From: a virus
Length of the DNA: 64,000 nt
Virus record (IMG/VR): IMGVR_UViG_3300037225_001188
Span: 62,001-126,000 of that record
Direction: 5' to 3' (one strand)
The stretch's first letter is position 1. Every line of letters starts with the position of its first letter. Below are positions 1-64,000 of the stretch, piece after piece. A model generated the notes under the pieces. It worked only from the letters and a program-made list of their open reading frames with translations. It made no database searches and was not told the origin of the DNA. The position numbers were made by a program, and so were the translations under genes.

Positions 1-5946: not shown

Positions 5947-6847
5947 GGGAGAGCCTCGCAAATAGGTTGGCGGTTATAAACCGGTGGCACGTCCACCCTG
6001 GATTGCTAGGGCATAAAGTACAGGGGTAGTACGGTATATCTCAGGACACACTACTCCCTTGGGGGGTGGCCCTGCTAGGTACATGGTACTAGGTACATGG
6101 TACTACGGCCTATATGTAGGCACACTACTCCCTACATGGTAGGCTAGTCTCTGGCCCGTCTGCTCTGCAAGGTTGACGGTGCCGTCTCTACACGCGCGGG
6201 AGTACTCTAGGGGAGTACTCTACCGCGCCAGCTTGAATCGCGCGTCATCAAACCGCGCGAAGTGCGCGCGATTGCTCATTTGGTGCCGCACTCGCCTTTG
6301 AGGCTAGCCCCTGACTGGTGAATCCCAGTCTAAGCGTGCGGCAGACACCTTAGCCTCGCGTTGTGTGACCCTCTGCTAGCGCACAACCATGCCTAGCTAT
6401 CTCCAGCCTACATGGGGTAGCTACACTCCCACAAAGCCTGCTAGACTCGCTGCACGCGGCACGTTCGAGTCACCCAACGTTCGCTCAAGTGTCTTACCAC
6501 GGTATCGCCTAGCTACCCGTGGCCCCTTCCCTCACTCGCCCGGTACGCTACCTCTGGGAGTGTTCTCGCCTCGAAAGGCTCGACTCCGACGATAGACCGG
6601 TTAAGGGGAAGGTGGCGATTCAATTGTCATAGAACGTCGGTTTGCGATGCTCCGAAGCTACGCTGCTAGCGTGCCACATCGTACCCTCACACTAAGACGC
6701 CTCGACCATGTGCTACAGGCTATCTCCTGGCTTATACTCCAGGGTGCTCAGGTATCGGCTGTCACTAGCCCGACTCCTCCGGTATGTCGCTGCCTCTGTC
6801 CCTTCCACGCGCTTATCGCTTGTGGACCTGAGGCACCGTTTACCTAG
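5947..6847. other. 0.9-kb non-coding, repeat-rich region
   Basis: No convincing gene lies here on either strand, and G+C is visibly lower than in the flanks. It holds: a 14-bp tandem duplication of taggtacatggtac (6076-6089, 6090-6103); two copies of cacactactccct (6047, 6121); two copies of ggagtactcta in 13-bp register (6199, 6212), each containing the palindrome gagtactc; a gcgcgaagtgcgcgc inverted repeat near 6256; and a foldable element at 6284-6343. Such features fit a replication origin or major control region. Confidence 0.45.
6284..6343 (+). other. possible structured RNA or inverted-repeat element
   Basis: A perfect 8-bp outer stem TGCCGCAC/GTGCGGCA encloses two inner hairpins: GCCT/AGGC (loop TTG) and a 6-bp GACTGG/CCAGTC with loop TGAATC. 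The three-stem shape is tRNA-like in outline, but loop sizes do not match and one arm is missing, so I do not call a tRNA. It could fold on either strand. No adjacent gene explains it. Confidence 0.3.
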
Positions 6848-7105
6848 CTAGGTGGTGGTTTCCTTTCCCCACGTGCGATAAGCGCCAGTGGTAGTCGCGT
6901 ATGCTCTACCGCGTACGAATGCTGCGCGGTATGTCGCGTTTTTCACGCTACCGGGGGCCATGTGGCGCCCATGGTAACCGTCGAGATAGCCTTGCTCAGC
7001 CGCGCGATATCCTGGCATGTAGGGGCCAGAATCGTCGGGGCGGCGGATGAGCTGCGCTTGATGCTTAGCTCGCATCCTCTTCTGCACCATGACTGGATTG
7101 GCCAT
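6848..7105 (-). CDS. hypothetical protein, 85 aa
   Basis: Starts MANPVMVQKRMRAKHQAQ and contains GYRAAEQGYLDGYHGRH, the spaced Gly-Tyr pattern shared with the protein at 5599-5946. It is strongly basic. CGGAG lies 9 bases before the ATG, inside the end of the upstream gene (TAAACCATG junction). It is the last gene of a three-gene minus-strand operon. No known domain. Confidence 0.55.
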   Translation of the reverse strand: MANPVMVQKRMRAKHQAQLIRRPDDSGPYMPGYRAAEQGYLDGYHGRHMAPGSVKNATYRAAFVRGRAYATTTGAYRTWGKETTT

Positions 7106-7108
7106 GGT

Positions 7109-7318
7109 TTACGCTCCGAATCTACGGCTAGCCGTGCGCACTATGCGACGGCTTGAGTAACTACCGTGTAACCCGTGGTTAACGTCTAGCGGGCTGGCAT
7201 TGCCGCGTGCTGCGTGGGCGTAGTCTGCAAGCCAATGCCGCGTGACCTTACGGCCCGTCCGGCACTTCCCACCGAGCAAGGCGCCAGCTACTAGCGCGAT
7301 GATGACGAGGAGTGCCAT
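7109..7318 (-). CDS. small membrane protein, 69 aa
   Basis: Starts MALLVIIALVAGALLGGKC, one transmembrane segment followed by a basic cytoplasmic-type tail (RTGRKVTRHW). The ATG lies one base after the upstream TAG, so it is coupled. A longer start at 7357 is rejected because it would overlap the preceding gene. Candidates for such proteins include holins and superinfection-exclusion proteins, but nothing here decides between them. Confidence 0.5.
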   Translation of the reverse strand: MALLVIIALVAGALLGGKCRTGRKVTRHWLADYAHAARGNASPLDVNHGLHGSYSSRRIVRTASRRFGA

Positions 7319-7319
7319 G

Positions 7320-7526
7320 CTAGGTGTCCCCAAGGATACGCGCAACGGCATCGGCAACCGTGGGTGCCCACACCGCGTGACCAGCGTGGTAGGCTTCCAC
7401 GATACCGGAGTCGAGGCGCATAAAGGTCCAATCTTCCGCAGTATCGGCAGCGAGCTTGGACGCTATGGCGTGGCGCGCGGAAGCCAGGGGGCTTTGCTCT
7501 GCCGTGTGTGCCGTCGCGTTAACCAT
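7320..7526 (-). CDS. hypothetical protein, 68 aa
   Basis: Starts MVNATAHTAEQSPLASARHA; the middle AADTAEDWTFMRLDSGIVEAYHAGH suggests a small alpha/beta domain. The start is uncertain: a TTG six codons upstream is possible, and no strong ribosome site precedes either. It heads the three-gene minus-strand operon ending at 6848. Unrecognised. Confidence 0.45.
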   Translation of the reverse strand: MVNATAHTAEQSPLASARHAIASKLAADTAEDWTFMRLDSGIVEAYHAGHAVWAPTVADAVARILGDT

Positions 7527-7825
7527 GCCAGGGAAGCATTGCAACGTCAGGGCCAGGAAAGTGTGACTGCGATATCATGAGCTTGCGCGGTTTAGGTGAG
7601 GTCCAGACTCCCACCATTGACGGCCGGCGCGAGAGTGAGGCGCGAGAGATATTAAGGCGTTGCGCGATCTACATTGGAAGCATGGGGATAAATCCCCATA
7701 GGCAAGGCATTGGGACGACTGCGGTTTGCGGAGCGATAGGAACCATCGCAGGGAAGGGTGGGGGAGAAGACCCCACCTATAGTCATTTCCGCCATACGTT
7801 GCAATACGTTCTGATATGTAAAGCC

Positions 7826-7917
7826 TACCTACATGTACCCCTTTACATATGGTGTCTTGAGCCCCCAATTGACACGCGCATTGTACACCATACCTACATG
7901 TACCCCTTTACATATGG
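7826..7917. repeat. 27-bp direct repeat pair
   Basis: Copies at 7826-7852 and 7891-7917 are identical over tacctacatgtacccctt plus nine more bases, 65 bases apart. The first copy is also flanked by an inverted ATGTAAA/TTTACAT pair (7816-7848), so the unit can form a hairpin. Likely a protein-binding or origin-type iteron pair. Confidence 0.5.
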
Positions 7918-8187
7918 GGGCGCCAGCCCCCATCTACTAACCGATGGTCATGTGACCTGTGCCTGTTAACCGTCGGTCGTATCCTATCGACCGGAGTGAT
8001 ACGGGTGCAACGTCGTGATATTACTAGCGTGCGCTCATGTACTCCCTACTGTATGCCGTGCTACCGTACCCTTACAGACGCTCCGTCCTACCAGCTGGGG
8101 CCTAGAGGCTACTTGATCATGCTCGCGCGCACAGAATAGTTTTCAAACTACGTTCCAAGTTTCACGCCTCCTTCAAATCTTCCCTCG

Positions 8188-8193
8188 TACGCT
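8188..8193 (+). promoter_or_regulatory. start-linked -10-like motif (TACGCT)
   Basis: CTCG-TACGCT lies exactly 5 bases before the ATG at 8199, and no ribosome site is present. The same CTCG-TACACT spacing occurs before 9502, and a TACACC variant before 13296. A -10 box at this distance would start transcription at or next to the ATG, giving a leaderless mRNA. No matching -35 is visible. Confidence 0.4.
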
Positions 8194-8198
8194 TCAGC

Positions 8199-8678
8199 AT
8201 GAAGAACCTCAAGCACTACCAGCGAGCCTATGATTCTAGGCGCCGTCCTAACCGCTCTCCGGATGCATTGCTCTCCGACGTCCTAGACAAGGTTGCCACC
8301 GCCCACACCATCCTCGAGCCCGACTTCACCCCAGGCAAGGATGCTGTTGCCGCCACCCTGCTCGAGCTGGTCTACGCCTTCGAGCGCCTCGACTCCTGGT
8401 TCTCGCACGGAGGGTCTAAGCCGCGGCTCTGGGCCAGGAAGAAGCTGCAGCATACCTCTCCCGTTTCTCCTGACGAGGTAGAGGTCGTGGTCTCCAGGCG
8501 CGGTCTTCCATGTCCCCTCAGCGGCGTCGAGGTCACTCTCACTGGAGAGTCCCAGGAGTTCGCGTGCCCGTGTGGGGCGATGTTTCAGGTCACCGGGTTG
8601 AGGACGCTCTTGATCGGTGTGCACCTGGCACAGCTGTCGTGGTGGTTCAGGACGTACGGCGACTTCATCAGGCCTTAA
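8199..8678 (+). CDS. hypothetical protein, 159 aa
   Basis: Starts MKNLKHYQRAYDSRRRPNR. The first 75 residues are helical (LLELVYAFERLDSWF). The second half has a small beta-rich Cys-containing segment (CPLSGVEVTL, FACPCGAMF) that may bind zinc. The last 25 residues differ in composition, so the C-terminus may be altered. No ribosome site precedes the ATG, so it is probably read from a leaderless transcript. Function unknown. Confidence 0.55.
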   Translation: MKNLKHYQRAYDSRRRPNRSPDALLSDVLDKVATAHTILEPDFTPGKDAVAATLLELVYAFERLDSWFSHGGSKPRLWARKKLQHTSPVSPDEVEVVVSRRGLPCPLSGVEVTLTGESQEFACPCGAMFQVTGLRTLLIGVHLAQLSWWFRTYGDFIRP

Positions 8679-8744
8679 CCACAGCCTTCCTCTCCAGGTT
8701 CTCGCGCCTCGCGCAAAACCCATCTCGTACAGCTTCTTACCGCC

Positions 8745-8770
8745 GCAGGCCTTTCACCTATGAGGCCTGC
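8745..8770 (+). terminator. hairpin after the 8199-8678 gene
   Basis: Perfect 8-bp stem GCAGGCCT/AGGCCTGC with a 10-nt loop, 67 bases after the stop codon, followed by TTCACC rather than a T-run. It may end transcription or stabilise the mRNA. A CTCGTACAGCTTC copy of the start-linked motif lies just upstream (8724-8736) with no gene start attached. Confidence 0.35.
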
Positions 8771-8881
8771 TTCACCAGGCGGTGAGGGGACTCTTGAGTG
8801 GCGATAACCATGCGCGGCGCCCGCGACTTCGTGCTCTGCGCTGCTGGCTGGGATGGCTTGGCACTTGATTAGGAGGAAGGC

Positions 8882-9505
8882 GTGAAAGTTCGCGAGCTGG
8901 TAGAGAAGCTGCAAGCCCTGCCGCAGGACCTCGACGCGTACGTTCAGGAGGGCGACTCGCCTAGCTACGCCTACCGGGCGGTCGAGTCCGCGGTGCGGCC
9001 GGCGGTGATCTCCGATGACGGGCGGCTGGCTGCGCTCCTCGCGGGTCGTCGTGAGGGGACCGTGCTCGACGGGGGTCTGAACTTCCGCGACGCCATGTCC
9101 GATGCCCTCCAGCGTGAACAGCTTCAGCGAGCGGTTCAGGGTCTTCACGATCACCGGCGTCGGGGGTCGACCGCGCCCGTCCCTGACGGCCTTGGCGACC
9201 TCGCCCTTGACCAGGCTGCGCAGCTCGCGGACCGACAGCTCCTTGCTGAGCGACACCATCGAGGACAGCTTCAAGGAGAGCGTTTGCCGGCCACGTCTGC
9301 GAAGACGACGAGCGCTTCGCGGTCGGAGACCGTGTCTCCGTCGGGACCTCAGACGAGGCGGCGCCTAACGCCACCGTGCAGAGCCCGCCGTTCACGGAGC
9401 GCGGCAAGCTCCGCATCTTGTTCGACGGCAGCTCGGTCACCTACGACATCCCGCGCTCGCTCTGCAAGAAGATCTGAAAATCCTCTCTCGTACACTTCCT
9501 CATGA
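8882..9505 (+). CDS. hypothetical protein; N-terminal ~65 residues convincing, remainder doubtful
   Basis: A very strong AGGAGGAAGGC site precedes the GTG. The first ~65 residues (MKVRELVEKLQALPQDLDAY) match the style of a common small phage protein beginning MKVRELIE-LQ. After about position 9079 third-position codon use collapses and the opposite strand looks coding. The open frame continues only by chance to 9505. A plus-strand coding segment in another frame follows at 9286. This is probably a gene interrupted by rearrangement or frameshift. Confidence 0.4.
   Translation: MKVRELVEKLQALPQDLDAYVQEGDSPSYAYRAVESAVRPAVISDDGRLAALLAGRREGTVLDGGLNFRDAMSDALQREQLQRAVQGLHDHRRRGSTAPVPDGLGDLALDQAAQLADRQLLAERHHRGQLQGERLPATSAKTTSASRSETVSPSGPQTRRRLTPPCRARRSRSAASSASCSTAARSPTTSRARSARRSENPLSYTSS
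9080..9259 (-). pseudogene. minus-strand coding island
   Basis: Read on the minus strand from ATG 9257-9259, this gives MVSLSKELSVRELRSLV and about 40 more residues (KGEVAKAVRDGRGR, PVIVKTLNRSLKLF). It is a natural-looking helical protein with nearly all codons ending in G or C. The frame stays open beyond 9080 but there runs antisense to the well-supported start of the plus gene. It is therefore a gene fragment lying head-on to that gene. No family recognised. Confidence 0.35.
9250..9477 (+). pseudogene. C-terminal coding fragment without a start codon
   Basis: From about 9286 the frame encodes AGHVCEDDERFAVGDRVSV, then GKLRILFDGSSVTYDIPRSL and a short tail, ending in TGA, with coding-like codons throughout. 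No ATG, GTG or TTG lies in frame between the upstream stop and the coding-like part. It may be the true end of the gene starting at 8882 with the intervening piece altered. Beta-rich; function unknown. Confidence 0.4.
9491..9496 (+). promoter_or_regulatory. start-linked -10-like motif (TACACT)
   Basis: CTCG-TACACT ends 5 bases before the recombinase ATG, with no ribosome site. It is the best copy of the motif also found before 8199 and 13296. Shared upstream bases (AAATCTTCCCTCG versus AAATCCTCTCTCG) make a chance match less likely. Confidence 0.45.
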
Positions 9506-10281
9506 AGCCTGATCGACCCCGCCTCTACCGCGGCCGCCCCGTCCGGCCGAAGGCTGCGGCCGACCGGCCCGGCCGCACGGGCAACCCGCTCGTCGCCGTC
9601 GGGTACATCCGCGTCTCGAAGGATGAGCAGGACCTCTCCCCCGAGGCCCAGCTCGAGGCGATGGAGGGATGGTGCCGCGGCCGAGGCGTCGTCCTCGCCT
9701 CGTGGCACGAGGACCGCCTCTGCAGCGTCACCGCGGTGGACCAGCGCCCCGGGCTGATGGAGGCGCTCGAGCAGGTGCAGGCGCTCGGGGCCGGCGTGCT
9801 CCTCGTCGCCAAGCGCGACCGCCTCGCCCGCGACCCCATCATCACCGCGATGGTCGAGCGCCTGGTCGAGCGCGCCGGCGCCCGGGTGCAGTCCGCGGCT
9901 GGCGAGGGCACGGACGGCGACGGCCCGGTCGACCAGCTCATGCGGCGCATCGTCGACGCCTTCGCCGAGTACGAGCGGGCCCTCATCCGCCAACGCACCA
10001 AGGCCGCGCTGGCCGTCAAGAGCCGCCGCGGGGAGCGCGTCGGGGGCGTCCCGTACGGGTGGCGGGTCGCCGCGGACGGGGTGCACCTGATTCCCGACGA
10101 GGTCGAGCAGCACATCATCAAGATGGCGAGCGAGCTGCGCGACCAGGGGCAGTCGCTCAACGAGGTCTCGGACTCGCTTGCTCGCTTGGACCTCGTCTCG
10201 CGCCGCGGGGTCCCGTTACAGAAGATGTCGATCAAGCGGATGGTGAGCGGGCGGAGGCTCGCCCAGGTGGACCTGACTTGA
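9502..10281 (+). CDS. serine recombinase (resolvase/invertase family)
   Basis: 259 residues. After a basic 30-residue leader comes the resolvase catalytic domain: VAVGYIRVSKDEQDLSPEAQ with the nucleophile Ser at residue 39, and LLVAKRDRLARDP near 101-112 with the conserved Arg/Asp cluster. The long E helix follows (DQLMRRIVDAFAEYERALIRQR). The C-terminal ~70 residues resemble the recombinase/helix-turn-helix region. It lacks the zinc ribbon and coiled coil of large phage integrases, so it more likely acts as a resolvase or invertase. No crossover sites were seen nearby. Confidence 0.85.
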   Translation: MKPDRPRLYRGRPVRPKAAADRPGRTGNPLVAVGYIRVSKDEQDLSPEAQLEAMEGWCRGRGVVLASWHEDRLCSVTAVDQRPGLMEALEQVQALGAGVLLVAKRDRLARDPIITAMVERLVERAGARVQSAAGEGTDGDGPVDQLMRRIVDAFAEYERALIRQRTKAALAVKSRRGERVGGVPYGWRVAADGVHLIPDEVEQHIIKMASELRDQGQSLNEVSDSLARLDLVSRRGVPLQKMSIKRMVSGRRLAQVDLT

Positions 10282-10448
10282 TCGTCTGTGACCACTGCCG
10301 GCAGAGCGTGCTCGCCAGGCGCCGGGTCGTCTGCCCGCACTGCGACGCCGACCTGTGCGAGGGCTGCTACGACTCGCACCGCTGCCACGGGCGCGAGGAC
10401 GCCTGCCGCTGCCGAGAGGAGAGTCATGCTCCAGACCGACCTGCTTGA
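10278..10448 (+). CDS. Cys/His-rich zinc-finger microprotein, 56 aa
   Basis: Starts at TTG overlapping the recombinase TGA: LIVCDHCRQSVLARRRVVC, then PHCDADLCEGCYDSHRCHG and a C-terminal CRCR. At least four CxxC-type pairs could bind two zincs, similar in spacing to ZZ or B-box-like fingers. It overlaps the ligase start by 23 bases. The unusual start codon and lack of a clear ribosome site lower confidence, but the metal motif is unlikely by chance. Confidence 0.5.
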   Translation: MIVCDHCRQSVLARRRVVCPHCDADLCEGCYDSHRCHGREDACRCREESHAPDRPA

Positions 10449-11694
10449 CCGCATCGCCGCAACCACTAAGAAGAACGAGAAGCTCGCGCTCCTGAAACAG
10501 GTCGAGGGGGAGACCCGCGAGCTGCTGCGTCTGGCGCTCGATCCGATGGTCACCTTCGGGCTCACCGTCGCCGAGTGCACGAAGCATGGCTGGAGCGGCG
10601 ACCCGCAGGAGGTCCAGCATGAGCTGCTCCAGGAGGCGGAGTGGTGGCCGGTCCTGACCGACCTGGCCTCCAGGCTGGCGTCGCGCAGCTTGACCGGCAA
10701 CGAGGCGAAGGAGGCGGTCCACGTCGTTTGCCAGTCGGCGCCGAACGCCGCGGCCGCGTTGTGGGCGTCGCGGATGCTCAACAAGGATCTCCGCGCCGGG
10801 GTCGCCGGCGGCATCGTCCTCGACGCCATCCCCGACCTCTACGAGGAGTTCGAGGTCTGGTTGGCGAAGCCGTACGAAGACCAAGAGCTGCCAGAGACAG
10901 CAGTGCTTGAACGCAAGCTTGATGGGTTACGCATGGTAGTGATGGGAGGCAAAGCCTTCACGAGAAATGGGCACGTCATCTCATCAGTCGATCCGATAAT
11001 CGAGCAACTACCAGATCAAGTTCGTAATAAATTCGTAACCGACGGTGAGATCGTTGGAGCCGAGTTCGATGATACTTCCGGTCAGGTGCGACAAAAGAAA
11101 GGACGAGCATCTGAATCGCTCGTGTACAATGTCTTTGATCTTATCTCCTTGCAAGAGTGGAAATCGCGAGACACAGCTATTCTTCTAGAGCGGAAAGAAA
11201 TGATGACCGAGTTGCTCATCCCATATCAAACTGAGAATATCGGCGTTGTTCCGTGGGACATTGTCAAGAATATAACAATTGAAGTAGCTATCGCTAAACG
11301 CGATAATTACTTGAGCCTCGGGTACGAAGGCGTAATGATCAAGGACGCATCGAGTCAGTACGTGTGGGGGCGTAACAACTCGATGATGAAACTCAAGAAG
11401 ATGGACAACCTCGATGGCATCGTCGTCGGCACATATGAAGGGAAGAAGGGTAAGACTAAAGGCAAGCTCGGAGGTCTGAGCGTAAGACATTCTGGCAAGA
11501 TCAAAGGCGGTCTCGAAGTCGAAGCCGTGACCGATGTCGGTAGTGGATTCACTGACAAGCAACGTGTTGAATTGTGGGCAATGCGTGAGCAGCTTGTCGG
11601 TTGGTGTGTCGAGATTCAATTTCAGAACTTCACGTCAAAAGAAGGAAGAATGCGCTTCCCGGTCTATCTTGGAAGGCGTCCAGATAAAGAATGA
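10426..11694 (+). CDS. ATP-dependent DNA ligase
   Basis: 422 residues. LERKLDGLRMVV contains the KxDG adenylation motif (Lys near residue 165). It is followed by FTRNGHVISS (motif III region), DGEIVG (motif IIIa/IV style), GYEGVMIKD (motif IV) and MMKLKK (motif V), with an OB-fold C-terminus. An N-terminal helical domain of about 150 residues is like T4-type ligases. It seals nicks using ATP during phage replication or repair. Base composition changes sharply near 10875: the N-terminal part is GC-rich, while the catalytic part is AT-rich with A/T-ending codons. Confidence 0.93.
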   Translation: MLQTDLLDRIAATTKKNEKLALLKQVEGETRELLRLALDPMVTFGLTVAECTKHGWSGDPQEVQHELLQEAEWWPVLTDLASRLASRSLTGNEAKEAVHVVCQSAPNAAAALWASRMLNKDLRAGVAGGIVLDAIPDLYEEFEVWLAKPYEDQELPETAVLERKLDGLRMVVMGGKAFTRNGHVISSVDPIIEQLPDQVRNKFVTDGEIVGAEFDDTSGQVRQKKGRASESLVYNVFDLISLQEWKSRDTAILLERKEMMTELLIPYQTENIGVVPWDIVKNITIEVAIAKRDNYLSLGYEGVMIKDASSQYVWGRNNSMMKLKKMDNLDGIVVGTYEGKKGKTKGKLGGLSVRHSGKIKGGLEVEAVTDVGSGFTDKQRVELWAMREQLVGWCVEIQFQNFTSKEGRMRFPVYLGRRPDKE

Positions 11695-11808
11695 GACTTG
11701 GCTCGGCGGGGCTCGGTTAGGCGGGGCTTGGCGCTGCAAGGCAAGCTACGGCTCGGCGTTCCACGGCAAGGGATTCATTTAGTTAGTAGAACGCCAGAAA
11801 GATAATCA
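11695..11808 (+). repeat. imperfect GGCTCGGC-type repeat and low-GC leader
   Basis: After the ligase stop, units such as ggctcggc, ggctcggt, ggcttggc and aaggcaagc recur in loose 5-15-base register to about 11770. An AT-rich leader then runs to the ATG at 11809. Arrays of this degenerate kind are common in phage intergenic sequence; their role is unclear. No promoter consensus visible. Confidence 0.4.
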
Positions 11809-12384
11809 ATGCTGATCACGATAGAGATCAAGGGTCGCACTCCACTGTTGATGAACCGCTTCGGCGAGGTTCCTGAAGTCGCCACGACCAGCGGGCATGC
11901 TCCGGTTATGACGTCTTCGTCAGAGCGTGGCACTCCACGTACTCAGGCGGAGAAGGCCGCGTACCGCGACGCGAAGACCGGAGAGCTGTTCATCCCAGGA
12001 CCGAACGTCCTCTCGTGCCTTGTCGAGGCCGGGAAGTTCACGAAGGCTGGGAAGACGAAGCTCACGACCCAGAAGTCGACGCTCGTCACCGCCGGTTTGA
12101 TGCTGAACGAGGTCGCGCTCCCGCTCCACGTCAGCGAGTTCGAGGTCGACTCGCGCGGGGTCGTCATCCCGGCTACCGGGGGGCGCGTCATTCGTCATCG
12201 TCCGCGGCTCGACGAGTGGAGTTTGACGTTCTCGCTAGACGTCGACGAGACGATGTTCTCCGAGTCGTTGGTCAGGACGCTCGTCGACGATGCCGGGAAG
12301 AAGATCGGGCTCGGAGACTATCGTCCATCTCGCAAGGGTCCGTTCGGCAGGTTCGACGTGGTAGGATGGAAGGTCGAGAAGTAA
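11809..12384 (+). CDS. hypothetical protein with possible RAMP/Cas7-like fold, 191 aa
   Basis: Starts MLITIEIKGRTPLLMNRFG. Other landmarks are a polar loop with TPRTQAEKAAYRD, FIPGPNVLSCLVEAGKF, GRVIRHRPRLDEWSLTF and a C-terminal GLGDYRPSRKGPFGRFDVV. The opening strand ending in LLMN, the basic loop and the glycine-rich C-terminal strand recall RAMP/Cas7-like RNA-binding proteins. That is my pattern impression, not a search result. No CRISPR array or other cas gene is in the window. GC returns to phage level here. Confidence 0.55.
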   Translation: MLITIEIKGRTPLLMNRFGEVPEVATTSGHAPVMTSSSERGTPRTQAEKAAYRDAKTGELFIPGPNVLSCLVEAGKFTKAGKTKLTTQKSTLVTAGLMLNEVALPLHVSEFEVDSRGVVIPATGGRVIRHRPRLDEWSLTFSLDVDETMFSESLVRTLVDDAGKKIGLGDYRPSRKGPFGRFDVVGWKVEK

Positions 12385-12385
12385 C

Positions 12386-12631
12386 ATGCCGCGAGGGCCG
12401 TACGAACACGACAGCCTGACCTTCGCCCCGGACCGGCAACTCGAGTGTCGGGGGTACGGCAAGTGCCTCGACGTCGCGCTCAGCAGCGGTTGGGTGTCGT
12501 GGTGTTGCACCGGGTGCACGAAGTTCGTCGAGCTGACGGCCGAGGAGAAGACCAGCGACATGATCGCCCTGCTCCACATCCTCGGGGAGCTGGAGTTCCC
12601 GCTCGGCATCAAGAAGAGGCACGACCCGTGA
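12386..12631 (+). CDS. hypothetical Cys-rich protein, 81 aa
   Basis: Starts MPRGPYEHDSLTFAPDRQ. The segment ECRGYGKC followed by WVSWCCTGCTKF could form a zinc site. The helical C-terminus (SDMIALLHILGELEF) ends basic. It begins directly after the preceding stop with no strong ribosome site and overlaps the next GTG. Unassigned. Confidence 0.55.
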   Translation: MPRGPYEHDSLTFAPDRQLECRGYGKCLDVALSSGWVSWCCTGCTKFVELTAEEKTSDMIALLHILGELEFPLGIKKRHDP

Positions 12632-13260
12632 GGCCGGATCGCTACGACGGCGACCCCGACCTCGACCGCCTTGAGCGCACCGTCGCCGGGCTCGACGGCG
12701 TCGTCGAGATGGCGGTCACGGCCGCTCGCGAGAAGATCGGTGAGCCGACGTGCGCCGGGTGCCGGAGCCCGGGGTGCTGCTACCAGCGCGTGTCGGTGAC
12801 GCTGGCGGAGGCCCTGCCGATCGCGCGCCGGCTCATCAGCCGCGGGTTCGACTCCCCCGGGGTGCGGCGGCGGCTCGCCGGCGAGGGTGAGGAGATGTCG
12901 TCGCGCACGCCAGAGGAGTGGTGGGCGCTGTCGAGGCCGTGCTTCTTCCTCGGCGAGGGGCGGTGCTCTATCTACGACGTGCGCCCGGTGGCGTGCCGCG
13001 CTCGCTTCTCGTGGAGCGACCCGGAGTTGTGCCAGCCGCCGGCCGTCAGCGACGTCGTGACCGTCGACATGGTCGGCGCCGCCCGAGCCGTGGTGCAGCT
13101 CAACCTCGAGCTGTGCCGCGGCCTCGGCCTGAATGACGTCGTCACCTACGCCGGCGCCATGCCGCGGATGGTGGCGGTCGCGCTCGAGGCGCTCAGCAGA
13201 GACACCGCCGCTGCCGTCGAGTACCTATGGGGGCTGGAGTTTCCGATCGCGGGCCGCTGA
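12628..13260 (+). CDS. YkgJ-family Cys-cluster (possible Fe-S or zinc) protein
   Basis: 210 residues. CAGCRSPGCCYQRVSVT near residue 49 and CFFLGEGRCSIYDVRPVAC near residue 111 match the CxxC...CC / C...C-x-IY-x-x-RP-x-x-C layout of the YkgJ (UPF0153) family, thought to bind a metal cluster. The long helical C-terminus is family-variable. The GTG start overlaps the previous stop. The function of the family is unknown; phage copies are often found among DNA-metabolism genes. Confidence 0.75.
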   Translation: MRPDRYDGDPDLDRLERTVAGLDGVVEMAVTAAREKIGEPTCAGCRSPGCCYQRVSVTLAEALPIARRLISRGFDSPGVRRRLAGEGEEMSSRTPEEWWALSRPCFFLGEGRCSIYDVRPVACRARFSWSDPELCQPPAVSDVVTVDMVGAARAVVQLNLELCRGLGLNDVVTYAGAMPRMVAVALEALSRDTAAAVEYLWGLEFPIAGR

Positions 13261-13284
13261 GCCGTCAAGCAAAACCTCGCGACG

Positions 13285-13290
13285 TACACC
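13285..13290 (+). promoter_or_regulatory. start-linked -10-like motif (TACACC)
   Basis: TACACC ends 5 bases before the ATG at 13296, preceded by AAAACCTCGCGACG, resembling the sequences before 8199 and 9502. There is no ribosome site. Weakest of the three copies at the hexamer. Confidence 0.3.
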
Positions 13291-13295
13291 TCGAC

Positions 13296-13544
13296 ATGAA
13301 GATCAACGACCCGCTCGAGGCAGTCCGCGAGATCGACGGCAAGGTCAAGGAGGCCCTCTCCGGCGTCGAGCCTACCGGCGAGGTCCGGTCGGCCGTCACC
13401 AAGTATCTGCTCGCGATGGCGGCGACCGTCGCGAGGTCCGCCGGGGCCAGCGTCAGCGACTACCTGGAGGAGGCTCGGCAGACGTGGGACGAGTCAGCCG
13501 CGCCGCAGCAAGCGCCGACTGCCGAGCCGGCGACCATCAACTGA
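13296..13544 (+). CDS. hypothetical helical protein, 82 aa
   Basis: Starts MKINDPLEAVREIDGKVKEA. It is an amphipathic helical protein with an Ala/Gln/Pro-rich tail. The internal ATG was chosen over a longer frame starting at 13227 because of the start-linked motif and because the extension overlaps the previous gene. Its stop overlaps the next ATG (TGATG). Unknown function. Confidence 0.55.
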   Translation: MKINDPLEAVREIDGKVKEALSGVEPTGEVRSAVTKYLLAMAATVARSAGASVSDYLEEARQTWDESAAPQQAPTAEPATIN

Positions 13545-13855
13545 TGCGCCAGGTCGTCACTATCAATGTGGTCTCCGGGTCCCCGAGACCGTGGACGTTC
13601 TACACCGTCTACCAGCTGCCGGACCTGAGCTACGTCGCCTCGCGGCGCAGCGAGGTCGACCTCGGGTGGCGGCTCGGGCAGCTCATAGGCCTCAAGGACG
13701 GCGAGATCGTTGGCTACGTCGCGACGCTTAGGACGTGCGGTGATGCGCAGAGCTGGTCCCACGTCTTCATGTGCGGGAGCCTCATCGTGGTTGAACCCGA
13801 CGACTACTCTCAGGGGATACCGACCGTGCTCTATCTGAAGGTTGATGATGCGTGA
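13544..13855 (+). CDS. hypothetical protein, 103 aa
   Basis: Starts MRQVVTINVVSGSPRPW; alternating hydrophobic strands (FYTVYQLPDLSYVASRR, IVGYVATLRTCG, GSLIVVE) suggest a beta-rich domain. The upstream frame extension to 13133 is antisense-like and not used. It overlaps the next gene by 8-11 bases. No family recognised. Confidence 0.55.
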   Translation: MRQVVTINVVSGSPRPWTFYTVYQLPDLSYVASRRSEVDLGWRLGQLIGLKDGEIVGYVATLRTCGDAQSWSHVFMCGSLIVVEPDDYSQGIPTVLYLKVDDA

Positions 13856-14057
13856 CAGCGACCCGGTGTGCGAGTTCCAGGTGAGGGTGAAGCGAACGAC
13901 CGACGCAGCGATCTGCTGCCACGTTGAAGGCGTCGCGGAAGACGTGTGGTTCCCGAAGTCGCAGATCAACCTTGACGATTCGGACGTCAGCGAAGTCGGC
14001 GACACCGGGTCATTGATCGTCAGCGAGTGGATCGCGCTGCAGAAGAACCTGATCTGA
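13848..14057 (+). CDS. small conserved phage-type protein, 69 aa
   Basis: Contains AICCHVEGVAEDVWFPKSQI, then a DDSDVSEVGDTGSLIVSEWIA tail. The VWFPKSQI plus IVSEWIA layout recurs in small phage proteins with a predicted OB/SH3-like barrel that I remember from many annotations but cannot name. Two adjacent ATGs (13845, 13848) are possible starts. It precedes the ParB-like gene and its GGAGG site. Confidence 0.55.
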   Translation: MRDSDPVCEFQVRVKRTTDAAICCHVEGVAEDVWFPKSQINLDDSDVSEVGDTGSLIVSEWIALQKNLI

Positions 14058-14070
14058 ACGGAGGATGAAG

Positions 14071-14958
14071 ATGTCTGAGAAGCGCAAGCGCACCGCGATC
14101 GACGCCAAGCGCGGCGTCGTGTTCTGGGTCGAGCAGGACAAGCTCACCCTCATCACCGACGAGTCACGCCCGCTGTTCGACCCGTCGGCGCTCTTCTCAC
14201 CCGACCCCGAGCTGGTTCAGAGCCTCATCGTCGAGGGCCAGGTGCAGGAGTTGCTGGCCCGCCGCAACGGCCCGCTGCTCGAGATCATCGACGGCAACCG
14301 TCGCTACAAGGCCGGCTGCCTCGCTGGCAAGAAGCAGGGGCGGCCGTTCGTGTTCCGCGTCCGCGTGGTCGACGCGGCCAGCGACGCCGAGTTCTACCGG
14401 ATGAAGCTGGCAGCCAACCTCCACAAGAAGGCGCCGCCGACTGTGGAGGCACAGCGCATCTCGCGCTTCCTCAAGGCCGGCGGGACCGAAGAGGAGGCGA
14501 TGGTCGCCGTCGGGGCGAAGAGCGTGACGACCGTGCACAACAAGCTGGCGCTGCTGCGCTGCTGCGCCAAGGTCCAGCGGATGGTCGACTCCGGCGAGCT
14601 GACCGAGACTATTGCGGTCGAGCTGTCGGGCCTGACGCGCGAGAAGCAGGAGCAGGCGGTCGATGAGATGGAGAAGAACGGGACGCTGCGCGGCGAGGTC
14701 GCGCGGCGGTCGGTGAAGGCAGCGAAGAGCGGCAAGAAGCTGCCGACGAAGGATGGGCCGCGGCCGCTCACTCAGTCGAAGCTCGAGAAGCTCTCCGACG
14801 AGCTGTCGAACTACGCGGAGTCGAGCGACTTCGTCGCCTTCATCGCCCTCATCCTCGGCGACGAGAAGATGTTCGAGGACCTGCCGTCGTTCGTGAAGGC
14901 GGCCTACGACTCGGTCACGAAGGCCAAGAAGGTGTCCAAGGAGAAGAAGGCGGCGTAG
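14071..14958 (+). CDS. ParB-like nuclease/partition-domain protein
   Basis: 295 residues. The N-terminal domain has the ParB box-style EIIDGNRRYKAG (near residue 75) after a segment in which Pro/Val-rich strands set up the fold. FYRMKLAANLHKK and a helix-turn-helix-like region with KSVTTVHNKLALLRCC follow. Phage ParB-domain proteins serve in partition-like DNA binding, transcription control or as CTP-using nucleases; no ParA partner is visible. GGAGG lies 6 bases before the second ATG, which decides the start. The C-terminus is Lys-rich. Confidence 0.75.
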   Translation: MSEKRKRTAIDAKRGVVFWVEQDKLTLITDESRPLFDPSALFSPDPELVQSLIVEGQVQELLARRNGPLLEIIDGNRRYKAGCLAGKKQGRPFVFRVRVVDAASDAEFYRMKLAANLHKKAPPTVEAQRISRFLKAGGTEEEAMVAVGAKSVTTVHNKLALLRCCAKVQRMVDSGELTETIAVELSGLTREKQEQAVDEMEKNGTLRGEVARRSVKAAKSGKKLPTKDGPRPLTQSKLEKLSDELSNYAESSDFVAFIALILGDEKMFEDLPSFVKAAYDSVTKAKKVSKEKKAA

Positions 14959-14961
14959 CTC

Positions 14962-15024
14962 ATGAGCGCAGTACCGATCGAAGACTTTGCCGCCAACCTC
15001 GTCGCGCTTGAGGCCACGCCATGA
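14962..15024 (+). CDS. 20-residue coupled microORF
   Basis: MSAVPIEDFAANLVALEATP fits exactly between the ParB-like stop and the next gene, with an ATGA overlap at its end. It may be a real micropeptide, a coupling leader, or the remains of a longer gene. The ribosome site is weak (AAGAAGG too far). Reported because the junction is otherwise unexplained. Confidence 0.25.
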   Translation: MSAVPIEDFAANLVALEATP

Positions 15025-15755
15025 CCCGTCTCTCCCTGCTCGAAGCCGTAGTCGCCGAGGTCCGCGATCTGGATCGGCGCTACCGTGCGATCACGGGCCA
15101 CCCGGCGGCGGGGAGCGACAAGGTGCTGGCGGCAGTCGCAGCCCTCGACGCAAACGACGCGGCGCAGTTCGATCCCTGCGCGGTCTGCGGCCATACGCTC
15201 GACTCGGCCGTCTGTCCGCAGTGCGGCACGGACGCCTGGCGTCACTGGGCGCGGGAGAACGCCAACTGGAACGACGTGGCCGACCCAGAGGCGGAACTCG
15301 GGCGCGAGTCGCTGGCGCCCGCCTGCCCTGTCTGCGCGGCGAACCCGCCCGGTCCCGACGAGCCCTGCCCTGACCCGTTGGGGCCGCTGCTCAAGGCGCT
15401 GGGGAGCGAGGCGCCTGAGCCCACCGCCGCCATCCTCGACCGCGAGGCGGCGCGCCGGCGGCGGGACCTCGCCGAGGTCACGCGCGGGCCGGTCGAAGGC
15501 GACGCGGGCGCCGACGCCGGCTCGTCGCCGGAGATGCCGGTGAGCGGGTGCGTGCCGGAGAGGGAGTCCTGGCGCGTGGAGCGTTTCGGCTCGGGTTGGT
15601 GCTGCTACCGCGTCGACATCGACGGCACCCCCATCGGAGTGCTGACGGAACGTGACGACGGGCTCGGCTACTGCGTGCGCAACACCGAGGCCGCCGCCCG
15701 CGCCGACGGTGAGGCGAGCGGGCTGCCGGAGTACAAGCAGCCTGAGAAGGTCTGA
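15021..15755 (+). CDS. hypothetical protein with N-terminal zinc ribbon, 244 aa
   Basis: A helical N-terminus is followed by a zinc ribbon CAVCGHTLDSAVCPQCG near residues 53-69 and a second pair CPVC. The middle is acidic and Pro-rich and contains ARRRRDLAEVTR. The C-terminal ~75 residues start with WRVERFGSGWCCYRV and end EAAARADGEASGLPEYK. The last two motifs recur in the 437-residue protein at 24951, so the genes share modules. Function unknown. Confidence 0.65.
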   Translation: MTRLSLLEAVVAEVRDLDRRYRAITGHPAAGSDKVLAAVAALDANDAAQFDPCAVCGHTLDSAVCPQCGTDAWRHWARENANWNDVADPEAELGRESLAPACPVCAANPPGPDEPCPDPLGPLLKALGSEAPEPTAAILDREAARRRRDLAEVTRGPVEGDAGADAGSSPEMPVSGCVPERESWRVERFGSGWCCYRVDIDGTPIGVLTERDDGLGYCVRNTEAAARADGEASGLPEYKQPEKV

Positions 15756-15784
15756 ACGAGTACGGCAAGCCGTAAGGAGATGCC

Positions 15785-16150
15785 GTGAAAACCTCCGACG
15801 CAGAGTACAACGCATCGCTGAAGCGGGCCGGTCTACTCGACCAACGCGAGGACACCCTTGAGGCTCTGGCGGCACTGCTCACGGCGGCTCTCAAGCGTGC
15901 TGAGGGCGGTCCTCGTCTATTCGTCCGGGTGCGCATCCCGATCTGGCTGTGCAACCGCGTGCGGAGCGAGATCGCCGGCATCGTCCATGAGATCCACAAC
16001 CGGAACCTGCCTCTGCCGCTGTGCCGCCTCCCAGGCTGCGGCGCTACCTCGCGGATCTATGGGATCGGTGCAACGGAGGAGCAGGACGCCCAGTGTCCTG
16101 CTCATGCTAACGGCCATCCGCACGACTGCGGCTGCGACGAGTGTTTCTGA
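15785..16150 (+). CDS. hypothetical Cys/His-rich protein, 121 aa
   Basis: A GTG start 8 bases after AAGGAG. The N-terminal half is helical (ALAALLTAALKRAEGG). The C-terminal half has CRLPGCGATSRIYG and CPAHANGHPHDCGCDECF, enough ligands for one or two zincs; HPHDCGCDEC is strikingly metal-rich. It is the last gene before a strong promoter at 16201. No family recognised. Confidence 0.6.
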   Translation: MKTSDAEYNASLKRAGLLDQREDTLEALAALLTAALKRAEGGPRLFVRVRIPIWLCNRVRSEIAGIVHEIHNRNLPLPLCRLPGCGATSRIYGIGATEEQDAQCPAHANGHPHDCGCDECF

Positions 16151-16200
16151 GGAGTGGCTACTGCGCAAGCTGGTTCGCTGGATGCAGTAACCTTTTCTGC

Positions 16201-16228
16201 TTGACAAGCGCAATACAGGCGTTATACT
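16201..16228 (+). promoter_or_regulatory. sigma70-type promoter, leaderless
   Basis: TTGACA (16201-16206), a 16-base spacer and TATACT (16223-16228) form one of the best promoters in the window. The ATG at 16235 is only 6 bases downstream of the -10, so the transcript would begin at about the start codon. It drives the gene chain from 16235 onward. Confidence 0.8.
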
Positions 16229-16234
16229 AGTCTC

Positions 16235-16486
16235 ATGATGACTAACAAGCCCGAGTTTCTCCGGTGGCGTGGAGCCACCCTCCTCACCCTCTCGTCGGCG
16301 AAGGGGCAGCTCCTCTGCGTGCAGGACGAGCTGGACTCGGACGCGGTGCGGACAGCCCTGGCCGCTCTGGAGTCCACGACGCACCTGGTCGAGGCGCTCG
16401 CCCATGACGACGAACCAGCGTGCGATCACGAGTTCGATTACATCACTAATCGCTGTGTCAAGTGCGACGTGCGGGAGCCGCTGTGA
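16235..16486 (+). CDS. hypothetical protein, 83 aa
   Basis: Starts MMTNKPEFLRWRGATLL, with no ribosome site, so probably translated from a leaderless mRNA. It ends in CDHEFDYITNRCVKCD, a short C-terminal zinc-ribbon-like tail frequent in phage microproteins. Being first after a strong promoter, it is probably expressed early. Overlaps the next GTG. Confidence 0.6.
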   Translation: MMTNKPEFLRWRGATLLTLSSAKGQLLCVQDELDSDAVRTALAALESTTHLVEALAHDDEPACDHEFDYITNRCVKCDVREPL

Positions 16487-16743
16487 GCGGTCCGCGGAGA
16501 GCGCCGACGACCCGGCGCGTGCTCCTGGAGTTGCACGACGCCGTGCAGCGTCTGCTCACGACCTACGGCCACCGGCCGGCCGAGCAGGCGTACCTCGCGC
16601 GGGCGCTCAACTCCGTCTGCGTTGACGAGGAGATCCGCGATCAACTCGCGTTCTACCTCAGTGCTCCCGACGACGGATTTCTTCCGCCGCACGGGCCGGA
16701 CTGCACCTGCTCCGACTGCTACCGCACGCGCGAGGCCCCATGA
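16483..16743 (+). CDS. hypothetical protein, 86 aa
   Basis: The GTG start overlaps the previous stop by 4 bases. Helical body (LLELHDAVQRLLTTYG) with C-terminal HGPDCTCSDCYRT, a CxC-x2-C metal motif. It ends GCCCCATGA, the overlap type used throughout this region. Unknown. Confidence 0.55.
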   Translation: MSGPRRAPTTRRVLLELHDAVQRLLTTYGHRPAEQAYLARALNSVCVDEEIRDQLAFYLSAPDDGFLPPHGPDCTCSDCYRTREAP

Positions 16744-16922
16744 GTAAGCCCACCAAGCCGACCGCCGCCCTGCACCCCGTCATGTTCCGCCTGAGCCCGG
16801 AGCACATCGCGGCCCTCGACACCATCGGCCGCGAGTTGGCCGAGCGTGACCGCTCGCCCAAGAGCCGCACGGACGCTCTGCGCCACGTCCTCAACACGTA
16901 CCTCGCGAGGCGCAAGCCATGA
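16740..16922 (+). CDS. putative ribbon-helix-helix DNA-binding protein, 60 aa
   Basis: MFRLSPEHIAALDTIGREL followed by KSRTDALRHVLNTYLA: a strand with alternating residues, then two helices joined by a short turn with Ser/Thr-Arg. This is the size and pattern of MetJ/Arc/CopG-type repressors. It may control the promoter at 16201. Both gene ends are ATGA overlaps. Confidence 0.55.
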   Translation: MSKPTKPTAALHPVMFRLSPEHIAALDTIGRELAERDRSPKSRTDALRHVLNTYLARRKP

Positions 16923-17167
16923 GCCCAACCCGCCGGCGCCCAACGCGCCGTGATCTGCTCATCGTCATTGAGCAGCTTCAGGACATCATTGGCCGCGCCC
17001 GGGGCGCCAATCACGACCGCAACCCCAACCGCTTTGCCGAGGTTGATGGGTTGCTCAGCGCGGCCTTCGACTACTGCCTCAAGGCGCGGAATCATGATCC
17101 GCCCGTCGGGTCGCGCCCGAGTCCGTGGCGCGGCATCATCGTGCCGCGAGACACGAGGTTCGTGTGA
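16919..17167 (+). CDS. hypothetical protein, 82 aa
   Basis: Basic N-terminus MSPTRRRPTRRDLLIVIEQL, a helical middle (EVDGLLSAAFDYCLKAR) and a Pro-rich tail. Coupled to the RHH-like gene by ATGA. No metal motif or membrane segment. Unrecognised. Confidence 0.5.
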   Translation: MSPTRRRPTRRDLLIVIEQLQDIIGRARGANHDRNPNRFAEVDGLLSAAFDYCLKARNHDPPVGSRPSPWRGIIVPRDTRFV

Positions 17168-17231
17168 CCTCGCCTTACACCACTGGAGCAGAAGCGGCAC
17201 CGCATCAACCGACCCAAGGGAGGACCGACCG

Positions 17232-18797
17232 ATGAAGACCAAGAAGCCGATCATCTACACGCTCACCGACGCCCACCGTAAGCGCCTTAAGCCGTGGGCC
17301 GACCAGTGGATCGCTAACGCCCTGTCGACCAAGCCGATGGACGACGCCGAGCGCGAGATCGTACGCAAGGCCGTCGCCGGGCTCTACGACGCTGCGAAGC
17401 TGCCGCAGCCGAAGGCCGTCGTGTTCTCGCGCGGTCCGATCTCGGGCGCCATCGCGGCTGGAGTCGCGGCGGGCGTGTGGCACCTGCGGAAGCACCCGGA
17501 AATCCACGCGAGCCTGTTCGGCCGCAGCGTGACCGAGCGCGAGATCACGGCGGCCATCGGTCCGGCGTGTGCGCGCGCGACGCTCGCGGCTATGCGCGGG
17601 ATGGCGAATGGACCGCCAGTTCAGCCTGCGCTGAAGGCGGAGAAGCCTCAGAAGCGCGCCGCCACCGACGCCGCCACCCGCGCCGCCACCGACGACGCCA
17701 CCCGCGCCGCCACCTACGCCGCCACCACCGCCGCCACCGCCGCCGCCACCGACGACGCCACCCGCACCGCCACCCGCGCCGCCACCCGCGCCGCCACCTA
17801 CGCCGCCACCTACGCCGCCACCGACGACGCCACCCGCGCCGCCACCGACGACGCCACCGACGCCGCCACCCGCGCCGCCACCGCCGCCGCCGCCGACGAC
17901 GCCACCCGCACCGCCACCGACGCCGCCACCCGCGCCGCCACCCGCGCCGCCACCGACGACGCCACCGCCGCCGCCACCCGCACCGCCACCGACGCCGCCA
18001 CCGCCGCCGCCACCTACGACGCCACCGCCGCCACCGCCGCCGCCACCGCCGCCGCCACCGCCGATCTGGCTCCGGTGGTCAAGTTCCTCGTCCTCTGCTG
18101 CGGCTACAACTGGCGCATGCGAAACGGTGGCAACCAGTGGTCCGGGTGGGTCGCGTTCCTGTCGTTCTTCCGCCACGTCGCGAAGCTCCCGCTCGACTAC
18201 GCCAAGTTCGACCACTACGAGCAGACGGCGCAGCACAGCGGTCCGCGCTTCACACACGCCGACTTCTGCCTCGTCTGCGACCGCCCGACGGTGCTCACGC
18301 TCGACAGCAATCACCGACCTCACGGCGAGTGCGGGCCGTCGCACCGCTGGGCCGACGGCTGGGCGCTCTACTACTGGCATGGCACGCAGGTCCCCGCGAA
18401 GCTAGTCGAGACGCCTGAGTCCTACACGGCGGCCGACATCGCGGCCGAGACGAACAGCGAGATCGTGCGCGCCCTCGCCGAGCGGCTGGGGTGGGAGGCG
18501 TTCGTCAAGCGGCTCGACGTGCAGACCATCAACTCGTGGACCGACCCGACGACCGGCCTCGCCTACGAGCTGCTGGAGAGCCGCACGCGCATCGGCGACG
18601 GCCAGCCGCGCTTCCTGCGGATGACCTCGCCCACCCTCAAGGACGGCTCGCAGCCGCAATACGTCGAGCCGGTCCACCCCGACCTCGCGACTGCGCAGGC
18701 GGCGCGACGCTGGCAGGGCGTCGACCACGACGGCAGTCGGCCAAGCGTCGCGGACTGCAACGCGCACCCCGAGTGCGCCTACGAAATGGAGGCGTAG
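17232..18797 (+). CDS. DUF6745-like protein with internal Ala-Thr repeat domain, 521 aa
   Basis: The N-terminal region (LKPWADQWIANALSTKPMDD, LYDAAKLPQPKAVVFSRGP) and C-terminal region (THADFCLVCDRPTVLTLDS, WADGWALYYWHGTQVPAKLV) resemble the DUF6745 family as I remember it from cyanobacteria and actinobacteria. Between them, residues ~141-277 are an almost pure run of AAT-x units (RAAT, DDAT, YAAT), far longer than family members need. GGAGG precedes the ATG. The next gene is the family's usual neighbour. Biochemical role unknown; the tail of the protein has further Trp/Tyr-rich strands. Confidence 0.65.
   Translation: MKTKKPIIYTLTDAHRKRLKPWADQWIANALSTKPMDDAEREIVRKAVAGLYDAAKLPQPKAVVFSRGPISGAIAAGVAAGVWHLRKHPEIHASLFGRSVTEREITAAIGPACARATLAAMRGMANGPPVQPALKAEKPQKRAATDAATRAATDDATRAATYAATTAATAAATDDATRTATRAATRAATYAATYAATDDATRAATDDATDAATRAATAAAADDATRTATDAATRAATRAATDDATAAATRTATDAATAAATYDATAATAAATAAATADLAPVVKFLVLCCGYNWRMRNGGNQWSGWVAFLSFFRHVAKLPLDYAKFDHYEQTAQHSGPRFTHADFCLVCDRPTVLTLDSNHRPHGECGPSHRWADGWALYYWHGTQVPAKLVETPESYTAADIAAETNSEIVRALAERLGWEAFVKRLDVQTINSWTDPTTGLAYELLESRTRIGDGQPRFLRMTSPTLKDGSQPQYVEPVHPDLATAQAARRWQGVDHDGSRPSVADCNAHPECAYEMEA
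17656..18062 (+). repeat. GCCACC-based 12-bp period repeat
   Basis: About 400 bp of gccacc units separated by six variable bases (gacgcc, cgcgcc, gacgac, tacgcc), encoding the Ala-Thr tetrapeptide repeat of the DUF6745-like protein. Codon-level identity suggests expansion by slippage or unequal recombination; copy number may vary among relatives. Confidence 0.85.
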
Positions 18798-18798
18798 C

Positions 18799-19137
18799 AT
18801 GGCGACCACGACGACGACCACGACGCAGCCGACGGCCTACCGCCACGGCGACCTCATCATCCACGCGACGGACAAGGCGCCCGTGAAGGGCCTCAAGGTC
18901 ATCCCCGGCAACGCGCTGGCGACCGGCACGGCAACGGGCCACAGCCACCGCTTCACGCCCGCGGCGAACGCCAAGCTCTACGCGGGCGAGAACGGCGTCA
19001 TGCGCCTGCGCGTCATCAAGGCCGTGCGCCTCACCCACGAGGAGCACGCGGACCTCAAGCTCGCGCCCGGGGACTACTTCGTCGCCCACAAGCGCCAGTA
19101 CGACCGCGAGAACGGGTGGGTCGCGGTCCAAGACTGA
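18799..19137 (+). CDS. conserved partner of the DUF6745-like protein, 112 aa
   Basis: After MATTTTTTTQPTAYRHGDLI come GNALATGTATGHSHRFTP, LTHEEHADLKLAPGDYFV and KRQYDRENGWVAVQD. This is the layout of a widespread small protein (RxGD...LA-GE-TGHxH...HEEHA...YxVxxQREY...V-D) that I recall sitting next to DUF6745 genes in other genomes. The conserved His residues suggest a metal-binding cupin-like fold. Spacing to the upstream gene is one base. Confidence 0.65.
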   Translation: MATTTTTTTQPTAYRHGDLIIHATDKAPVKGLKVIPGNALATGTATGHSHRFTPAANAKLYAGENGVMRLRVIKAVRLTHEEHADLKLAPGDYFVAHKRQYDRENGWVAVQD

Positions 19138-19181
19138 TGGCACTGGAGTAGATCTCCCGTTCGCTCGAAAGGAAGGTTGAG

Positions 19182-19541
19182 ATGGCAACGTTCGAGGAGT
19201 TCAAGACCGAGGCCGAGTTCCAGGCGGCCTACAACCTCATGCAGCAGAACGTCGAGATCGCGTGCAGCGACATCGACTGCCTGATCATGAAGCTCCCGCG
19301 CGACTGCATCGCGATCCACGGCTTCGCGGCCAACGCTCACGACCTGCGGGCGGCGGCGCAGCGCATGGCCCTCTGCATCCCCGATGTGCGCCGAGCCATC
19401 GTCAAGGCCCACGGCCTGAAGGTGGACCCGAGCGAGCCGATGGGGAGCCACACCTTCGCCGTCGCTATGCCCGGGAAGGCCGCCAAGCCCGACATGCGCG
19501 TGAAGGCGAATCGCCCGGCGAAGCCGCGCCGCAAGCGGTGA
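19182..19541 (+). CDS. hypothetical protein, 119 aa
   Basis: Starts MATFEEFKTEAEFQAAYNL behind AAGGAAGGTTGAG. An acidic helical N-terminal half contains IACSDIDCLIMKLPRDC, and the C-terminal tail is strongly basic (RPAKPRRKR), so a DNA-proximal role is possible. No family recognised. Confidence 0.55.
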   Translation: MATFEEFKTEAEFQAAYNLMQQNVEIACSDIDCLIMKLPRDCIAIHGFAANAHDLRAAAQRMALCIPDVRRAIVKAHGLKVDPSEPMGSHTFAVAMPGKAAKPDMRVKANRPAKPRRKR

Positions 19542-19584
19542 ACGGCTTACCTACAGAAGTCGTTTCCCGTCGAGGAGGATGACC

Positions 19585-19839
19585 ATGCGCTGCGAGCTGT
19601 GCCGCGACCCCGGCTACATTCCGAAGAACGTCGAAATCTGCCGCGACTGCGCGCCGCGGTACTACGCGATGGAGGAGGTGGCCGACGCCGCGCTAGCGTG
19701 GTGGGCGACCAAGCGCCCGCGCGATTTCACGGTCGCCCAGCACATCGACACCCCGGCGGTCAACTGCACGACGACGAGCGAGGTCAAGATGGCGCTGGCC
19801 TGCGCGAAGCTCGCCGCACTGGAGGTGTCCCGTGGCTGA
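19585..19839 (+). CDS. zinc-ribbon microprotein, 84 aa
   Basis: Starts MRCELCRDPGYIPKNVEICR followed by DCAP: two CxxC pairs forming a classical N-terminal zinc ribbon, then a helical domain with YYAMEEVADAALAWW. GAGGAGG lies 6 bases before this ATG and abuts an earlier one at 19579, so the second is preferred. Overlaps the next GTG. Confidence 0.6.
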   Translation: MRCELCRDPGYIPKNVEICRDCAPRYYAMEEVADAALAWWATKRPRDFTVAQHIDTPAVNCTTTSEVKMALACAKLAALEVSRG

Positions 19840-20053
19840 CCGCTTCGCCCTCTCGCACCGCCGCGTCTCCGCTCGCGCCTGGACGTACAGGGCGACGGCG
19901 TCGGATTGGCACTACGACCGTTCGCTGCTGCGCGTCCTCGCGGCGTGGCAGGGGCGTGGTACCGACCGGCCCTCGCCGTACCTGCTCTGCCGGACCTGCG
20001 GCGACCCGGGCTTTGCCTCAGAATGCCCCTCTGTCTTGGCTGATCGTGCTTGA
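19832..20053 (+). CDS. hypothetical protein, 73 aa
   Basis: A GTG start overlapping the previous stop. It is Arg/Trp-rich (RVSARAWTYRATASDWHYDR) with a single C-terminal CRTCGDPGF knuckle resembling the N-terminal knuckle of the preceding protein (CRDPGY). The stop overlaps the -35 box of the promoter at 20050. Unknown. Confidence 0.5.
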   Translation: MADRFALSHRRVSARAWTYRATASDWHYDRSLLRVLAAWQGRGTDRPSPYLLCRTCGDPGFASECPSVLADRA

Positions 20054-20078
20054 CAACCGCTAGCGGTACGTGTACGGT
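20050..20078 (+). promoter_or_regulatory. sigma70-type promoter, leaderless
   Basis: TTGACA (20050-20055), a 17-base spacer containing the inverted repeat ACCGCTAGCGGT, and TACGGT (20073-20078), then 6 bases to the ATG at 20085. Spacing to the start codon is identical to the promoter at 16201. The palindrome in the spacer is a likely operator, possibly for the RHH-like protein it drives. Confidence 0.75.
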
Positions 20079-20084
20079 GATCGC

Positions 20085-20303
20085 ATGATGCCAGAACCAC
20101 TTCTGCCGGTGTTCTTCCGCTTCCCAGCCTCGCTGACGAAGCGGCTTGCGGAGTATGCGGAGGCGCGCTGCCTCAGTCGCAGCGCCGCCGCGCGCATGCT
20201 CCTACTCCACGCGCTCCATGCGCCGCCGAAGGACTGGGTAGCGTTCGGCGTGGCCGAGGAGATGGAGCGCACCGAGCGCAAAGCGAAGCCGCGGAAGAGG
20301 TAG
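20085..20303 (+). CDS. putative ribbon-helix-helix regulator, 72 aa
   Basis: MMPEPLLPVFFRFPASLTK, then RLAEYAEARCLSRSAAARML: a strand followed by a helix and Ser-Arg-Ser turn, as in CopG-type repressors; the tail is Lys/Arg-rich. The ATG follows a promoter by 6 bases with no ribosome site. The palindrome ACCGCTAGCGGT in that promoter makes self-repression plausible. Confidence 0.5.
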   Translation: MMPEPLLPVFFRFPASLTKRLAEYAEARCLSRSAAARMLLLHALHAPPKDWVAFGVAEEMERTERKAKPRKR

Positions 20304-20459
20304 ATGATCCGTGCGTTCAAATACCGGCTCACGCCGACCCGTGCTCAGGAGCGCACTCTCGACGAGTGGCTGCGCCTGACGAGGGAGCTTTTCAACGCCG
20401 CGCTCCAGGAGCGCCGAGACGCCGTGCCATGCGTGCGGCGGGAAGGACAAGGAGACGCC
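20304..20459 (+). pseudogene. TnpB N-terminal stub
   Basis: MIRAFKYRLTPTRAQERTLD followed by EWLRLTRELFNAALQERRDA is the classic N-terminus of IS200/IS605 TnpB. After about 42 residues the homology stops and the frame runs straight into the start of the next gene. The RuvC and zinc domains, the transposase TnpA and transposon ends are absent. It may be a decayed insertion or a captured 5' end; whether it is translated is unknown. Confidence 0.6.
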
Positions 20460-20765
20460 ATGCTGACGCCCGACCGCATCGAGAAGATCCGCACCTTCCT
20501 CGCCGTGTCCGCGGAGACGAGCCGTGGCGTGGAGCGCGACCTCATCGCTGACTGCAAGGCCGATGGCGACGACCCCGAGCAGAGCGACGACGTTGGCGAC
20601 CAGCGGGCCGCGACGGGGTACGTCGAGGACGCGGGGGAGGCCCTCGCTGCCTACGAGCGCGTGGCGGCGCTCCTGCACGCCAAAGTCGAGGTCGCCCGCG
20701 GCTGCGTCGACGAGCCGGTCATCTCGTGCGACGAGCTTCTGGCGGCACTGGACGGCACGCCATGA
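20460..20765 (+). CDS. hypothetical acidic protein, 101 aa
   Basis: MLTPDRIEKIRTFLAVSAET with its own AAGGAG site 6 bases upstream, so it is an independent gene although in frame with the TnpB stub. Acidic and helical (EQSDDVGDQ, AYERVAALLHAKVEVARG). It ends in ACGCCATGA. The opening resembles that of the next protein (MKPDKIASLREWL), so the two may be paralogues. Confidence 0.55.
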   Translation: MLTPDRIEKIRTFLAVSAETSRGVERDLIADCKADGDDPEQSDDVGDQRAATGYVEDAGEALAAYERVAALLHAKVEVARGCVDEPVISCDELLAALDGTP

Positions 20766-21148
20766 AGCCCGACAAGATCGCCAGCCTGCGCGAGTGGCTG
20801 CGCGTGGCCCGCGCGTTCGATCACATCGCGGAGTCGGTGGCGCGGGACTTCAACGACTCCCTCGACGCCCTCGCCGAACGACCGGCCCTCGTGGCGCGCG
20901 TGGCGGCGGCCGAGGGGAGGGCAGCCGAAGCCGAGCGGCTCAAGGAGGTGTGGCGGTCGGCGTCGTTCAACAACGAGCGGTTCGCGATGGACTACAAGTC
21001 CGCTCTCGAAGCCGCTGCCCGGTCGCTAGAGTGGATCGCGTCGAATGGCATCGACGACGAGGATCCGAGGTCGCTGCGAGCGTACACACGCAACCGCGCG
21101 ATGGTAGCACGCACGGCCCTCGCCGGGCCGCAGGAGGGACCGAAATGA
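20762..21148 (+). CDS. hypothetical helical protein, 128 aa
   Basis: MKPDKIASLREWLRVARAFD then a long charged, Ala-rich helical stretch (LAERPALVARVAAAEGRAAE), probably a coiled coil. It ends TALAGPQEGPK. The last 19 bases before its stop (gccgggccgcaggagg type) are duplicated at the end of the next gene, where they again supply the ribosome site for the gene downstream. Confidence 0.55.
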   Translation: MKPDKIASLREWLRVARAFDHIAESVARDFNDSLDALAERPALVARVAAAEGRAAEAERLKEVWRSASFNNERFAMDYKSALEAAARSLEWIASNGIDDEDPRSLRAYTRNRAMVARTALAGPQEGPK

Positions 21149-21753
21149 CCCACTGGAGCGACCTGCTACCACCTGACGCCTGCACGTCCGCCGTGGAGTG
21201 GGCGCGGTCGCAGCCTGACTACGCCACTGCCTGGGCCGCCTGCCAGCGCGGCGACTGGCTGCTCTGGCTCGTGGGCCGGATGGCGGCCGGCGAGCCCTTC
21301 TCCGCGCGGCGCAAGCCCATCGTGCGGGCGGCGGCGCGTTGTGCGGCGCTGGCGCTGCCGTACGTGCAGGACGAGTACGTGGAGGGTGTCTGCCTCAGCA
21401 CCATCCAAGCGTGCGTGGCGTGGACCGAGGGCGAGGCGACGGACGAGGAGACGCAGGAGGCCGCCTACGCCGCCGACGCCGCCTACGCCGCCGCCGCCGC
21501 CTACGCCGCCTCCGCCGCCTCCGCCTACGCCGCCTACGCCTCCGCCGCCTCCGCCGCCTCCGCCTACGCCGCCACCGACGACGCCGCCTACGCCTACGCC
21601 GCCTCCGCCGCCTCCGCCGCCTCCGCCTACGCCGCCTCCGCCACCGCCGCCGTCGCCGCCCGTGCGCGCATCCTCGCGCAGTGCGCGGACCTCGTGCGCG
21701 CGGAGTGCGCGCGGCCGAGGCTCGCCGGGCCGCAGGAGGACGAGACGCCATGA
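21145..21753 (+). CDS. Ala/Tyr/Ser-repeat protein with CxRGDWLLWL domain, 202 aa
   Basis: MTHWSDLLPPDACTSAVEWA and ACQRGDWLLWLVGRMAAG form an N-terminal domain I have seen in actinobacterial and phage proteins annotated only as putative immunity-like; unproven. Residues ~110-172 are low-complexity units of AYAA and ASAA. A helical end follows (ILAQCADLVRAECA), then the duplicated LAGPQE tail. This is the second protein in 4 kb whose middle is an expanded GCC-codon repeat. Confidence 0.55.
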   Translation: MTHWSDLLPPDACTSAVEWARSQPDYATAWAACQRGDWLLWLVGRMAAGEPFSARRKPIVRAAARCAALALPYVQDEYVEGVCLSTIQACVAWTEGEATDEETQEAAYAADAAYAAAAAYAASAASAYAAYASAASAASAYAATDDAAYAYAASAASAASAYAASATAAVAARARILAQCADLVRAECARPRLAGPQEDETP

Positions 21754-22025
21754 GCCCGCCAAACCTCCCCGTCCTCGTCGCTGCCGTCGAGGCGGCCGAA
21801 GCGCACCTCCGGTCGGCGGTCGCGGCGCATAACGACGCCGAGTTGCCGAGACTCGCCGCGATAGTGGTTCGCACCCGCCGCGCCGCCGCGGGCGCCGGCA
21901 TGACCGAGTGCTGGTTGTCGCGCGAGACGGTAGACGGGCTGCGCTCCTCGGCACGCGCGGGCGTGCCTTTCGGCGGGGAGCCGCTCACCCGCGACCTCGC
22001 GGCCGTGCTCAAGGAAGGAGCCTGA
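21750..22025 (+). CDS. hypothetical protein, 91 aa
   Basis: MSPPNLPVLVAAVEAAEAHL: an Ala-rich helical hairpin followed by AAGAGMTECWLSRETVDGL and a short acidic C-terminus. Coupled to the previous gene through GACGCCATGA. No motif identified. Confidence 0.5.
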   Translation: MSPPNLPVLVAAVEAAEAHLRSAVAAHNDAELPRLAAIVVRTRRAAAGAGMTECWLSRETVDGLRSSARAGVPFGGEPLTRDLAAVLKEGA

Positions 22026-22026
22026 G

Positions 22027-22239
22027 ATGAACATCTATGTCGTCGAGGGTCGTGCCGCCGGCTGCCGCGTGTGGGCACCGATCCAGACGTTCATCGAAGG
22101 CGTCGGCTCCGTCCCCGAGACCTACTACAAGCGCCGCGAGGCGGTGTACGAGTGCCGTCGACTGAATGACTGGCAGCGCAACCAACCGAAGGTGACCTGC
22201 GTGTACCGCGTGACCAAGTACGGGCCGGTGTCCAAGTGA
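22027..22239 (+). CDS. hypothetical small beta-rich protein, 70 aa
   Basis: MNIYVVEGRAAGCRVWAPIQ, later ETYYKRREAVYECRRL and TCVYRVTKYGPVSK. AAGGAG lies upstream inside the previous gene end. It resembles small phage proteins of the type 'xxYxVExRxxGxW', but I cannot assign a role. Overlaps the next GTG. Confidence 0.55.
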   Translation: MNIYVVEGRAAGCRVWAPIQTFIEGVGSVPETYYKRREAVYECRRLNDWQRNQPKVTCVYRVTKYGPVSK

Positions 22240-22997
22240 CCCCCGCCCCCTTCCTCGCCTACCTCACCCGCGCCCGCCGCCTCAAGCGCAAGCGGGAGGC
22301 CAAGGTCCGGTGGGCCGACAGCCGGGCGCTGCGCCAAGATAGCCGCGCCGTCCCACGCCTGCTCGAGTTGCTGAGGGACAAGGACGACGAGGTGGTTGCG
22401 GCTGCTGCGGACGCCTTGGGCCACATCGGTTCGCCGGCGCAGCGCGCATGGCGGGAGCTGCTGGACGTACTGTTGGCCAAGTCGCGGCCCGCTTGGGTTC
22501 GCGACACGGCGGCCTACGCCCTCGGGATGATCGGCGAGTCCAACGCTGTCGTCCGGTGCAATCTAGCCGTAGCAGCTCACGACGCCGAGAAGAACGTCTC
22601 GCGCTGTGCCCGGGAAGCTCTAGCAGCCCTTCGCAGCGCAAGCCCCGCACGCGCACGCCGACTGCTTCGCCCGCGGCGTCCCGTGCTCGACCGGCTGCCC
22701 CGCGCCGGTGCGTGGCCTATGACCCGCACCGAGGCCCTCGACGCGCTGCCGGGGGAGGCCCGTGTCATCACCTGTCCGGCCTGCGGCGAGAGCTACGCGC
22801 ACCCGGACGACCACGCACTGCCGTACCCGGCGGCCCCGCGACTGCAACCGCTGCCCGGTTTGCTCCTCGGGGTCGAGTGCGATTGGGGCTGCTGCTGCAA
22901 CAAGAAGGCGACCCGCCTGCGGTACGACGAGAACAGACAGGACTGGCTCCCCGTGTGCCCTGCCTGCGCCACGCTGGCGCGCGTGAGGGTGCCATGA
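22236..22997 (+). CDS. HEAT-repeat protein with C-terminal zinc ribbon, 253 aa
   Basis: An N-terminal basic segment, then at least three HEAT/PBS-lyase-type repeats: SRAVPRLLELLRDKDDEVV, AAAADALGHIGSP, RDTAAYALGMIGES and CAREALAAL (residues ~28-130). The C-terminal third is Cys-rich (CPACGESYAHPDDH, CDWGCCCNKKA, CPACATL) and probably binds two zincs. HEAT proteins act as protein-protein scaffolds. Both ends of this gene share duplicated sequence with other genes: its start recurs at 22994 and its end at 24666. Confidence 0.65.
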   Translation: MTPAPFLAYLTRARRLKRKREAKVRWADSRALRQDSRAVPRLLELLRDKDDEVVAAAADALGHIGSPAQRAWRELLDVLLAKSRPAWVRDTAAYALGMIGESNAVVRCNLAVAAHDAEKNVSRCAREALAALRSASPARARRLLRPRRPVLDRLPRAGAWPMTRTEALDALPGEARVITCPACGESYAHPDDHALPYPAAPRLQPLPGLLLGVECDWGCCCNKKATRLRYDENRQDWLPVCPACATLARVRVP

Positions 22998-23173
22998 CCC
23001 CCGCCCCCTTCCTCGCCTACCTCACCCGCGCCCTCCGGCGGGCGCAGGGGCGGCGTCGCGATGTCGAGGCGTACTCGTGTCAGTGCTACTGGGATGGCGA
23101 GGTCGCCGCCCTCACGCGGGCGCTCAAGCAGGCGAGACATTTCACCACCATCACGAAAGGAGTTGCCCCATGA
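22994..23173 (+). CDS. hypothetical protein, 59 aa, with duplicated N-terminus
   Basis: The first 13 residues MTPAPFLAYLTRA are identical to the HEAT protein's, and the DNA is identical for about 38 bases. It then diverges to a basic segment and SCQCYWDGEVAALTRAL. It looks like a new gene assembled by recombination at the repeated start. It ends in CCCCATGA. Function unknown. Confidence 0.5.
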   Translation: MTPAPFLAYLTRALRRAQGRRRDVEAYSCQCYWDGEVAALTRALKQARHFTTITKGVAP

Positions 23174-23511
23174 AGTTCGACGACCTGACGATTGGCGAAG
23201 CGAAGGAGTTGGCGCGGATGTTCGGTGGCACGGTGCCTGCTGCGACGAGCCATCCCTACATCATCGGCCAGAACTACATCATCCGCACGGTTACGATGAT
23301 CGACGTGGGTCGGCTGGTTGAGGTTCACCAGAACGAGCTGGTGTTGGAGGATGCGGCGTGGATCGCCGATACGGAGAGGTGGGCGGACGCGCTGGCGAAG
23401 GGTACGCTGCGCGAGGTCGAGCCCTTCCCGGATGGGCGCGTGATCGTCGGGCGCGGTGGACTCATCGACGCCTGCCAATGGAAGCACGATCTGCCGCGGG
23501 TCCAGAAGTGA
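23170..23511 (+). CDS. hypothetical protein, 113 aa
   Basis: MKFDDLTIGEAKELARMFGG, then SHPYIIGQNYIIRTVTMIDV, VGRLVEVHQNELVLEDAAWI and DGRVIVGRGGLID. This pattern (IGQxYxIRTVTMxxxGxL...LVLxDAAWIADTxRxxxxL) occurs in many actinobacterial and phage small proteins of unknown function. The family is recognisable, but no activity is known. ATGA overlap with the previous gene. Confidence 0.65.
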   Translation: MKFDDLTIGEAKELARMFGGTVPAATSHPYIIGQNYIIRTVTMIDVGRLVEVHQNELVLEDAAWIADTERWADALAKGTLREVEPFPDGRVIVGRGGLIDACQWKHDLPRVQK

Positions 23512-23541
23512 CCACCGCGATTCTGCGAGCGGGTTATGATC

Positions 23542-23711
23542 GGTCGTGGTCGCGGTCGGGGTCGCGGTCGCGGTCGCGGTCGCGGTCGAGGTCGCGGTCG
23601 GGGTCGTGGTCGGGGTCGCGGTCGTGGTCGGGGTCGTGGTCGCGGTCGCGGTCGGGGTCGTGGTCGTGGTCGCGGTCGGGGTCGCGGTCGGGGTCGGGGT
23701 CGTGGTCGTGA
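23542..23711 (+). repeat. hexanucleotide GGTCGN array, about 28 units
   Basis: Uninterrupted ggtcgc, ggtcgg and ggtcgt units fill about 170 bp between two genes. All three forward frames stay open: one gives (Gly-Arg)n joined in frame to the next gene, the others Ser/Arg/Trp and Val/Ala/Gly repeats. Candidates are an iteron-like protein-binding array, a slippage-prone spacer, or an RG-rich extension of the downstream protein. Confidence 0.85.
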
Positions 23712-23736
23712 TGCTACGCGCAGCACGGAGGATGCG

Positions 23737-24054
23737 ATGAGCCTCGACGAGTACATGGATGGGTGGCGGGCTGGTGTGATGTTCGCACATCTAGATCCTG
23801 CGTCTGACGACAGCCACGTCAGCGCAGACGTGCGCTGTGGCTACGCCGCCGGTCGCGCCGCCTACGAGAGCGCGCGGCGGGAGGAGGAGGCGCGGGCGAG
23901 GCGGTGCGAGGTATGCGGTGGGGATGGCGTCGGTCCCGACAATCCGCACGGCCCGAACTGGCCGCAGACGTTCGAGGAGTTCCGCCGCACGCGACCAACG
24001 TGCGGTGCCGTGACAGGCACCGGCCGGAAGCCCGCCCCGGCGGGCGAGGAGTAG
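23737..24054 (+). CDS. hypothetical protein, 105 aa (optional RG-repeat extension)
   Basis: MSLDEYMDGWRAGVMFAHLD behind CGGAGGATGCG, a clear ribosome site. It contains CGYAAGRAAYESARRE and a CEVCGGDGVGP zinc knuckle near residue 65. An in-frame ATG at 23536 would add 67 residues, mostly (Gly-Arg) repeats. The internal start is better supported. Unrecognised family. Confidence 0.55.
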   Translation: MSLDEYMDGWRAGVMFAHLDPASDDSHVSADVRCGYAAGRAAYESARREEEARARRCEVCGGDGVGPDNPHGPNWPQTFEEFRRTRPTCGAVTGTGRKPAPAGEE

Positions 24055-24058
24055 GACG

Positions 24059-24292
24059 ATGAGCGAAGGGTGTTTCTCGCCGCGGTACGTCGAGATGATG
24101 AAGAAACGGATCGACATCTGCGAAATCGAGGTGAAGACGGCCAACGCCAAGCTCTACCGCGCCGAACAGCGCGAGGCCGAGTGCCTTGATATGCTCGAAG
24201 CCGCGCTCAAAGTTATGCGGGAGGGCATCGGCACTCCCGATCTGTGCGGGCGCATCGAACGCGCGCTGCGTGATTGGAGGCCGGGTCAGTGA
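24059..24292 (+). CDS. hypothetical helical protein, 77 aa
   Basis: MSEGCFSPRYVEMMKKRIDI then CEIEVKTANAKLYRAEQREA and LDMLEAALKVMREG: predicted coiled coil nearly throughout. GAGGAG lies upstream. Overlaps the next GTG by 4 bases. No assignment. Confidence 0.5.
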   Translation: MSEGCFSPRYVEMMKKRIDICEIEVKTANAKLYRAEQREAECLDMLEAALKVMREGIGTPDLCGRIERALRDWRPGQ

Positions 24293-24666
24293 CCCGCGCC
24301 GAAGCCACCGCCGCCGTGATCGCCGCCGCGCGTGAGATGCTCGCGAGTTCGGCGCCAAAGCACTGGCCCACGCTCCGCGCGGCCCTCACAGCCCTCGACA
24401 CGCTGCCGGTGGAGGCGCCGCTCAAGCCGGGCGACTGGACGATCATCTGCCGCGAGGGTGTCAACGGCGGCGCGTCCGACCTGTTCTTTCGCGTCGTGCC
24501 CGACGGCGTGGACATCCTGCAGCGGTACAGCGCGACCGCCGTCGCCGCCGATGGCACCGTGAGCTACACCGACGAGATGCGCGTCGACCCCGATGCCGGG
24601 CTGTCGCTCACCCACGCCCAGGCCGCCGAGCTATGCGCCACGCTGGCGCGCGCGAGGGTGCCATGA
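24289..24666 (+). CDS. hypothetical protein, 125 aa
   Basis: GTG start. An Ala-rich helical N-terminus, then a beta-rich middle (PGDWTIICREGVNG, DLFFRVVPDGVDIL, GTVSYTDEMRV). The last residues, CATLARARVP, match the end of the HEAT protein (CATLARVRVP), and the DNA identity continues into the following ATGACCCC. The gene end is thus a duplicated cassette. Function unknown. Confidence 0.55.
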   Translation: MTRAEATAAVIAAAREMLASSAPKHWPTLRAALTALDTLPVEAPLKPGDWTIICREGVNGGASDLFFRVVPDGVDILQRYSATAVAADGTVSYTDEMRVDPDAGLSLTHAQAAELCATLARARVP

Positions 24667-24799
24667 CCCCGCCGCCCGCAAGCGCCGCGAGCACCGCAGG
24701 CGGGTCGCCCAGCGGCGCTACCACGCCCCGCGGACGCCGCCCAAGCCGCGCGCCTACCCGGTGGCGCCTGCGCCCATCCCAGAGCCGACCAGAGGCCCC
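24667..24799 (+). pseudogene. coding-like sequence lacking a start (truncated 5' part of next gene)
   Basis: In frame with the gene at 24800, codons from about 24665 encode DPAARKRREHRRRVAQRRYH and a Pro-rich linker with strong G/C third positions, but no start codon lies upstream in this frame. The break coincides with the duplicated gene-end repeat (24640-24670), so recombination at the repeat probably removed the true start. Confidence 0.4.
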
Positions 24800-24979
24800 A
24801 TGGAGCTGCCGATCATGGTGCCGCCGAAGCCGGAGCCGGAGCCGGCGACCTTCCCCGCCGACGACGTGGACGACGACACCGCAGCGCCGGGTTTGTTGGA
24901 CCGCCTCGTCGAGAGCATGAAGACGTGGACGCAGGTGGAGGAGAACCCCGATGTCGACGACCCCGATCCCATCATCTGA
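24800..24979 (+). CDS. acidic Pro-rich protein, 59 aa
   Basis: MELPIMVPPKPEPEPATFPA, then an acidic stretch VDDDTAAP and a helix LLDRLVESMKTW. It is probably only the C-terminal part of a longer protein whose basic N-terminal segment lies upstream without a start. Overlaps the next gene by 29 bases. Unknown. Confidence 0.4.
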   Translation: MELPIMVPPKPEPEPATFPADDVDDDTAAPGLLDRLVESMKTWTQVEENPDVDDPDPII

Positions 24980-26264
24980 GCCGAAGCCAGCGCCGACGTG
25001 GACACCGAAGGGTGTGCCGCGTTGCGCTGCTACCTGTCCGCGCTGCGAGGAGAGCGCGAGCGATCAGACCCACGAGTGCTACCACGTCGACATAGGGCAG
25101 ACGTGCGAGCCGTCGATCCGCATCCTCGCCATGACCGACCGCGACCTGCTCCTGGCGTTCTGCGCCTCGCTCACCGAGGAGGACTTGGATCGCCTCGACC
25201 TGCGGATGAACCCAAATAACCGCACCGACTACGAGCGGCTCGTCGATCGGTTCCTCGCGTCCCGCCGCGCCGTGGACCCCGCGCCCGACCCGCTCGCCCC
25301 GCTGCGTGCCGCCGGCGTGCTGGACCCGCAGACCTGCGAGTGCGGGCACCCGCACGCGGAGCACGACGCCGATGTCAACGGCTGCTACTGCCGCGTCGAG
25401 GGGTGCGACTGCGGATGCCACGAGGCCGAGGCCGCCCGGCGGCGCGCAGACCTCGCCGAGGTCACGCGGCCGAGCGGATCTCGACTGTCCCAAGCCGCCC
25501 GGGACGCCCGCAAGCCCCCGCCGCCCGGCGAGCTGGTTGACGCAGACATGAGCCGGGTGCCGACCGCTCCCGCTGTGAGCCGACCGGCGCGGAGCGCGAA
25601 GGTGCGGCACGCTGGCCTCGCTCCCGGCGCGGTCCAGCGCGAGGCCGACGCCGCTCCGGCGCCGCTCGAGAGCCGCGGTCCGCTTGGCCTCGACTGCGAC
25701 GACTGCGGTGAGGAGGTCGTGCCAGCCGGTATGCCCACGTCCGACGGCGACGAGCACGTCTGCTCCGACTGCGGCGCACGGTGGATGGTGAGCGAGGACT
25801 CCGAGAGCGCGCTGTATCTCGTGCGGCCCGAGGATGACGCCGTGCGTGACGGCGGCTCGTCGCCGGTGATGGTGAGCGAGGAGGACGCGCAGCCGCGTGG
25901 CGTCCCTGACGTTGTTGATGCCGTCGAGGCCGCCTGCCACGCCTGCGACGAGATCGAGGCCGCCGAGGAGCCGCGCTTCGCCCTGAGCACGCACACGGTC
26001 CCGGCCCCCGAGCCCGCGCCGCGGGAGAACGTCGCGACACACTGGGTCGTCTGCTCGTGGATGGACACCTACGGAGGCCGGGAGTGGCGTGCGCGCAGCG
26101 TTCACGCCACCAACGCCCCTCCTTCGTTTGCCCCGTGGGAACACGTCGCGTGGCTCGGGCCGCTGTACCTGGACGGAGCGGAGTCGGGTTCGGCCGAGGC
26201 CGCCGCCCGCGCGGACGGCGAGCGGAGCGGGCTCCCCGAGTGGAAAGGACCGCCCCATGCGTGA
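24951..26264 (+). CDS. multi-zinc-ribbon modular protein, 437 aa
   Basis: GGAGGAG precedes the ATG. The segments in order are: a Pro-rich leader with CPRCEES; a helical domain (DLLLAFCASLTEEDLDRL); a Cys/His-rich segment CECGHPHAEHDADVNG followed by CYCRVEGCDCGCH; ARRRADLAEVTR; a long Pro/Ala linker; a zinc ribbon CDDCGEEV...CSDCGARW (near 245-275); an acidic region; and a C-terminal domain WVVCSWMDTYGGREWRARSV ending AAARADGERSGLPEWK. The ARRR-DLAEVTR and AAARADGE motifs are shared with the protein at 15021. Likely a binding protein; role unknown. Confidence 0.65.
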   Translation: MSTTPIPSSEPKPAPTWTPKGVPRCAATCPRCEESASDQTHECYHVDIGQTCEPSIRILAMTDRDLLLAFCASLTEEDLDRLDLRMNPNNRTDYERLVDRFLASRRAVDPAPDPLAPLRAAGVLDPQTCECGHPHAEHDADVNGCYCRVEGCDCGCHEAEAARRRADLAEVTRPSGSRLSQAARDARKPPPPGELVDADMSRVPTAPAVSRPARSAKVRHAGLAPGAVQREADAAPAPLESRGPLGLDCDDCGEEVVPAGMPTSDGDEHVCSDCGARWMVSEDSESALYLVRPEDDAVRDGGSSPVMVSEEDAQPRGVPDVVDAVEAACHACDEIEAAEEPRFALSTHTVPAPEPAPRENVATHWVVCSWMDTYGGREWRARSVHATNAPPSFAPWEHVAWLGPLYLDGAESGSAEAAARADGERSGLPEWKGPPHA

Positions 26265-26565
26265 CCCCGCCCGGATCGACCGCATCTGCGACCTCCTGCG
26301 CGCCTACTGGCACGCGCACCCGGACCTGCGGCTCGGGCAGATCGTCGGCAACTTCACGCCAAGGCGGATCGATGCCATGGCCCGCCACTACCCCGAGGCG
26401 GTGTTCCCAGAGAAGCAGCCGAGCGAGCCGTGGCCGCTCACCGAGACGGGCCTCACCCTTGCGTCGGCGTCGCTGGCCCGGCACCTCGCGCGAACATGGG
26501 CCGAGGCCATGAGACGGGACCTCGCCGCCCCCCCGCGCCCCGGCGCCGCGCAGGGGACGCCATGA
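26257..26565 (+). CDS. hypothetical protein, 102 aa
   Basis: MRDPARIDRICDLLRAYWHA then HPDLRLGQIVGNF: a pattern (RIxxIxxLLRxYWxxxPDLRLGQI) common to many small phage and bacterial proteins of unknown function. The rest is helical and basic. It overlaps the 437-residue gene by 8 bases and the next by ATGA. Confidence 0.6.
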   Translation: MRDPARIDRICDLLRAYWHAHPDLRLGQIVGNFTPRRIDAMARHYPEAVFPEKQPSEPWPLTETGLTLASASLARHLARTWAEAMRRDLAAPPRPGAAQGTP

Positions 26566-27272
26566 CGGAAGCCGAGCTTGCCGCGCACGTCGTCGCCTAC
26601 CTCGAGAGCCAGCACGCTGACGTGTACCAAGAGGTCCAGATGACGACTGGCTCCGGGATCGCCGACATCGTGGCGCAGACCGGCCCGGTGCTGCACGTCG
26701 TCGAGACGAAGATGTGCCTGTCACTCACCCTCATGGCGCAGGCGTTCGACTGGCTCCCGTACGCGCACTTCGTCTCGGTCTGCATCCCCGATCCGATCCG
26801 CGGCGATGGCTACAAGGCGCGTCGCCCGCGGCACGAAGGGTTCTCTCGTGTCGCCCTGCACCACTTCGGCATCGGCCTCATGTACCTCAAGACGAAGTAC
26901 CGAAAAGAGCCCGAAGTGGACGTCGTGGTGAGGCCCGAGATGCGGCGCCCGAGGTTGGCCTACCGCCTCCGCGATGCGCTCGTGCCCGAGCAGAAGACGT
27001 TCTCCAGGGCAGGTTCGCCGAACGGCAGCGCGTGGACGCCGTACCAGCGAACGTGCCTCGCGCTCGCGGAGTTCGTAGCGGCGCACCCCGGATCGACGCT
27101 GCGCGAGGGCATCGAGGCGATCCGCCACCATTACAGCAACGACAAGTGTGCCATCGCAAGCCTGCGACATTGGATCGAGAAGGGCGTCGTCAAGGGCGTG
27201 CGACTGGACCTCGCCGGGAGGATCGCCACGCTGCACCCGTCGCCCCTCCCCGGCGCCGCGAAGGGGAAGTGA
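26562..27272 (+). CDS. predicted PD-(D/E)xK nuclease-like protein, 236 aa
   Basis: The N-terminal part has the order expected of the fold: an acidic helix (MTEAELAAHVVAYLESQHAD), DVYQEVQMTTGSGIADIVAQ with a conserved Asp, then VLHVVETK supplying the ExK strand, followed by a helix and WLPYAHFVSVCIP. It resembles MmcB/DUF2161-type DNA-repair nucleases. The C-terminal ~80 residues look like a winged helix (TLREGIEAIRHHYSNDK, SLRHWIEKGVVKGV). Likely a DNA-acting enzyme; substrate unknown. Confidence 0.5.
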   Translation: MTEAELAAHVVAYLESQHADVYQEVQMTTGSGIADIVAQTGPVLHVVETKMCLSLTLMAQAFDWLPYAHFVSVCIPDPIRGDGYKARRPRHEGFSRVALHHFGIGLMYLKTKYRKEPEVDVVVRPEMRRPRLAYRLRDALVPEQKTFSRAGSPNGSAWTPYQRTCLALAEFVAAHPGSTLREGIEAIRHHYSNDKCAIASLRHWIEKGVVKGVRLDLAGRIATLHPSPLPGAAKGK

Positions 27273-27273
27273 G

Positions 27274-27429
27274 ATGGACTACGTCTACCCGCGCCCGGCA
27301 CCTCCCACCACCTGTCCCAACTGCGGCTGCACCCGCATCGGCCTCGTCGGCCGGCTCAAGCGGCTGTGCAACGGGTGCTGGCGGGTGTTCGTCGTGGGCG
27401 CGCGAGCCGCCGCAAAGGTGACATCGTGA
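27274..27429 (+). CDS. zinc-ribbon microprotein, 51 aa
   Basis: MDYVYPRPAPPTTCPNCGCT, then RLCNGCWRVFVVGARA: CPNC and CNGC pairs form one zinc ribbon. It follows the nuclease-like gene by one base and overlaps the next GTG. Likely a DNA- or protein-binding adaptor. Confidence 0.6.
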   Translation: MDYVYPRPAPPTTCPNCGCTRIGLVGRLKRLCNGCWRVFVVGARAAAKVTS

Positions 27430-27695
27430 GGGTCGCCCGCTGTCCGCGATGCGGCAAGCCTCCCGAGGAGTACTGGGAACGGTGGACCGACTTCGGCATG
27501 ATCTTCTCGGCGGACGCGCGTGGCGTTCCCGAGCGTATCGGCTACCTTGTCGATGGTGGCCCCGTTGGCGTCGACGCCATCTGCGCCTGTGGCTATCGCT
27601 GGTGTCTGCGCGGCGTGCGGCAGATCACGGAGCTGCGCCCCGACGAGACAGACGACCCCCTCCCCGCCCCCGCGGGCGAGCCCCGGGAGGGGTAG
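27426..27695 (+). CDS. zinc-ribbon protein, 89 aa
   Basis: VRVARCPRCGKPPEEYWERW, a middle beta segment (GYLVDGGPVGVDAICACGYR) and an acidic Pro-rich tail. CPRC plus CAC supply the zinc ligands. Last intact gene of the plus-strand accessory region. Confidence 0.6.
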   Translation: MRVARCPRCGKPPEEYWERWTDFGMIFSADARGVPERIGYLVDGGPVGVDAICACGYRWCLRGVRQITELRPDETDDPLPAPAGEPREG

Positions 27696-27699
27696 GGCG

Positions 27700-27744
27700 A
27701 TGAGCCACTGGCCGACCAAGCCCGTGCGGAACGGTGTCTCATCA
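27700..27744 (+). pseudogene. truncated plus-strand gene start
   Basis: GGGAGGGGTAGGGCG gives a good ribosome site for ATG 27700 and MSHWPTKPVRNGVSS. The frame then immediately runs antisense to the fibre gene ending at 27742. It marks the edge where the minus-strand fibre module meets the plus-strand operon. Confidence 0.35.
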
Positions 27745-28245
27745 CCCGACCTTGATCGCCCCACCGCCGGCCGGCGCCATCCCGGCCGCCGCGAGGATCG
27801 CATCGGACAGCGGCACGCCCGCGCCCGAGACGCGCACGATCAGCGCGCCCGTCGCGAGGTCGCTGCGAACATCGTAGAGGCCCGGCTCGATGCCGGCCTC
27901 GGTCTTGGCCGCGTCCCACTGCGCGGACTGCGCGGTCTGCGCGTCGGCGAACGCGGTCTGCGCGGTCGTCAGCGCGTCGGCCGCGGCCGTCAGCGCCGTC
28001 TGCGCGGTCGCCAGTGCGTCAGCCACGTCGTCGCCGCGGTCGCTCTGGTACTGGAGCACGTTGGCGTCGAGCGCGGCGAGGTTGGCGCCGTAGGTCGCCG
28101 CGACGTGCGCGGCTTCGGCTGCCACTGCGGCCTTGTAGGCGGCGGCGAGCGCGTCGGCCGTCTCGGGCGCGAGGGAGATCGAAACCTCCGTCGGCGGATC
28201 GGTTGCGATTGGATCGGGCTGCGGGTCGGGGCGGATGATCGGCAT
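27742..28245 (-). CDS. fibre-associated protein with Ala-rich coiled coil, 167 aa
   Basis: A Pro-rich leader, then a long heptad-like stretch (AAAYKAAVAAEAAHVAATYG, ALATAQTALTAAADALTTAQ, TAFADAQTAQSAQW), probably trimeric. A small C-terminal beta domain follows (LYDVRSDLATGALIVRVSGA). It follows the propeller protein with a GGGAGG site. Likely a fibre trimerisation, chaperone or tip-associated subunit. Confidence 0.55.
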   Translation of the reverse strand: MPIIRPDPQPDPIATDPPTEVSISLAPETADALAAAYKAAVAAEAAHVAATYGANLAALDANVLQYQSDRGDDVADALATAQTALTAAADALTTAQTAFADAQTAQSAQWDAAKTEAGIEPGLYDVRSDLATGALIVRVSGAGVPLSDAILAAAGMAPAGGGAIKVG

Positions 28246-28254
28246 GATGCCTCC

Positions 28255-31161
28255 CTATTTGCTCAGCAGTTGCAGCCGCGCGAAGATGGCCCGCGCAGCG
28301 TTGGCGCCCGCGGTGTCTGCGCCTACGGCCACGGGGGTACAGTCCGCGGCGCCCGGTGTCCACGCGGCGCCCGCGTAGGACCCAATGACCGCGGCCCCGT
28401 CCTTGACGACGAGACTGCCCGTCGCAGCGTTCCACTGCACCTTGAGCGTGTGTCCCAGGTTGTCGAGGGTGCCGCACATGATGGCCGCGCCGCCGATGAG
28501 CGCGGGCGTGTTATCCCAGTTCCGCACTCGCAGGTTCGCCGCAGACATGAACAGCGGCGCCAGTTGCAGGTTGCCGGCGTAGTCAATGATGAGTGCTCCC
28601 GGCGCGCCCTCGGCACCCAGGGAGAGCAGGACAGGACGGGTGGAGTAGACCGTGACGGTGTTGCTACCGTAGTTCGCGATCCACGCCTGACCGAGCGCGT
28701 CGATGGCGACACTAAAGGGGTTGACGCCCGTCGCGTAGGTGCCAACGAGGACCTTCGTCGCGACGTTGTAGACCGTGACGGTGCCGCCGCCGTAGTTCGT
28801 GATCCACGCCTGACCGAGCGCGTCGATGGCGACACCATAGGGGCCGGTGCCCGTCGCGTAGGTGCCAACGACCGCCTTCGTCGCAACGTTGTAGACCGTG
28901 ACGGTGCTGGCGCCGTAGTTTGCGATCCACGCCTGACCGAGCGCGTCGATGGCGACACCAAAGGGGTTGGCGCCCGTCGCGTAGGTGCCAACGAGGGCCT
29001 TCGTCGCAACGTTGTAGACCGTGACGGTGTTGGCGCTGTAGTTCGTGATCCACGCCTGACCGAGCGCGTCGATGGCGACATCTCTCGGGTTGGCGCCCGT
29101 CGCGTAGGTGCCAACGAGGACCTTCGTCGCGACGTTGTAGACCGTGACGGTGCTGCTACCGTAGTTCACGATCCACGCCTGCCCGAGCGCGTCGATGGCG
29201 ACACCAACAGGGTTGGCGCCCGTCGCGTAGGTGCCAACGAGGGCCTTCGTCGCGACGTTGTAGACCGTGACGGTGCCGCCGCCGTAGTTCGTGATCCACG
29301 CCTGACCGAGCGCGTCGATGGCGACACCATAGGGGTTGACGCCCGTCGCGTAGGTGCCAACGACCGCCTTCGTCGCAACGTTGTAGACCGTGACGGTGCC
29401 GCCGCCGTAGTTCGCGATCCACGCCTGACCGAGCGCGTCGATGGCGACACCAAAGGGGTTGGCGCCCGTCGCGAATGGGCTCCCCGCCACTGCCACCGGA
29501 GCGCACCCGGCTGGGTTGACGAACCCCGCCAGCGACAACGTGAGCGAGCCCTTGGCCGGGGTGTAGCGCGCGTTCCCGACGTTGGTGCACTGCTCGCTCG
29601 GGATGCTCGTGCTCACCGCCGCCCCGGCCGCAGTCGCACGGTACGCCAGCGGCGGAACCGCGGTGCCCGTCATCGCCCACGCCTCGGAGAACACCACGGT
29701 CCCCGTCGCGGCGCCGATCTGCGGGTAGCAGCGCATGACCGCGCTCGTCTGGCCGGCGTGCGCGCACTGCGCCGACCCGTACCAAGTAGGGCACTTGCCG
29801 TCGGCGTCGGGGTAGGTGGACTCGGCGACGGGCACGGTGCCAGTGAGGGTCTTGCAGATGATCTCCTCGGCGCCTCCGCCGCTGCCAGACAGGTACAGGC
29901 TCACCGTGGCGTTCGTGTCGGCCGCGCCGCGTCGTGCGAGGACGCCAGCGGCGAACGAATCGCCGATGTGAGTGCTGAGCCCGGTCGCCGTGCCCGACGA
30001 AGCATAGCCGCCGTTGGACGTGGAGGCGACCTGCACAGCGTCACGCATGCCCGACGGGCCGTCGGCGGCGGTGAGGGTGGCGTTCGTTCCGGTCCAACCG
30101 GGCAGGTTCGCCGAGTTGATCCCAAGGAACGCCATGCCCACGTTGAGCACCTCGCCAGTGAGCAGGGCGTTCGCAGCATCCACCGGCAGGCTCGGGTGGT
30201 AGGCGAATGGCACCTGCCCCGCGCCGAAGCCGCCGATGCGGTTGCCGGGCACCGCGACGCGGATCGGGTTGGTCCGCGCGTAGGTGTTGGTCACGCCTGC
30301 GAGCCCGGCGGCGAGCGCGTGACGCCAGAAGGCAGCACCGTCGGCCGCGGTGAGTGCGGCGTTCAGGACGTAGCACACCGCGATCTGCCCGGCGAAACTG
30401 CTGGCCGTGTAGCCGAGGCTGCAATGTCCGGCGTTGGTCACGCTGCCGGTATAGGCCGCACTCGTCGCCGAGCCGAGGTCGGAGAACAGACTGACCACTT
30501 TGCCCGTATCGTCGAGAGTGAGGATGAACCAGTGCCATGCTCCATCACGCGGATCGACGGCGATCGAGGCCCGCTGCGTGGTCCCGCTGCCCGCGGCCGT
30601 GGCCCGCAGGTAGGTCGAGGAGCACGAGAGCGTCCAGCCGTGCGTGCCGTCCCACTTCGAGGCGATCCACGTCTCGGTGGCAGCAGCGCCCGGTCGGATG
30701 CGGAATGCCCCATGAACGGTGACGATGCTGCCGTTGGCGTTGCCGAAAGCCGTACCCGCGTCGGCGTAGTATTGCGCTCCGCCGAGTAGCTCAATCGCCA
30801 GCTTCGCCGCGAAGGAACTGCCCCCCGCCAGCGCCACGGCGACCCGGCTGTCCAGCGCCAACGTCTGCGCGAGGTTCGGACCGAGCGCGAGACTGTCGAT
30901 CTGAGCACCGATGTTGGCGCACAGATACGCAGCCTGGACATTGGCCGCTATCGCGGCCGTCCCGGGCATGGCCGCGAGGTATGCCGCCGCCGTCGCCGGG
31001 AACGGCTGCACCATGCCCGCGATCCCCGGCGTGAGCCCGAGCAGGGAGTTGCTGCGCGCGTCGAGCTGCGCCAGCACCTGCGCCGGGGCCGCGATGAGCC
31101 CGCCCCCGCGCCCGTGCAGCGCGAGGCCGGACCCGCCGAGCCCGGGAGCCCCGAGTGCCAT
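28255..31161 (-). CDS. large tail fibre/receptor-binding protein with 7-blade propeller
   Basis: 968 residues. A Gly/Ala-rich N-terminal ~130 residues probably attach to the virion. A LamG/concanavalin-like segment follows (residues ~140-285; ETWIASKWDGTHGWTLSC, WHWFILTLDDTGKVVS), then a second carbohydrate-binding-like region (~330-510; GTAVPPLAYRATAAG near the end). Seven consecutive 41-residue blades occupy ~560-840 (GVAIDALGQAWI, TVTVYNVATK, VGTYATG), of NHL/YVTN type. The C-terminus is another jelly-roll-like domain. The likely role is host recognition. The start is coupled to the gene upstream. Confidence 0.75.
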   Translation of the reverse strand: MALGAPGLGGSGLALHGRGGGLIAAPAQVLAQLDARSNSLLGLTPGIAGMVQPFPATAAAYLAAMPGTAAIAANVQAAYLCANIGAQIDSLALGPNLAQTLALDSRVAVALAGGSSFAAKLAIELLGGAQYYADAGTAFGNANGSIVTVHGAFRIRPGAAATETWIASKWDGTHGWTLSCSSTYLRATAAGSGTTQRASIAVDPRDGAWHWFILTLDDTGKVVSLFSDLGSATSAAYTGSVTNAGHCSLGYTASSFAGQIAVCYVLNAALTAADGAAFWRHALAAGLAGVTNTYARTNPIRVAVPGNRIGGFGAGQVPFAYHPSLPVDAANALLTGEVLNVGMAFLGINSANLPGWTGTNATLTAADGPSGMRDAVQVASTSNGGYASSGTATGLSTHIGDSFAAGVLARRGAADTNATVSLYLSGSGGGAEEIICKTLTGTVPVAESTYPDADGKCPTWYGSAQCAHAGQTSAVMRCYPQIGAATGTVVFSEAWAMTGTAVPPLAYRATAAGAAVSTSIPSEQCTNVGNARYTPAKGSLTLSLAGFVNPAGCAPVAVAGSPFATGANPFGVAIDALGQAWIANYGGGTVTVYNVATKAVVGTYATGVNPYGVAIDALGQAWITNYGGGTVTVYNVATKALVGTYATGANPVGVAIDALGQAWIVNYGSSTVTVYNVATKVLVGTYATGANPRDVAIDALGQAWITNYSANTVTVYNVATKALVGTYATGANPFGVAIDALGQAWIANYGASTVTVYNVATKAVVGTYATGTGPYGVAIDALGQAWITNYGGGTVTVYNVATKVLVGTYATGVNPFSVAIDALGQAWIANYGSNTVTVYSTRPVLLSLGAEGAPGALIIDYAGNLQLAPLFMSAANLRVRNWDNTPALIGGAAIMCGTLDNLGHTLKVQWNAATGSLVVKDGAAVIGSYAGAAWTPGAADCTPVAVGADTAGANAARAIFARLQLLSK
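28640..29480 (-). repeat. 123-bp tandem repeat, seven copies (propeller blades)
   Basis: The marker gatccacgcctg recurs at 28678, 28801, 28924, 29047, 29170, 29293 and 29416, a period of exactly 123 bp. Copies differ mainly at a few codons in one loop (after NP and after NY in each blade). Near-identity at DNA level implies recent expansion or ongoing gene conversion. Confidence 0.9.
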
Positions 31162-31163
31162 GA

Positions 31164-32474
31164 CTACGCGCTCACGCGGGCCGCGCTCACCACCGCGCCC
31201 ACGAACGCCGCGTCGGCGTAGCCCACGAGCACGTCATTGACCGCCAGCGGGCCGTAGGGGACCGGCGTCGGGGCGTTGCTCGACTGCGGCGGGCGCAGTG
31301 CGTAGCCCGAGAGGATCGACCCCGGCGCCCCGGCCGACCCTGCGCCGCGGTACGCCTGCGCGAACGTCAGGGCCGTGTCGGAGCCGCTGGTCACGCACGT
31401 CAGCACGCGCACGGCCTTGGTCACGCCGTCGGCCGTGATGTAGACGCGCATCCCGACCTTGACGTTGCACTCGGGCTGCGTCACGCCGAGCACCTTGCCG
31501 GTGTTGGCGCCGGCCGTGATCTGGAGGTTCGTCCCGTTCGTCGCGGCGGCGTCGGCCACGCCGAACACCATGCCGCTCTGGTTGGCCGCGCCCAGCGTGC
31601 CGCCGTAGGCGTTGGCGAGGGTGAGCGTGACCGCCCCGCCGCCGCCGCCACCGATGGCCGTCACGCGCTCCGCGAAGTCCGGTGTGTCCGCAGCGTTGTA
31701 GAAGAACTGGCCCACGGCGACGTTCATGTCGCCGAAGTGCAGCGCCGTCAGCGTGACCGTCGTCGAGGCGGCGATGGTGATCGTGGCGTCCGTCGCACCG
31801 CCCGCCTTCGTGACCGCGGCCGGCGTGCTCAACAAAACCCGCACGCGGGCCTCCAGCGGCGCCGCCGGCGCGCCGAGCGGCTCGATGGCAAGCGCGTGGA
31901 CGCCCGCGACGCGCGCGGCGCAGACCAGCGCCGGGACGGCCGAGCCCATGACGGTCGAGAGGTGACCCGCGAGGTCCAGTCCAGGTCTGTTCTGCGCCAT
32001 GACGTCGAGGTCAGCCACGCCCGGCCCGTCGGTTGCGAGGGTGACGCGGGCTGCCGTCGCCTTCGTGCCACCGCCCTGCACGAGCGCCTGCGCGTTGCCC
32101 CCGGCGTCCACCGCCGGCATGACCGCCTGCGCTGGACTCGGGAACGCTGCTCCCGGCGCCACCACGTCGGCGCCTACTCGTCTGGAGGCCGTGCGGATGC
32201 CCATCAACGCGCCGCCGAGCGACTCGACCTGCGCAGCCTGGGCGTTGCCGGTGTCGTCCTTGGCCCCGATGACGACGGCCGAGACGACGGCCGCGCCCGC
32301 AGCCTTGATGACGTTGAGCAGCGCCGCGCCGACATCGACGCCGCCGCTGAGGAGCTTGACGTACCAGGGCTTGGTCGCGTCGGTCTGCGGGGCGCCTTGC
32401 GTGACCGTCCCACCTCCGCCTCCGCCACCTCCAACGATCTCGGCTTGGACGGTCTTCTTGCCCTTGTTCGCCAT
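31164..32474 (-). CDS. probable fibre/baseplate-attached structural protein, 436 aa
   Basis: MANKGKKTVQAEIVGGGGGG, then a Gly-rich linker and long stretches of Thr/Val/Ala-rich strands with Gly turns (TITIAASTTVTLTALHFGDM, VTLTLANAYGGTLGAAN), typical of beta-solenoid or jelly-roll fibre proteins. It ends in VLVGYADAAFVGAVVSA. TTTTGGAG precedes the ATG. First gene of the minus-strand fibre module, probably transcribed from the region facing 32500. Confidence 0.6.
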   Translation of the reverse strand: MANKGKKTVQAEIVGGGGGGGGTVTQGAPQTDATKPWYVKLLSGGVDVGAALLNVIKAAGAAVVSAVVIGAKDDTGNAQAAQVESLGGALMGIRTASRRVGADVVAPGAAFPSPAQAVMPAVDAGGNAQALVQGGGTKATAARVTLATDGPGVADLDVMAQNRPGLDLAGHLSTVMGSAVPALVCAARVAGVHALAIEPLGAPAAPLEARVRVLLSTPAAVTKAGGATDATITIAASTTVTLTALHFGDMNVAVGQFFYNAADTPDFAERVTAIGGGGGGAVTLTLANAYGGTLGAANQSGMVFGVADAAATNGTNLQITAGANTGKVLGVTQPECNVKVGMRVYITADGVTKAVRVLTCVTSGSDTALTFAQAYRGAGSAGAPGSILSGYALRPPQSSNAPTPVPYGPLAVNDVLVGYADAAFVGAVVSAARVSA

Positions 32475-32497
32475 GGCATTCTCCAAAATTTGGTGTC

Positions 32498-32526
32498 TTG
32501 CACAACGATAACTGACTTGATACTCT
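32498..32526 (+). promoter_or_regulatory. sigma70-type promoter for the packaging/head operon
   Basis: TTGCAC (32498-32503), 17-base spacer, TACTCT (32521-32526), then 13 bases to the ATG at 32540. It faces away from the fibre genes and is well placed to drive terminase and head genes. The 65-base divergent gap also holds CCAAAATTTGG, a short inverted repeat that could be an operator. Confidence 0.6.
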
Positions 32527-32539
32527 GCTTGCAAGAACC

Positions 32540-33544
32540 ATGTCAGAAAAGGTTGGATATACCAGGAAGCTAGACGAGCGCCTGCACATCAGGCGCGAGA
32601 TCCGGAAGCTCATCACGGAAGGTAGGTCGGACGACGATATAAAGGCCGAGCTGTGCTTGTCCGACCACGACTGGGAATCCTACCGAACGGCGTTCATAAG
32701 CCAGGAGAGTTCCAAGGCTAAGCGACCTGACATCGAGATCTTCATCGAGTACCAGCTCCGCCAGCTCGGGCACATCGACGAGCTTGAAAAAGCTCGACAA
32801 GTGGCCGTGAAAAAGCAGCAGCCGCAACACGCAGTGTCGGCGACAAAAGCCAAGGCCGAGCTGCTGGATAAAATCATCCAGCGCGGTCAGGATCTCGGAA
32901 TCTACCACCGGGAAGGTCAGAAGTTGATGGTCAGCGGAGCGATGGGGCTCGTACACCTGACGCCTCACCAACTGGCGGAGCGGTTGGACCGCAGCGTCAT
33001 GAGGTTGAAGGCGCTGTCGGACGACCTCGGCCACCCGCTGGAGCTGTCTGGCGTCGTCGATGCAGTTCGCGAGGAGCGCTCGCTGAAGATTGTCGATGTT
33101 GCTGCAGAAGATGCCGCAGAAGTGCCTGAAGAACAGGCCCCTGACGAGCCCATCGGCGTCCCGGAAGAGGAGCTTTCGAAACCGCGGTTCCAGACGAAGG
33201 TCAGGTCGGTCTCAGCAAGCCTCAAGCACGGCGACGGCGACCCAGGCCCAGACCACCCATTGGCAGAGCGCGTCTACAAGGCGGCCATGGAGCCGAGGGC
33301 AGGGGCCGGAAGACCGACTGGTGGCGAGATAGCTGGAGATCCAGCAGGCCTTCGCGGGAGGGTCTTTGGGACGTGCCCGAAGTGCCCGAAGCGCTGCCTC
33401 GGGGTTCCTGGGCTGCAGCGCCACATCCGCTTCATCCACCAGGTAGACGAGGCGACAGCCCTCGACCTGGCGAGGAAGGCCATCGACGACGAGCGCATGA
33501 GCATCGCTCGCGGGTACGCGGCTACGATCGAAGGCGACCTGTAG
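32540..33544 (+). CDS. probable small terminase subunit with C2H2-like finger, 334 aa
   Basis: Starts MSEKVGYTRKLDERLHIRRE. The N-terminal ~60 residues form a helical HTH-like region (IRKLITEGRSDDDIKAELCL) expected of a terminase small subunit, followed by a coiled-coil segment and an acidic linker. The C-terminus carries CPKCPKRCLGVPGLQRHIRF with a downstream His, a C2H2-type finger. Position two genes before the large terminase supports the call; the finger is unusual. No ribosome site; the leader is 13 bases. Confidence 0.5.
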   Translation: MSEKVGYTRKLDERLHIRREIRKLITEGRSDDDIKAELCLSDHDWESYRTAFISQESSKAKRPDIEIFIEYQLRQLGHIDELEKARQVAVKKQQPQHAVSATKAKAELLDKIIQRGQDLGIYHREGQKLMVSGAMGLVHLTPHQLAERLDRSVMRLKALSDDLGHPLELSGVVDAVREERSLKIVDVAAEDAAEVPEEQAPDEPIGVPEEELSKPRFQTKVRSVSASLKHGDGDPGPDHPLAERVYKAAMEPRAGAGRPTGGEIAGDPAGLRGRVFGTCPKCPKRCLGVPGLQRHIRFIHQVDEATALDLARKAIDDERMSIARGYAATIEGDL

Positions 33545-33745
33545 ATGCTGTCTCACAAGATAATCAGAAAGAAGTTCGTAGTAGAAGAGACGATCCTTTC
33601 GAGAAAGTTCGGCGGTAGTTCCAGCTGCAGTTCCTACTGTTCTTACTTCAAAGAACGCCCAAGGAAGCTCGACAGCGTCTTGTGCGTCAGCTGCCAAGAT
33701 CGTCATCGCTGTCTTGAGAGAATCCAGCAGGAGGAAGGTCGATGA
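33545..33745 (+). CDS. Cys-rich small protein, 66 aa
   Basis: MLSHKIIRKKFVVEETILSR, then CSSYCSYFKERPRKLDSVLC and VSCQDRHRCLERIQQEE: five Cys plus one His in spacing that could form a zinc finger. Starts right after the previous stop and overlaps the next ATG. Unassigned. Confidence 0.5.
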   Translation: MLSHKIIRKKFVVEETILSRKFGGSSSCSSYCSYFKERPRKLDSVLCVSCQDRHRCLERIQQEEGR

Positions 33746-34209
33746 GCGACTACGCGACGGTAAATCAGTTCGGCGTCAAAGGCAACAGCGTCCTCCCGGA
33801 GCACCCGGAGTGGGGCGTCTATCGTGTAGTCAGCGAGGTCGACTCCGACCTGCCGACCAAGCTGCAGGCCGGCGTCGTGGCCTCGGACTGGGATTCGGTT
33901 TGGCTCGACCTGGCGTTCGAGAACGTCGTGGTCGGGACGACCAGCAGCGTCAACACGGCGTCGATCCAAATCTTCTTCTGGAGCCCGGCCGCCACGGTCG
34001 CGGTGGACCCGGTCACGGGCAAGTACGTGTACACCGGCGGGTGGGTTGCCCAGGACGTCCTCGACACGATCGACGTCATCGCCGGAGACGACGGGCACAA
34101 GGCGGTCCTCCTGTGCATCGACCGGCGCCCGTTCTACCTGAAGGTCACGGCGCTCGGTGACCTCGCGGTGGTCCACCTCCTCGTCTCGGGGAACAAGCGG
34201 GTCGGCTGA
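33742..34209 (+). CDS. hypothetical beta-rich protein, 155 aa
   Basis: MSDYATVNQFGVKGNSVLPE, then alternating strands (WDSVWLDLAFENVVVGTTSS, NTASIQIFFWSPAATVAVD, KYVYTGGWVAQDVLDTIDVI, YLKVTALGDLAVVHLLVSG). AGGAAGG precedes the ATG. The fold looks like a jelly-roll or Ig-like virion accessory protein; its place among packaging genes fits a decoration or connector role, unproven. Confidence 0.55.
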   Translation: MSDYATVNQFGVKGNSVLPEHPEWGVYRVVSEVDSDLPTKLQAGVVASDWDSVWLDLAFENVVVGTTSSVNTASIQIFFWSPAATVAVDPVTGKYVYTGGWVAQDVLDTIDVIAGDDGHKAVLLCIDRRPFYLKVTALGDLAVVHLLVSGNKRVG

Positions 34210-34219
34210 GAGCGCGTTG

Positions 34220-35773
34220 ATGTCAGTGCGACAGCCGTTCGCCTCGCCCAAGCGCTCCGGGTACGAGCCTGACCAGGAGCGCATCAAGGCGGTCGGTCGA
34301 GACCGGTCGAAGGAGACCCTCGCCGGGTCGATCGTAGAGGTCGACCAGATGTATCGCGACGCGCTCCGCCGGTCGATTGTCGAAGACGAGCGGGTCGACC
34401 TGCTCATGACGCACGTCCTCGGGTACGATTGCGCTCCGCACCACCGCCAGATGCTGGCCTTCCAGCGAGAGCACCCGCAGAGCTTGATCCTCGCCTTCCG
34501 TGGCAGCGGGAAAACGACGGCATGTTCCGTCTCCAAGGCCATCTGGTACCTGTGCGCCAATCCGAACTTGCGCATCGTCATCGCCTCCAAGACCGGCCCG
34601 ATGGCGAAGGCGATCCTGCGTGAGATCAAGCAGCAGCTTTCTGCCAATCAGGACCTCATCGAGATGTTCGGCGAGTTCGCGCCGCGCTCGTTGAACGATC
34701 CGAACATCATCTGGAACGAGAGCGAGATCAACATCAGGCAGCGGACCGAGTTCACCAAAGAGGCCAACGTAACCGCCATCGGCGGCGAGACCGCGGTCGT
34801 CGGCAAGCACTACGACGTCGCGATCATCGACGACCTCGTCGACGAGGAGAACAGCCGCACCGTCACCCAACGCGACAAGCTGAAGACGTTCTACTACAAG
34901 ACGCTCGACCCGTGCCTCGAGCCGCCTGACAAGAAGGTGAAGCACCGCGGCGACAGGCGAATTGTCGGGACTCGCTACCACCCTGACGATATGTATGGTT
35001 ATCTGCTGAAAGGTGAGCTGAAGGAGCACACTCAGATCATCCCGGCACTCACGAAGGTCGGCGATGACGAGCGCGGCCAACCGGTCTACGAGACCCCGTG
35101 GCCTGAGAAGTTCTCGATCGAGTTCTTCCTCAAGGCCAGGCAGGTGAAGGGGCCTTCGATCTTCGACTCGCAATACCAGTGCAACATCGACACCATGCGC
35201 GGCGACGTCTTCCCGCGCGAGTGGTTCGAGCACGACCAGGTCTACTACGACAAGATCCCGGAGACCGCGATGACGTGGTCCGGGGTCGACCTCGCCATCG
35301 GGCTCCGCGAGCGCAACGACAAGTTCGCCCACGTCACCATCGCCCGCGACCTCAAGACCGGCATCGTCTACCTGGTCGACTACCTCGTCGGAAGGTATAG
35401 CTTCACCCAGCAGACGTCGATCATCGGCGAGCGCTTCAACTCCCAGCACCCGATCCGGGTCGGCATCGAGGCCGTGGCGTACCAGGCCTCGCAGTTCCAG
35501 AAGGTCGTCGAGCAGTACCCGGAGATGAAGGGGCGGGCAGTCCCGGTGTTCACCAAGGTCGACAAGCTGACGCGAGCCTGGAGGCTGACCGGCCTCTTCG
35601 AGTCGAAGCTCGTCAGGATCAAGCAGCACCACACCGCGTTCGTCGACCACATGGTCGCGTTCCGCGGCGATGACGGCGGCGATGACGACCTGTTCGACGC
35701 CTTCGAGATCGCCGTCACCATGTCGCAGAGTGGGGCCCGCAAGCGGCGCGAGGACGAGCCCGGCGTGTACTAG
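34220..35773 (+). CDS. terL: terminase large subunit
   Basis: 517 residues. ATPase domain: LILAFRGSGKTTACSVSKAI (Walker A, residues ~90-105), VIASKTGPMAKAILREI, and HYDVAIIDDLVDEENSR with Walker B IIDD near residue 205. Nuclease domain: MTWSGVDLAIGLRERNDKF with the first Asp of the RNase H-like site near 355, GIEAVAYQASQFQ, and a C-terminal DDDLFDAFEIAV. It packages DNA into proheads and cuts at headful or specific sites. Full length for the family; the portal follows. Confidence 0.93.
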   Translation: MSVRQPFASPKRSGYEPDQERIKAVGRDRSKETLAGSIVEVDQMYRDALRRSIVEDERVDLLMTHVLGYDCAPHHRQMLAFQREHPQSLILAFRGSGKTTACSVSKAIWYLCANPNLRIVIASKTGPMAKAILREIKQQLSANQDLIEMFGEFAPRSLNDPNIIWNESEINIRQRTEFTKEANVTAIGGETAVVGKHYDVAIIDDLVDEENSRTVTQRDKLKTFYYKTLDPCLEPPDKKVKHRGDRRIVGTRYHPDDMYGYLLKGELKEHTQIIPALTKVGDDERGQPVYETPWPEKFSIEFFLKARQVKGPSIFDSQYQCNIDTMRGDVFPREWFEHDQVYYDKIPETAMTWSGVDLAIGLRERNDKFAHVTIARDLKTGIVYLVDYLVGRYSFTQQTSIIGERFNSQHPIRVGIEAVAYQASQFQKVVEQYPEMKGRAVPVFTKVDKLTRAWRLTGLFESKLVRIKQHHTAFVDHMVAFRGDDGGDDDLFDAFEIAVTMSQSGARKRREDEPGVY

Positions 35774-35783
35774 GAGAGATCTG

Positions 35784-37568
35784 ATGGAGACCACCGAAGG
35801 ACAGGGGACGTTCAAGATCCGGCAGCGGGACGACGAGCCGAGCCTCTTCCAGTTCAGGACGGCCGAAGACTCGTCGTTCTCGCCGTACGAGAGGATGGGG
35901 GTTCGCCGAACCTCCGACGAGATGATCGAGGTCGAGAAGGCCGTCGACGGGACCGTTGACAAGGCCAGCCAGCAGATCATCGAAGATCCGTTCCGCCTCG
36001 ACTACGACGCGTACGGGGTCATCCGACCGCCGATCAACCTCCTCGAGCTGTCGTCGCTCTGGGAGAAGAACACCATCCTCGGGCCGTGCATCGAGGCGAT
36101 GAACATCAACTGCGAGGCCTTCTGGCACATCTTCGAGCCGCGCTTCAAGCGCGATGACGTCGACGACGCCACCAAGCACCGGATGGACGTCGAGTACAGC
36201 ATCCTCGAGAACTTCTTCAACAACGCCTCGGTCAACGAGCCGCACCTGTCATTCACCGATCTGCGTCTCCGCAAGCGCACCGATCAAGAGGGGGTCGGCG
36301 GGGCGTTCTGGGAGGTCGTCCGCAGCAACGACGGCGAGCTGATGGGCTTCAACCACATCCCGGCGCACACGTGCCGCTGGGGGAAGCTGACGACTGAAGA
36401 GATCGAGACCAAGCAGAAGATCGTCGTCTTCTCGCAGGACGGGAAGGCCGACTTCCGCTACCGCACCGTCAGGCGCAACTTCAGGCTCGTGCTCCAGCGG
36501 CGCGGCATCCGGCTGGCCTGGTTCAAGACGCTCGGAGACCCGCGCGTCATCAACCGCCACAACGGCTACGTCGCCGATGAGGACCTTCCGGTAGCCGACC
36601 GAGCCAACGAGGTGGTGTTCTTCCCGAACGTCTACTCGGGGCGCACCCCGTACACCTTCCCGCGCTTCACCGGAGCGCTGTTCTCGATCTACGGGTCGCG
36701 CAGCGCCGACGAGATTAACTACACGACGTTCGAGAACAACATGATCCCCTCGATGGCGATCATGGTGAGCAACGGCATGCTCACGAAGGGCTCGATCGGG
36801 CGGTACAAGGAGTTCACCGAGGCCAACATCGTCGGGCGGAAGAACTACTCCGTCTTCCTGCTGCTGGAGTCGGAGCCGATCACCGAGGGGGTTGCGAATC
36901 CAGGGACGATGAAGCTCGACATCAAGCCGTTGACCGGGGTGCAGCACAAGGACGAGCTGTTCCAGGAGTACGATAAGAACAACCGCGACAAGGTCCGCGG
37001 CAGCTTCCGCCTCCCGCCCATCTACCTCGGCAACGTCGTCGGGTACAACAAGAGCACGGCCTCGACCTCGCGCAAGCTGGCCGAGGAGCAGGTCTTCGGG
37101 CCTGAGCGCGAGCGGTTCGACCAGTTCATCAACGCCGTCATCCTCCCGGAGCTGAACATCCTGTACTGGAAGTTCCACTCGAACTCTCCGGACACGACGG
37201 ACAACGAGGACCTCATCAAGCTGCTCGTCGGCGGGGAGAAGTCGGGCGGATCTAACCCGCGCATCGCCCGCGAGGTCATGAACCGCGTCTTCAGCAAGAA
37301 CCTCGGGCCGATCAAGGGGATCGACCCCGAGGTCCCGTACTCGATGCAGCTCGCCGAGGTCATGCAGGCCGGCGGCGTCCCGGAGAACAGGCTCAGCGTC
37401 CCTGGAGAGAACTCGGTCAACCGCGCCGGTAAGCTTCCGAGCCTCGACTCCGCGACCGCGATCGACAAGGCCGAGAAGCTCAGGCGCTCGCGCGTCAACA
37501 TGGAGCGCATGTACCAGGAGTTGTTCGACGACTGGCACTCCAGCGCCTTCCAGGACGAGCAAGACTGA
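35784..37568 (+). CDS. portal protein
   Basis: 594 residues behind AGGAGAGATCTG. An N-terminal acidic region, then INLLELSSLWEKNTILGPCI and MNINCEAFWHIFEP, a domain with FNHIPAHTCRWGK and a stem region. The clip/wing motif FFPNVYSGRTPYTFPRFTGA is followed by IPSMAIMVSNGMLTKGSIGR and SFRLPPIYLGNVVGYNKSTA, typical of PBSX/SPP1-like portals. The protein forms the dodecameric DNA gate at one vertex. Position between terminase and MuF gene agrees. Confidence 0.85.
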   Translation: METTEGQGTFKIRQRDDEPSLFQFRTAEDSSFSPYERMGVRRTSDEMIEVEKAVDGTVDKASQQIIEDPFRLDYDAYGVIRPPINLLELSSLWEKNTILGPCIEAMNINCEAFWHIFEPRFKRDDVDDATKHRMDVEYSILENFFNNASVNEPHLSFTDLRLRKRTDQEGVGGAFWEVVRSNDGELMGFNHIPAHTCRWGKLTTEEIETKQKIVVFSQDGKADFRYRTVRRNFRLVLQRRGIRLAWFKTLGDPRVINRHNGYVADEDLPVADRANEVVFFPNVYSGRTPYTFPRFTGALFSIYGSRSADEINYTTFENNMIPSMAIMVSNGMLTKGSIGRYKEFTEANIVGRKNYSVFLLLESEPITEGVANPGTMKLDIKPLTGVQHKDELFQEYDKNNRDKVRGSFRLPPIYLGNVVGYNKSTASTSRKLAEEQVFGPERERFDQFINAVILPELNILYWKFHSNSPDTTDNEDLIKLLVGGEKSGGSNPRIAREVMNRVFSKNLGPIKGIDPEVPYSMQLAEVMQAGGVPENRLSVPGENSVNRAGKLPSLDSATAIDKAEKLRRSRVNMERMYQELFDDWHSSAFQDEQD

Positions 37569-38572
37569 TGGACGAGCGTCTCGAGCACCTTGAGGGCGTC
37601 TGCGAGTGCGCCCTCCACGCCCACCTGATGCTCGAGATGAGCGAGCATCGAGTGGCGAAGGCCGCCGGCGACGAAGAGGACGACGTTCGCGACGTCATCC
37701 TCCCGCCGCTCGTCATCACTCTCGCGCGCCTGCTAGCCGCCCGCTTTCGCCGCCGCGCCGATTCGGTCGTCGACGAGGCGGTTGCCGGGTTCGAGCAAGC
37801 CAGGACTGCTGAGCAGATCGCCGCGGTAGTGGAGAAGCTTGGCGTCGCGCTCGGAGCGGTCTTGGCCTCGGCCAGCTCGGGCGACGTCTCCAAGGCGGTC
37901 CAGGCGATGTTCCAGAAGGCGAAGGCGGCCGCGGCCGGTGAGCTTCACGTGCAATCGACCTTCTCTTCGCTTGACGGACGCACGCAGGAATGGCTGCAGC
38001 GGGCCTACCCGTGGTGGATCGGAGGCTACCACTCCAGCGTCCTCGCCAAGCAGATCGACGCCATCGCCAGGTACGCCATCATCGAGCGCGGGCTGTCCGG
38101 CAGCGAGCTAGCTGCGCTTATGCGCGACCAGCTCTCGCGGCTCTACGGGCTCGGGCGCGGCAGGAAGAGTCCGGTGGTGGTCCCGCGATCGTTCCGCGGT
38201 CAGCCGGACCTGTATTGGGTCGGGCTGGCGAACAACGCTGCGACTCAAGCCATGGCCTTCGCCAGGTTGTCGGCGATGCGCGAGGCCGGGGTCTTGCGCT
38301 ACGCCATCGCGTCCGTCGGGGACGAGCGCGTGTGCGCCCTCTGCCGCTTCATGGACGGCAAGGAGTTCTCGATCGCTGATGGAGAGAGCTTCCGCGATGC
38401 GGTCATCGCGACCAAGACGCCGGATGAGTACAAGGCGGTCGCCGGGTGGATGACGGTGAAGGTCGCCATGAAGCTGTTCGACGAGGGCGGAGATGCGGCG
38501 TTGGCGAAGACAAGCCTGCTGCTTCCGTCGTACCATTTCCTCTGTCGTTGTACCGTGTCGCCTGTGACATGA
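37568..38572 (+). CDS. MuF/SPP1 gp7-like minor head protein
   Basis: 334 residues. A helical N-terminus, then a domain in which DERVCALCRFMDGKEFSI is followed by LLLPSYHFLCRCTVSPV at the C-terminus: the CxxC-x-x-G...H-x-x-CRC zinc-like motif of MuF domains. Such proteins bind the portal and enter the head, where some carry fused toxins or enzymes; no fused enzyme is present here. It starts on the last base of the portal stop codon. Confidence 0.8.
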   Translation: MDERLEHLEGVCECALHAHLMLEMSEHRVAKAAGDEEDDVRDVILPPLVITLARLLAARFRRRADSVVDEAVAGFEQARTAEQIAAVVEKLGVALGAVLASASSGDVSKAVQAMFQKAKAAAAGELHVQSTFSSLDGRTQEWLQRAYPWWIGGYHSSVLAKQIDAIARYAIIERGLSGSELAALMRDQLSRLYGLGRGRKSPVVVPRSFRGQPDLYWVGLANNAATQAMAFARLSAMREAGVLRYAIASVGDERVCALCRFMDGKEFSIADGESFRDAVIATKTPDEYKAVAGWMTVKVAMKLFDEGGDAALAKTSLLLPSYHFLCRCTVSPVT

Positions 38573-38582
38573 GAGGTTCGTT

Positions 38583-41500
38583 ATGGACGAAAGACTGGAC
38601 CGGAAGAACCGGAGAGCAGTCCGCGAGGCCGAAGCTGTGAAAAAGCAGTCGGCCGCGTTAGCCCCAGCCGCGCCGATCGTGCCCTTGGATGCCGTCGACA
38701 AAGCCGTGGCAGCCAAGGACGTCACGCCCGACATGTTCGACGGTATGGACGACGAGGACCTCAAGTCGGTCGCCAATGAGGTCGCCGAGCTGTGGGCCAG
38801 CATGTACGGGTCCGCCCTCGACGCGCCGAAGCAGGCCATCGCCGAGACGAAGGTCGACCTGCCGGCAGACCAGATCCAAGCCCTCCGCGACCGGCGCAAG
38901 CGCACGGTGGTCAACGACGAGGCCTTGCCGGCGGCAAAGGTCTACTTGGTCACCAACGACGGCAAGGCCTACGGCCTGCTGTCGATGGGGGCTCCGCGCG
39001 AGCTGTCGGTGGACGAGTTCATGGCTGAGGACCTCTCGGCTGACGAGCAGGCCCAGCGCTGGCCCGACGCCAACCGCCTCTTCTGCCACGACGTCCTGGC
39101 GTACTTCGACTTCGGCGAGCCCGTCGATCCGAGCCAGGTCGAGTACAAGGCCGTCTCGAAGATGACGCGCGAGGACCTCGTCAAGATGGCGGAGAAGCTG
39201 CACGCGGAGGCCGAGAAGAGAAGCCTCGAGTTGGGCTTCCCGCAGGACCTCCAGCGCCAGCTTCAGGTCGCGAAGAGCGACAGCCACCCGCAGTCGCCAG
39301 ACCTCTACATGCCGCCGAACGATCCGAACCCTGAAGCTGAACCGCCGTTCGGGCAGCAGCCGAAGGAGTACGCCAGCAACAAGGTCAAGGTCCCAGGGGT
39401 GAGCGATCCGATCGATGGACCGAAGGGGCACGAGTGGGGCTCGAACAACCCGGCCCAGCAGGAGTGGGACGCCGGCGACTACTCGCACTACGGGGAGGGT
39501 GACGCAGGCGGCTTCTACGAGTTCTCGACCAGCGGCGGGGCTCGGTACTCGGCGGGGGCGCCGAACGCCGGCGAGAGCCCGATCGCGTCCGGGTCGCTCG
39601 CGGCCGCCGGGAAGAAGAACCCCATCATCGCTCGATGGCGAACGACGCTCACGAAGGCAGCCGTCGTCCCGACGGTTCGGATGCTTCTCGAGGCCCGCGT
39701 GCACGAGGCATTCACCGTCACGGCCGACTACCTGTACTCCGTCGGGCTCCTCGAGCGCGACGAGCGCGTCTCGCTGTCCGGGCTCGTCGGAGACTTGCTC
39801 GACGCCTTCGGCGGCGCGATGCCGTACGACCTCGGGGTGCGGCCACTCAACAGCGTTCCTCAGGTCGAGACGAAGGTCGTCACCAAGGGGTCGGCGAAGA
39901 CCCCGCCCGACATCATCATGTCGGTCCAGTCCCCGGTCACGGTCGGCCCCGCCTCGGCCTCGCCGGAGTGGGGGCCGACACCGGTGGCGAAGGACGGCTC
40001 GCTTGCTGCGGAGCTGAACGCCGCCCTGGCGTCAGAGTACGGCGCCTGGCTCACCTACGTGAGCTGCGGCCACGCGGCGAGCGGCCTGGAGAGCGACGCG
40101 GTCAGAAACCTCTTCTTCGACCACGCCGACGAGGAGTACGAGCACGCGAAGCTCCTCGGGCGCAAGATCGTCGGCCTCGGCGTCATGCCGACGATCGACG
40201 TCGACCTGGCCGTCCGCGGGGCGACCCTGACGACGGTCCCGCGCAGCCTGGCGGCCATGGTCGCGCTGAACCTCGAGATGGAGCACGCGGCCACCGCCCG
40301 CTACGAGCAGCTGCTCTCCAGGAGCGACCTCGACTCGGCGCTCACCAACGACCTCCAGACGATCGCCTCGAAGGAGGCCGAGCACGCCGAGGAGCTTGGT
40401 CGCCTCTGCGTCGAGAAGGACGCCCAGTTCATCGTTGGCGAGCCGCCGCAGACCGAGCAAGACGTCCGCGGCGGGCACTTCGAGGGGGCGCCCGACGACT
40501 TCGCAGTCACCCAAGCCTGTGGCACGAAGTACCCGTTCGTGATGCAGCACGTCTTCAGCGGCCTCCGCGGGCAGCAGGAGCGGGCCGACCTGAAGAAGGC
40601 GCTCGACCAGGTCAAGGCGATGGCTGCCGGAGGCGACGCCGCGGCAGACGCGGCCCTGGCAGACATGTGGAAGAAGCACGACCTGAAAATAATCACCACC
40701 AACCTTGAAAAATTGTCGGCATCGCTGCAGGCAGCTGACGACGGTAGAGGTGACGCCTCGTCGGTGATGGCGAGCTTCCTGGACAGTTCTCCACCGCAAG
40801 CCATAGACTTGCATAAGGTTTTGGCGAGCGTCGTCACCCCGGGCAGCGTGCACACCGATCTCCTAATTCAATCGCCCGAAGGTGACTGGTTGATAGGTTG
40901 GATGATGGACACCCCAAAAAGTGTGCTGCAGACGTTGGACGGAAAGCTGTTGCGCGTCATGCGCAACAAGGTCCTCGAGCACGCTCCTGGTGACGTCGTC
41001 GCCTGCCAGAAGACCGGACGCCGCGAGACCGGCAACCTGCACCTGGTCAGCCCGTCCAGCTCGGTCTTCAAGGACGAGTCGACCAACGGACAGCCAGTGG
41101 GCGAGGTCAGGTTCCTCGACCGCGGCGAGGCCATCTTCGGGGTTCAGAAGCCCGACTACCACGAGATGTTCCTCTCGTTCGAGAAGAACCAGAAGCTCAG
41201 CGGCCGCTGGGAGTTCAAGAGCGCGGAGCCGCCGGACGCGTGGCTCGCCGAGCGCCCGGAAGTCCAGGCCCCGTACGCCGTCACCCACAAGGACCCCGAA
41301 GCCGGGGCGGCGTGGAACCAGGCGGCGGTGGACCTCCTGCGCGAGATGAAGTACCCGGACATGTCGGACCCGGCCGAGTCGGTGTCGAAGTTCGTCCAGG
41401 TCTTCAAGAGCGCTTCCACCGAAGAGCGGACCGTGTTCGGCGTCGTACTCGAGCCCGAGACCATGGACGCCCACGGCGACGTGATCTCGATCAGCGAGAT

Positions 41501-41798
41501 CCAGAACGCCGCCTACACGTACATGGAGTTCTACCAGCAGAAGGGGTTCCAGCACGGTAAGAACCCTCGCTACCCGGCCTTCCCGGACGGCCTGCGGCTG
41601 CTGGAGAGCTACGTGCTCGACCCGCAGCTCTTCCCCAACGGCATCGACATCGGTTCGCGTCACGTCAAGCCTGGCACCTGGCTGATGCGGATGCGTGTGG
41701 ACCACGACGGCCTGTGGAGCGACATCAAGACCGGTCGCATCACCGGGTTCAGCATCGGCGGTTTCGCTCGGTCGATCTCCGAGCAAAGGGCAGCCTGA
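38583..41798 (+). CDS. head protein fusing a ferritin-like domain to an XkdF-type prohead protease
   Basis: 1071 residues. N-terminal region (~90-230) with KVYLVTNDGKAYGLLSMGAP. A Pro/Asn-rich linker follows (~230-370). A four-helix ferritin-like domain lies at ~470-620: ALASEYGAWLTYVSCGHA, FFDHADEEYEHAKLLGRKI, ALNLEMEHAATARYEQLL, ASKEAEHAEELGRL, with Glu, ExxH, Glu and ExxH in the di-iron positions. A beta-rich domain is at ~750-900. The C-terminal ~130 residues are XkdF-like: FGVVLEPETMDAHGDVIS, KPGTWLMRMRVDHDG, TGFSIGGFARSI. Gene order fits prohead protease; the ferritin insertion is unusual. GC dips around 40680-40960. Confidence 0.75.
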   Translation: MDERLDRKNRRAVREAEAVKKQSAALAPAAPIVPLDAVDKAVAAKDVTPDMFDGMDDEDLKSVANEVAELWASMYGSALDAPKQAIAETKVDLPADQIQALRDRRKRTVVNDEALPAAKVYLVTNDGKAYGLLSMGAPRELSVDEFMAEDLSADEQAQRWPDANRLFCHDVLAYFDFGEPVDPSQVEYKAVSKMTREDLVKMAEKLHAEAEKRSLELGFPQDLQRQLQVAKSDSHPQSPDLYMPPNDPNPEAEPPFGQQPKEYASNKVKVPGVSDPIDGPKGHEWGSNNPAQQEWDAGDYSHYGEGDAGGFYEFSTSGGARYSAGAPNAGESPIASGSLAAAGKKNPIIARWRTTLTKAAVVPTVRMLLEARVHEAFTVTADYLYSVGLLERDERVSLSGLVGDLLDAFGGAMPYDLGVRPLNSVPQVETKVVTKGSAKTPPDIIMSVQSPVTVGPASASPEWGPTPVAKDGSLAAELNAALASEYGAWLTYVSCGHAASGLESDAVRNLFFDHADEEYEHAKLLGRKIVGLGVMPTIDVDLAVRGATLTTVPRSLAAMVALNLEMEHAATARYEQLLSRSDLDSALTNDLQTIASKEAEHAEELGRLCVEKDAQFIVGEPPQTEQDVRGGHFEGAPDDFAVTQACGTKYPFVMQHVFSGLRGQQERADLKKALDQVKAMAAGGDAAADAALADMWKKHDLKIITTNLEKLSASLQAADDGRGDASSVMASFLDSSPPQAIDLHKVLASVVTPGSVHTDLLIQSPEGDWLIGWMMDTPKSVLQTLDGKLLRVMRNKVLEHAPGDVVACQKTGRRETGNLHLVSPSSSVFKDESTNGQPVGEVRFLDRGEAIFGVQKPDYHEMFLSFEKNQKLSGRWEFKSAEPPDAWLAERPEVQAPYAVTHKDPEAGAAWNQAAVDLLREMKYPDMSDPAESVSKFVQVFKSASTEERTVFGVVLEPETMDAHGDVISISEIQNAAYTYMEFYQQKGFQHGKNPRYPAFPDGLRLLESYVLDPQLFPNGIDIGSRHVKPGTWLMRMRVDHDGLWSDIKTGRITGFSIGGFARSISEQRAA

Positions 41799-41800
41799 CG

Positions 41801-43138
41801 ATGGCACGACGCCTGGTCAATCTCCTGGTGAAGTGCGTCGACCTGGTCGACGAGCCAGCCAACCAAGAACCGTTCCTCGTCGTCAAGGACAAGGGCGGAA
41901 GCTCGAAGGTCGAGGGGGCAGTATGGTCGACCGCTGAGGTCAACCTGCTCCCCGACTCGAGCTTCCTCCTCGTCGATGACGGCGGCACCAAGGATGGTGA
42001 AGGCAAGACGACTCCACGTTCGCTGCGGCACCTACCGTACCGCGACAAGGACGGCAAGGTCGACCTCGCTCACCTGCGCAACGCGCTCGCCCGCATCCCC
42101 CAGATGAAGACGGACGAGGCCACCAAGAAGCGTCTGACGGAGCACGCCCGCCAACTCCTCGAGCAGGAGGGCGGCGGTTCCAAGGAGAAAGCAGCGATGG
42201 AGACCACGACCCAGGGAGAGGCCACCGCCAAGGCGGGGGCGGCCCCCGCAGAGACCCCGTTCACCATGGCCATGGCGAAGGCCGATTCGATCCTGGGTGC
42301 CGACGCGGCACTCGCCAAGTCCCTTGGCGACGCCGTGCAGAGCGTCATCCAGAGCGTCGTCGTCAGCAAGACCATGACCCCCGACAAGGTCGCCGAGGCG
42401 ATGAAGGCCTCGACCGACCTCGTCGAGCAGGCCATGTCCGAGCCCGACGCGGAGCTGCGCAAGAGCGCCCTGTCGAAGGCGAAGGACCTCATGGAGCGCC
42501 TCCACAAGAGCGTGACCGCGATGCAGCCCGGCCCCCAGGTCGGGATGCCGGCCGGCGCGGGCGGCGAGCCGTGGAATGGCTCCGGGAAGCCCGAGGGCGA
42601 CCTGAAGCCGCAGTTCACCGCGAAGGCGTTCACCGCCGGCGCCGGCGCGAACGGCAATCACACGATCCCGACCGCGGCCGGCGGCACCCCGCCGGAGGGC
42701 GCTCCGACCTCGGAGCCGAAGCCGCAGGTCACGTCCTTCCCGGGCGGCGCGGACATCACCAACGCCGTACGGAAGGCGGCCGAAGATCTGACCAAGGCGC
42801 TCGGCAGCCTCGCGAAGGCCTTCGAGCCCGCGGCCCCGGCGTGCGCGCCCGAGGCGAAGGCGGCCGAGGAGCCGAAGCCGCCCGTCGCGCCCGAGGCGAA
42901 GGCGGCCGAGGAGCCGAAGCCGGCGGCCGAGGTCGAGAAGAAGGGCACCGTCGGACCGCAGGCGTCCGGCGAGGGCCCGGTGGATGAGGTCGCCAAGGCC
43001 ATCGGCGAGGTCAGCCGGCGCCTGCAGCTCCTCGAGAAGGGGAACATCGGCTCCGGGACCAAGGCCGCGCAGGGCGGGGCCGAGGGCGACGCGGCCGGCA
43101 AGGCGGTGGAGAAGTCGTTCTGGGCGAACATCGTCTAG
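41801..43138 (+). CDS. probable scaffolding protein
   Basis: 445 residues. N-terminus LVNLLVKCVDLVDEPANQEP with the V-DLVD-PAN motif of XkdF-like protease-substrate proteins, then SLRHLPYRDKDGKVDLAHLR (a small conserved helical element), a helical middle (LAKSLGDAVQSVIQSVVVSK), a Gly/Pro-rich stretch and repeated EAKAAEEPKPP units before the acidic C-terminus ending KSFWANIV. Long helices, low complexity and the position between protease and capsid genes fit a scaffold. It follows directly after the previous stop. Confidence 0.65.
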   Translation: MARRLVNLLVKCVDLVDEPANQEPFLVVKDKGGSSKVEGAVWSTAEVNLLPDSSFLLVDDGGTKDGEGKTTPRSLRHLPYRDKDGKVDLAHLRNALARIPQMKTDEATKKRLTEHARQLLEQEGGGSKEKAAMETTTQGEATAKAGAAPAETPFTMAMAKADSILGADAALAKSLGDAVQSVIQSVVVSKTMTPDKVAEAMKASTDLVEQAMSEPDAELRKSALSKAKDLMERLHKSVTAMQPGPQVGMPAGAGGEPWNGSGKPEGDLKPQFTAKAFTAGAGANGNHTIPTAAGGTPPEGAPTSEPKPQVTSFPGGADITNAVRKAAEDLTKALGSLAKAFEPAAPACAPEAKAAEEPKPPVAPEAKAAEEPKPAAEVEKKGTVGPQASGEGPVDEVAKAIGEVSRRLQLLEKGNIGSGTKAAQGGAEGDAAGKAVEKSFWANIV

Positions 43139-43218
43139 AGCGATCGTCTCGACCATAGACGCAGTAAACGAACACGAGCAAGCGGCGCACTGACGCCGAG
43201 AGTCCCAGGAGGAAGTTC

Positions 43219-44424
43219 ATGAGCCAGATCTCCAACGCCACGCTGGTCGAGAAGGCCGTCATCGCGACGGACGCACTCGCGACCGCCGGCAAGCTCAACC
43301 CCCAGCAGAGCGACAAGTTCATCGACTACGTCTTCGACCAGACGATGCTGCGCCAGAACGCGCGCACCATCAAGTTCACGCCCGAGACGCTGAACATCGA
43401 CAAGATCGGCGTCGGCAAGCGCGTCGCCGTGGCGGCCACCGAGGCAGAGGACCCCAGCGTCCGCCGCGGTATCACGGCCACCAAGGTCACCCTGACGCCC
43501 GTCGAAGTCATGGTGCCCTTCGAGATCGGCGACACGTTCCGCGAGATCAACATCGAGGGCCAGAACGTGGACGAGCACATCGTCCGCATGATGGCGACGG
43601 TGTTCGCGAACGACCTCGAAGACCTCTTCATCAACGGCAACAAGCTCGGCCCGGCCATCCTGGAGGCCGACTACAAGGACGGCGGCAGCGACTCCCAGTA
43701 CGTGAAGGACGCGTACCTGGGCCTCGTCGACGGCTGGCTCAAGCTGGCCGAGGACGCGCACCGCGTCGACGCGCTCAGCGCGAACGTCGCCCCGGGCCTC
43801 TTCTCGAAGATGCTCAACAACATGCCGCCCAAGTTCAAGCGCGACCGCAAGAAGCTGCGCTTCCTGGCGAGCATCGAGACCGAGCAGCTGTACCGCGAGC
43901 GCCTCTCGCAGCGCGCGACGCCCGGCTCGGACCGCAGCATCGAGAACGCCGACGCCATGACGCCGTTCGGCGTGCCGCTCGTCGGCGTGCCGCTGCTCTC
44001 GCAGACCCCGAAGGTCGTCGAGCACGTCGCGGTCAACAGCGACGGCACCACGGCGACCGCGCTGAAGTACAGCAACATCGACAACGTCGTCGTCTCCGCG
44101 TCGACCCTGAGCAGCACCGCGGCCACGCCGTACATCGCGAACACCGACTACACGGTGGACCTCGTGAACGGCAGCATCACGCGCCTCACGGGGCAAGCGA
44201 TCGGCTCGGCGGCCACCGTCAAGGTGACCTACACCACCACGAGCCGCATTCTGCTCACCCACATGGAGAACTTCGTCGTGGGCATCGGGCGCGACGTCCG
44301 CATCGAGAAGCAGCGCAACATCTTCCGCCGCGTCAACATGTACGCGATCACGGCCAAGGTGGCGGTGCAGGTCGAGGAGACCGACGCCCTCGTCGACGGC
44401 TACAACATCGGCCTGACGATCTAA
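43219..44424 (+). CDS. major capsid protein (HK97-type) with an inserted beta domain
   Basis: 401 residues behind a very strong AGGAGGAAGTTC. MSQISNATLVEKAVIATDAL, then RQNARTIKFTPETLNIDKIG and VTLTPVEVMVPFEIGDTFRE (E-loop/P-domain region), MMATVFANDLEDLFINGNK, and KLRFLASIETEQLYRERLSQ in the A-domain. Residues ~275-345 (NVVVSASTLSSTAATPYIAN, DYTVDLVNGSITRLTGQAIG) look like an Ig-like surface insertion before the C-terminal NIFRRVNMYAITAKVAVQVE. Forms the icosahedral shell. Confidence 0.85.
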   Translation: MSQISNATLVEKAVIATDALATAGKLNPQQSDKFIDYVFDQTMLRQNARTIKFTPETLNIDKIGVGKRVAVAATEAEDPSVRRGITATKVTLTPVEVMVPFEIGDTFREINIEGQNVDEHIVRMMATVFANDLEDLFINGNKLGPAILEADYKDGGSDSQYVKDAYLGLVDGWLKLAEDAHRVDALSANVAPGLFSKMLNNMPPKFKRDRKKLRFLASIETEQLYRERLSQRATPGSDRSIENADAMTPFGVPLVGVPLLSQTPKVVEHVAVNSDGTTATALKYSNIDNVVVSASTLSSTAATPYIANTDYTVDLVNGSITRLTGQAIGSAATVKVTYTTTSRILLTHMENFVVGIGRDVRIEKQRNIFRRVNMYAITAKVAVQVEETDALVDGYNIGLTI

Positions 44425-44435
44425 GGTCAGCGAGC

Positions 44436-44470
44436 GGTGCCGAGGCCTCGCAGCCAGGGGCCTCGGCACC
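44436..44470 (+). terminator. strong hairpin after the major capsid gene
   Basis: 11-bp perfect stem GGTGCCGAGGC/GCCTCGGCACC with a 13-nt loop, 12 bases after the capsid stop, without a T-run. It probably ends part of the transcription or protects the capsid mRNA, a common arrangement after major capsid genes. Confidence 0.55.
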
Positions 44471-44493
44471 ACCACGTAACGAGGAGAGCTGCG

Positions 44494-44802
44494 ATGCCCG
44501 TCAGGACGAAGGTCGGTAGCGACCAGAAGACAGCTCCTCGAGACGACGTTCAGCGCGAGGAGGCCATCTCCCGCCTGCTGGGCGAGCCCGAGGTCAAGGG
44601 TGAGGACCAGGCTCCTGAGCCGGTCCAGAAGCCGAAGCCGTCCGCCATCGTGCGGCTGATCGTCGGCATGTCGAACATCTCGCACGGGAAGTCCTACCTG
44701 AGGGACCGTCCGTTCATCGTCACCGACGAGGCGAGGATCGAGGAGTTCAAGCACGACGGCAACTTCTCCGTCGAGATGGTGGCCCAGAAGAGCGCCGGGT
44801 GA
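44494..44802 (+). CDS. small virion-region protein, 102 aa
   Basis: MPVRTKVGSDQKTAPRDDVQ, an acidic linker, then SAIVRLIVGMSNISHGKSYL and FIVTDEARIEEFKHDGNFSV. GAGGAGAG precedes the ATG. The C-terminal half may be a small beta domain. Position next to capsid suggests head completion or decoration. Unassigned. Confidence 0.5.
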   Translation: MPVRTKVGSDQKTAPRDDVQREEAISRLLGEPEVKGEDQAPEPVQKPKPSAIVRLIVGMSNISHGKSYLRDRPFIVTDEARIEEFKHDGNFSVEMVAQKSAG

Positions 44803-44806
44803 CCGC

Positions 44807-45208
44807 GTGCTGAAGGTCCACCTCGCCGACGGAAGGACGCTGTCCTTCGAGCTGGGAGACGAGGCGCAGCGAGGGGCATGGGAACGATCGGCACAGAGCA
44901 GCACCTTCCAGAGCACCATCCGCGGGGTGGCGCTGCTCCACAACCGAACCCTCCACACGCTGCCGCTCCCGAAGCAGTTCAAGTCCCTCCGTTTCTCAGC
45001 CGAGCTGATCACCAGCAAAGGCGAGGGCGGGGAGAGGGTCACAGGAGAGCGCGTGGTCTGCCAGGCTGACGCAGTGCGGGTGTCCATCACCGCGTACTAC
45101 ACCCAGACCCCGAAGATGGTCAGGGTCGACGTCGCCAGGACCGGACGGATGCGCTTCGACGGGAAACCAGGAACGAGCCCCGCGCACGGGCAAGGAGCAG
45201 TTTCATGA
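44807..45208 (+). CDS. hypothetical protein, 133 aa
   Basis: GTG start. LKVHLADGRTLSFELGDEAQ, then TFQSTIRGVALLHNRTLHTL and RVVCQADAVRVSITAYYTQT: beta-rich. The stop overlaps the next ATG. Probably a small structural or assembly protein, from context only. Confidence 0.45.
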   Translation: MLKVHLADGRTLSFELGDEAQRGAWERSAQSSTFQSTIRGVALLHNRTLHTLPLPKQFKSLRFSAELITSKGEGGERVTGERVVCQADAVRVSITAYYTQTPKMVRVDVARTGRMRFDGKPGTSPAHGQGAVS

Positions 45209-45753
45209 AGACCAACCGATTCGACTCGAACCCCTACCAGGGCGGCGCCGGGCTCGCAGACGGGGGACTCGCCAGCGACCTCAGCGCCCTCGTCAACGGC
45301 CTCGCGAAGAGCGACAGCGGCATCCTGGGCGGCGGCTTCGTCACGACCGCCACCCACACGCAGGTCGCTGGCACCGGCGCGACCACGTGGACCGTGGGCA
45401 TCACCGCCCTCGACACGCTCGTCGACGGCGTCTACAACCACGACAACCTCAACGCGGCCTTCGCCGTCCACAACTCGACGTGCCTCGTCACCGACGGCCA
45501 GTCGGTCTACGCCTGGCTGCTCGAGAAGCACGGCGCCGGGACCGTGACGACGGTCGCCGTCAAGGGCACAGCCGCGGTGCACGGCGCCGAGGCCGTGCCG
45601 ACCGACGACGAGATCCAGCTCGCGCTGGGCGCCGGCGTCACCTTCATCAAGCTCGCGCTGCTCCACATCTCCCGGACCAGCACGACCCTGACCGAGAAGA
45701 TCGACATGTCGTACCGGCAGCCGCACGGCGTCGCCGGCATGAACGGTTTCTAG
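45205..45753 (+). CDS. putative capsid decoration/head fibre protein, 182 aa
   Basis: A Gly/Asn-rich N-terminus (MKTNRFDSNPYQGGAGLADG), then Thr/Val-rich strands (TTATHTQVAGTGATTWTVGI, TCLVTDGQSVYAWLLEKHGA, VTTVAVKGTAAVHGAEAV). The composition is that of an exposed beta-sandwich. Placed after the capsid gene and before the glycosylation cassette, it is a candidate decoration protein and possible glycosylation target; inferred. Confidence 0.5.
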   Translation: MKTNRFDSNPYQGGAGLADGGLASDLSALVNGLAKSDSGILGGGFVTTATHTQVAGTGATTWTVGITALDTLVDGVYNHDNLNAAFAVHNSTCLVTDGQSVYAWLLEKHGAGTVTTVAVKGTAAVHGAEAVPTDDEIQLALGAGVTFIKLALLHISRTSTTLTEKIDMSYRQPHGVAGMNGF

Positions 45754-45762
45754 CCGTTCGAC

Positions 45763-45779
45763 GGGCTCCTCGCGAGCCC
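45763..45779 (+). terminator. small hairpin before the glycosyltransferase cassette
   Basis: GGGCTC/GAGCCC with loop CTCGC, followed by ACCAACCGCG; no T-run. It could separate head genes from the cassette or only stabilise mRNA. Confidence 0.3.
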
Positions 45780-45805
45780 ACCAACCGCGAAGGAGGCTTG
45801 GCCCG

Positions 45806-46486
45806 ATGGGCACAACTCCGGTAGTGGCCTACTGCATCCCATCCTGCAATCCTGCTCGGGCGGCCGCGGCCGTAGAGCGCTGGCACGCCCGCGGTTACCT
45901 TGTGCACCTCGCCGTCGAGGGCGTGTTCCCTGACGTCGGCGCCGACCTGGTCCAGCGGTCCGACTCCTACCCCGGCTACTCGGTCGCCTCCAACACCCTG
46001 GCGGTCGCCGCGGTGGCCGCCGGGGCCGACGTCGTCGTCTTCGGCGGCGATGACATGGACCCCGAGCCGTCGCTCACCGCCCAGGAGATCGCTGCCCAGT
46101 ACCTCGAGCACTTCGGCGGCTCGTTCGGCGTCATGCAGCCGACCGGCGACCGGCCCGAGACCTTCGGCACCGACCGCATCTGCGGCTCGCCGTGGCTCGG
46201 GCGCGACTGGGTTCTCCGGGCCTACGGCGGCCTGGGCGCGGTGTGGCCCGGGTACCACCAGTTCTTCATGGACGAGGAGCTGCAGAACGTCGCGAAGAAG
46301 CTCGGCGTCCTCTGGCAGCGTCCCGACCTCACGCAGGAGCACCACCACTGGCTCCGCTACGGCCTCAGCACGAAGACCGCGTACCAGGTCTCCAACGACC
46401 GTTGGTGGACGCCGGACGAGACGATGTTCAAGGCGCGGAAGGCCGCAGGTTTCCCGGGCAGCGACCCGCTGCCGGAGGTACGATGA
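45806..46486 (+). CDS. GT-A-fold glycosyltransferase-like protein
   Basis: 226 residues. VVAYCIPSCNPARAAAAVER, then ADVVVFGGDDMDPEPSLTAQ: the DDMD stands where GT-A enzymes have their metal-binding DxD motif. GRDWVLRAYGGLGAVWPGYH, FMDEELQNVAKKLG and HHHWLRYGL follow, fitting acceptor-side elements. GAAGGAGG precedes the ATG. It probably transfers a sugar to a virion protein, DNA-linked group or host glycan; acceptor unknown. Confidence 0.65.
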   Translation: MGTTPVVAYCIPSCNPARAAAAVERWHARGYLVHLAVEGVFPDVGADLVQRSDSYPGYSVASNTLAVAAVAAGADVVVFGGDDMDPEPSLTAQEIAAQYLEHFGGSFGVMQPTGDRPETFGTDRICGSPWLGRDWVLRAYGGLGAVWPGYHQFFMDEELQNVAKKLGVLWQRPDLTQEHHHWLRYGLSTKTAYQVSNDRWWTPDETMFKARKAAGFPGSDPLPEVR

Positions 46487-47076
46487 GCTACTCCCAGGGC
46501 CGCGAAGAGGCCGTCATCCTCAGGTTCTTCAAGCACGCCAAGGTCGGGCGCTTCCTCGACGTCGGCGCCTACGACGGCGTGTTCCTCTCCAACACCAGGG
46601 CGCTCGCCGAGCTGGGCTGGGGCGGCGTCGTCGTCGACGCCTCGCCGCTCGCCTACGCCGCCCTCCAGCGCACCTACCGCGAGCGCGCTGACGTGGACTG
46701 CGTGCTAGCGGCCGTGACCCCGAGCGACGTCGGCCCGACCATCGAGCTGAACGAGTCGGCTGACGCCCTGTCGACGACCGACGAGGCCAACCGGGTGAAG
46801 TGGGCTCCGACCGCCGGGTTCCGCAAGGTCACCGTGCCGGCGCTCTCGGCCGCCGAGCTGGCGCGGCGCTTCCCGGGGCCGTACGACTTCGTCAACGTCG
46901 ACACCGAGGGCACGTCGATCGCGGTCGCGAAGGCACTCCCGCTCGCCGACCTCGGGGTCAGGGCGCTCTGCGTCGAGCACGACGGCCACTACCGCGAGCT
47001 GGTAGACCAGCTCTGCGGCGACGGGTGGGCGATCATCCACCTCGACGACCTGAACCTCATCGTGGGCCACCCGTGA
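46483..47076 (+). CDS. FkbM-family methyltransferase
   Basis: 197 residues. GRFLDVGAYDGVFLSNTRAL is the SAM-binding motif I of FkbM enzymes, followed by GWGGVVVDASPLAYAALQRT (motif II with acidic residue) and PYDFVNVDTEGTSIAVAKAL, where FkbM proteins have the F-xxID-x-EG motif. Coupled by ATGA to the glycosyltransferase before it. FkbM enzymes usually O-methylate sugars, fitting modification of the glycan made by its neighbours. Confidence 0.8.
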   Translation: MSYSQGREEAVILRFFKHAKVGRFLDVGAYDGVFLSNTRALAELGWGGVVVDASPLAYAALQRTYRERADVDCVLAAVTPSDVGPTIELNESADALSTTDEANRVKWAPTAGFRKVTVPALSAAELARRFPGPYDFVNVDTEGTSIAVAKALPLADLGVRALCVEHDGHYRELVDQLCGDGWAIIHLDDLNLIVGHP

Positions 47077-47702
47077 GCGGTGAGGTCGAGGCGGTCGCCG
47101 CGGCGCTCGGGTGCGCCGAGACCGTCATCGAGGTCGGGGCCTTCGACGGTAGCATCGCCGAGCGTATCGTTAACTTGCTCCCGGAGCCGCCGGTGCGCTG
47201 GTATGCCTTCGAGTGCGACCAGCGGAACCTGCCAGGTTGCCTCGCCGCCCCCGTCTACCGTCGTCCCGGCTTCGAAGTCGTGCCCTGCGCGGTCGGCGAA
47301 CGCGACGGGGTGACGACTCTCCACCCGTCGTCGGCCGACGACCAAGAGTGGACCGCGTCGAGCAGCATCTGCGGGCCGGCGCCGGCGATGGCTGACAACT
47401 TCCCTTGGCTCAGGTACCGTTCCGAGCACCGGGTTCAGGTGCCGATGCGCTCGCTCGACTCGTTCGCGGCCGAGCGCGGGATCGGGGGTGTCGATCTCCT
47501 CTGGGTCGATGTCGAGGGTGCCGAGCGGCGCGTGATTGAGGGCGCCCGCGCTGTCCTCGCGCGGACCCGCCTACTCTTTCTCGAGGTCTGGGAGGCACGA
47601 ATCTTCGAGGGGATGTGGACCTACGCAGAGACGCTCGCCGCGCTGCCTGAGTTCGAGGTCGTGCAGCGCTTCACTGGAGACGTCCTGTTGCGGCGGAGGT
47701 AG
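47073..47702 (+). CDS. FkbM-family methyltransferase
   Basis: 209 residues, GTG start overlapping the previous stop. ETVIEVGAFDGSIAERIVNL is motif I; PVRWYAFECDQRNLPGCLAA motif II; VQVPMRSLDSFAAERGIGGV followed by DLLWVDVEGAERRVIEGARA is the strongly conserved FkbM signature. The second methyltransferase of the cassette implies two methylation positions or sugars. Confidence 0.85.
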   Translation: MSGEVEAVAAALGCAETVIEVGAFDGSIAERIVNLLPEPPVRWYAFECDQRNLPGCLAAPVYRRPGFEVVPCAVGERDGVTTLHPSSADDQEWTASSSICGPAPAMADNFPWLRYRSEHRVQVPMRSLDSFAAERGIGGVDLLWVDVEGAERRVIEGARAVLARTRLLFLEVWEARIFEGMWTYAETLAALPEFEVVQRFTGDVLLRRR

Positions 47703-47705
47703 CCG

Positions 47706-48581
47706 ATGAGACTCGCGGCCTGCGTCCTGGCGTACAACGACGAGTGGTGCATCGGGCTCTCCGCCCGCGCCCTCCTCCGCTTCTGCGACGTCCTGCTCGT
47801 GGGGCTCCACCGCTCGACGGACCGGACGGCGGAGATCCTCGCGGAGGTGGCTGCGGAGGTCGGGTCGGACCGCGTTCGCGTGGTCGAGCAGGACGACGTC
47901 GTCCCCCGGGTCGAGTACCCTATCGAGCAGAGCGGGGGGACCCTCCGGCGCGACCACCTCGGGAACGTCGCGCGGGAGATGGGGGCCACCCACGTCCTCG
48001 TCATCGACGACGACGAGGTACTGACCGCCAACGTCGCCACGGGCTTCCGCGACCTCCTCGCGGCGGTCGGGATCGTCTACCTGCCATGGATCTCCGTCTG
48101 GGACGACCCGGACGCCTACCGGACGACGTGGCGGCAGATGCTCCCGTTCGCCTTCCCCGTTGACGCGGGGACCTCCTGGTACGAGTCCGCGCACGGGCGA
48201 TTCCCGGTGGCGGTGGCGGCCGCTCCCTACCCGCCCGCGCCGCACGTTCCCTGGGACGCAGGGGGCGCGATGCACCTCCAGTACCTGTCCCGGCGCCGGC
48301 TGGCGGCGAAGCGACTCATGTACCGCCTCTACGAGCGGATCGTGTTCCCGACGCTTCCGGCGGACGTAATCAACGCGCGCTTCAACGAGTCGATCGTTCC
48401 GCCGACGCCGGCGGAGATGGCGCCGATCCCACCGGCGTGGTGGGCGGGGCTCGAGGACCTCCGTGCGCGCCACCTCCACCCGGAGACGCCGCCCTGGCAC
48501 GAGGAGGAGTGCCGCCGGATCGTCCGGGAGCGCGGGCCGGGGGTCCTCGACGGGCTCGAGCTTGGCGGGGTCGAGTTGTGA
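47706..48581 (+). CDS. GT2-like glycosyltransferase
   Basis: 291 residues. MRLAACVLAYNDEWCIGLSA and LLVGLHRSTDRTAEILAEVA form the nucleotide-binding half. ATHVLVIDDDEVLTANVATG holds the DDD metal motif. Then VYLPWISVWDD, HLQYLSRRRLAAKRLMYRLY and a C-terminal WHEEECRRIV. The same order occurs in the next gene, so the two are a tandem pair of paralogues. Confidence 0.7.
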   Translation: MRLAACVLAYNDEWCIGLSARALLRFCDVLLVGLHRSTDRTAEILAEVAAEVGSDRVRVVEQDDVVPRVEYPIEQSGGTLRRDHLGNVAREMGATHVLVIDDDEVLTANVATGFRDLLAAVGIVYLPWISVWDDPDAYRTTWRQMLPFAFPVDAGTSWYESAHGRFPVAVAAAPYPPAPHVPWDAGGAMHLQYLSRRRLAAKRLMYRLYERIVFPTLPADVINARFNESIVPPTPAEMAPIPPAWWAGLEDLRARHLHPETPPWHEEECRRIVRERGPGVLDGLELGGVEL

Positions 48582-49441
48582 GGCTCGTCGCCCTGATGCT
48601 CGCCCGCAACTCCGCTTGGGTCCTCCCAGCGAGCGCCCGCGCCGCCCTGCGCTGGTGCGACGCCCTCGTCATCCTCGACCACGCCTCTACCGATGGGACC
48701 TGGTCGGCGGCGCGCGAGGTGATGGAGGAGCACCCCGGGCGGGTCTCGCTCCTCCACGAGGCGAACTCGTGCTGGGACGAGATGGACCATCGGCAGCGGA
48801 CCCTCGACGCCGCCAGGGTCATGGGTGCGACCCACGTCGCCAATGTCGACGACGACGAGGTCCTGACGGCCAACGCCGAGGGGCTCGTCAAGGCGGCATC
48901 AGGGGCGCTTCCGCCAGGAGAGTCGATCGAGCTGCCGTGGCTCTCGGTGTGGGACGGCCTCGATGCGCGGCGCGTCGACCGTTCGCACTGGTCGTCTTCA
49001 CAGGTACATGTCGTGTTCGCGCTCTCCGACCGGACCCACTACCGGCGCGCTGACGACGGGTACCAGCACCACGCCCGCTGCCCGCGGGGTAACGACGGGA
49101 CATCTCGGCGGCCGCTCAAGGACCATTCCCAGGGCGGTCTGCTCCACCTGCAGTTCTCCAGCCGGCGGCGTCTGCGCGCGAAGCAGGCGCTGTACAAGAT
49201 GAACGAGGTCCTCAGGTGGCCTGGACGCATGACGGTTGCAGAGGTGAACTGCCTGTACGACGGGACGGCCCTGGCCCCCGGGCTCGCCTTGACGGAGTTC
49301 CCGCGCGAGTGGTGGCCTGAGGGGGCGCGCGAGCGTGTCGACCTCGAAGCCGAACCGTGGCAGGAGGCTGAGGTCAAGCGCCTCCTCGCGCTCCACGGTG
49401 TCGAAGCGTTCGCCGGGTTGGATCTTTACGACGTATGCTGA
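48578..49441 (+). CDS. GT2-like glycosyltransferase (paralogue of the preceding gene)
   Basis: 287 residues, GTG start overlapping the previous stop. MRLVALMLARNSAWVLPASA, LVILDHASTDGTWSAAREVM and GATHVANVDDDEVLTANAEG with DDDE parallel the preceding protein, as do LLHLQFSSRRRLRAKQALYK and WQEAEVKRLLALHG at the end. Probable sequential sugar transfer with its neighbour. Overlaps the next gene start. Confidence 0.7.
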   Translation: MRLVALMLARNSAWVLPASARAALRWCDALVILDHASTDGTWSAAREVMEEHPGRVSLLHEANSCWDEMDHRQRTLDAARVMGATHVANVDDDEVLTANAEGLVKAASGALPPGESIELPWLSVWDGLDARRVDRSHWSSSQVHVVFALSDRTHYRRADDGYQHHARCPRGNDGTSRRPLKDHSQGGLLHLQFSSRRRLRAKQALYKMNEVLRWPGRMTVAEVNCLYDGTALAPGLALTEFPREWWPEGARERVDLEAEPWQEAEVKRLLALHGVEAFAGLDLYDVC

Positions 49442-50301
49442 GCGTTGTCTACATCACGAACCGGGGCCTTTACCCGCTCGTCGACAAGGACGAGCTGAAC
49501 GTCAGTCAGTATGACCTGCTCGCCTCCTCGTTGAAGGTCCAGACCATTCCCCTGGAGCAACTCGAGCTGGTGGTCGTCGACCAAGTGAACCCGCTCCCGC
49601 GAGAAGAGCTGAACTTCCTCGGCGATCGCGTGAGGTACGTCAGGCCGCGGGATACTCCGTGGCGCCGCGCCGGAGCCTTTGCCCCGGCCTCAGCGCGCAA
49701 CAGCGGGTTACTGGCTACGACCGGCGAGACCGTCCTCGGTCTTGATGACTGCGTGACGTTCGGCCCCGACCTGCTCCGCGGAGTCCATGACCACGCGCAG
49801 CGCGGAGAGTACATGGCCCTGGAGTACGTCGCCAAAAGTGACGCGCAGGTGCCTGGTAAGCTCCGCGAGGTCAAGCAGTGCGGCGGCCTCGTGGCCTACC
49901 CCAGGGAGGTGGCGCTCGCGACAGGGATGCACGACGAGCGCTTCGACGGGGCCGAAGCCTACGAGGACATCGAGTTCTCGGAGCGGCTGCAGCTGGCCGG
50001 GGTGCGGTTCTTCATGGACGGGAGATTGAGGGTGGTGCTGCACCGCCACGAGCGCATGAAACGAAAGCTCGCGAAGTGCGCCATCTTGGCGTACCACCTC
50101 GTGAAAGGCGGTACCGTGGCGAACGTGCCGTGGACTTCCAAGCAGATCGACCTGCTGTGTCGACCATGCAAATTTCTTGCCGGCCGGAAGTGCCACATCA
50201 CCATGGACAGGTGCCGCAGCCGAGCTGCTTCGACCAAGGCCGGCGTTGAGACGATCTCCGAATACGAGTCAAAATCGTGGGACTTCAAGAGAAACTTCTG
50301 A
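49435..50301 (+). CDS. GT-A glycosyltransferase with galactosyltransferase-like C-terminus
   Basis: 288 residues. MLSVVYITNRGLYPLVDKDE, LELVVVDQVNPLPREELNFL,  ARNSGLLATTGETVLGLDDC (substrate-side helix, then the LDDC metal motif), then FDGAEAYEDIEFSERLQLAG, the ED-motif seen in glyco_transf_7C domains. The C-terminal 70 residues are Lys/Cys-rich (CRPCKFLAGRKC), possibly a zinc tail. Last gene of the cassette; an extended -10 promoter follows. Confidence 0.7.
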   Translation: MLSVVYITNRGLYPLVDKDELNVSQYDLLASSLKVQTIPLEQLELVVVDQVNPLPREELNFLGDRVRYVRPRDTPWRRAGAFAPASARNSGLLATTGETVLGLDDCVTFGPDLLRGVHDHAQRGEYMALEYVAKSDAQVPGKLREVKQCGGLVAYPREVALATGMHDERFDGAEAYEDIEFSERLQLAGVRFFMDGRLRVVLHRHERMKRKLAKCAILAYHLVKGGTVANVPWTSKQIDLLCRPCKFLAGRKCHITMDRCRSRAASTKAGVETISEYESKSWDFKRNF

Positions 50302-50319
50302 GACTTCGCCGCGGCGAGA

Positions 50320-50328
50320 TGATACGAT
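50320..50328 (+). promoter_or_regulatory. extended -10 promoter candidate
   Basis: TGA-TACGAT (TG at 50320-50321, TACGAT 50323-50328) lies in the 72-base gap after the cassette, with no clear -35 but a GC-rich palindrome CGCCGCGGCG just upstream. It could restart transcription for the tail operon. A tAGGAGat site then precedes the ATG at 50374. Confidence 0.35.
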
Positions 50329-50373
50329 CGAGAGAAGGGGTCGTGTAAAACTAGGAGATCGGACCTGGAACCC

Positions 50374-50865
50374 ATGCCGACGCTCTCGCAGACCAACGAA
50401 GTCGTGGACATCGTTCTGAAGATCGCCGGTGGTCTGCTTGCCATCCTCCTCACTGTCACCGCCTTCCTCCTGCGCCGCCACATCAAGCGCTGGGACGACG
50501 ACATCAAGAAGCTCGACGAGAAAGCTGAGGTCCTCCAGAAGCGGATCGAGGAGGTCGCGGGCCTCGTGACCGAGCGCTTCGAGGAGTGCCTGTCATCGAT
50601 CACAGAGGGGGCGGTGCACGACCTCCACGCCGAGGTCGAGTCCCTCAAGCGTGAGTGGTCCGACCTCAGGGTGCACATCCCTGAGCACTACCTCCCGCGC
50701 ACCGACTTCGTGCGCGACAACACCATCATCGACGGCAAGGTCAGCGCTCTCTTCAGGAAGTTCGACCGCATCGAGGTCGCGCTCGACTTCCTGAAGGAGC
50801 AGCTCGACAAACTCCTGGCACGGAGGTCAGCATCCAATGGGCAAGGCACTGGAGATGCTGCGTGA
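50374..50865 (+). CDS. membrane-anchored coiled-coil protein, 163 aa
   Basis: An N-terminal transmembrane segment (VLKIAGGLLAILLTVTAFLL, residues ~14-34) is followed by RRHIKRWDDDIKKLDEKAEV and long heptad-like helices to residue ~150. It could be a spanin-like, holin-associated or host membrane protein; no lysis gene is adjacent, so its role is open. Overlaps the next gene by 29 bases. Confidence 0.55.
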   Translation: MPTLSQTNEVVDIVLKIAGGLLAILLTVTAFLLRRHIKRWDDDIKKLDEKAEVLQKRIEEVAGLVTERFEECLSSITEGAVHDLHAEVESLKREWSDLRVHIPEHYLPRTDFVRDNTIIDGKVSALFRKFDRIEVALDFLKEQLDKLLARRSASNGQGTGDAA

Positions 50866-51097
50866 GGTCGACGTGCGCTACCTTCGCAACGGGTGGAAGG
50901 ACACCAGAGGGGTCCCTCACTCTCCGATCTTCGAGCCAACCGGCAGGACAGACAAGGTGATAGCGTTCTCGGAAGAGCATGAGGTCGGGCGCGACTACGC
51001 CGACCTCGCCAAGCGATTCGACGACCTGAACGAGCGCGCTGACAAGGACCTCCTACCAAAGTTCGACGCCCTCCTGTCCAAGTTCCAGCTCCTCTAG
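50837..51097 (+). CDS. hypothetical protein, 86 aa
   Basis: MGKALEMLREVDVRYLRNGW then SPIFEPTGRTDKVIAFSEEH and a helical C-terminus (DLAKRFDDLNERADKDLLPK). GGAGGTCAGCATCC precedes the ATG. No family recognised; position suggests connector or tail completion, unproven. Confidence 0.5.
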   Translation: MGKALEMLREVDVRYLRNGWKDTRGVPHSPIFEPTGRTDKVIAFSEEHEVGRDYADLAKRFDDLNERADKDLLPKFDALLSKFQLL

Positions 51098-51237
51098 AAC
51101 CTTCCGTTCGTCCTTGCCTCGTAGTACAATACGAGCATCTACTGGGCGGTTCTGCCCGAGTTGAAAAAACTTGGCAGGCGCTGAGCCCTGAGGCGAGGCG
51201 TCTTGGGTGGGTCGGTAGGTCCGACCCGGCGGTGGAC
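51098..51237 (+). promoter_or_regulatory. structured leader of the connector/tail operon
   Basis: 140 bases with: inverted repeat CTCGTA/TACGAG around TACAAT (51119-51136), a possible -10; hairpin GGGC/GCCC near 51145; AGTT-GAAAA-AACT near 51161; and a perfect 7-bp hairpin GGGTCGG-TAGGT-CCGACCC (51209-51227) only 10 bases before the ATG, where a ribosome site is expected but absent. The layout suggests translational control or protein binding to the leader. Confidence 0.4.
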
Positions 51238-52224
51238 ATGTCTAACATCACGTTGACGATCACCGTCTCTGACGTCATCTCGGTCACAACCCAGTATGAT
51301 CTCATCAAGATCTACCGGTCGAGCATGGGGGCCGACGGCGACTACGTCGAGGTTTCGACGCCGGCGTCGCGCATCCCGCTCATTGGTAGCATCTACGAGT
51401 ATCAGTTCGTAGATGCCGGCGGAGATGCAGCCTTTTTCTACAAAACCTCGTTCTTCAACTCCGACACCGAAGACGAGAGCGACCTGTCGGCGCCAGTCAA
51501 GGGCGACCTGACCGGCAACTACGTCTGCGTCCAGGACTTGCGCGAGGAGGGCTTCACCTCCGCTCAGATGCCCGACGCTAGGGCGCTAATGCTCATCCAG
51601 CTCTGGGAGGACTTCGTCGACCAGTTCACGGGTCAGTGGTTTAACCCGCGGGCGGCGCGCCTCGAGCTTGATGGGTCGGGTTCGTACCTGCTCCAACTTG
51701 GGGTCCCCATCATCCGGGTTGACTCGCTCCAGATCAACGGGTCGAGCATGGTCCTCCCGACAAGCCAGTACGTGGTCTACGACGGGGTGGAGAACCGGCA
51801 GAACCCGCGGATCAAGATCAGGAGCGCAGCTTCGAGCGAGTCGGAGAATTTCTACCAGGTGGTCGGCGGAGATCTCAACGGAGGCACGTACAACACGCTC
51901 TTCGGCCTGGGGTTCAATCGCGGTGAGCGCAACCAGGTCGTGACCGGGCTCTTTGGCTACGTCGAGAAGGACGGCACGGCGCCGCTGCTCATCAAGTACG
52001 CCGTTCGCAAACTCATCTCGCTGAACTCGGCGAAGATGGGCTTCGGTCAGGCGTCAACCATCGCCGGCCCCGTGGTCGAAGAGGTGACCGACCGCCACAA
52101 GATCCGCTACTCGGAGAAGATGCTCCCGACCGCCACCTTGACGGGCGACCCGGAGCTGGACCGCATCCTGTGCCGTTACCGCCGCCCGGCCATCATCGCA
52201 GCCCCATACGGGGAGCTGGTCTGA
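51238..52224 (+). CDS. head-tail connector/adaptor protein with N-terminal Fn3-like domain
   Basis: 328 residues. MSNITLTITVSDVISVTTQY and IYEYQFVDAGGDAAFFYKTS form a ~90-residue fibronectin-like domain. Then a helical adaptor core: ALMLIQLWEDFVDQFTGQWF with PRAARLELDGSGSYLLQLGV and IRVDSLQINGSSMVLPTSQY, as in gp6/gp15-like connectors. C-terminal helix VRKLISLNSAKMGFG. No ribosome site; start chosen at ATG rather than the GTG two codons upstream. Bridges portal and tail. Confidence 0.65.
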   Translation: MSNITLTITVSDVISVTTQYDLIKIYRSSMGADGDYVEVSTPASRIPLIGSIYEYQFVDAGGDAAFFYKTSFFNSDTEDESDLSAPVKGDLTGNYVCVQDLREEGFTSAQMPDARALMLIQLWEDFVDQFTGQWFNPRAARLELDGSGSYLLQLGVPIIRVDSLQINGSSMVLPTSQYVVYDGVENRQNPRIKIRSAASSESENFYQVVGGDLNGGTYNTLFGLGFNRGERNQVVTGLFGYVEKDGTAPLLIKYAVRKLISLNSAKMGFGQASTIAGPVVEEVTDRHKIRYSEKMLPTATLTGDPELDRILCRYRRPAIIAAPYGELV

Positions 52225-52225
52225 G

Positions 52226-52630
52226 ATGCGCCCCTACCCGCGCCTCCTCCACCCGGTCCCGGTCGAGTTGCGCAAGCTCAACCGGGCGCAAACCGCGTGG
52301 GACAAGAAGGCGCGGGAACCCATCGGGCACGCTGTCCGCGACGTCGCCGTCGTGCTCGAGGCGCAGGTCCGCTACAACCGCATCGAGCAGCCGACCGCCG
52401 ACTTCGAGGGCGTCCTGCGCGACAGCAAGGGGATGCTCCTCTTCCGCTTCTGCGACCTCGAAGCCATCCCGATCACGATCGAGCGCGGTGACAAGGTGAG
52501 CAAGATCGGCAACCGCGCCTGCGACTTCTTCGTGTCCCACTTCGAAGACGCCGGGCACCTACAGGACTACGGCGGTGCTACGCTGCTCGCGGTGTGGTTC
52601 GTCGACCGCACGCCCGGGGAGTCGAGCTGA
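52226..52630 (+). CDS. putative head-tail joining/stopper protein, 134 aa
   Basis: MRPYPRLLHPVPVELRKLNR, then a beta-barrel-like pattern (AVVLEAQVRYNRIEQPTADF, GMLLFRFCDLEAIPITIERG, LLAVWFVDRTPGESS). Starts one base after the adaptor stop. The size and context match head-closure (gp16/HK97 gp7-type) proteins. Context-based. Confidence 0.5.
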   Translation: MRPYPRLLHPVPVELRKLNRAQTAWDKKAREPIGHAVRDVAVVLEAQVRYNRIEQPTADFEGVLRDSKGMLLFRFCDLEAIPITIERGDKVSKIGNRACDFFVSHFEDAGHLQDYGGATLLAVWFVDRTPGESS

Positions 52631-53307
52631 TGGCTGCCTCGGTCCGCATCGACACCTTCAAGGGCTGGGACCAGTTCGCGGCGGCCACGGACCCGAAGAG
52701 GTTCCGCCAGGCGCTCGCGAAGGAGATGTTTAAGGCGACGACGAAGAGCTGCAACGAGATACGCGACGAGATCGCCAAAAGCATCATGGGCAAGGGGAAG
52801 GTGTATGAGAAGAACTCTGGCCTCACTATCCTCTTCAAGCGGACCAGCACGCCTCTGATCGGCGGCAACTTCGGCATCGGCCCGGAGATGGGTGGGGGCA
52901 CCGACCCCGGCGCGACCATGTACAAATCGCTCGGGATCGACGCCAAGACCTACGAGGGGTTCATCGGGGTGGTGCGGAATCGAGGCGGGTTCAACGTCGC
53001 CTACATCGTCCATGAAGGGGCAACCCTCAGGATAACCGAGAAGCGCCGGAAGTGGCTCGCGGCCGCGATCGCCTCGGCCATGGGGAAGCAGGGCAAGGAC
53101 TTCTCTAGGAAGGGGCAGGCCTTCACCGTCGACATGAACGGGAAGGAGAAGCGCATCCCCTCAGCGAAGGGGTCGAACAACGTCGGGAGTGCCATCATCA
53201 TCCCGCCGCGGCCGTTCATCCGGCACGTCATGCAGGACCCGGCCCTGCAGCGTAGGGTCATCGATCGCTGGGGCATGGCGGCGGCGAAGGCCCTGATGGT
53301 GAAGTAG
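52630..53307 (+). CDS. tail completion/neck protein, 225 aa
   Basis: MAASVRIDTFKGWDQFAAAT, RFRQALAKEMFKATTKSCNE, a Gly-rich middle, then IVHEGATLRITEKRRKWLAA and IIIPPRPFIRHVMQDPALQR. The PPRPF-IR signature and overall layout match HK97 gp10-like / phage virion morphogenesis proteins. It starts on the last base of the previous stop. Confidence 0.65.
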   Translation: MAASVRIDTFKGWDQFAAATDPKRFRQALAKEMFKATTKSCNEIRDEIAKSIMGKGKVYEKNSGLTILFKRTSTPLIGGNFGIGPEMGGGTDPGATMYKSLGIDAKTYEGFIGVVRNRGGFNVAYIVHEGATLRITEKRRKWLAAAIASAMGKQGKDFSRKGQAFTVDMNGKEKRIPSAKGSNNVGSAIIIPPRPFIRHVMQDPALQRRVIDRWGMAAAKALMVK

Positions 53308-54620
53308 TGGAGAAGCTCGTCCACATTCCGAAGATCTTCGAGTTCGACGAGGACGAGCGCTGGCGCTTGTCCTTCAGCTCGTCGAAGATCCGTCTGTCGG
53401 TCGAAGACCGAGCCGTCACCCTCAAGCGGGTCGAGCCCGGGTTCCTCGGGTACTTCGGCAGCGACCCAGTCTACCCGACCGACGAAGACCTCTGTGTCAA
53501 GACCTGGGTCACGACCCCGCAGGCGCTCACGGCGTGGGTCGCCTTCGACGCCTGGGCCTACGCTCCTCCTGGGACGAGCATCGGCTTCCGCCTGTCGCCC
53601 GACGGGGCCGTCCAGAAGTACTGGGACGGGTCGGCGTGGGTCGATGCCCACGACGGCCACCTGGTTGGGACCACCTGGGTCGAGGGCGAGTGGAGCACGC
53701 TCCAAGAGGTCAACGATCACATCTCCGCCTTCCCGGTCGCGCAGAAGGCGGTCCAGGTCATCGTCAACCTGCGCACCACCGACCCGACGGTCACGCCCGT
53801 GGTGCACGGCGTCGGCGTCCTGTACGAGGCGTTCCTCAACCAGTACTACGACCTCATCTACGACTCGCTGCTGGCGTACGTCGAATCGATCTGCCCGTCC
53901 AAGGAGTGGGTTTTCAGGCTGGTCGACGACAGCGCCTACATCGACCTGAAGGCGGGGACCGAGTACAACGTCGGCACGTTCAACGTCGTCGACGTGGCCA
54001 AGGTCTTCGACCAGACGAACGACCCGGGCCACGCGACGAACGTCAAGGGTAGCTACGACGCGACGACGAAGCGCCTGACGTTCGCCAGCACCATCCTGGC
54101 CGGGACCGAAGTCTGGGTCCAGTTCTCGTACCAGCCGACCACGGCCGTCATCACGGAGCAAGACTTCGGCACGGCTGCCATCCCTGCGGTCGCCATCGTG
54201 GGCATAGACGAGCTGCGCGGGGCCCGCCTCCCGGCCGGCGTCTGGTTCAAGAACCGCGCCGCAGGCACGGCCGTCAACGTCCGTAGCCCATATCGCACGA
54301 CGCTGCGGCTCACCATGAGGATCGTGGCCGATCGCCAGCGCGACGTCTCCGCCATCCTCCAGCTGCTCCAGGAGAAGCTCTCCCAGGAGCCGCTGCTGAC
54401 CGCCGTCGGGACCGACGAGCAGTACTCGATGCAGATCCAAAAGGGCATGTCCGACTTCGGCGGGCCGAACTTGTCGGACTTGGTCTACAAGAACTTCATC
54501 ATCGACATCCTGGACGTGAACTACTGGGTCGTGGGAGAGCGCACGGGCAGCCTAGTCACTTCAGGATTGAAAGCCAGCGGGGACCTGTCCTTCACGTCAG
54601 GCCGCGCAGAGAGACCTTGA
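53307..54620 (+). CDS. tail terminator/neck-region protein, 437 aa
   Basis: GTG start on the previous stop. MEKLVHIPKIFEFDEDERWR, a first beta domain (SIGFRLSPDGAVQKYWDGSA, with a W-x-D-G-x-A-W pattern), a middle with DLIYDSLLAYVESICPSKEW, FVDVAK-type strands, and a C-terminal ~130 residues (TTLRLTMRIVADRQRDVSAI) plus LDVNYWVVGERTG resembling tail terminator proteins. The fusion of a binding-like domain to a terminator-like one is inferred. Tail sheath follows. Confidence 0.5.
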   Translation: MEKLVHIPKIFEFDEDERWRLSFSSSKIRLSVEDRAVTLKRVEPGFLGYFGSDPVYPTDEDLCVKTWVTTPQALTAWVAFDAWAYAPPGTSIGFRLSPDGAVQKYWDGSAWVDAHDGHLVGTTWVEGEWSTLQEVNDHISAFPVAQKAVQVIVNLRTTDPTVTPVVHGVGVLYEAFLNQYYDLIYDSLLAYVESICPSKEWVFRLVDDSAYIDLKAGTEYNVGTFNVVDVAKVFDQTNDPGHATNVKGSYDATTKRLTFASTILAGTEVWVQFSYQPTTAVITEQDFGTAAIPAVAIVGIDELRGARLPAGVWFKNRAAGTAVNVRSPYRTTLRLTMRIVADRQRDVSAILQLLQEKLSQEPLLTAVGTDEQYSMQIQKGMSDFGGPNLSDLVYKNFIIDILDVNYWVVGERTGSLVTSGLKASGDLSFTSGRAERP

Positions 54621-54630
54621 GGAGGAATCC

Positions 54631-57228
54631 ATGAGCCAGAGAGTCTACGGCCCGACCCAGGGAGCCGGCACCCAGATCACCGAGACGGACGCCGAGAAGA
54701 CCATCGTTCCGTCGACCTTCGGGGTTACCGTCCACGTCGGCGCCTACCAGCGCGGCATGGTCGGGGCGTTGAACTTCGCGCCGAAGAAGAAGCAGTTCAG
54801 CGCCCAGATGGGCGGGCGCCTGGCGAACGGCCTCATCGCCCCCGACGCGGCGTTGGATTTCTTCGACATGTCAGAGGGCGCCGGGGAGCTGTGGTGCGTC
54901 CGCGTCACCGATGGCAACGAGGTCGCTTCTTCGGTGTACCTCTACAACCGCCGCGTCCCGCGCAGCGCGGTCGTGAAGTTCTCGGCGCACGACGGCGGCC
55001 AGTGGGCCGGGCGCGCCGGCTTCCTCGTCGGCGAGATCGAGCAGACGACCGTGGGGACGACCACCTCCACGGACCTCACGGAGACCACGCTGTCGACCGG
55101 CAAGACCATGCTCAAGGACTACTGGGCCGGCGCCGTCCTGAAGCTGCACGCCGTCGCGACCAAGTCTTACCTCGTCCTCAGCAACACGGTCGACGGCGTC
55201 CTCACCGTCGTGTCGGACACGACGATGCTCACCGACTACGGCAGCAGCGTCGACCTCGAGTACACCCTCGAGCTGGCCGACGTGGCGGAGCCGCTCGAGG
55301 TCTACGTCCACGACGGGACCCAGGCCCCGACCGAGGAGTGGGGCGCGGACATCTACTGGAACGGCGCGCTCGAGCAGCAGTACGACAACCTCTCCAGCGA
55401 CCCGACCAGCCCGCACTACTTCGTGCGCGCGTTCAACGACGACACCGGGAACTTCTCGGTCAAGGTCCAGGATCTGTGGACCGGCGGCTACGCGGCGGAC
55501 GTCCGCCCGGCCAACCACTACGAGCAGGTCGCGAGCCTGTCGAGCACGGTCGCGAAGCTCGAGATCGTCCAGGCCAAGGTCAACTCGGTCGGCGGCGGGA
55601 CGGCGACGATCGGCGGCTGGAGCTACGGCCAGAAGGTTAAGGCGCAGTCGCTCACCATCACGTTCACGACCCCGACGGCCTACGGCGTCGTGAGCGACCA
55701 GTACGGCAGCGTGGGCACCGGCGTCGTGGGGGCGGCCTTCGTCCCGACCTTCGGCGCGGACTACATCCCGTCGTTCGTGGTCACGGCCGGCACGTTCGCG
55801 ATGGCCGCGCTCGACACGATCTCCGTCCTCGTGAACCCGCTGACCCCAGACGCCCTGGTCGGCGGCCTCATCTACCCGAACAAGGCGACCGACCGCCGCA
55901 CGTTCTTCGTCATCGTCTCCAACACCGTCGACACCGTGACGGTGAAGTCGGACAGCGACATGACGGTCGTCGCCGACGCCGGGACGCCCGGATCGGTCAC
56001 CGGGACCGCGACCGGCCCGACCTTCAGTACGGTCGGGAACACCGCCCTCGCGCTGCGGATCGACGGCGGGCCGATCCAGGTCGTGCCCATCCCGTCGGGC
56101 GCCACGGTCGCCGCGGCTAACATCGTCAACTCCATCAACAGCTCGCTCGGCATGACGATCGCCAGCTACACGACAGACAAGCACATCAAGCTGACGAGCA
56201 CCATCGGCGGCCGCTTCAGCGCCGTCTGGATCGGCGCCGGCGGCGCGAACACGCCGCTCGGCTTCACCGCCAGCACGAACCACCCGGGCGCGGTCGGGGA
56301 CAGCGCGATGCTGCAGTGGCGCCAGCCGCTGGCCGGCGGCTACGACGGCCTCGCCAGCCTGACCTCGTCCGACTACGAGGCGATGTACGACCTCGACACG
56401 TCGCCCATCAACCGCCTCTTCGGACGCCTCAAGGGGCTCGTGAAGCTCGGCACCCCGGGCGTGACGAGCACGGCGCTGCAGAAGCAGGCGGCCGCGTACG
56501 CCGAGGCGCGGAACTACCAGTACCGCTACGAGTGCCCGGCCGACATCGTCACCGAGGACGCGGCCGAGGAGTACGTCAACGACACGCTCGGGCGCAGCGA
56601 CTTCGCGGTCATGGCGTTCCCGTCGTACGCCTACATCGCGAACCCGCTGAAGAACAGCGTCGGCATGAAGCTGGTCAGCACGACCGGCGCCATCCACGGC
56701 CGCGAGGCCAAGATGGCGAGCGCCTGGAGCGGCTACCACAAGGCCGCGGCCGGCGTGGACGTCACGCTGCCGGCGTTCCTGTCGCTGCCGACCGGCGACG
56801 CCGTCCTCGACGAAGAGAGCCTGAACCCGCAGGGCATCCAGGTGCTCAAGTTCGTCGGCGGGAACCTCATCATCTGGGGCGACCGCACCGTGTCGGCCGA
56901 CCCGAGCTGGATGTGGAAGCACCAGCGTGAGCAGATGTCGCACTACGGGAACGTCCTGAGGGAGAACTTCGACTGGATCATCTTCGCCATCAACGACACC
57001 GTGTCGTGGACGATGGCGTGGACCGAGCTTGACAAGTTCTTCAAGCAGGAGGTCACGAACCGCGCGCTCGACGGCTACAACGTCAAGATCGACGCGGAGA
57101 ACAACACGACCGACACGAAGGCCAAGGGTAACGCGAACTGCGACATCCGGCTGAAGTTCGTCGACACGATCGAGAGATTCCGCATCGGCATGTCGAAGGT
57201 CGGCGTGTTCGAGGACGTCGGGACGTAA
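54631..57228 (+). CDS. contractile tail sheath protein
   Basis: 865 residues behind GAGGAATCC. N-terminal VTVHVGAYQRGMVGALNFAP and variable surface domains with long Thr/Val strands (~150-550). The conserved C-terminal half has GGYDGLASLTSSDYEAMYDL, YRYECPADIVTEDAAEEYVN, ASAWSGYHKAAAGVDVTLPA, LKFVGGNLIIWGDRTVSADP and NVLRENFDWIIFAINDTVSW, the sheath signature. It contracts to drive the tube through the host envelope, so the virion is a myovirus. Larger than typical sheaths (400-700), with the extra length in the variable part. Confidence 0.9.
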   Translation: MSQRVYGPTQGAGTQITETDAEKTIVPSTFGVTVHVGAYQRGMVGALNFAPKKKQFSAQMGGRLANGLIAPDAALDFFDMSEGAGELWCVRVTDGNEVASSVYLYNRRVPRSAVVKFSAHDGGQWAGRAGFLVGEIEQTTVGTTTSTDLTETTLSTGKTMLKDYWAGAVLKLHAVATKSYLVLSNTVDGVLTVVSDTTMLTDYGSSVDLEYTLELADVAEPLEVYVHDGTQAPTEEWGADIYWNGALEQQYDNLSSDPTSPHYFVRAFNDDTGNFSVKVQDLWTGGYAADVRPANHYEQVASLSSTVAKLEIVQAKVNSVGGGTATIGGWSYGQKVKAQSLTITFTTPTAYGVVSDQYGSVGTGVVGAAFVPTFGADYIPSFVVTAGTFAMAALDTISVLVNPLTPDALVGGLIYPNKATDRRTFFVIVSNTVDTVTVKSDSDMTVVADAGTPGSVTGTATGPTFSTVGNTALALRIDGGPIQVVPIPSGATVAAANIVNSINSSLGMTIASYTTDKHIKLTSTIGGRFSAVWIGAGGANTPLGFTASTNHPGAVGDSAMLQWRQPLAGGYDGLASLTSSDYEAMYDLDTSPINRLFGRLKGLVKLGTPGVTSTALQKQAAAYAEARNYQYRYECPADIVTEDAAEEYVNDTLGRSDFAVMAFPSYAYIANPLKNSVGMKLVSTTGAIHGREAKMASAWSGYHKAAAGVDVTLPAFLSLPTGDAVLDEESLNPQGIQVLKFVGGNLIIWGDRTVSADPSWMWKHQREQMSHYGNVLRENFDWIIFAINDTVSWTMAWTELDKFFKQEVTNRALDGYNVKIDAENNTTDTKAKGNANCDIRLKFVDTIERFRIGMSKVGVFEDVGT

Positions 57229-57240
57229 CGGAGACAAGCA

Positions 57241-57272
57241 TCACGGTGGGCATCGAGAGGTGCCCACCGTGA
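57241..57272 (+). terminator. strong hairpin after the tail sheath gene
   Basis: Perfect 12-bp stem TCACGGTGGGCA/TGCCCACCGTGA, 8-nt loop, 12 bases after the sheath stop. There is no T-run. It may reduce read-through to set different sheath and tube levels or act as an mRNA stabiliser. Confidence 0.6.
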
Positions 57273-57308
57273 TCGAGCAACGCAATCGAAGAAGGAAGGA
57301 GACGACCG

Positions 57309-57761
57309 ATGAGCCTCAAGCGCACCATCAAAGCCGACCACATGCCGGTCAACAACTACGAGATGCTGGTCAACGGCATGCCGAAGATCATCTTCATCTC
57401 GGTCGAGGGCCTCGACGAGGAGCTGGAGACCGTGGACCTGCCGGACCGCACCGCGCGCTCCGGCGGCAACACCAAGGCGCTGAGCTTCACCGCGAAGCAG
57501 CCGCTGCACCACGCGCTCGAGGTCCAGGCGATGGAGCAGTGGTACAAGGACTCGCAGCACCCGGTGAAGCCGGACTACCTGAAGAACGCGACCCTGATGT
57601 TCAAGAGCCTCACCGACATGCACTCGAAGAGCTACGCGCTCACCGAGTGCTTCCCGCACAAGCGGGTGCTCTCGAACGCCGACATGAACGACGAGGGCAA
57701 GCCGGCGGAGCTGACGTGGACCTTCCGGGCCACGGAGGTCGTGAACATCCCGGGCATGTAG
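57309..57761 (+). CDS. tail tube protein
   Basis: 150 residues behind GGAAGGAGACGACCG. MSLKRTIKADHMPVNNYEML, PKIIFISVEGLDEELETVDL, ALSFTAKQPLHHALEVQAME and ELTWTFRATEVVNIPGM fit the two-sheet tube fold of T4 gp19-like proteins, ending in the strand that locks adjacent rings. It immediately follows the sheath, as in most myoviruses. It forms the inner tube that passes DNA. Confidence 0.8.
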   Translation: MSLKRTIKADHMPVNNYEMLVNGMPKIIFISVEGLDEELETVDLPDRTARSGGNTKALSFTAKQPLHHALEVQAMEQWYKDSQHPVKPDYLKNATLMFKSLTDMHSKSYALTECFPHKRVLSNADMNDEGKPAELTWTFRATEVVNIPGM

Positions 57762-57843
57762 CATCGCGCAGCCGGCCGGGGGTGGTCCTCGGCCGGCATG
57801 AAGGAGCCTCACAAGGGCCAGGAGCCCACTTGGAGGAGTCCAG

Positions 57844-58623
57844 ATGAAGACGACGCTTGGTGAGTGGGGGCGGAAGCTCCCGGTCGGCATGGTGGAGGGG
57901 GACAAGTTCAACCGCGAGTTCACCTTCCGCGACCTCAACTTCGGGGTGGAGCGGGAGGTTCAGAAACTCGTGGCGAAGGAGGAGACCAAGACGCTGGGGT
58001 CGCACGCCACGCTGGTCCTCTCCCAGATCCTCACCAGCCTCGGCGGGCAGCGGCTCGATCCGGCCAAGTACGACGAGACGCGGGCGCTACTCGCGAAGTG
58101 CTGGCTCGCCGACGTCATGTACATGTGGCTGTGGGCGCGCCGCGAGTCGTGCGGCAAGGACCTCGAGATCAACTTCCCGTGCACCAACCAGGAGTGCCGG
58201 TTCGTCGAGTCCCCGACGCCGGTGTACGACCTCGACAGCTTCGACGTCGTGACGGCCGACTCGGTCGACCAGCTGCACGGACAGTACGCAACGAAGACCC
58301 CGTACGAGGTCCGCGGGCAGACCGTCAACGCCTTCCGCCTCCAGCCGCCGACGTGGTCCATCTACATGGGCAACGACGCCGTGAGCGCCGAGATGGACGC
58401 CAAGGTCATGCTGGCCGGCATCTGCGGCACCGACAAGCACGAGTCCATCCTCCTGACGGACCAGGAGGTCGACTGCTTCCGCCGGCTGGACCACGTCGGC
58501 GTCCAGGCGGCGATCAACAAGCTGGTCTTCGGGCCGAAGCTCGTGGTCGAGCACGCGTGCCCGAAGTGCCACCGCGAGTCGAAGCTGTTCCTCGACTGGC
58601 AGTTCGACAGTTTTTTCTCCTAA
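57844..58623 (+). CDS. tail assembly chaperone, zero-frame product, 259 aa
   Basis: Sits between tube and tape measure genes, the standard chaperone position. MKTTLGEWGRKLPVGMVEGD, LNFGVEREVQKLVAKEE, then a zinc-ribbon-like pattern CGKDLEINFPCTNQECRF near residues 99-117 and CPKCHRESKLFLDWQFDS at the C-terminus, as in gp26/baseplate-hub-type assembly proteins. It ends DSFFS just after a T TTT TTC slippery heptamer. The strong coding sequence then continues in the -1 frame. Confidence 0.7.
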   Translation: MKTTLGEWGRKLPVGMVEGDKFNREFTFRDLNFGVEREVQKLVAKEETKTLGSHATLVLSQILTSLGGQRLDPAKYDETRALLAKCWLADVMYMWLWARRESCGKDLEINFPCTNQECRFVESPTPVYDLDSFDVVTADSVDQLHGQYATKTPYEVRGQTVNAFRLQPPTWSIYMGNDAVSAEMDAKVMLAGICGTDKHESILLTDQEVDCFRRLDHVGVQAAINKLVFGPKLVVEHACPKCHRESKLFLDWQFDSFFS

Positions 58624-58808
58624 CCCAGCCGCTCGAGCGGCTGGAGACGCTGCAGGAGGTCGAGTTCATCCTGCTGTACTGCGTGAAGGGGATGAGCCCC
58701 GATCGGGTGGCCGGGATGGACCAGAGCGAGCGGACTTGGTGGATGAAGCGGCTGCTGAAGGAGAAGAAGGCGGAGCAGAAGGCGGGCGGCCTGGCCGGGC
58801 TGCTCTAG
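57844..58808 (+). CDS. tail assembly chaperone, -1 frameshift product, about 321 aa
   Basis: Slippage at 58611-58617 joins residue 258 of the zero-frame protein to 63 residues in the -1 frame: LLTQPLERLETLQEVEFILL, YCVKGMSPDRVAGMDQSERT and WWMKRLLKEKKAEQKAGG. The -1 extension has strong coding codons and no start codon or ribosome site of its own near its beginning. Such fused chaperones coat the tape measure protein in many phages. Confidence 0.65.
58611..58617 (+). other. programmed -1 ribosomal frameshift site
   Basis: T TTT TTC in the zero frame matches the X XXY YYZ rule exactly; the zero-frame stop TAA is two codons downstream. The palindrome CCGCTCGAGCGG begins 11 bases after the heptamer and can form a stimulatory hairpin at near-usual distance. 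Confidence 0.7.
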
Positions 58809-58821
58809 GAGAGGCGGAGCG

Positions 58822-61662
58822 ATGGCGGCACAGGTGATCATCTACGACCTCGCGGGGCGCCTCAGCGTCCAGGGCGCCGACGTCGCGGCGCGCGAGCTGG
58901 GGAAGGTCAACCAGGCCACCAAGTCCGTCAAGGATGGCTTCAAGAGCCTCGGCGCGGTTGGTGGCCACCTCGCCCACGCCGCCACCGGCGTCGCCGCCAT
59001 CGGCATCGGGTTCGCCGCCACGCTCGGCAAGATGGCGCACAGCGCCATGGAGTTCGAGCAGAAGATGGCCTACGTCGGCGCCCTCGTGGGCGGGAAGCAC
59101 ACCGATGACTTCAAGGCCATGGAGAAGGCTGCCAGGGAGATGGGGCTGACGTCGTACGTCTCCTCGACCAAGGCGGCCGAGGCGCTGTACGAGATCAAGA
59201 AGGCCGGCTTCTCGGCCAGCGATTCGATCAACTTCCTCCGCCCGGCGCTCGCGCTCTCCACCCTCGAGCAGCTCAAGGTCGAGGAGTCGGCCGGCATCGC
59301 CGCCAGCGCCATCCGCAGCTTCGGGCTCGAGGCCAAGCGCTCCGGCGAGGTCGTCGACGCGATGGCCTTCGTGTCGAAGAACACGGCGGCCGGGATCAAG
59401 AACCTCGGCGACGGCATGCGGTACTCGTCGACGACGGCCCGCCTCCTCGGTATGGACTACAAGGACGTCCTGCTGTACCTGGGGCTCCTCAACAACGCCA
59501 ACATGAAGGGGTCGGTCGCCGGCACGACCCTGAACTCGATGCTGCTGCGCCTGTCGGGCGCGTCGATCCGCGGTTCGAAGTCGCTCAAGCAGCTCGGCAT
59601 CGACATGACGTACGCCAAGGACACCACCGACGAGTTCGGGGTGGGCCACGGGAAGGGGGCGACGAAGTCTGCGGTCACCCTCATCTACGAGATGGGCAAG
59701 AAGTACAAGGAACTCAGCGAGAAGGCCGGCGTCGGTCAGGTCGGGGCGACGAAGGTGTTCATGCGCTCCCTCGGCCAGGTCGGCGGCAAGGCGGTCGCGG
59801 CCTCGTTCGAAGCCACCGCATACCCTGAGATGATGAAGCGCCTCAAGGAGCTGTACGACCCATCGCATCTCAAGGGCTTCGCTGAGACGCTGGCGGCGCG
59901 TCGCTTCGAAAGCACGCTGGGCACTGTCGAGCTGCTCAAGAACTCCTTCTCGTCGCTGAGCATCGAATTGTCGAAGTCGAACCTCTTCGGCGGGTTCTTC
60001 ACCGACAAGCTCAACAAGATGCTCGGAGTGATGCGTCTGGCCGCGTCGGCTGCTGGCGGTTACCAGTCGGCCGGGCGCGACACCATCATGAAGGTGTTCG
60101 GCATCAGCGAAGAAACGGCAGGGAAAGTCGAGAAGGTAGTCACCGGCATCAAGCGCGGCATCAGCGAGTCGATGTCGTTCGTCGAGAGGATGTACCGCAA
60201 GGCGGCCGAGTTCCTGAAGAAGAACGCCGGCATCGGCGACCTTGAGCAGATTGCTGCGACAGCGACCAAGGTGGTGCTCGCGCTTGCCGCGGCCGGCCCA
60301 GCCATCTTCGCGGTCGCCCCGGCGATATGGGCAGTAACCGGGGGTCTCAAAGCACTCTACTCCGCAGCCGGCGCGCTGACCGGGTCTGGCGGCGTCCTCG
60401 CACTCGTCGGAACCGGCACGCTTGCGCTGTCCGGGTACACGAAGGGACAGACCTTCACCGAGGACATGGTCTCCGGGTTCAAGCGGATGTCGAAGGAGGG
60501 GTCCGGCTTCCTCAGCCTTCTGGCGAAGATCGCCAAGCATCTTGGACCCGGTGGAACGCTCGCGGTCGTCGTCGGCCTTTCGAACGCAAGGAAGATCGCG
60601 GGCGGCGCGCTCTCCGCCTGGGGCGCGGCGAAGAGCGGTCTGGCCGGGACGGTCGCCGGAGCAGTCGGGGCTTCCATCTCAGGCGCCCTCCCGGTGCAGG
60701 TCATGAACTGGCCTGCCGGAATCGGTATCGGCGGCGCTGGATCTCTCTTGAGCGCCACCGTGCCGGCCGGCGCGGCAAACGCGACGGCAACCGCTGGGAT
60801 GTGGGCGACGGCGAACGGGCCGATGTCGATCAACACGGCGTCGTTCAAGAGCGTCGTCATGTCGGGTGCGTCCATCGCGGTCCCGGTCGGGATCTCTGCT
60901 GCCCTCGGGTACACGTTCGGCGAGTGGCTGAACAAGCAGCTCAGCATTGACGACGCGATCGTCAAGTTCTTGACCGGGAGCAGGGTCGGAAGCTCGAACG
61001 GTTCCGATGAGGGTGGGGTCGGCGCCGTCGGAGACGAGACCTTCACCAAGTTCAGGAAGGCCGGCTACGCTGACGACACCGCCAGCGCCGCATCGTCCTA
61101 CTTCAGGAAGAAGAAGGCGTGGGAGAATCGCGGCGCTGTCGGGAGGTTCGTCGGCTCGATCGGGTCAGAGTTCGGCGTCAAAAACGATCGCGACGAGGCG
61201 ATGGGCGAGTATGCGAGGTACAGGGCCCTCCGCGCGCGAGATGAGGCGAGAGGGGTCTCCCCGAGAGGCTCAGCTCCGAACGCCGACAGGGGCGTAGGGG
61301 CTGCGACCCCTGAAGAGATACAGACCGAGCTGGCGCGAGTTATGGGACGCCTCACGAGCGTGTCCACGAAAGACAAGTCGTTCGAGACGCAGAAGGAGAA
61401 GATGCAGGACATGGCGGAGGAGAGGGCCCTCCGCGCTAGGATGAATGCATTGCTGGAGAAGCTTGCTCTCGCAAAGAACATCGAAGGCGTCGCAAGAGAA
61501 CTCGTGATTCATCAGACGATAGAACTCTCCGGAGACGTTCTTCACAAGGGAATAGAGCGCTACAACATGAGCAACGCCGCCAGGGGCGGGGCCGGGGTCG
61601 GCTCCGGCCCGGCGACCAACGTGGCCGGCGACAGCGTCGGCTACGGCGTGATGTCGGAGTAG
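58822..61662 (+). CDS. tape measure protein
   Basis: 946 residues behind AGGAGAGGCGG. An N-terminal coiled coil (VAARELGKVNQATKSVKDGF), then the TP901/PhageMin_Tail core: MEFEQKMAYVGALVGGKHTD, AAREMGLTSYVSSTKAAEAL, IKKAGFSASDSINFLRPALA, GDGMRYSSTTARLLGMDYKD. A hydrophobic middle with several membrane-type segments (residues ~480-720) and a helical C-terminus follow. It sets tail length and is ejected with DNA; 946 residues would suggest roughly 140 nm of tail. AT content rises near 61440-61570. Confidence 0.85.
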   Translation: MAAQVIIYDLAGRLSVQGADVAARELGKVNQATKSVKDGFKSLGAVGGHLAHAATGVAAIGIGFAATLGKMAHSAMEFEQKMAYVGALVGGKHTDDFKAMEKAAREMGLTSYVSSTKAAEALYEIKKAGFSASDSINFLRPALALSTLEQLKVEESAGIAASAIRSFGLEAKRSGEVVDAMAFVSKNTAAGIKNLGDGMRYSSTTARLLGMDYKDVLLYLGLLNNANMKGSVAGTTLNSMLLRLSGASIRGSKSLKQLGIDMTYAKDTTDEFGVGHGKGATKSAVTLIYEMGKKYKELSEKAGVGQVGATKVFMRSLGQVGGKAVAASFEATAYPEMMKRLKELYDPSHLKGFAETLAARRFESTLGTVELLKNSFSSLSIELSKSNLFGGFFTDKLNKMLGVMRLAASAAGGYQSAGRDTIMKVFGISEETAGKVEKVVTGIKRGISESMSFVERMYRKAAEFLKKNAGIGDLEQIAATATKVVLALAAAGPAIFAVAPAIWAVTGGLKALYSAAGALTGSGGVLALVGTGTLALSGYTKGQTFTEDMVSGFKRMSKEGSGFLSLLAKIAKHLGPGGTLAVVVGLSNARKIAGGALSAWGAAKSGLAGTVAGAVGASISGALPVQVMNWPAGIGIGGAGSLLSATVPAGAANATATAGMWATANGPMSINTASFKSVVMSGASIAVPVGISAALGYTFGEWLNKQLSIDDAIVKFLTGSRVGSSNGSDEGGVGAVGDETFTKFRKAGYADDTASAASSYFRKKKAWENRGAVGRFVGSIGSEFGVKNDRDEAMGEYARYRALRARDEARGVSPRGSAPNADRGVGAATPEEIQTELARVMGRLTSVSTKDKSFETQKEKMQDMAEERALRARMNALLEKLALAKNIEGVARELVIHQTIELSGDVLHKGIERYNMSNAARGGAGVGSGPATNVAGDSVGYGVMSE

Positions 61663-61666
61663 GACC

Positions 61667-62668
61667 ATGCCAGATAACAAAACAGGTACTGGCGTCAAAG
61701 AAGGAACCGACTTCAACACCGGGCTCCCGACCGGGCTCCCGGCGGCAGGCGGGCCGGCAACCCCCGGCGGCGGCCCGACCGATAAGGACCTGAGCGGCGG
61801 CGGGGGCGGCGGCGTCTCGTACCCCAACCAGCTCGGCGGCAAGGGGCAGAGCAGCTACTGGAAGACCCCGGGCGACGTCGGCGCGGCCGGCATCGGCGCC
61901 GGCGGCAACAAGCCGCGCTCGAAGCCGCAGATGTGGGTCATCTCGAGCGATGAGATCCAGGTCACGGTCACCGGGCAGTTCCCGGTCGACGACCTGCAAC
62001 TCAACACGATCGGCGGCAACTACGCGGAGATCACGAGCGTCAACCAGCAGAACCCGATCTCGCAGTGGATCCGCGGGCAGCTCGAGACTGTCACTCTGAC
62101 GTCGGAGTTCTTCGCCCAGCACTCGCAGGAAGACGTCGTCGACAAGTTCGACCACCTGCTGATGCTGACCAGGAGGGACGACTACTTCTTCCGCCCCCCG
62201 ACGTGCGTCTTCACCTTCGGGACGAAGCTCTCCCGACAGTGCCAGCTAGAGCATGTCTCGAACATCGCCTACGGGCCCCTGCGGCCTGACGGCACGCCGC
62301 AGCGCATCCGCTTCACGATGACGCTGCGCAATTACGACCCGAGCGTCGTCCAGCCGACCGACCCGACGAACGTCGTGAAGCAGAGCCGCATGCGGGCGGC
62401 GAAGACCGGCGACACCTACGAGTCCATCGCGGCCGACGAGTACCGCGGGAACGCCATGGCCGGGGAGTACCTGCGGCGCTGGCTGCGCTACCACCCCGAC
62501 CTGGTCGAGGGCGACAAGGTCCACATCCTCACTCAGGACTACATAGCCCAGCAGGGACCGGTGTACCCGCAGTCGCCGCTCCTGTTCGCGATGACGGCGT
62601 ATCAGAAGTTCTCCGCGGCCCTGTTCGACGCGAGGTCAGGCTCGCTGACGGTGACGTCGCGTGGCTAA
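61667..62668 (+). CDS. LysM-containing baseplate/tail protein
   Basis: 333 residues. A disordered Gly/Pro/Thr N-terminus (~90 residues), then a tube-adaptor domain (VTVTGQFPVDDLQLNTIGGN, WIRGQLETVTLTSEFFAQHS, DDYFFRPPTCVFTFGTKLSR, IRFTMTLRNYDPSVV). A C-terminal LysM-like segment follows (AAKTGDTYESIAADEYRGNA, WLRYHPDLVEGDKVHILTQD). This matches the LysM proteins that cap the tube in contractile injection systems and PBSX-like phages. It follows the tape measure by four bases. Confidence 0.7.
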   Translation: MPDNKTGTGVKEGTDFNTGLPTGLPAAGGPATPGGGPTDKDLSGGGGGGVSYPNQLGGKGQSSYWKTPGDVGAAGIGAGGNKPRSKPQMWVISSDEIQVTVTGQFPVDDLQLNTIGGNYAEITSVNQQNPISQWIRGQLETVTLTSEFFAQHSQEDVVDKFDHLLMLTRRDDYFFRPPTCVFTFGTKLSRQCQLEHVSNIAYGPLRPDGTPQRIRFTMTLRNYDPSVVQPTDPTNVVKQSRMRAAKTGDTYESIAADEYRGNAMAGEYLRRWLRYHPDLVEGDKVHILTQDYIAQQGPVYPQSPLLFAMTAYQKFSAALFDARSGSLTVTSRG

Positions 62669-64000
62669 GGCTGCCAACCCCAACACCACCGTCAGCCCGG
62701 CCCACGGCAACGTCCAGGGCACGGGCGGCGGGTTCGGCTACAAGAACGTCGGGCTTGGCAGCAAGGACAACCCGTACGGCCAGTTCATCGACGGCAACAG
62801 CTTCAGCTCACTGACGGCGGGCACGAGGTACGACTTCATCGCTCCGCGCTACCTAATCCTCGTGAATGACACGAAGCTCCAGGACGACATCGCAGCCCGC
62901 ATCCGCGACATCCACGTGGACTTCGACGTCGACAAGGCGACGGAGATCAAGATCTCCGCCCACGACCACGACGGCAAGCTGCGCGACTACAAGTACCTCG
63001 CGCCCGGAAGCCTCATCCACGTGTGGGTTGGGTACGGCGCGGCGCTCGAGTACCTCGCCAGCGGGGAGATCGTGAAGTGGACTCCTGGGTACCCGAAGGA
63101 CGGGCCACCCACGATCGAGGTCTGCGCCTACGACGGGTCGCATGCGAACATGGACCGCCAGGGGCACAAGGACGGGTCGACGATGAAGAGCGTGCGCGAC
63201 TCGAAGGTGGTCACGCACAAGATCACCGAGCACATGGGGCACATCGCCGACGTCGACGAGACCGACAAGATCATCTCGCGCCTCCAGCGCAAGGGCATCT
63301 CCGACTACCAGTTCGTGAAGCGCCTCGCGCTGCTCAACGACTTCTATTACTGGTGCGACTTCGACATTAAGAACAAGAAGTGGGTCGGCCACTTCCGCGA
63401 CAAGCGCAGCCTCCGCAAGCAGCAGGAGGCGATGTACTCGTTCATCTACGGGATGGATAACGCGGTCAGTCTCATCGACTTCAAGCTCGACTTCACGATG
63501 CGCGGGATGTCGACCGACATCGAGGTCGTGTCCTGGGACAACGACCTGAAGAAGCCCATCAACGCGGTCATCAAGGAGACCGAGGGCATCTACACCGACC
63601 ACGCCGGCGGCCGCGGCGGCGCCAACCCGTCTGAGCGACAGAAGAAGCAGCGCAAGGCGTCGATCTTCGTCCACAAGCAGAACAACGAGAACACGTACCA
63701 GGCGCTCGGGCAGTACCTCCACCAGAACACGCTGATGGAGGACAGCTCGTTCACCGACCTCGAGAAGTTCCCGGCCCCGGCCAAGGGGACGATGCTCACG
63801 TTCACCTGCTTTGGCCAGCGCATCTTCGTCGTCGCCGACAAGCCGTTCAAGAACCAGAAGGACGCGGCCGGCTGGGCGACGCGGTTCATGAAGGCGCGCC
63901 TGGAGAACTTCATCCACGGCAACGGGACCGTGGTGGGGACGCCGAACCTGCGACCGCGGCAGATCCACTACCTCGGGACCGGCGACCACTTCGGCGGGCG
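62661..64000 (+). CDS. late control D/VgrG-like baseplate hub protein (cut by window end)
   Basis: GTG start overlapping the previous stop; the frame is open to the end of the window, so at least 446 residues. A Gly-rich start, then FIAPRYLILVNDTKLQDDIA, VDFDVDKATEIKISAHDHDG, LIHVWVGYGAALEYLASGEI and LQRKGISDYQFVKRLALLND, matching the gpD/gp27 hub pattern (a domain on filament bearing, then ISDYQFLxxLA). It forms the trimeric hub carrying the spike. Confidence 0.75.
   Translation, partial: MAKAANPNTTVSPAHGNVQGTGGGFGYKNVGLGSKDNPYGQFIDGNSFSSLTAGTRYDFIAPRYLILVNDTKLQDDIAARIRDIHVDFDVDKATEIKISAHDHDGKLRDYKYLAPGSLIHVWVGYGAALEYLASGEIVKWTPGYPKDGPPTIEVCAYDGSHANMDRQGHKDGSTMKSVRDSKVVTHKITEHMGHIADVDETDKIISRLQRKGISDYQFVKRLALLNDFYYWCDFDIKNKKWVGHFRDKRSLRKQQEAMYSFIYGMDNAVSLIDFKLDFTMRGMSTDIEVVSWDNDLKKPINAVIKETEGIYTDHAGGRGGANPSERQKKQRKASIFVHKQNNENTYQALGQYLHQNTLMEDSSFTDLEKFPAPAKGTMLTFTCFGQRIFVVADKPFKNQKDAAGWATRFMKARLENFIHGNGTVVGTPNLRPRQIHYLGTGDHFGG

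Follow-up and report, generated by a model that had tools for sequence, protein, structure and literature searches.

The phage sequence described here encodes a head-maturation protein with a ferritin-like domain inserted upstream of its protease. In the window analysed (64,000 nucleotides, positions 62001-126000 of a 130,793-base IMG/VR virus record), positions 38583-41798 (+) form one unbroken frame of 1071 aa, and Pfam matches both a ferritin-like domain and a C-terminal XkdF prohead protease domain within it. The first-pass annotation of this DNA had proposed this pairing in a head-morphogenesis protein, and that part stands. It had missed a further domain lying between the two, which has the fold of LigD-type 3'-phosphoesterases. 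The features that enter the argument are the following.

34157..35773 (+), terminase large subunit (phrog_38, E=1.5e-74)
35670..37568 (+), portal protein (phrog_12, E=6.3e-25), the true start probably being later than 35670
37568..38572 (+), MuF-like minor head protein (PF04233, E=4e-6, slightly below the cut-off)
38583..41798 (+), polyvalent-type head protein comprising N-terminal region, ferritin-like module, LigD-phosphoesterase-fold domain and XkdF prohead protease (ORF, Pfam, fold search)
38583..39980 (+), N-terminal region, residues 1-466, matching no known family (59% identity to L054 over residues 38-466)
39984..40430 (+), inserted segment, residues about 468-616 (missing, with the frame kept, in L054, the closest relative)
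40008..40406 (+), ferritin-like domain, residues 476-608 (Pfam PF00210, E=1.4e-12; five-structure profile, E=1.6e-17)
40035..40037 (+), ligand E485, helix A
40134..40145 (+), ligands E518xxH521, helix B
40281..40283 (+), ligand E567, helix C
40374..40385 (+), ligands E598xxH601, helix D
40527..41264 (+), LigD 3'-phosphoesterase-fold domain, residues about 649-894, with motif H changed to V657 and motif R to L761 (AlphaFold, Foldseek, VIA, motif table)
41397..41777 (+), XkdF / Peptidase_S78_2 domain, residues 939-1065, in which H991 and S1057 are near-invariant (Pfam, E=3.7e-24; conservation; VIA)
41801..43138 (+), scaffold-position ORF between protease and capsid protein, without a family match
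43219..44424 (+), major capsid protein (phrog_1623, E=2.4e-71; 65% identical in L002)
54631..57228 (+), tail sheath (phrog_23, E=3.7e-21)

The genes run in the order terminase large subunit, portal, MuF-like protein, 1071-aa protein, scaffold-position ORF and capsid protein, followed by head-tail and tail genes including the sheath. With these neighbours, the 1071-aa gene lies in a head-morphogenesis operon. The predicted sheath gene marks the virus as a contractile-tailed phage. The sole tRNA detected in the window is a tRNA-Pro (cgg) at 2023-2118 (-).

Over residues 476-608 PF00210 scores 48.1 bits against a curated Pfam cut-off of 24.5, and the Rubrerythrin family (PF02915) matches the same stretch weakly (E=1.8e-5). 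An independent profile, made from five solved ferritin-like proteins only and without the window sequence, finds residues 483-610 at E=1.6e-17, while 20,000 composition-preserving shuffles of the ferritin domain yielded no match even at E<=10. By this profile the segment is not an ordinary scaffold coiled coil, the outcome that had been envisaged as the undoing of the idea when the domain was first noticed. The order of Glu, ExxH, Glu and ExxH that had drawn attention to it is indeed present, as E485, E518xxH521, E567 and E598xxH601. The bare order is not rare by itself, arising in 152 of the 20,000 shuffles, and we therefore take the profile match as the evidence for a ferritin.

The closest solved relatives are the Dps-like protein 8w1d, the bacterioferritin-related 2vzb, the bacterioferritin 9qq4, and 2qqy. 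All six di-iron ligands align with equivalent residues in these four; the fifth structure, 9cz8, has D in place of E518. The six are also kept in stand-alone cellular homologues of about 30% identity, encoded by genomes of the phylum to which a Myxococcales MAG belongs, so the ligand conservation on which the early reading depended is seen against both solved structures and cellular proteins. A single-sequence AlphaFold model of the ferritin segment alone reached a pLDDT of 43 and was not taken to a fold search. Its long helices (model residues 23-49, 67-82, 104-128 and 131-166) agree, at the level of secondary structure only, with a predicted four-helix fold. With its full set of di-iron ligands, the domain is predicted to bind iron and to act as a ferroxidase.

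Several more specific assignments were tried and rejected. The Dps-like (DPSL) subfamily does not fit, as the cysteine pair of 2vzb and 9cz8 (one before helix C, the other in the ERCA of helix C) is absent, with no Cys at those columns. Nor is this a rubrerythrin with a rubredoxin-like Fe(Cys)4 domain, since the translation downstream of residue 608 has no CxxC pairs. The EncB-family encapsulin cargo (TIGR04535, NCBIfam) scored far under threshold, at 22.5 bits against a cut-off of 90 and 18.7 against 125.

Comparison with L054 suggests how the domain came to lie where it does. L054 is 59% identical to the window protein before the insert (residues 38-466) and about 50% identical after it. Where the window protein reads WGPTP, then the ferritin, then QFIVGEPP, L054 reads WGHTPHPVEVTNKEAEFVVGEPP: 11 residues separate its WGHTP from its FVVGEPP, and the whole ferritin stands there in the window protein. 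Judged by this alignment, the ferritin is a clean in-frame module insertion, flanked by Pro/Ser/Gly-rich linkers. The segment has a GC of 0.69 and a GC3 of 0.96, and its codon usage lies within the spread seen elsewhere in the gene; it thus looks neither newly arrived nor misassembled. L054 has an inorganic pyrophosphatase and a DUF5661 near its N-terminus, both of which the window protein lacks. L002 has a capsid protein 65% identical to that of the window, but no ferritin, and a different small stretch occupies the ferritin slot.

The LigD relationship is invisible to sequence profiles and emerged by fold only. With nine relatives as input, AlphaFold modelled residues 630-1071 at a mean pLDDT of 75.6 (about 90 in the first half). 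This model gave 3p43 as its sole significant Foldseek match (E=2.6e-4), and the five LigD-type phosphoesterases returned by VIA had Z scores of 13.6 (3p43), 13.1, 12.0 (3n9b), 11.8 and 10.9. The QxH...HxDxR motif, whose residues we take to be catalytic in the LigD family, is intact in all eight aligned relatives and broken only in the window protein. There V657 (codon GTC, 40551-40553) and L761 (codon CTA, 40863-40865) replace the motif H and R, and the domain is therefore probably inactive in this phage. The same protein thus combines a broken phosphoesterase motif with a complete ferritin site.

For the protease, Peptidase_S78_2 scores 85.6 bits against a Pfam cut-off of 24, and H991 and S1057 are presumably the catalytic residues. 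The C-terminal part also resembles the T4 gp21 prohead protease (5jbl) with a VIA Z of 7.4, which is weak alone and which we accept because it is consistent with the Pfam result.

What distinguishes XkdF proteins from one another is the part that precedes the protease. The 92 dereplicated XkdF proteins compared, all from related loci, are 97 to 2447 aa long (median 441), and 18 have at least 1000 aa. In 89 of the 92 the protease occupies the very C-terminus, and the upstream part ranges from nothing to more than 2300 aa. Because the upstream part is variable and the C-terminal protease constant, we read the protease as the means of prohead entry and the rest as passenger. Ferritin occurs in one of the 92, the window protein. 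Pfam scans of 55 XkdF-type proteins (31 + 24, the window protein among them) found DNA ligase in 14, D12 adenine methylase in 10, 2H/LigT phosphoesterase in four, C5 methylase in two, InPase in two and ferritin in one; two of the 55 have portal and XkdF domains in a single ORF. The 2447-aa protein (L053:1-7341, +), whose ORF is cut off at its 5' end by the edge of the retrieved stretch, has five C5 cytosine methylase stretches, a TRM5-like methylase match, a DNA ligase and the protease. From these sequences, the cargo region exchanges its modules rapidly, and the ferritin appears as one of them.

Fusions of an ATP-dependent DNA ligase to XkdF, often with methylases, are seen at L020:271-6948, L098:3566-8893, L138:4161-8777, L027:3223-6789, L055:3175-7356 and L061:5065-8967. 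The last also has, by eye, a LigD-phosphoesterase-like HHHHRGRSLHSDFR motif. These ligase fusions look like a LigD-type end-repair set within a head protein. The first 450 residues of L052:4510-7359 are a passenger without a Pfam match, which to the eye looks like a transglycosylase-type barrel and then a nucleotidyltransferase-like stretch. On another contig, binned as Myxococcales and with a capsid protein 58% identical, a MuF protein (L139:6992-9955, +) has a long extension with kinase-like motifs, again by eye; an XkdF domain was not found in the 21 kb examined.

We searched for a second ferritin fusion with the full protein, the ferritin alone, the N-terminal region, the capsid protein (two alignments), the phosphoesterase plus XkdF region and the portal as queries, and also with an alignment of the ferritin and its cellular homologues. 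About 125 XkdF-bearing loci were retrieved, and their ORFs contained no ferritin. In tblastn searches of GenBank phages, neither the ferritin nor the middle region had a match. The hope of finding the fusion in other phages was therefore disappointed among these loci, and the single known fusion is a lower bound. In the open-licence literature we found no description of a head-maturation protease with a fused ferritin, so the novelty claimed for the fusion survives at that scope. The fusion is no isolated oddity, since the ferritin is a module of a known polyvalent theme.

We infer a modular head protein with an encapsidated ferritin passenger, processed at its linkers, that oxidises Fe2+ and limits Fenton damage to the genome, and we regard this explanation as evenly poised between right and wrong. 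The C-terminal XkdF protease domain would carry the protein into the prohead, with all parts upstream, including the ferritin-like di-iron domain, travelling as passenger. At maturation the protease would probably cleave the Pro/Ser/Gly-rich linkers, leaving the ferritin free inside the head. The di-iron site could then oxidise Fe2+ using peroxide or oxygen, in the head and possibly in the cell after ejection. Detoxification of Fe2+ and peroxide around the genome would result in less Fenton damage. That many XkdF passengers act on DNA is in keeping with DNA protection as the purpose. As HK97 proheads take about 60 protease copies and those of D3 about 90 (PMC12749128), tens of ferritin domains would, by analogy, enter each head.

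Some observations count against this explanation. Phage D3 Prohead 2 gives a cleaved capsid protein band only, with no visible protease band (PMC12749128), which suggests that fused passengers might be lost. The fusion comes from a single genome, with no second phage in which selection on the ligands could be followed. Ferritins also normally work as cages or dimers. The idea, put forward when the domain was first noticed, that redox state might time protease activation found no support and was set aside: the XkdF family works without ferritin, which is absent from 91 of the 92 dereplicated related proteases.

The main rival is that the packaged ferritin is an injected effector that acts in the new host cell, where it would lower free iron or peroxide early in infection or shield the incoming DNA from oxidative host responses. 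Polyvalent proteins have been proposed to enter with the DNA (PMC5512222), and stand-alone phage Dps and Mn-catalase genes have been proposed to be active during infection (PMC8008677). The methylase, InPase and ligase passengers, moreover, make most sense in a host cell. The copies delivered would, however, be few relative to cellular iron, and we judge this reading unlikely while treating it as a serious contender; sequence cannot separate it from a ferritin that guards the genome. A purely structural use would have the four-helix bundle serve the scaffold/protease core as a spacer or for oligomerisation, with an inherited and idle di-iron site. The adjoining phosphoesterase, which keeps its fold and has lost two motif residues, indicates that domains can persist without activity. 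But a very divergent domain, sharing only about 30% identity with its nearest relatives, has retained all six ligands, which makes a purely structural role less likely, and 91 of the 92 related proteases do without a ferritin. We give this use little credence.

It is more improbable still that the work of the ferritin is confined to the producing cell, where, before heads are assembled or while they are, it would protect either the protease or replicating DNA, to be destroyed at maturation. The disappearance of the protease from D3 Prohead 2 (PMC12749128) would fit such a fate, but a separate gene would serve equally well, and fusion to the protease suggests a reason for presence in the prohead. 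That an assembly or annotation artefact joined two genes we consider barely credible. In its favour is the single known copy, but the 1071 codons lie in a single open frame, L054 matches in that frame on either side of the insert, and the codon usage of the insert is typical of the gene.

If the ferritin reaches the virion, this phage would have a dedicated iron- and oxidant-handling enzyme in its head. Phage capsids would then be linked to ferritin-loaded encapsulins, which are thought to have descended from HK97-type phages. XkdF proteases with DNA ligase, methylases, pyrophosphatase and LigD-type end-healing domains point to a general cargo system, in which the protease C-terminus could serve as a natural tag that brings enzymes into phage heads. 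The fullest version of this picture has a working ferritin loaded into a DNA-filled HK97-type head via the maturation protease, where it would guard the packaged DNA; such a head would be the viral equivalent of a ferritin-loaded encapsulin, and XkdF a general import route. We offer it tentatively, as clearly more apt to fail than to hold.

The protein most closely recalls the polyvalent proteins. In phages these are encoded near virion genes (PMC5512222, Iyer et al. 2017), and their assemblin-like peptidases are always C-terminal and thought to process the chain (PMC5512222). The 1071-aa protein likewise has unrelated domains in one chain, a place among virion genes and a C-terminal peptidase; by architecture it is a phage polyvalent protein, presumably packaged in the virion. 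The InPase, DNA methylases and 2H domains of its XkdF relatives are also listed among polyvalent modules (PMC5512222). The polyvalent architecture is thus already known, and it is the ferritin as a polyvalent module that is new relative to the main text of that paper, which names InPase but mentions neither ferritin nor DNA ligase (PMC5512222). With the XkdF family and T4 gp21 the protein shares its C-terminal protease by sequence and by fold, although the short members have no large passenger region.

The ferritin itself has the same domain and the same six ligands as 8w1d, 2vzb, 9qq4, 2qqy and the cellular homologues, at about 30% identity, but those proteins have no phage head domains. In other phages, Dps and Mn-catalase are stand-alone genes, in Gratiaviridae and others, for which a role in oxidative stress or iron has been proposed (PMC8008677), and mass spectrometry of a Vi01-like phage detected a predicted ferritin, gp217 (PMC10892097). 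These belong to the ferritin superfamily, as the window domain does, but are separate genes unfused to a head protein.

Encapsulin ferritins are short two-helix proteins, whereas the profile gives the window ferritin all four. In encapsulins, ferritin-like cargo functions within HK97-fold shells, and the archaeal Flp-fusion encapsulins of Pyrococcus and Sulfolobus carry the ferritin as a fusion to the shell protein (PMC8346489). The window phage is not itself a case of the latter, as its capsid protein is a separate ORF (43219-44424). It resembles the Flp-fusion encapsulins and Myxococcus EncA/EncB/EncC in its ferritin-like domain, its HK97-type shell and its covalent fusion. Encapsulins have the ferritin on the shell protein and no genome inside, while in this phage it is fused to the maturation protease.
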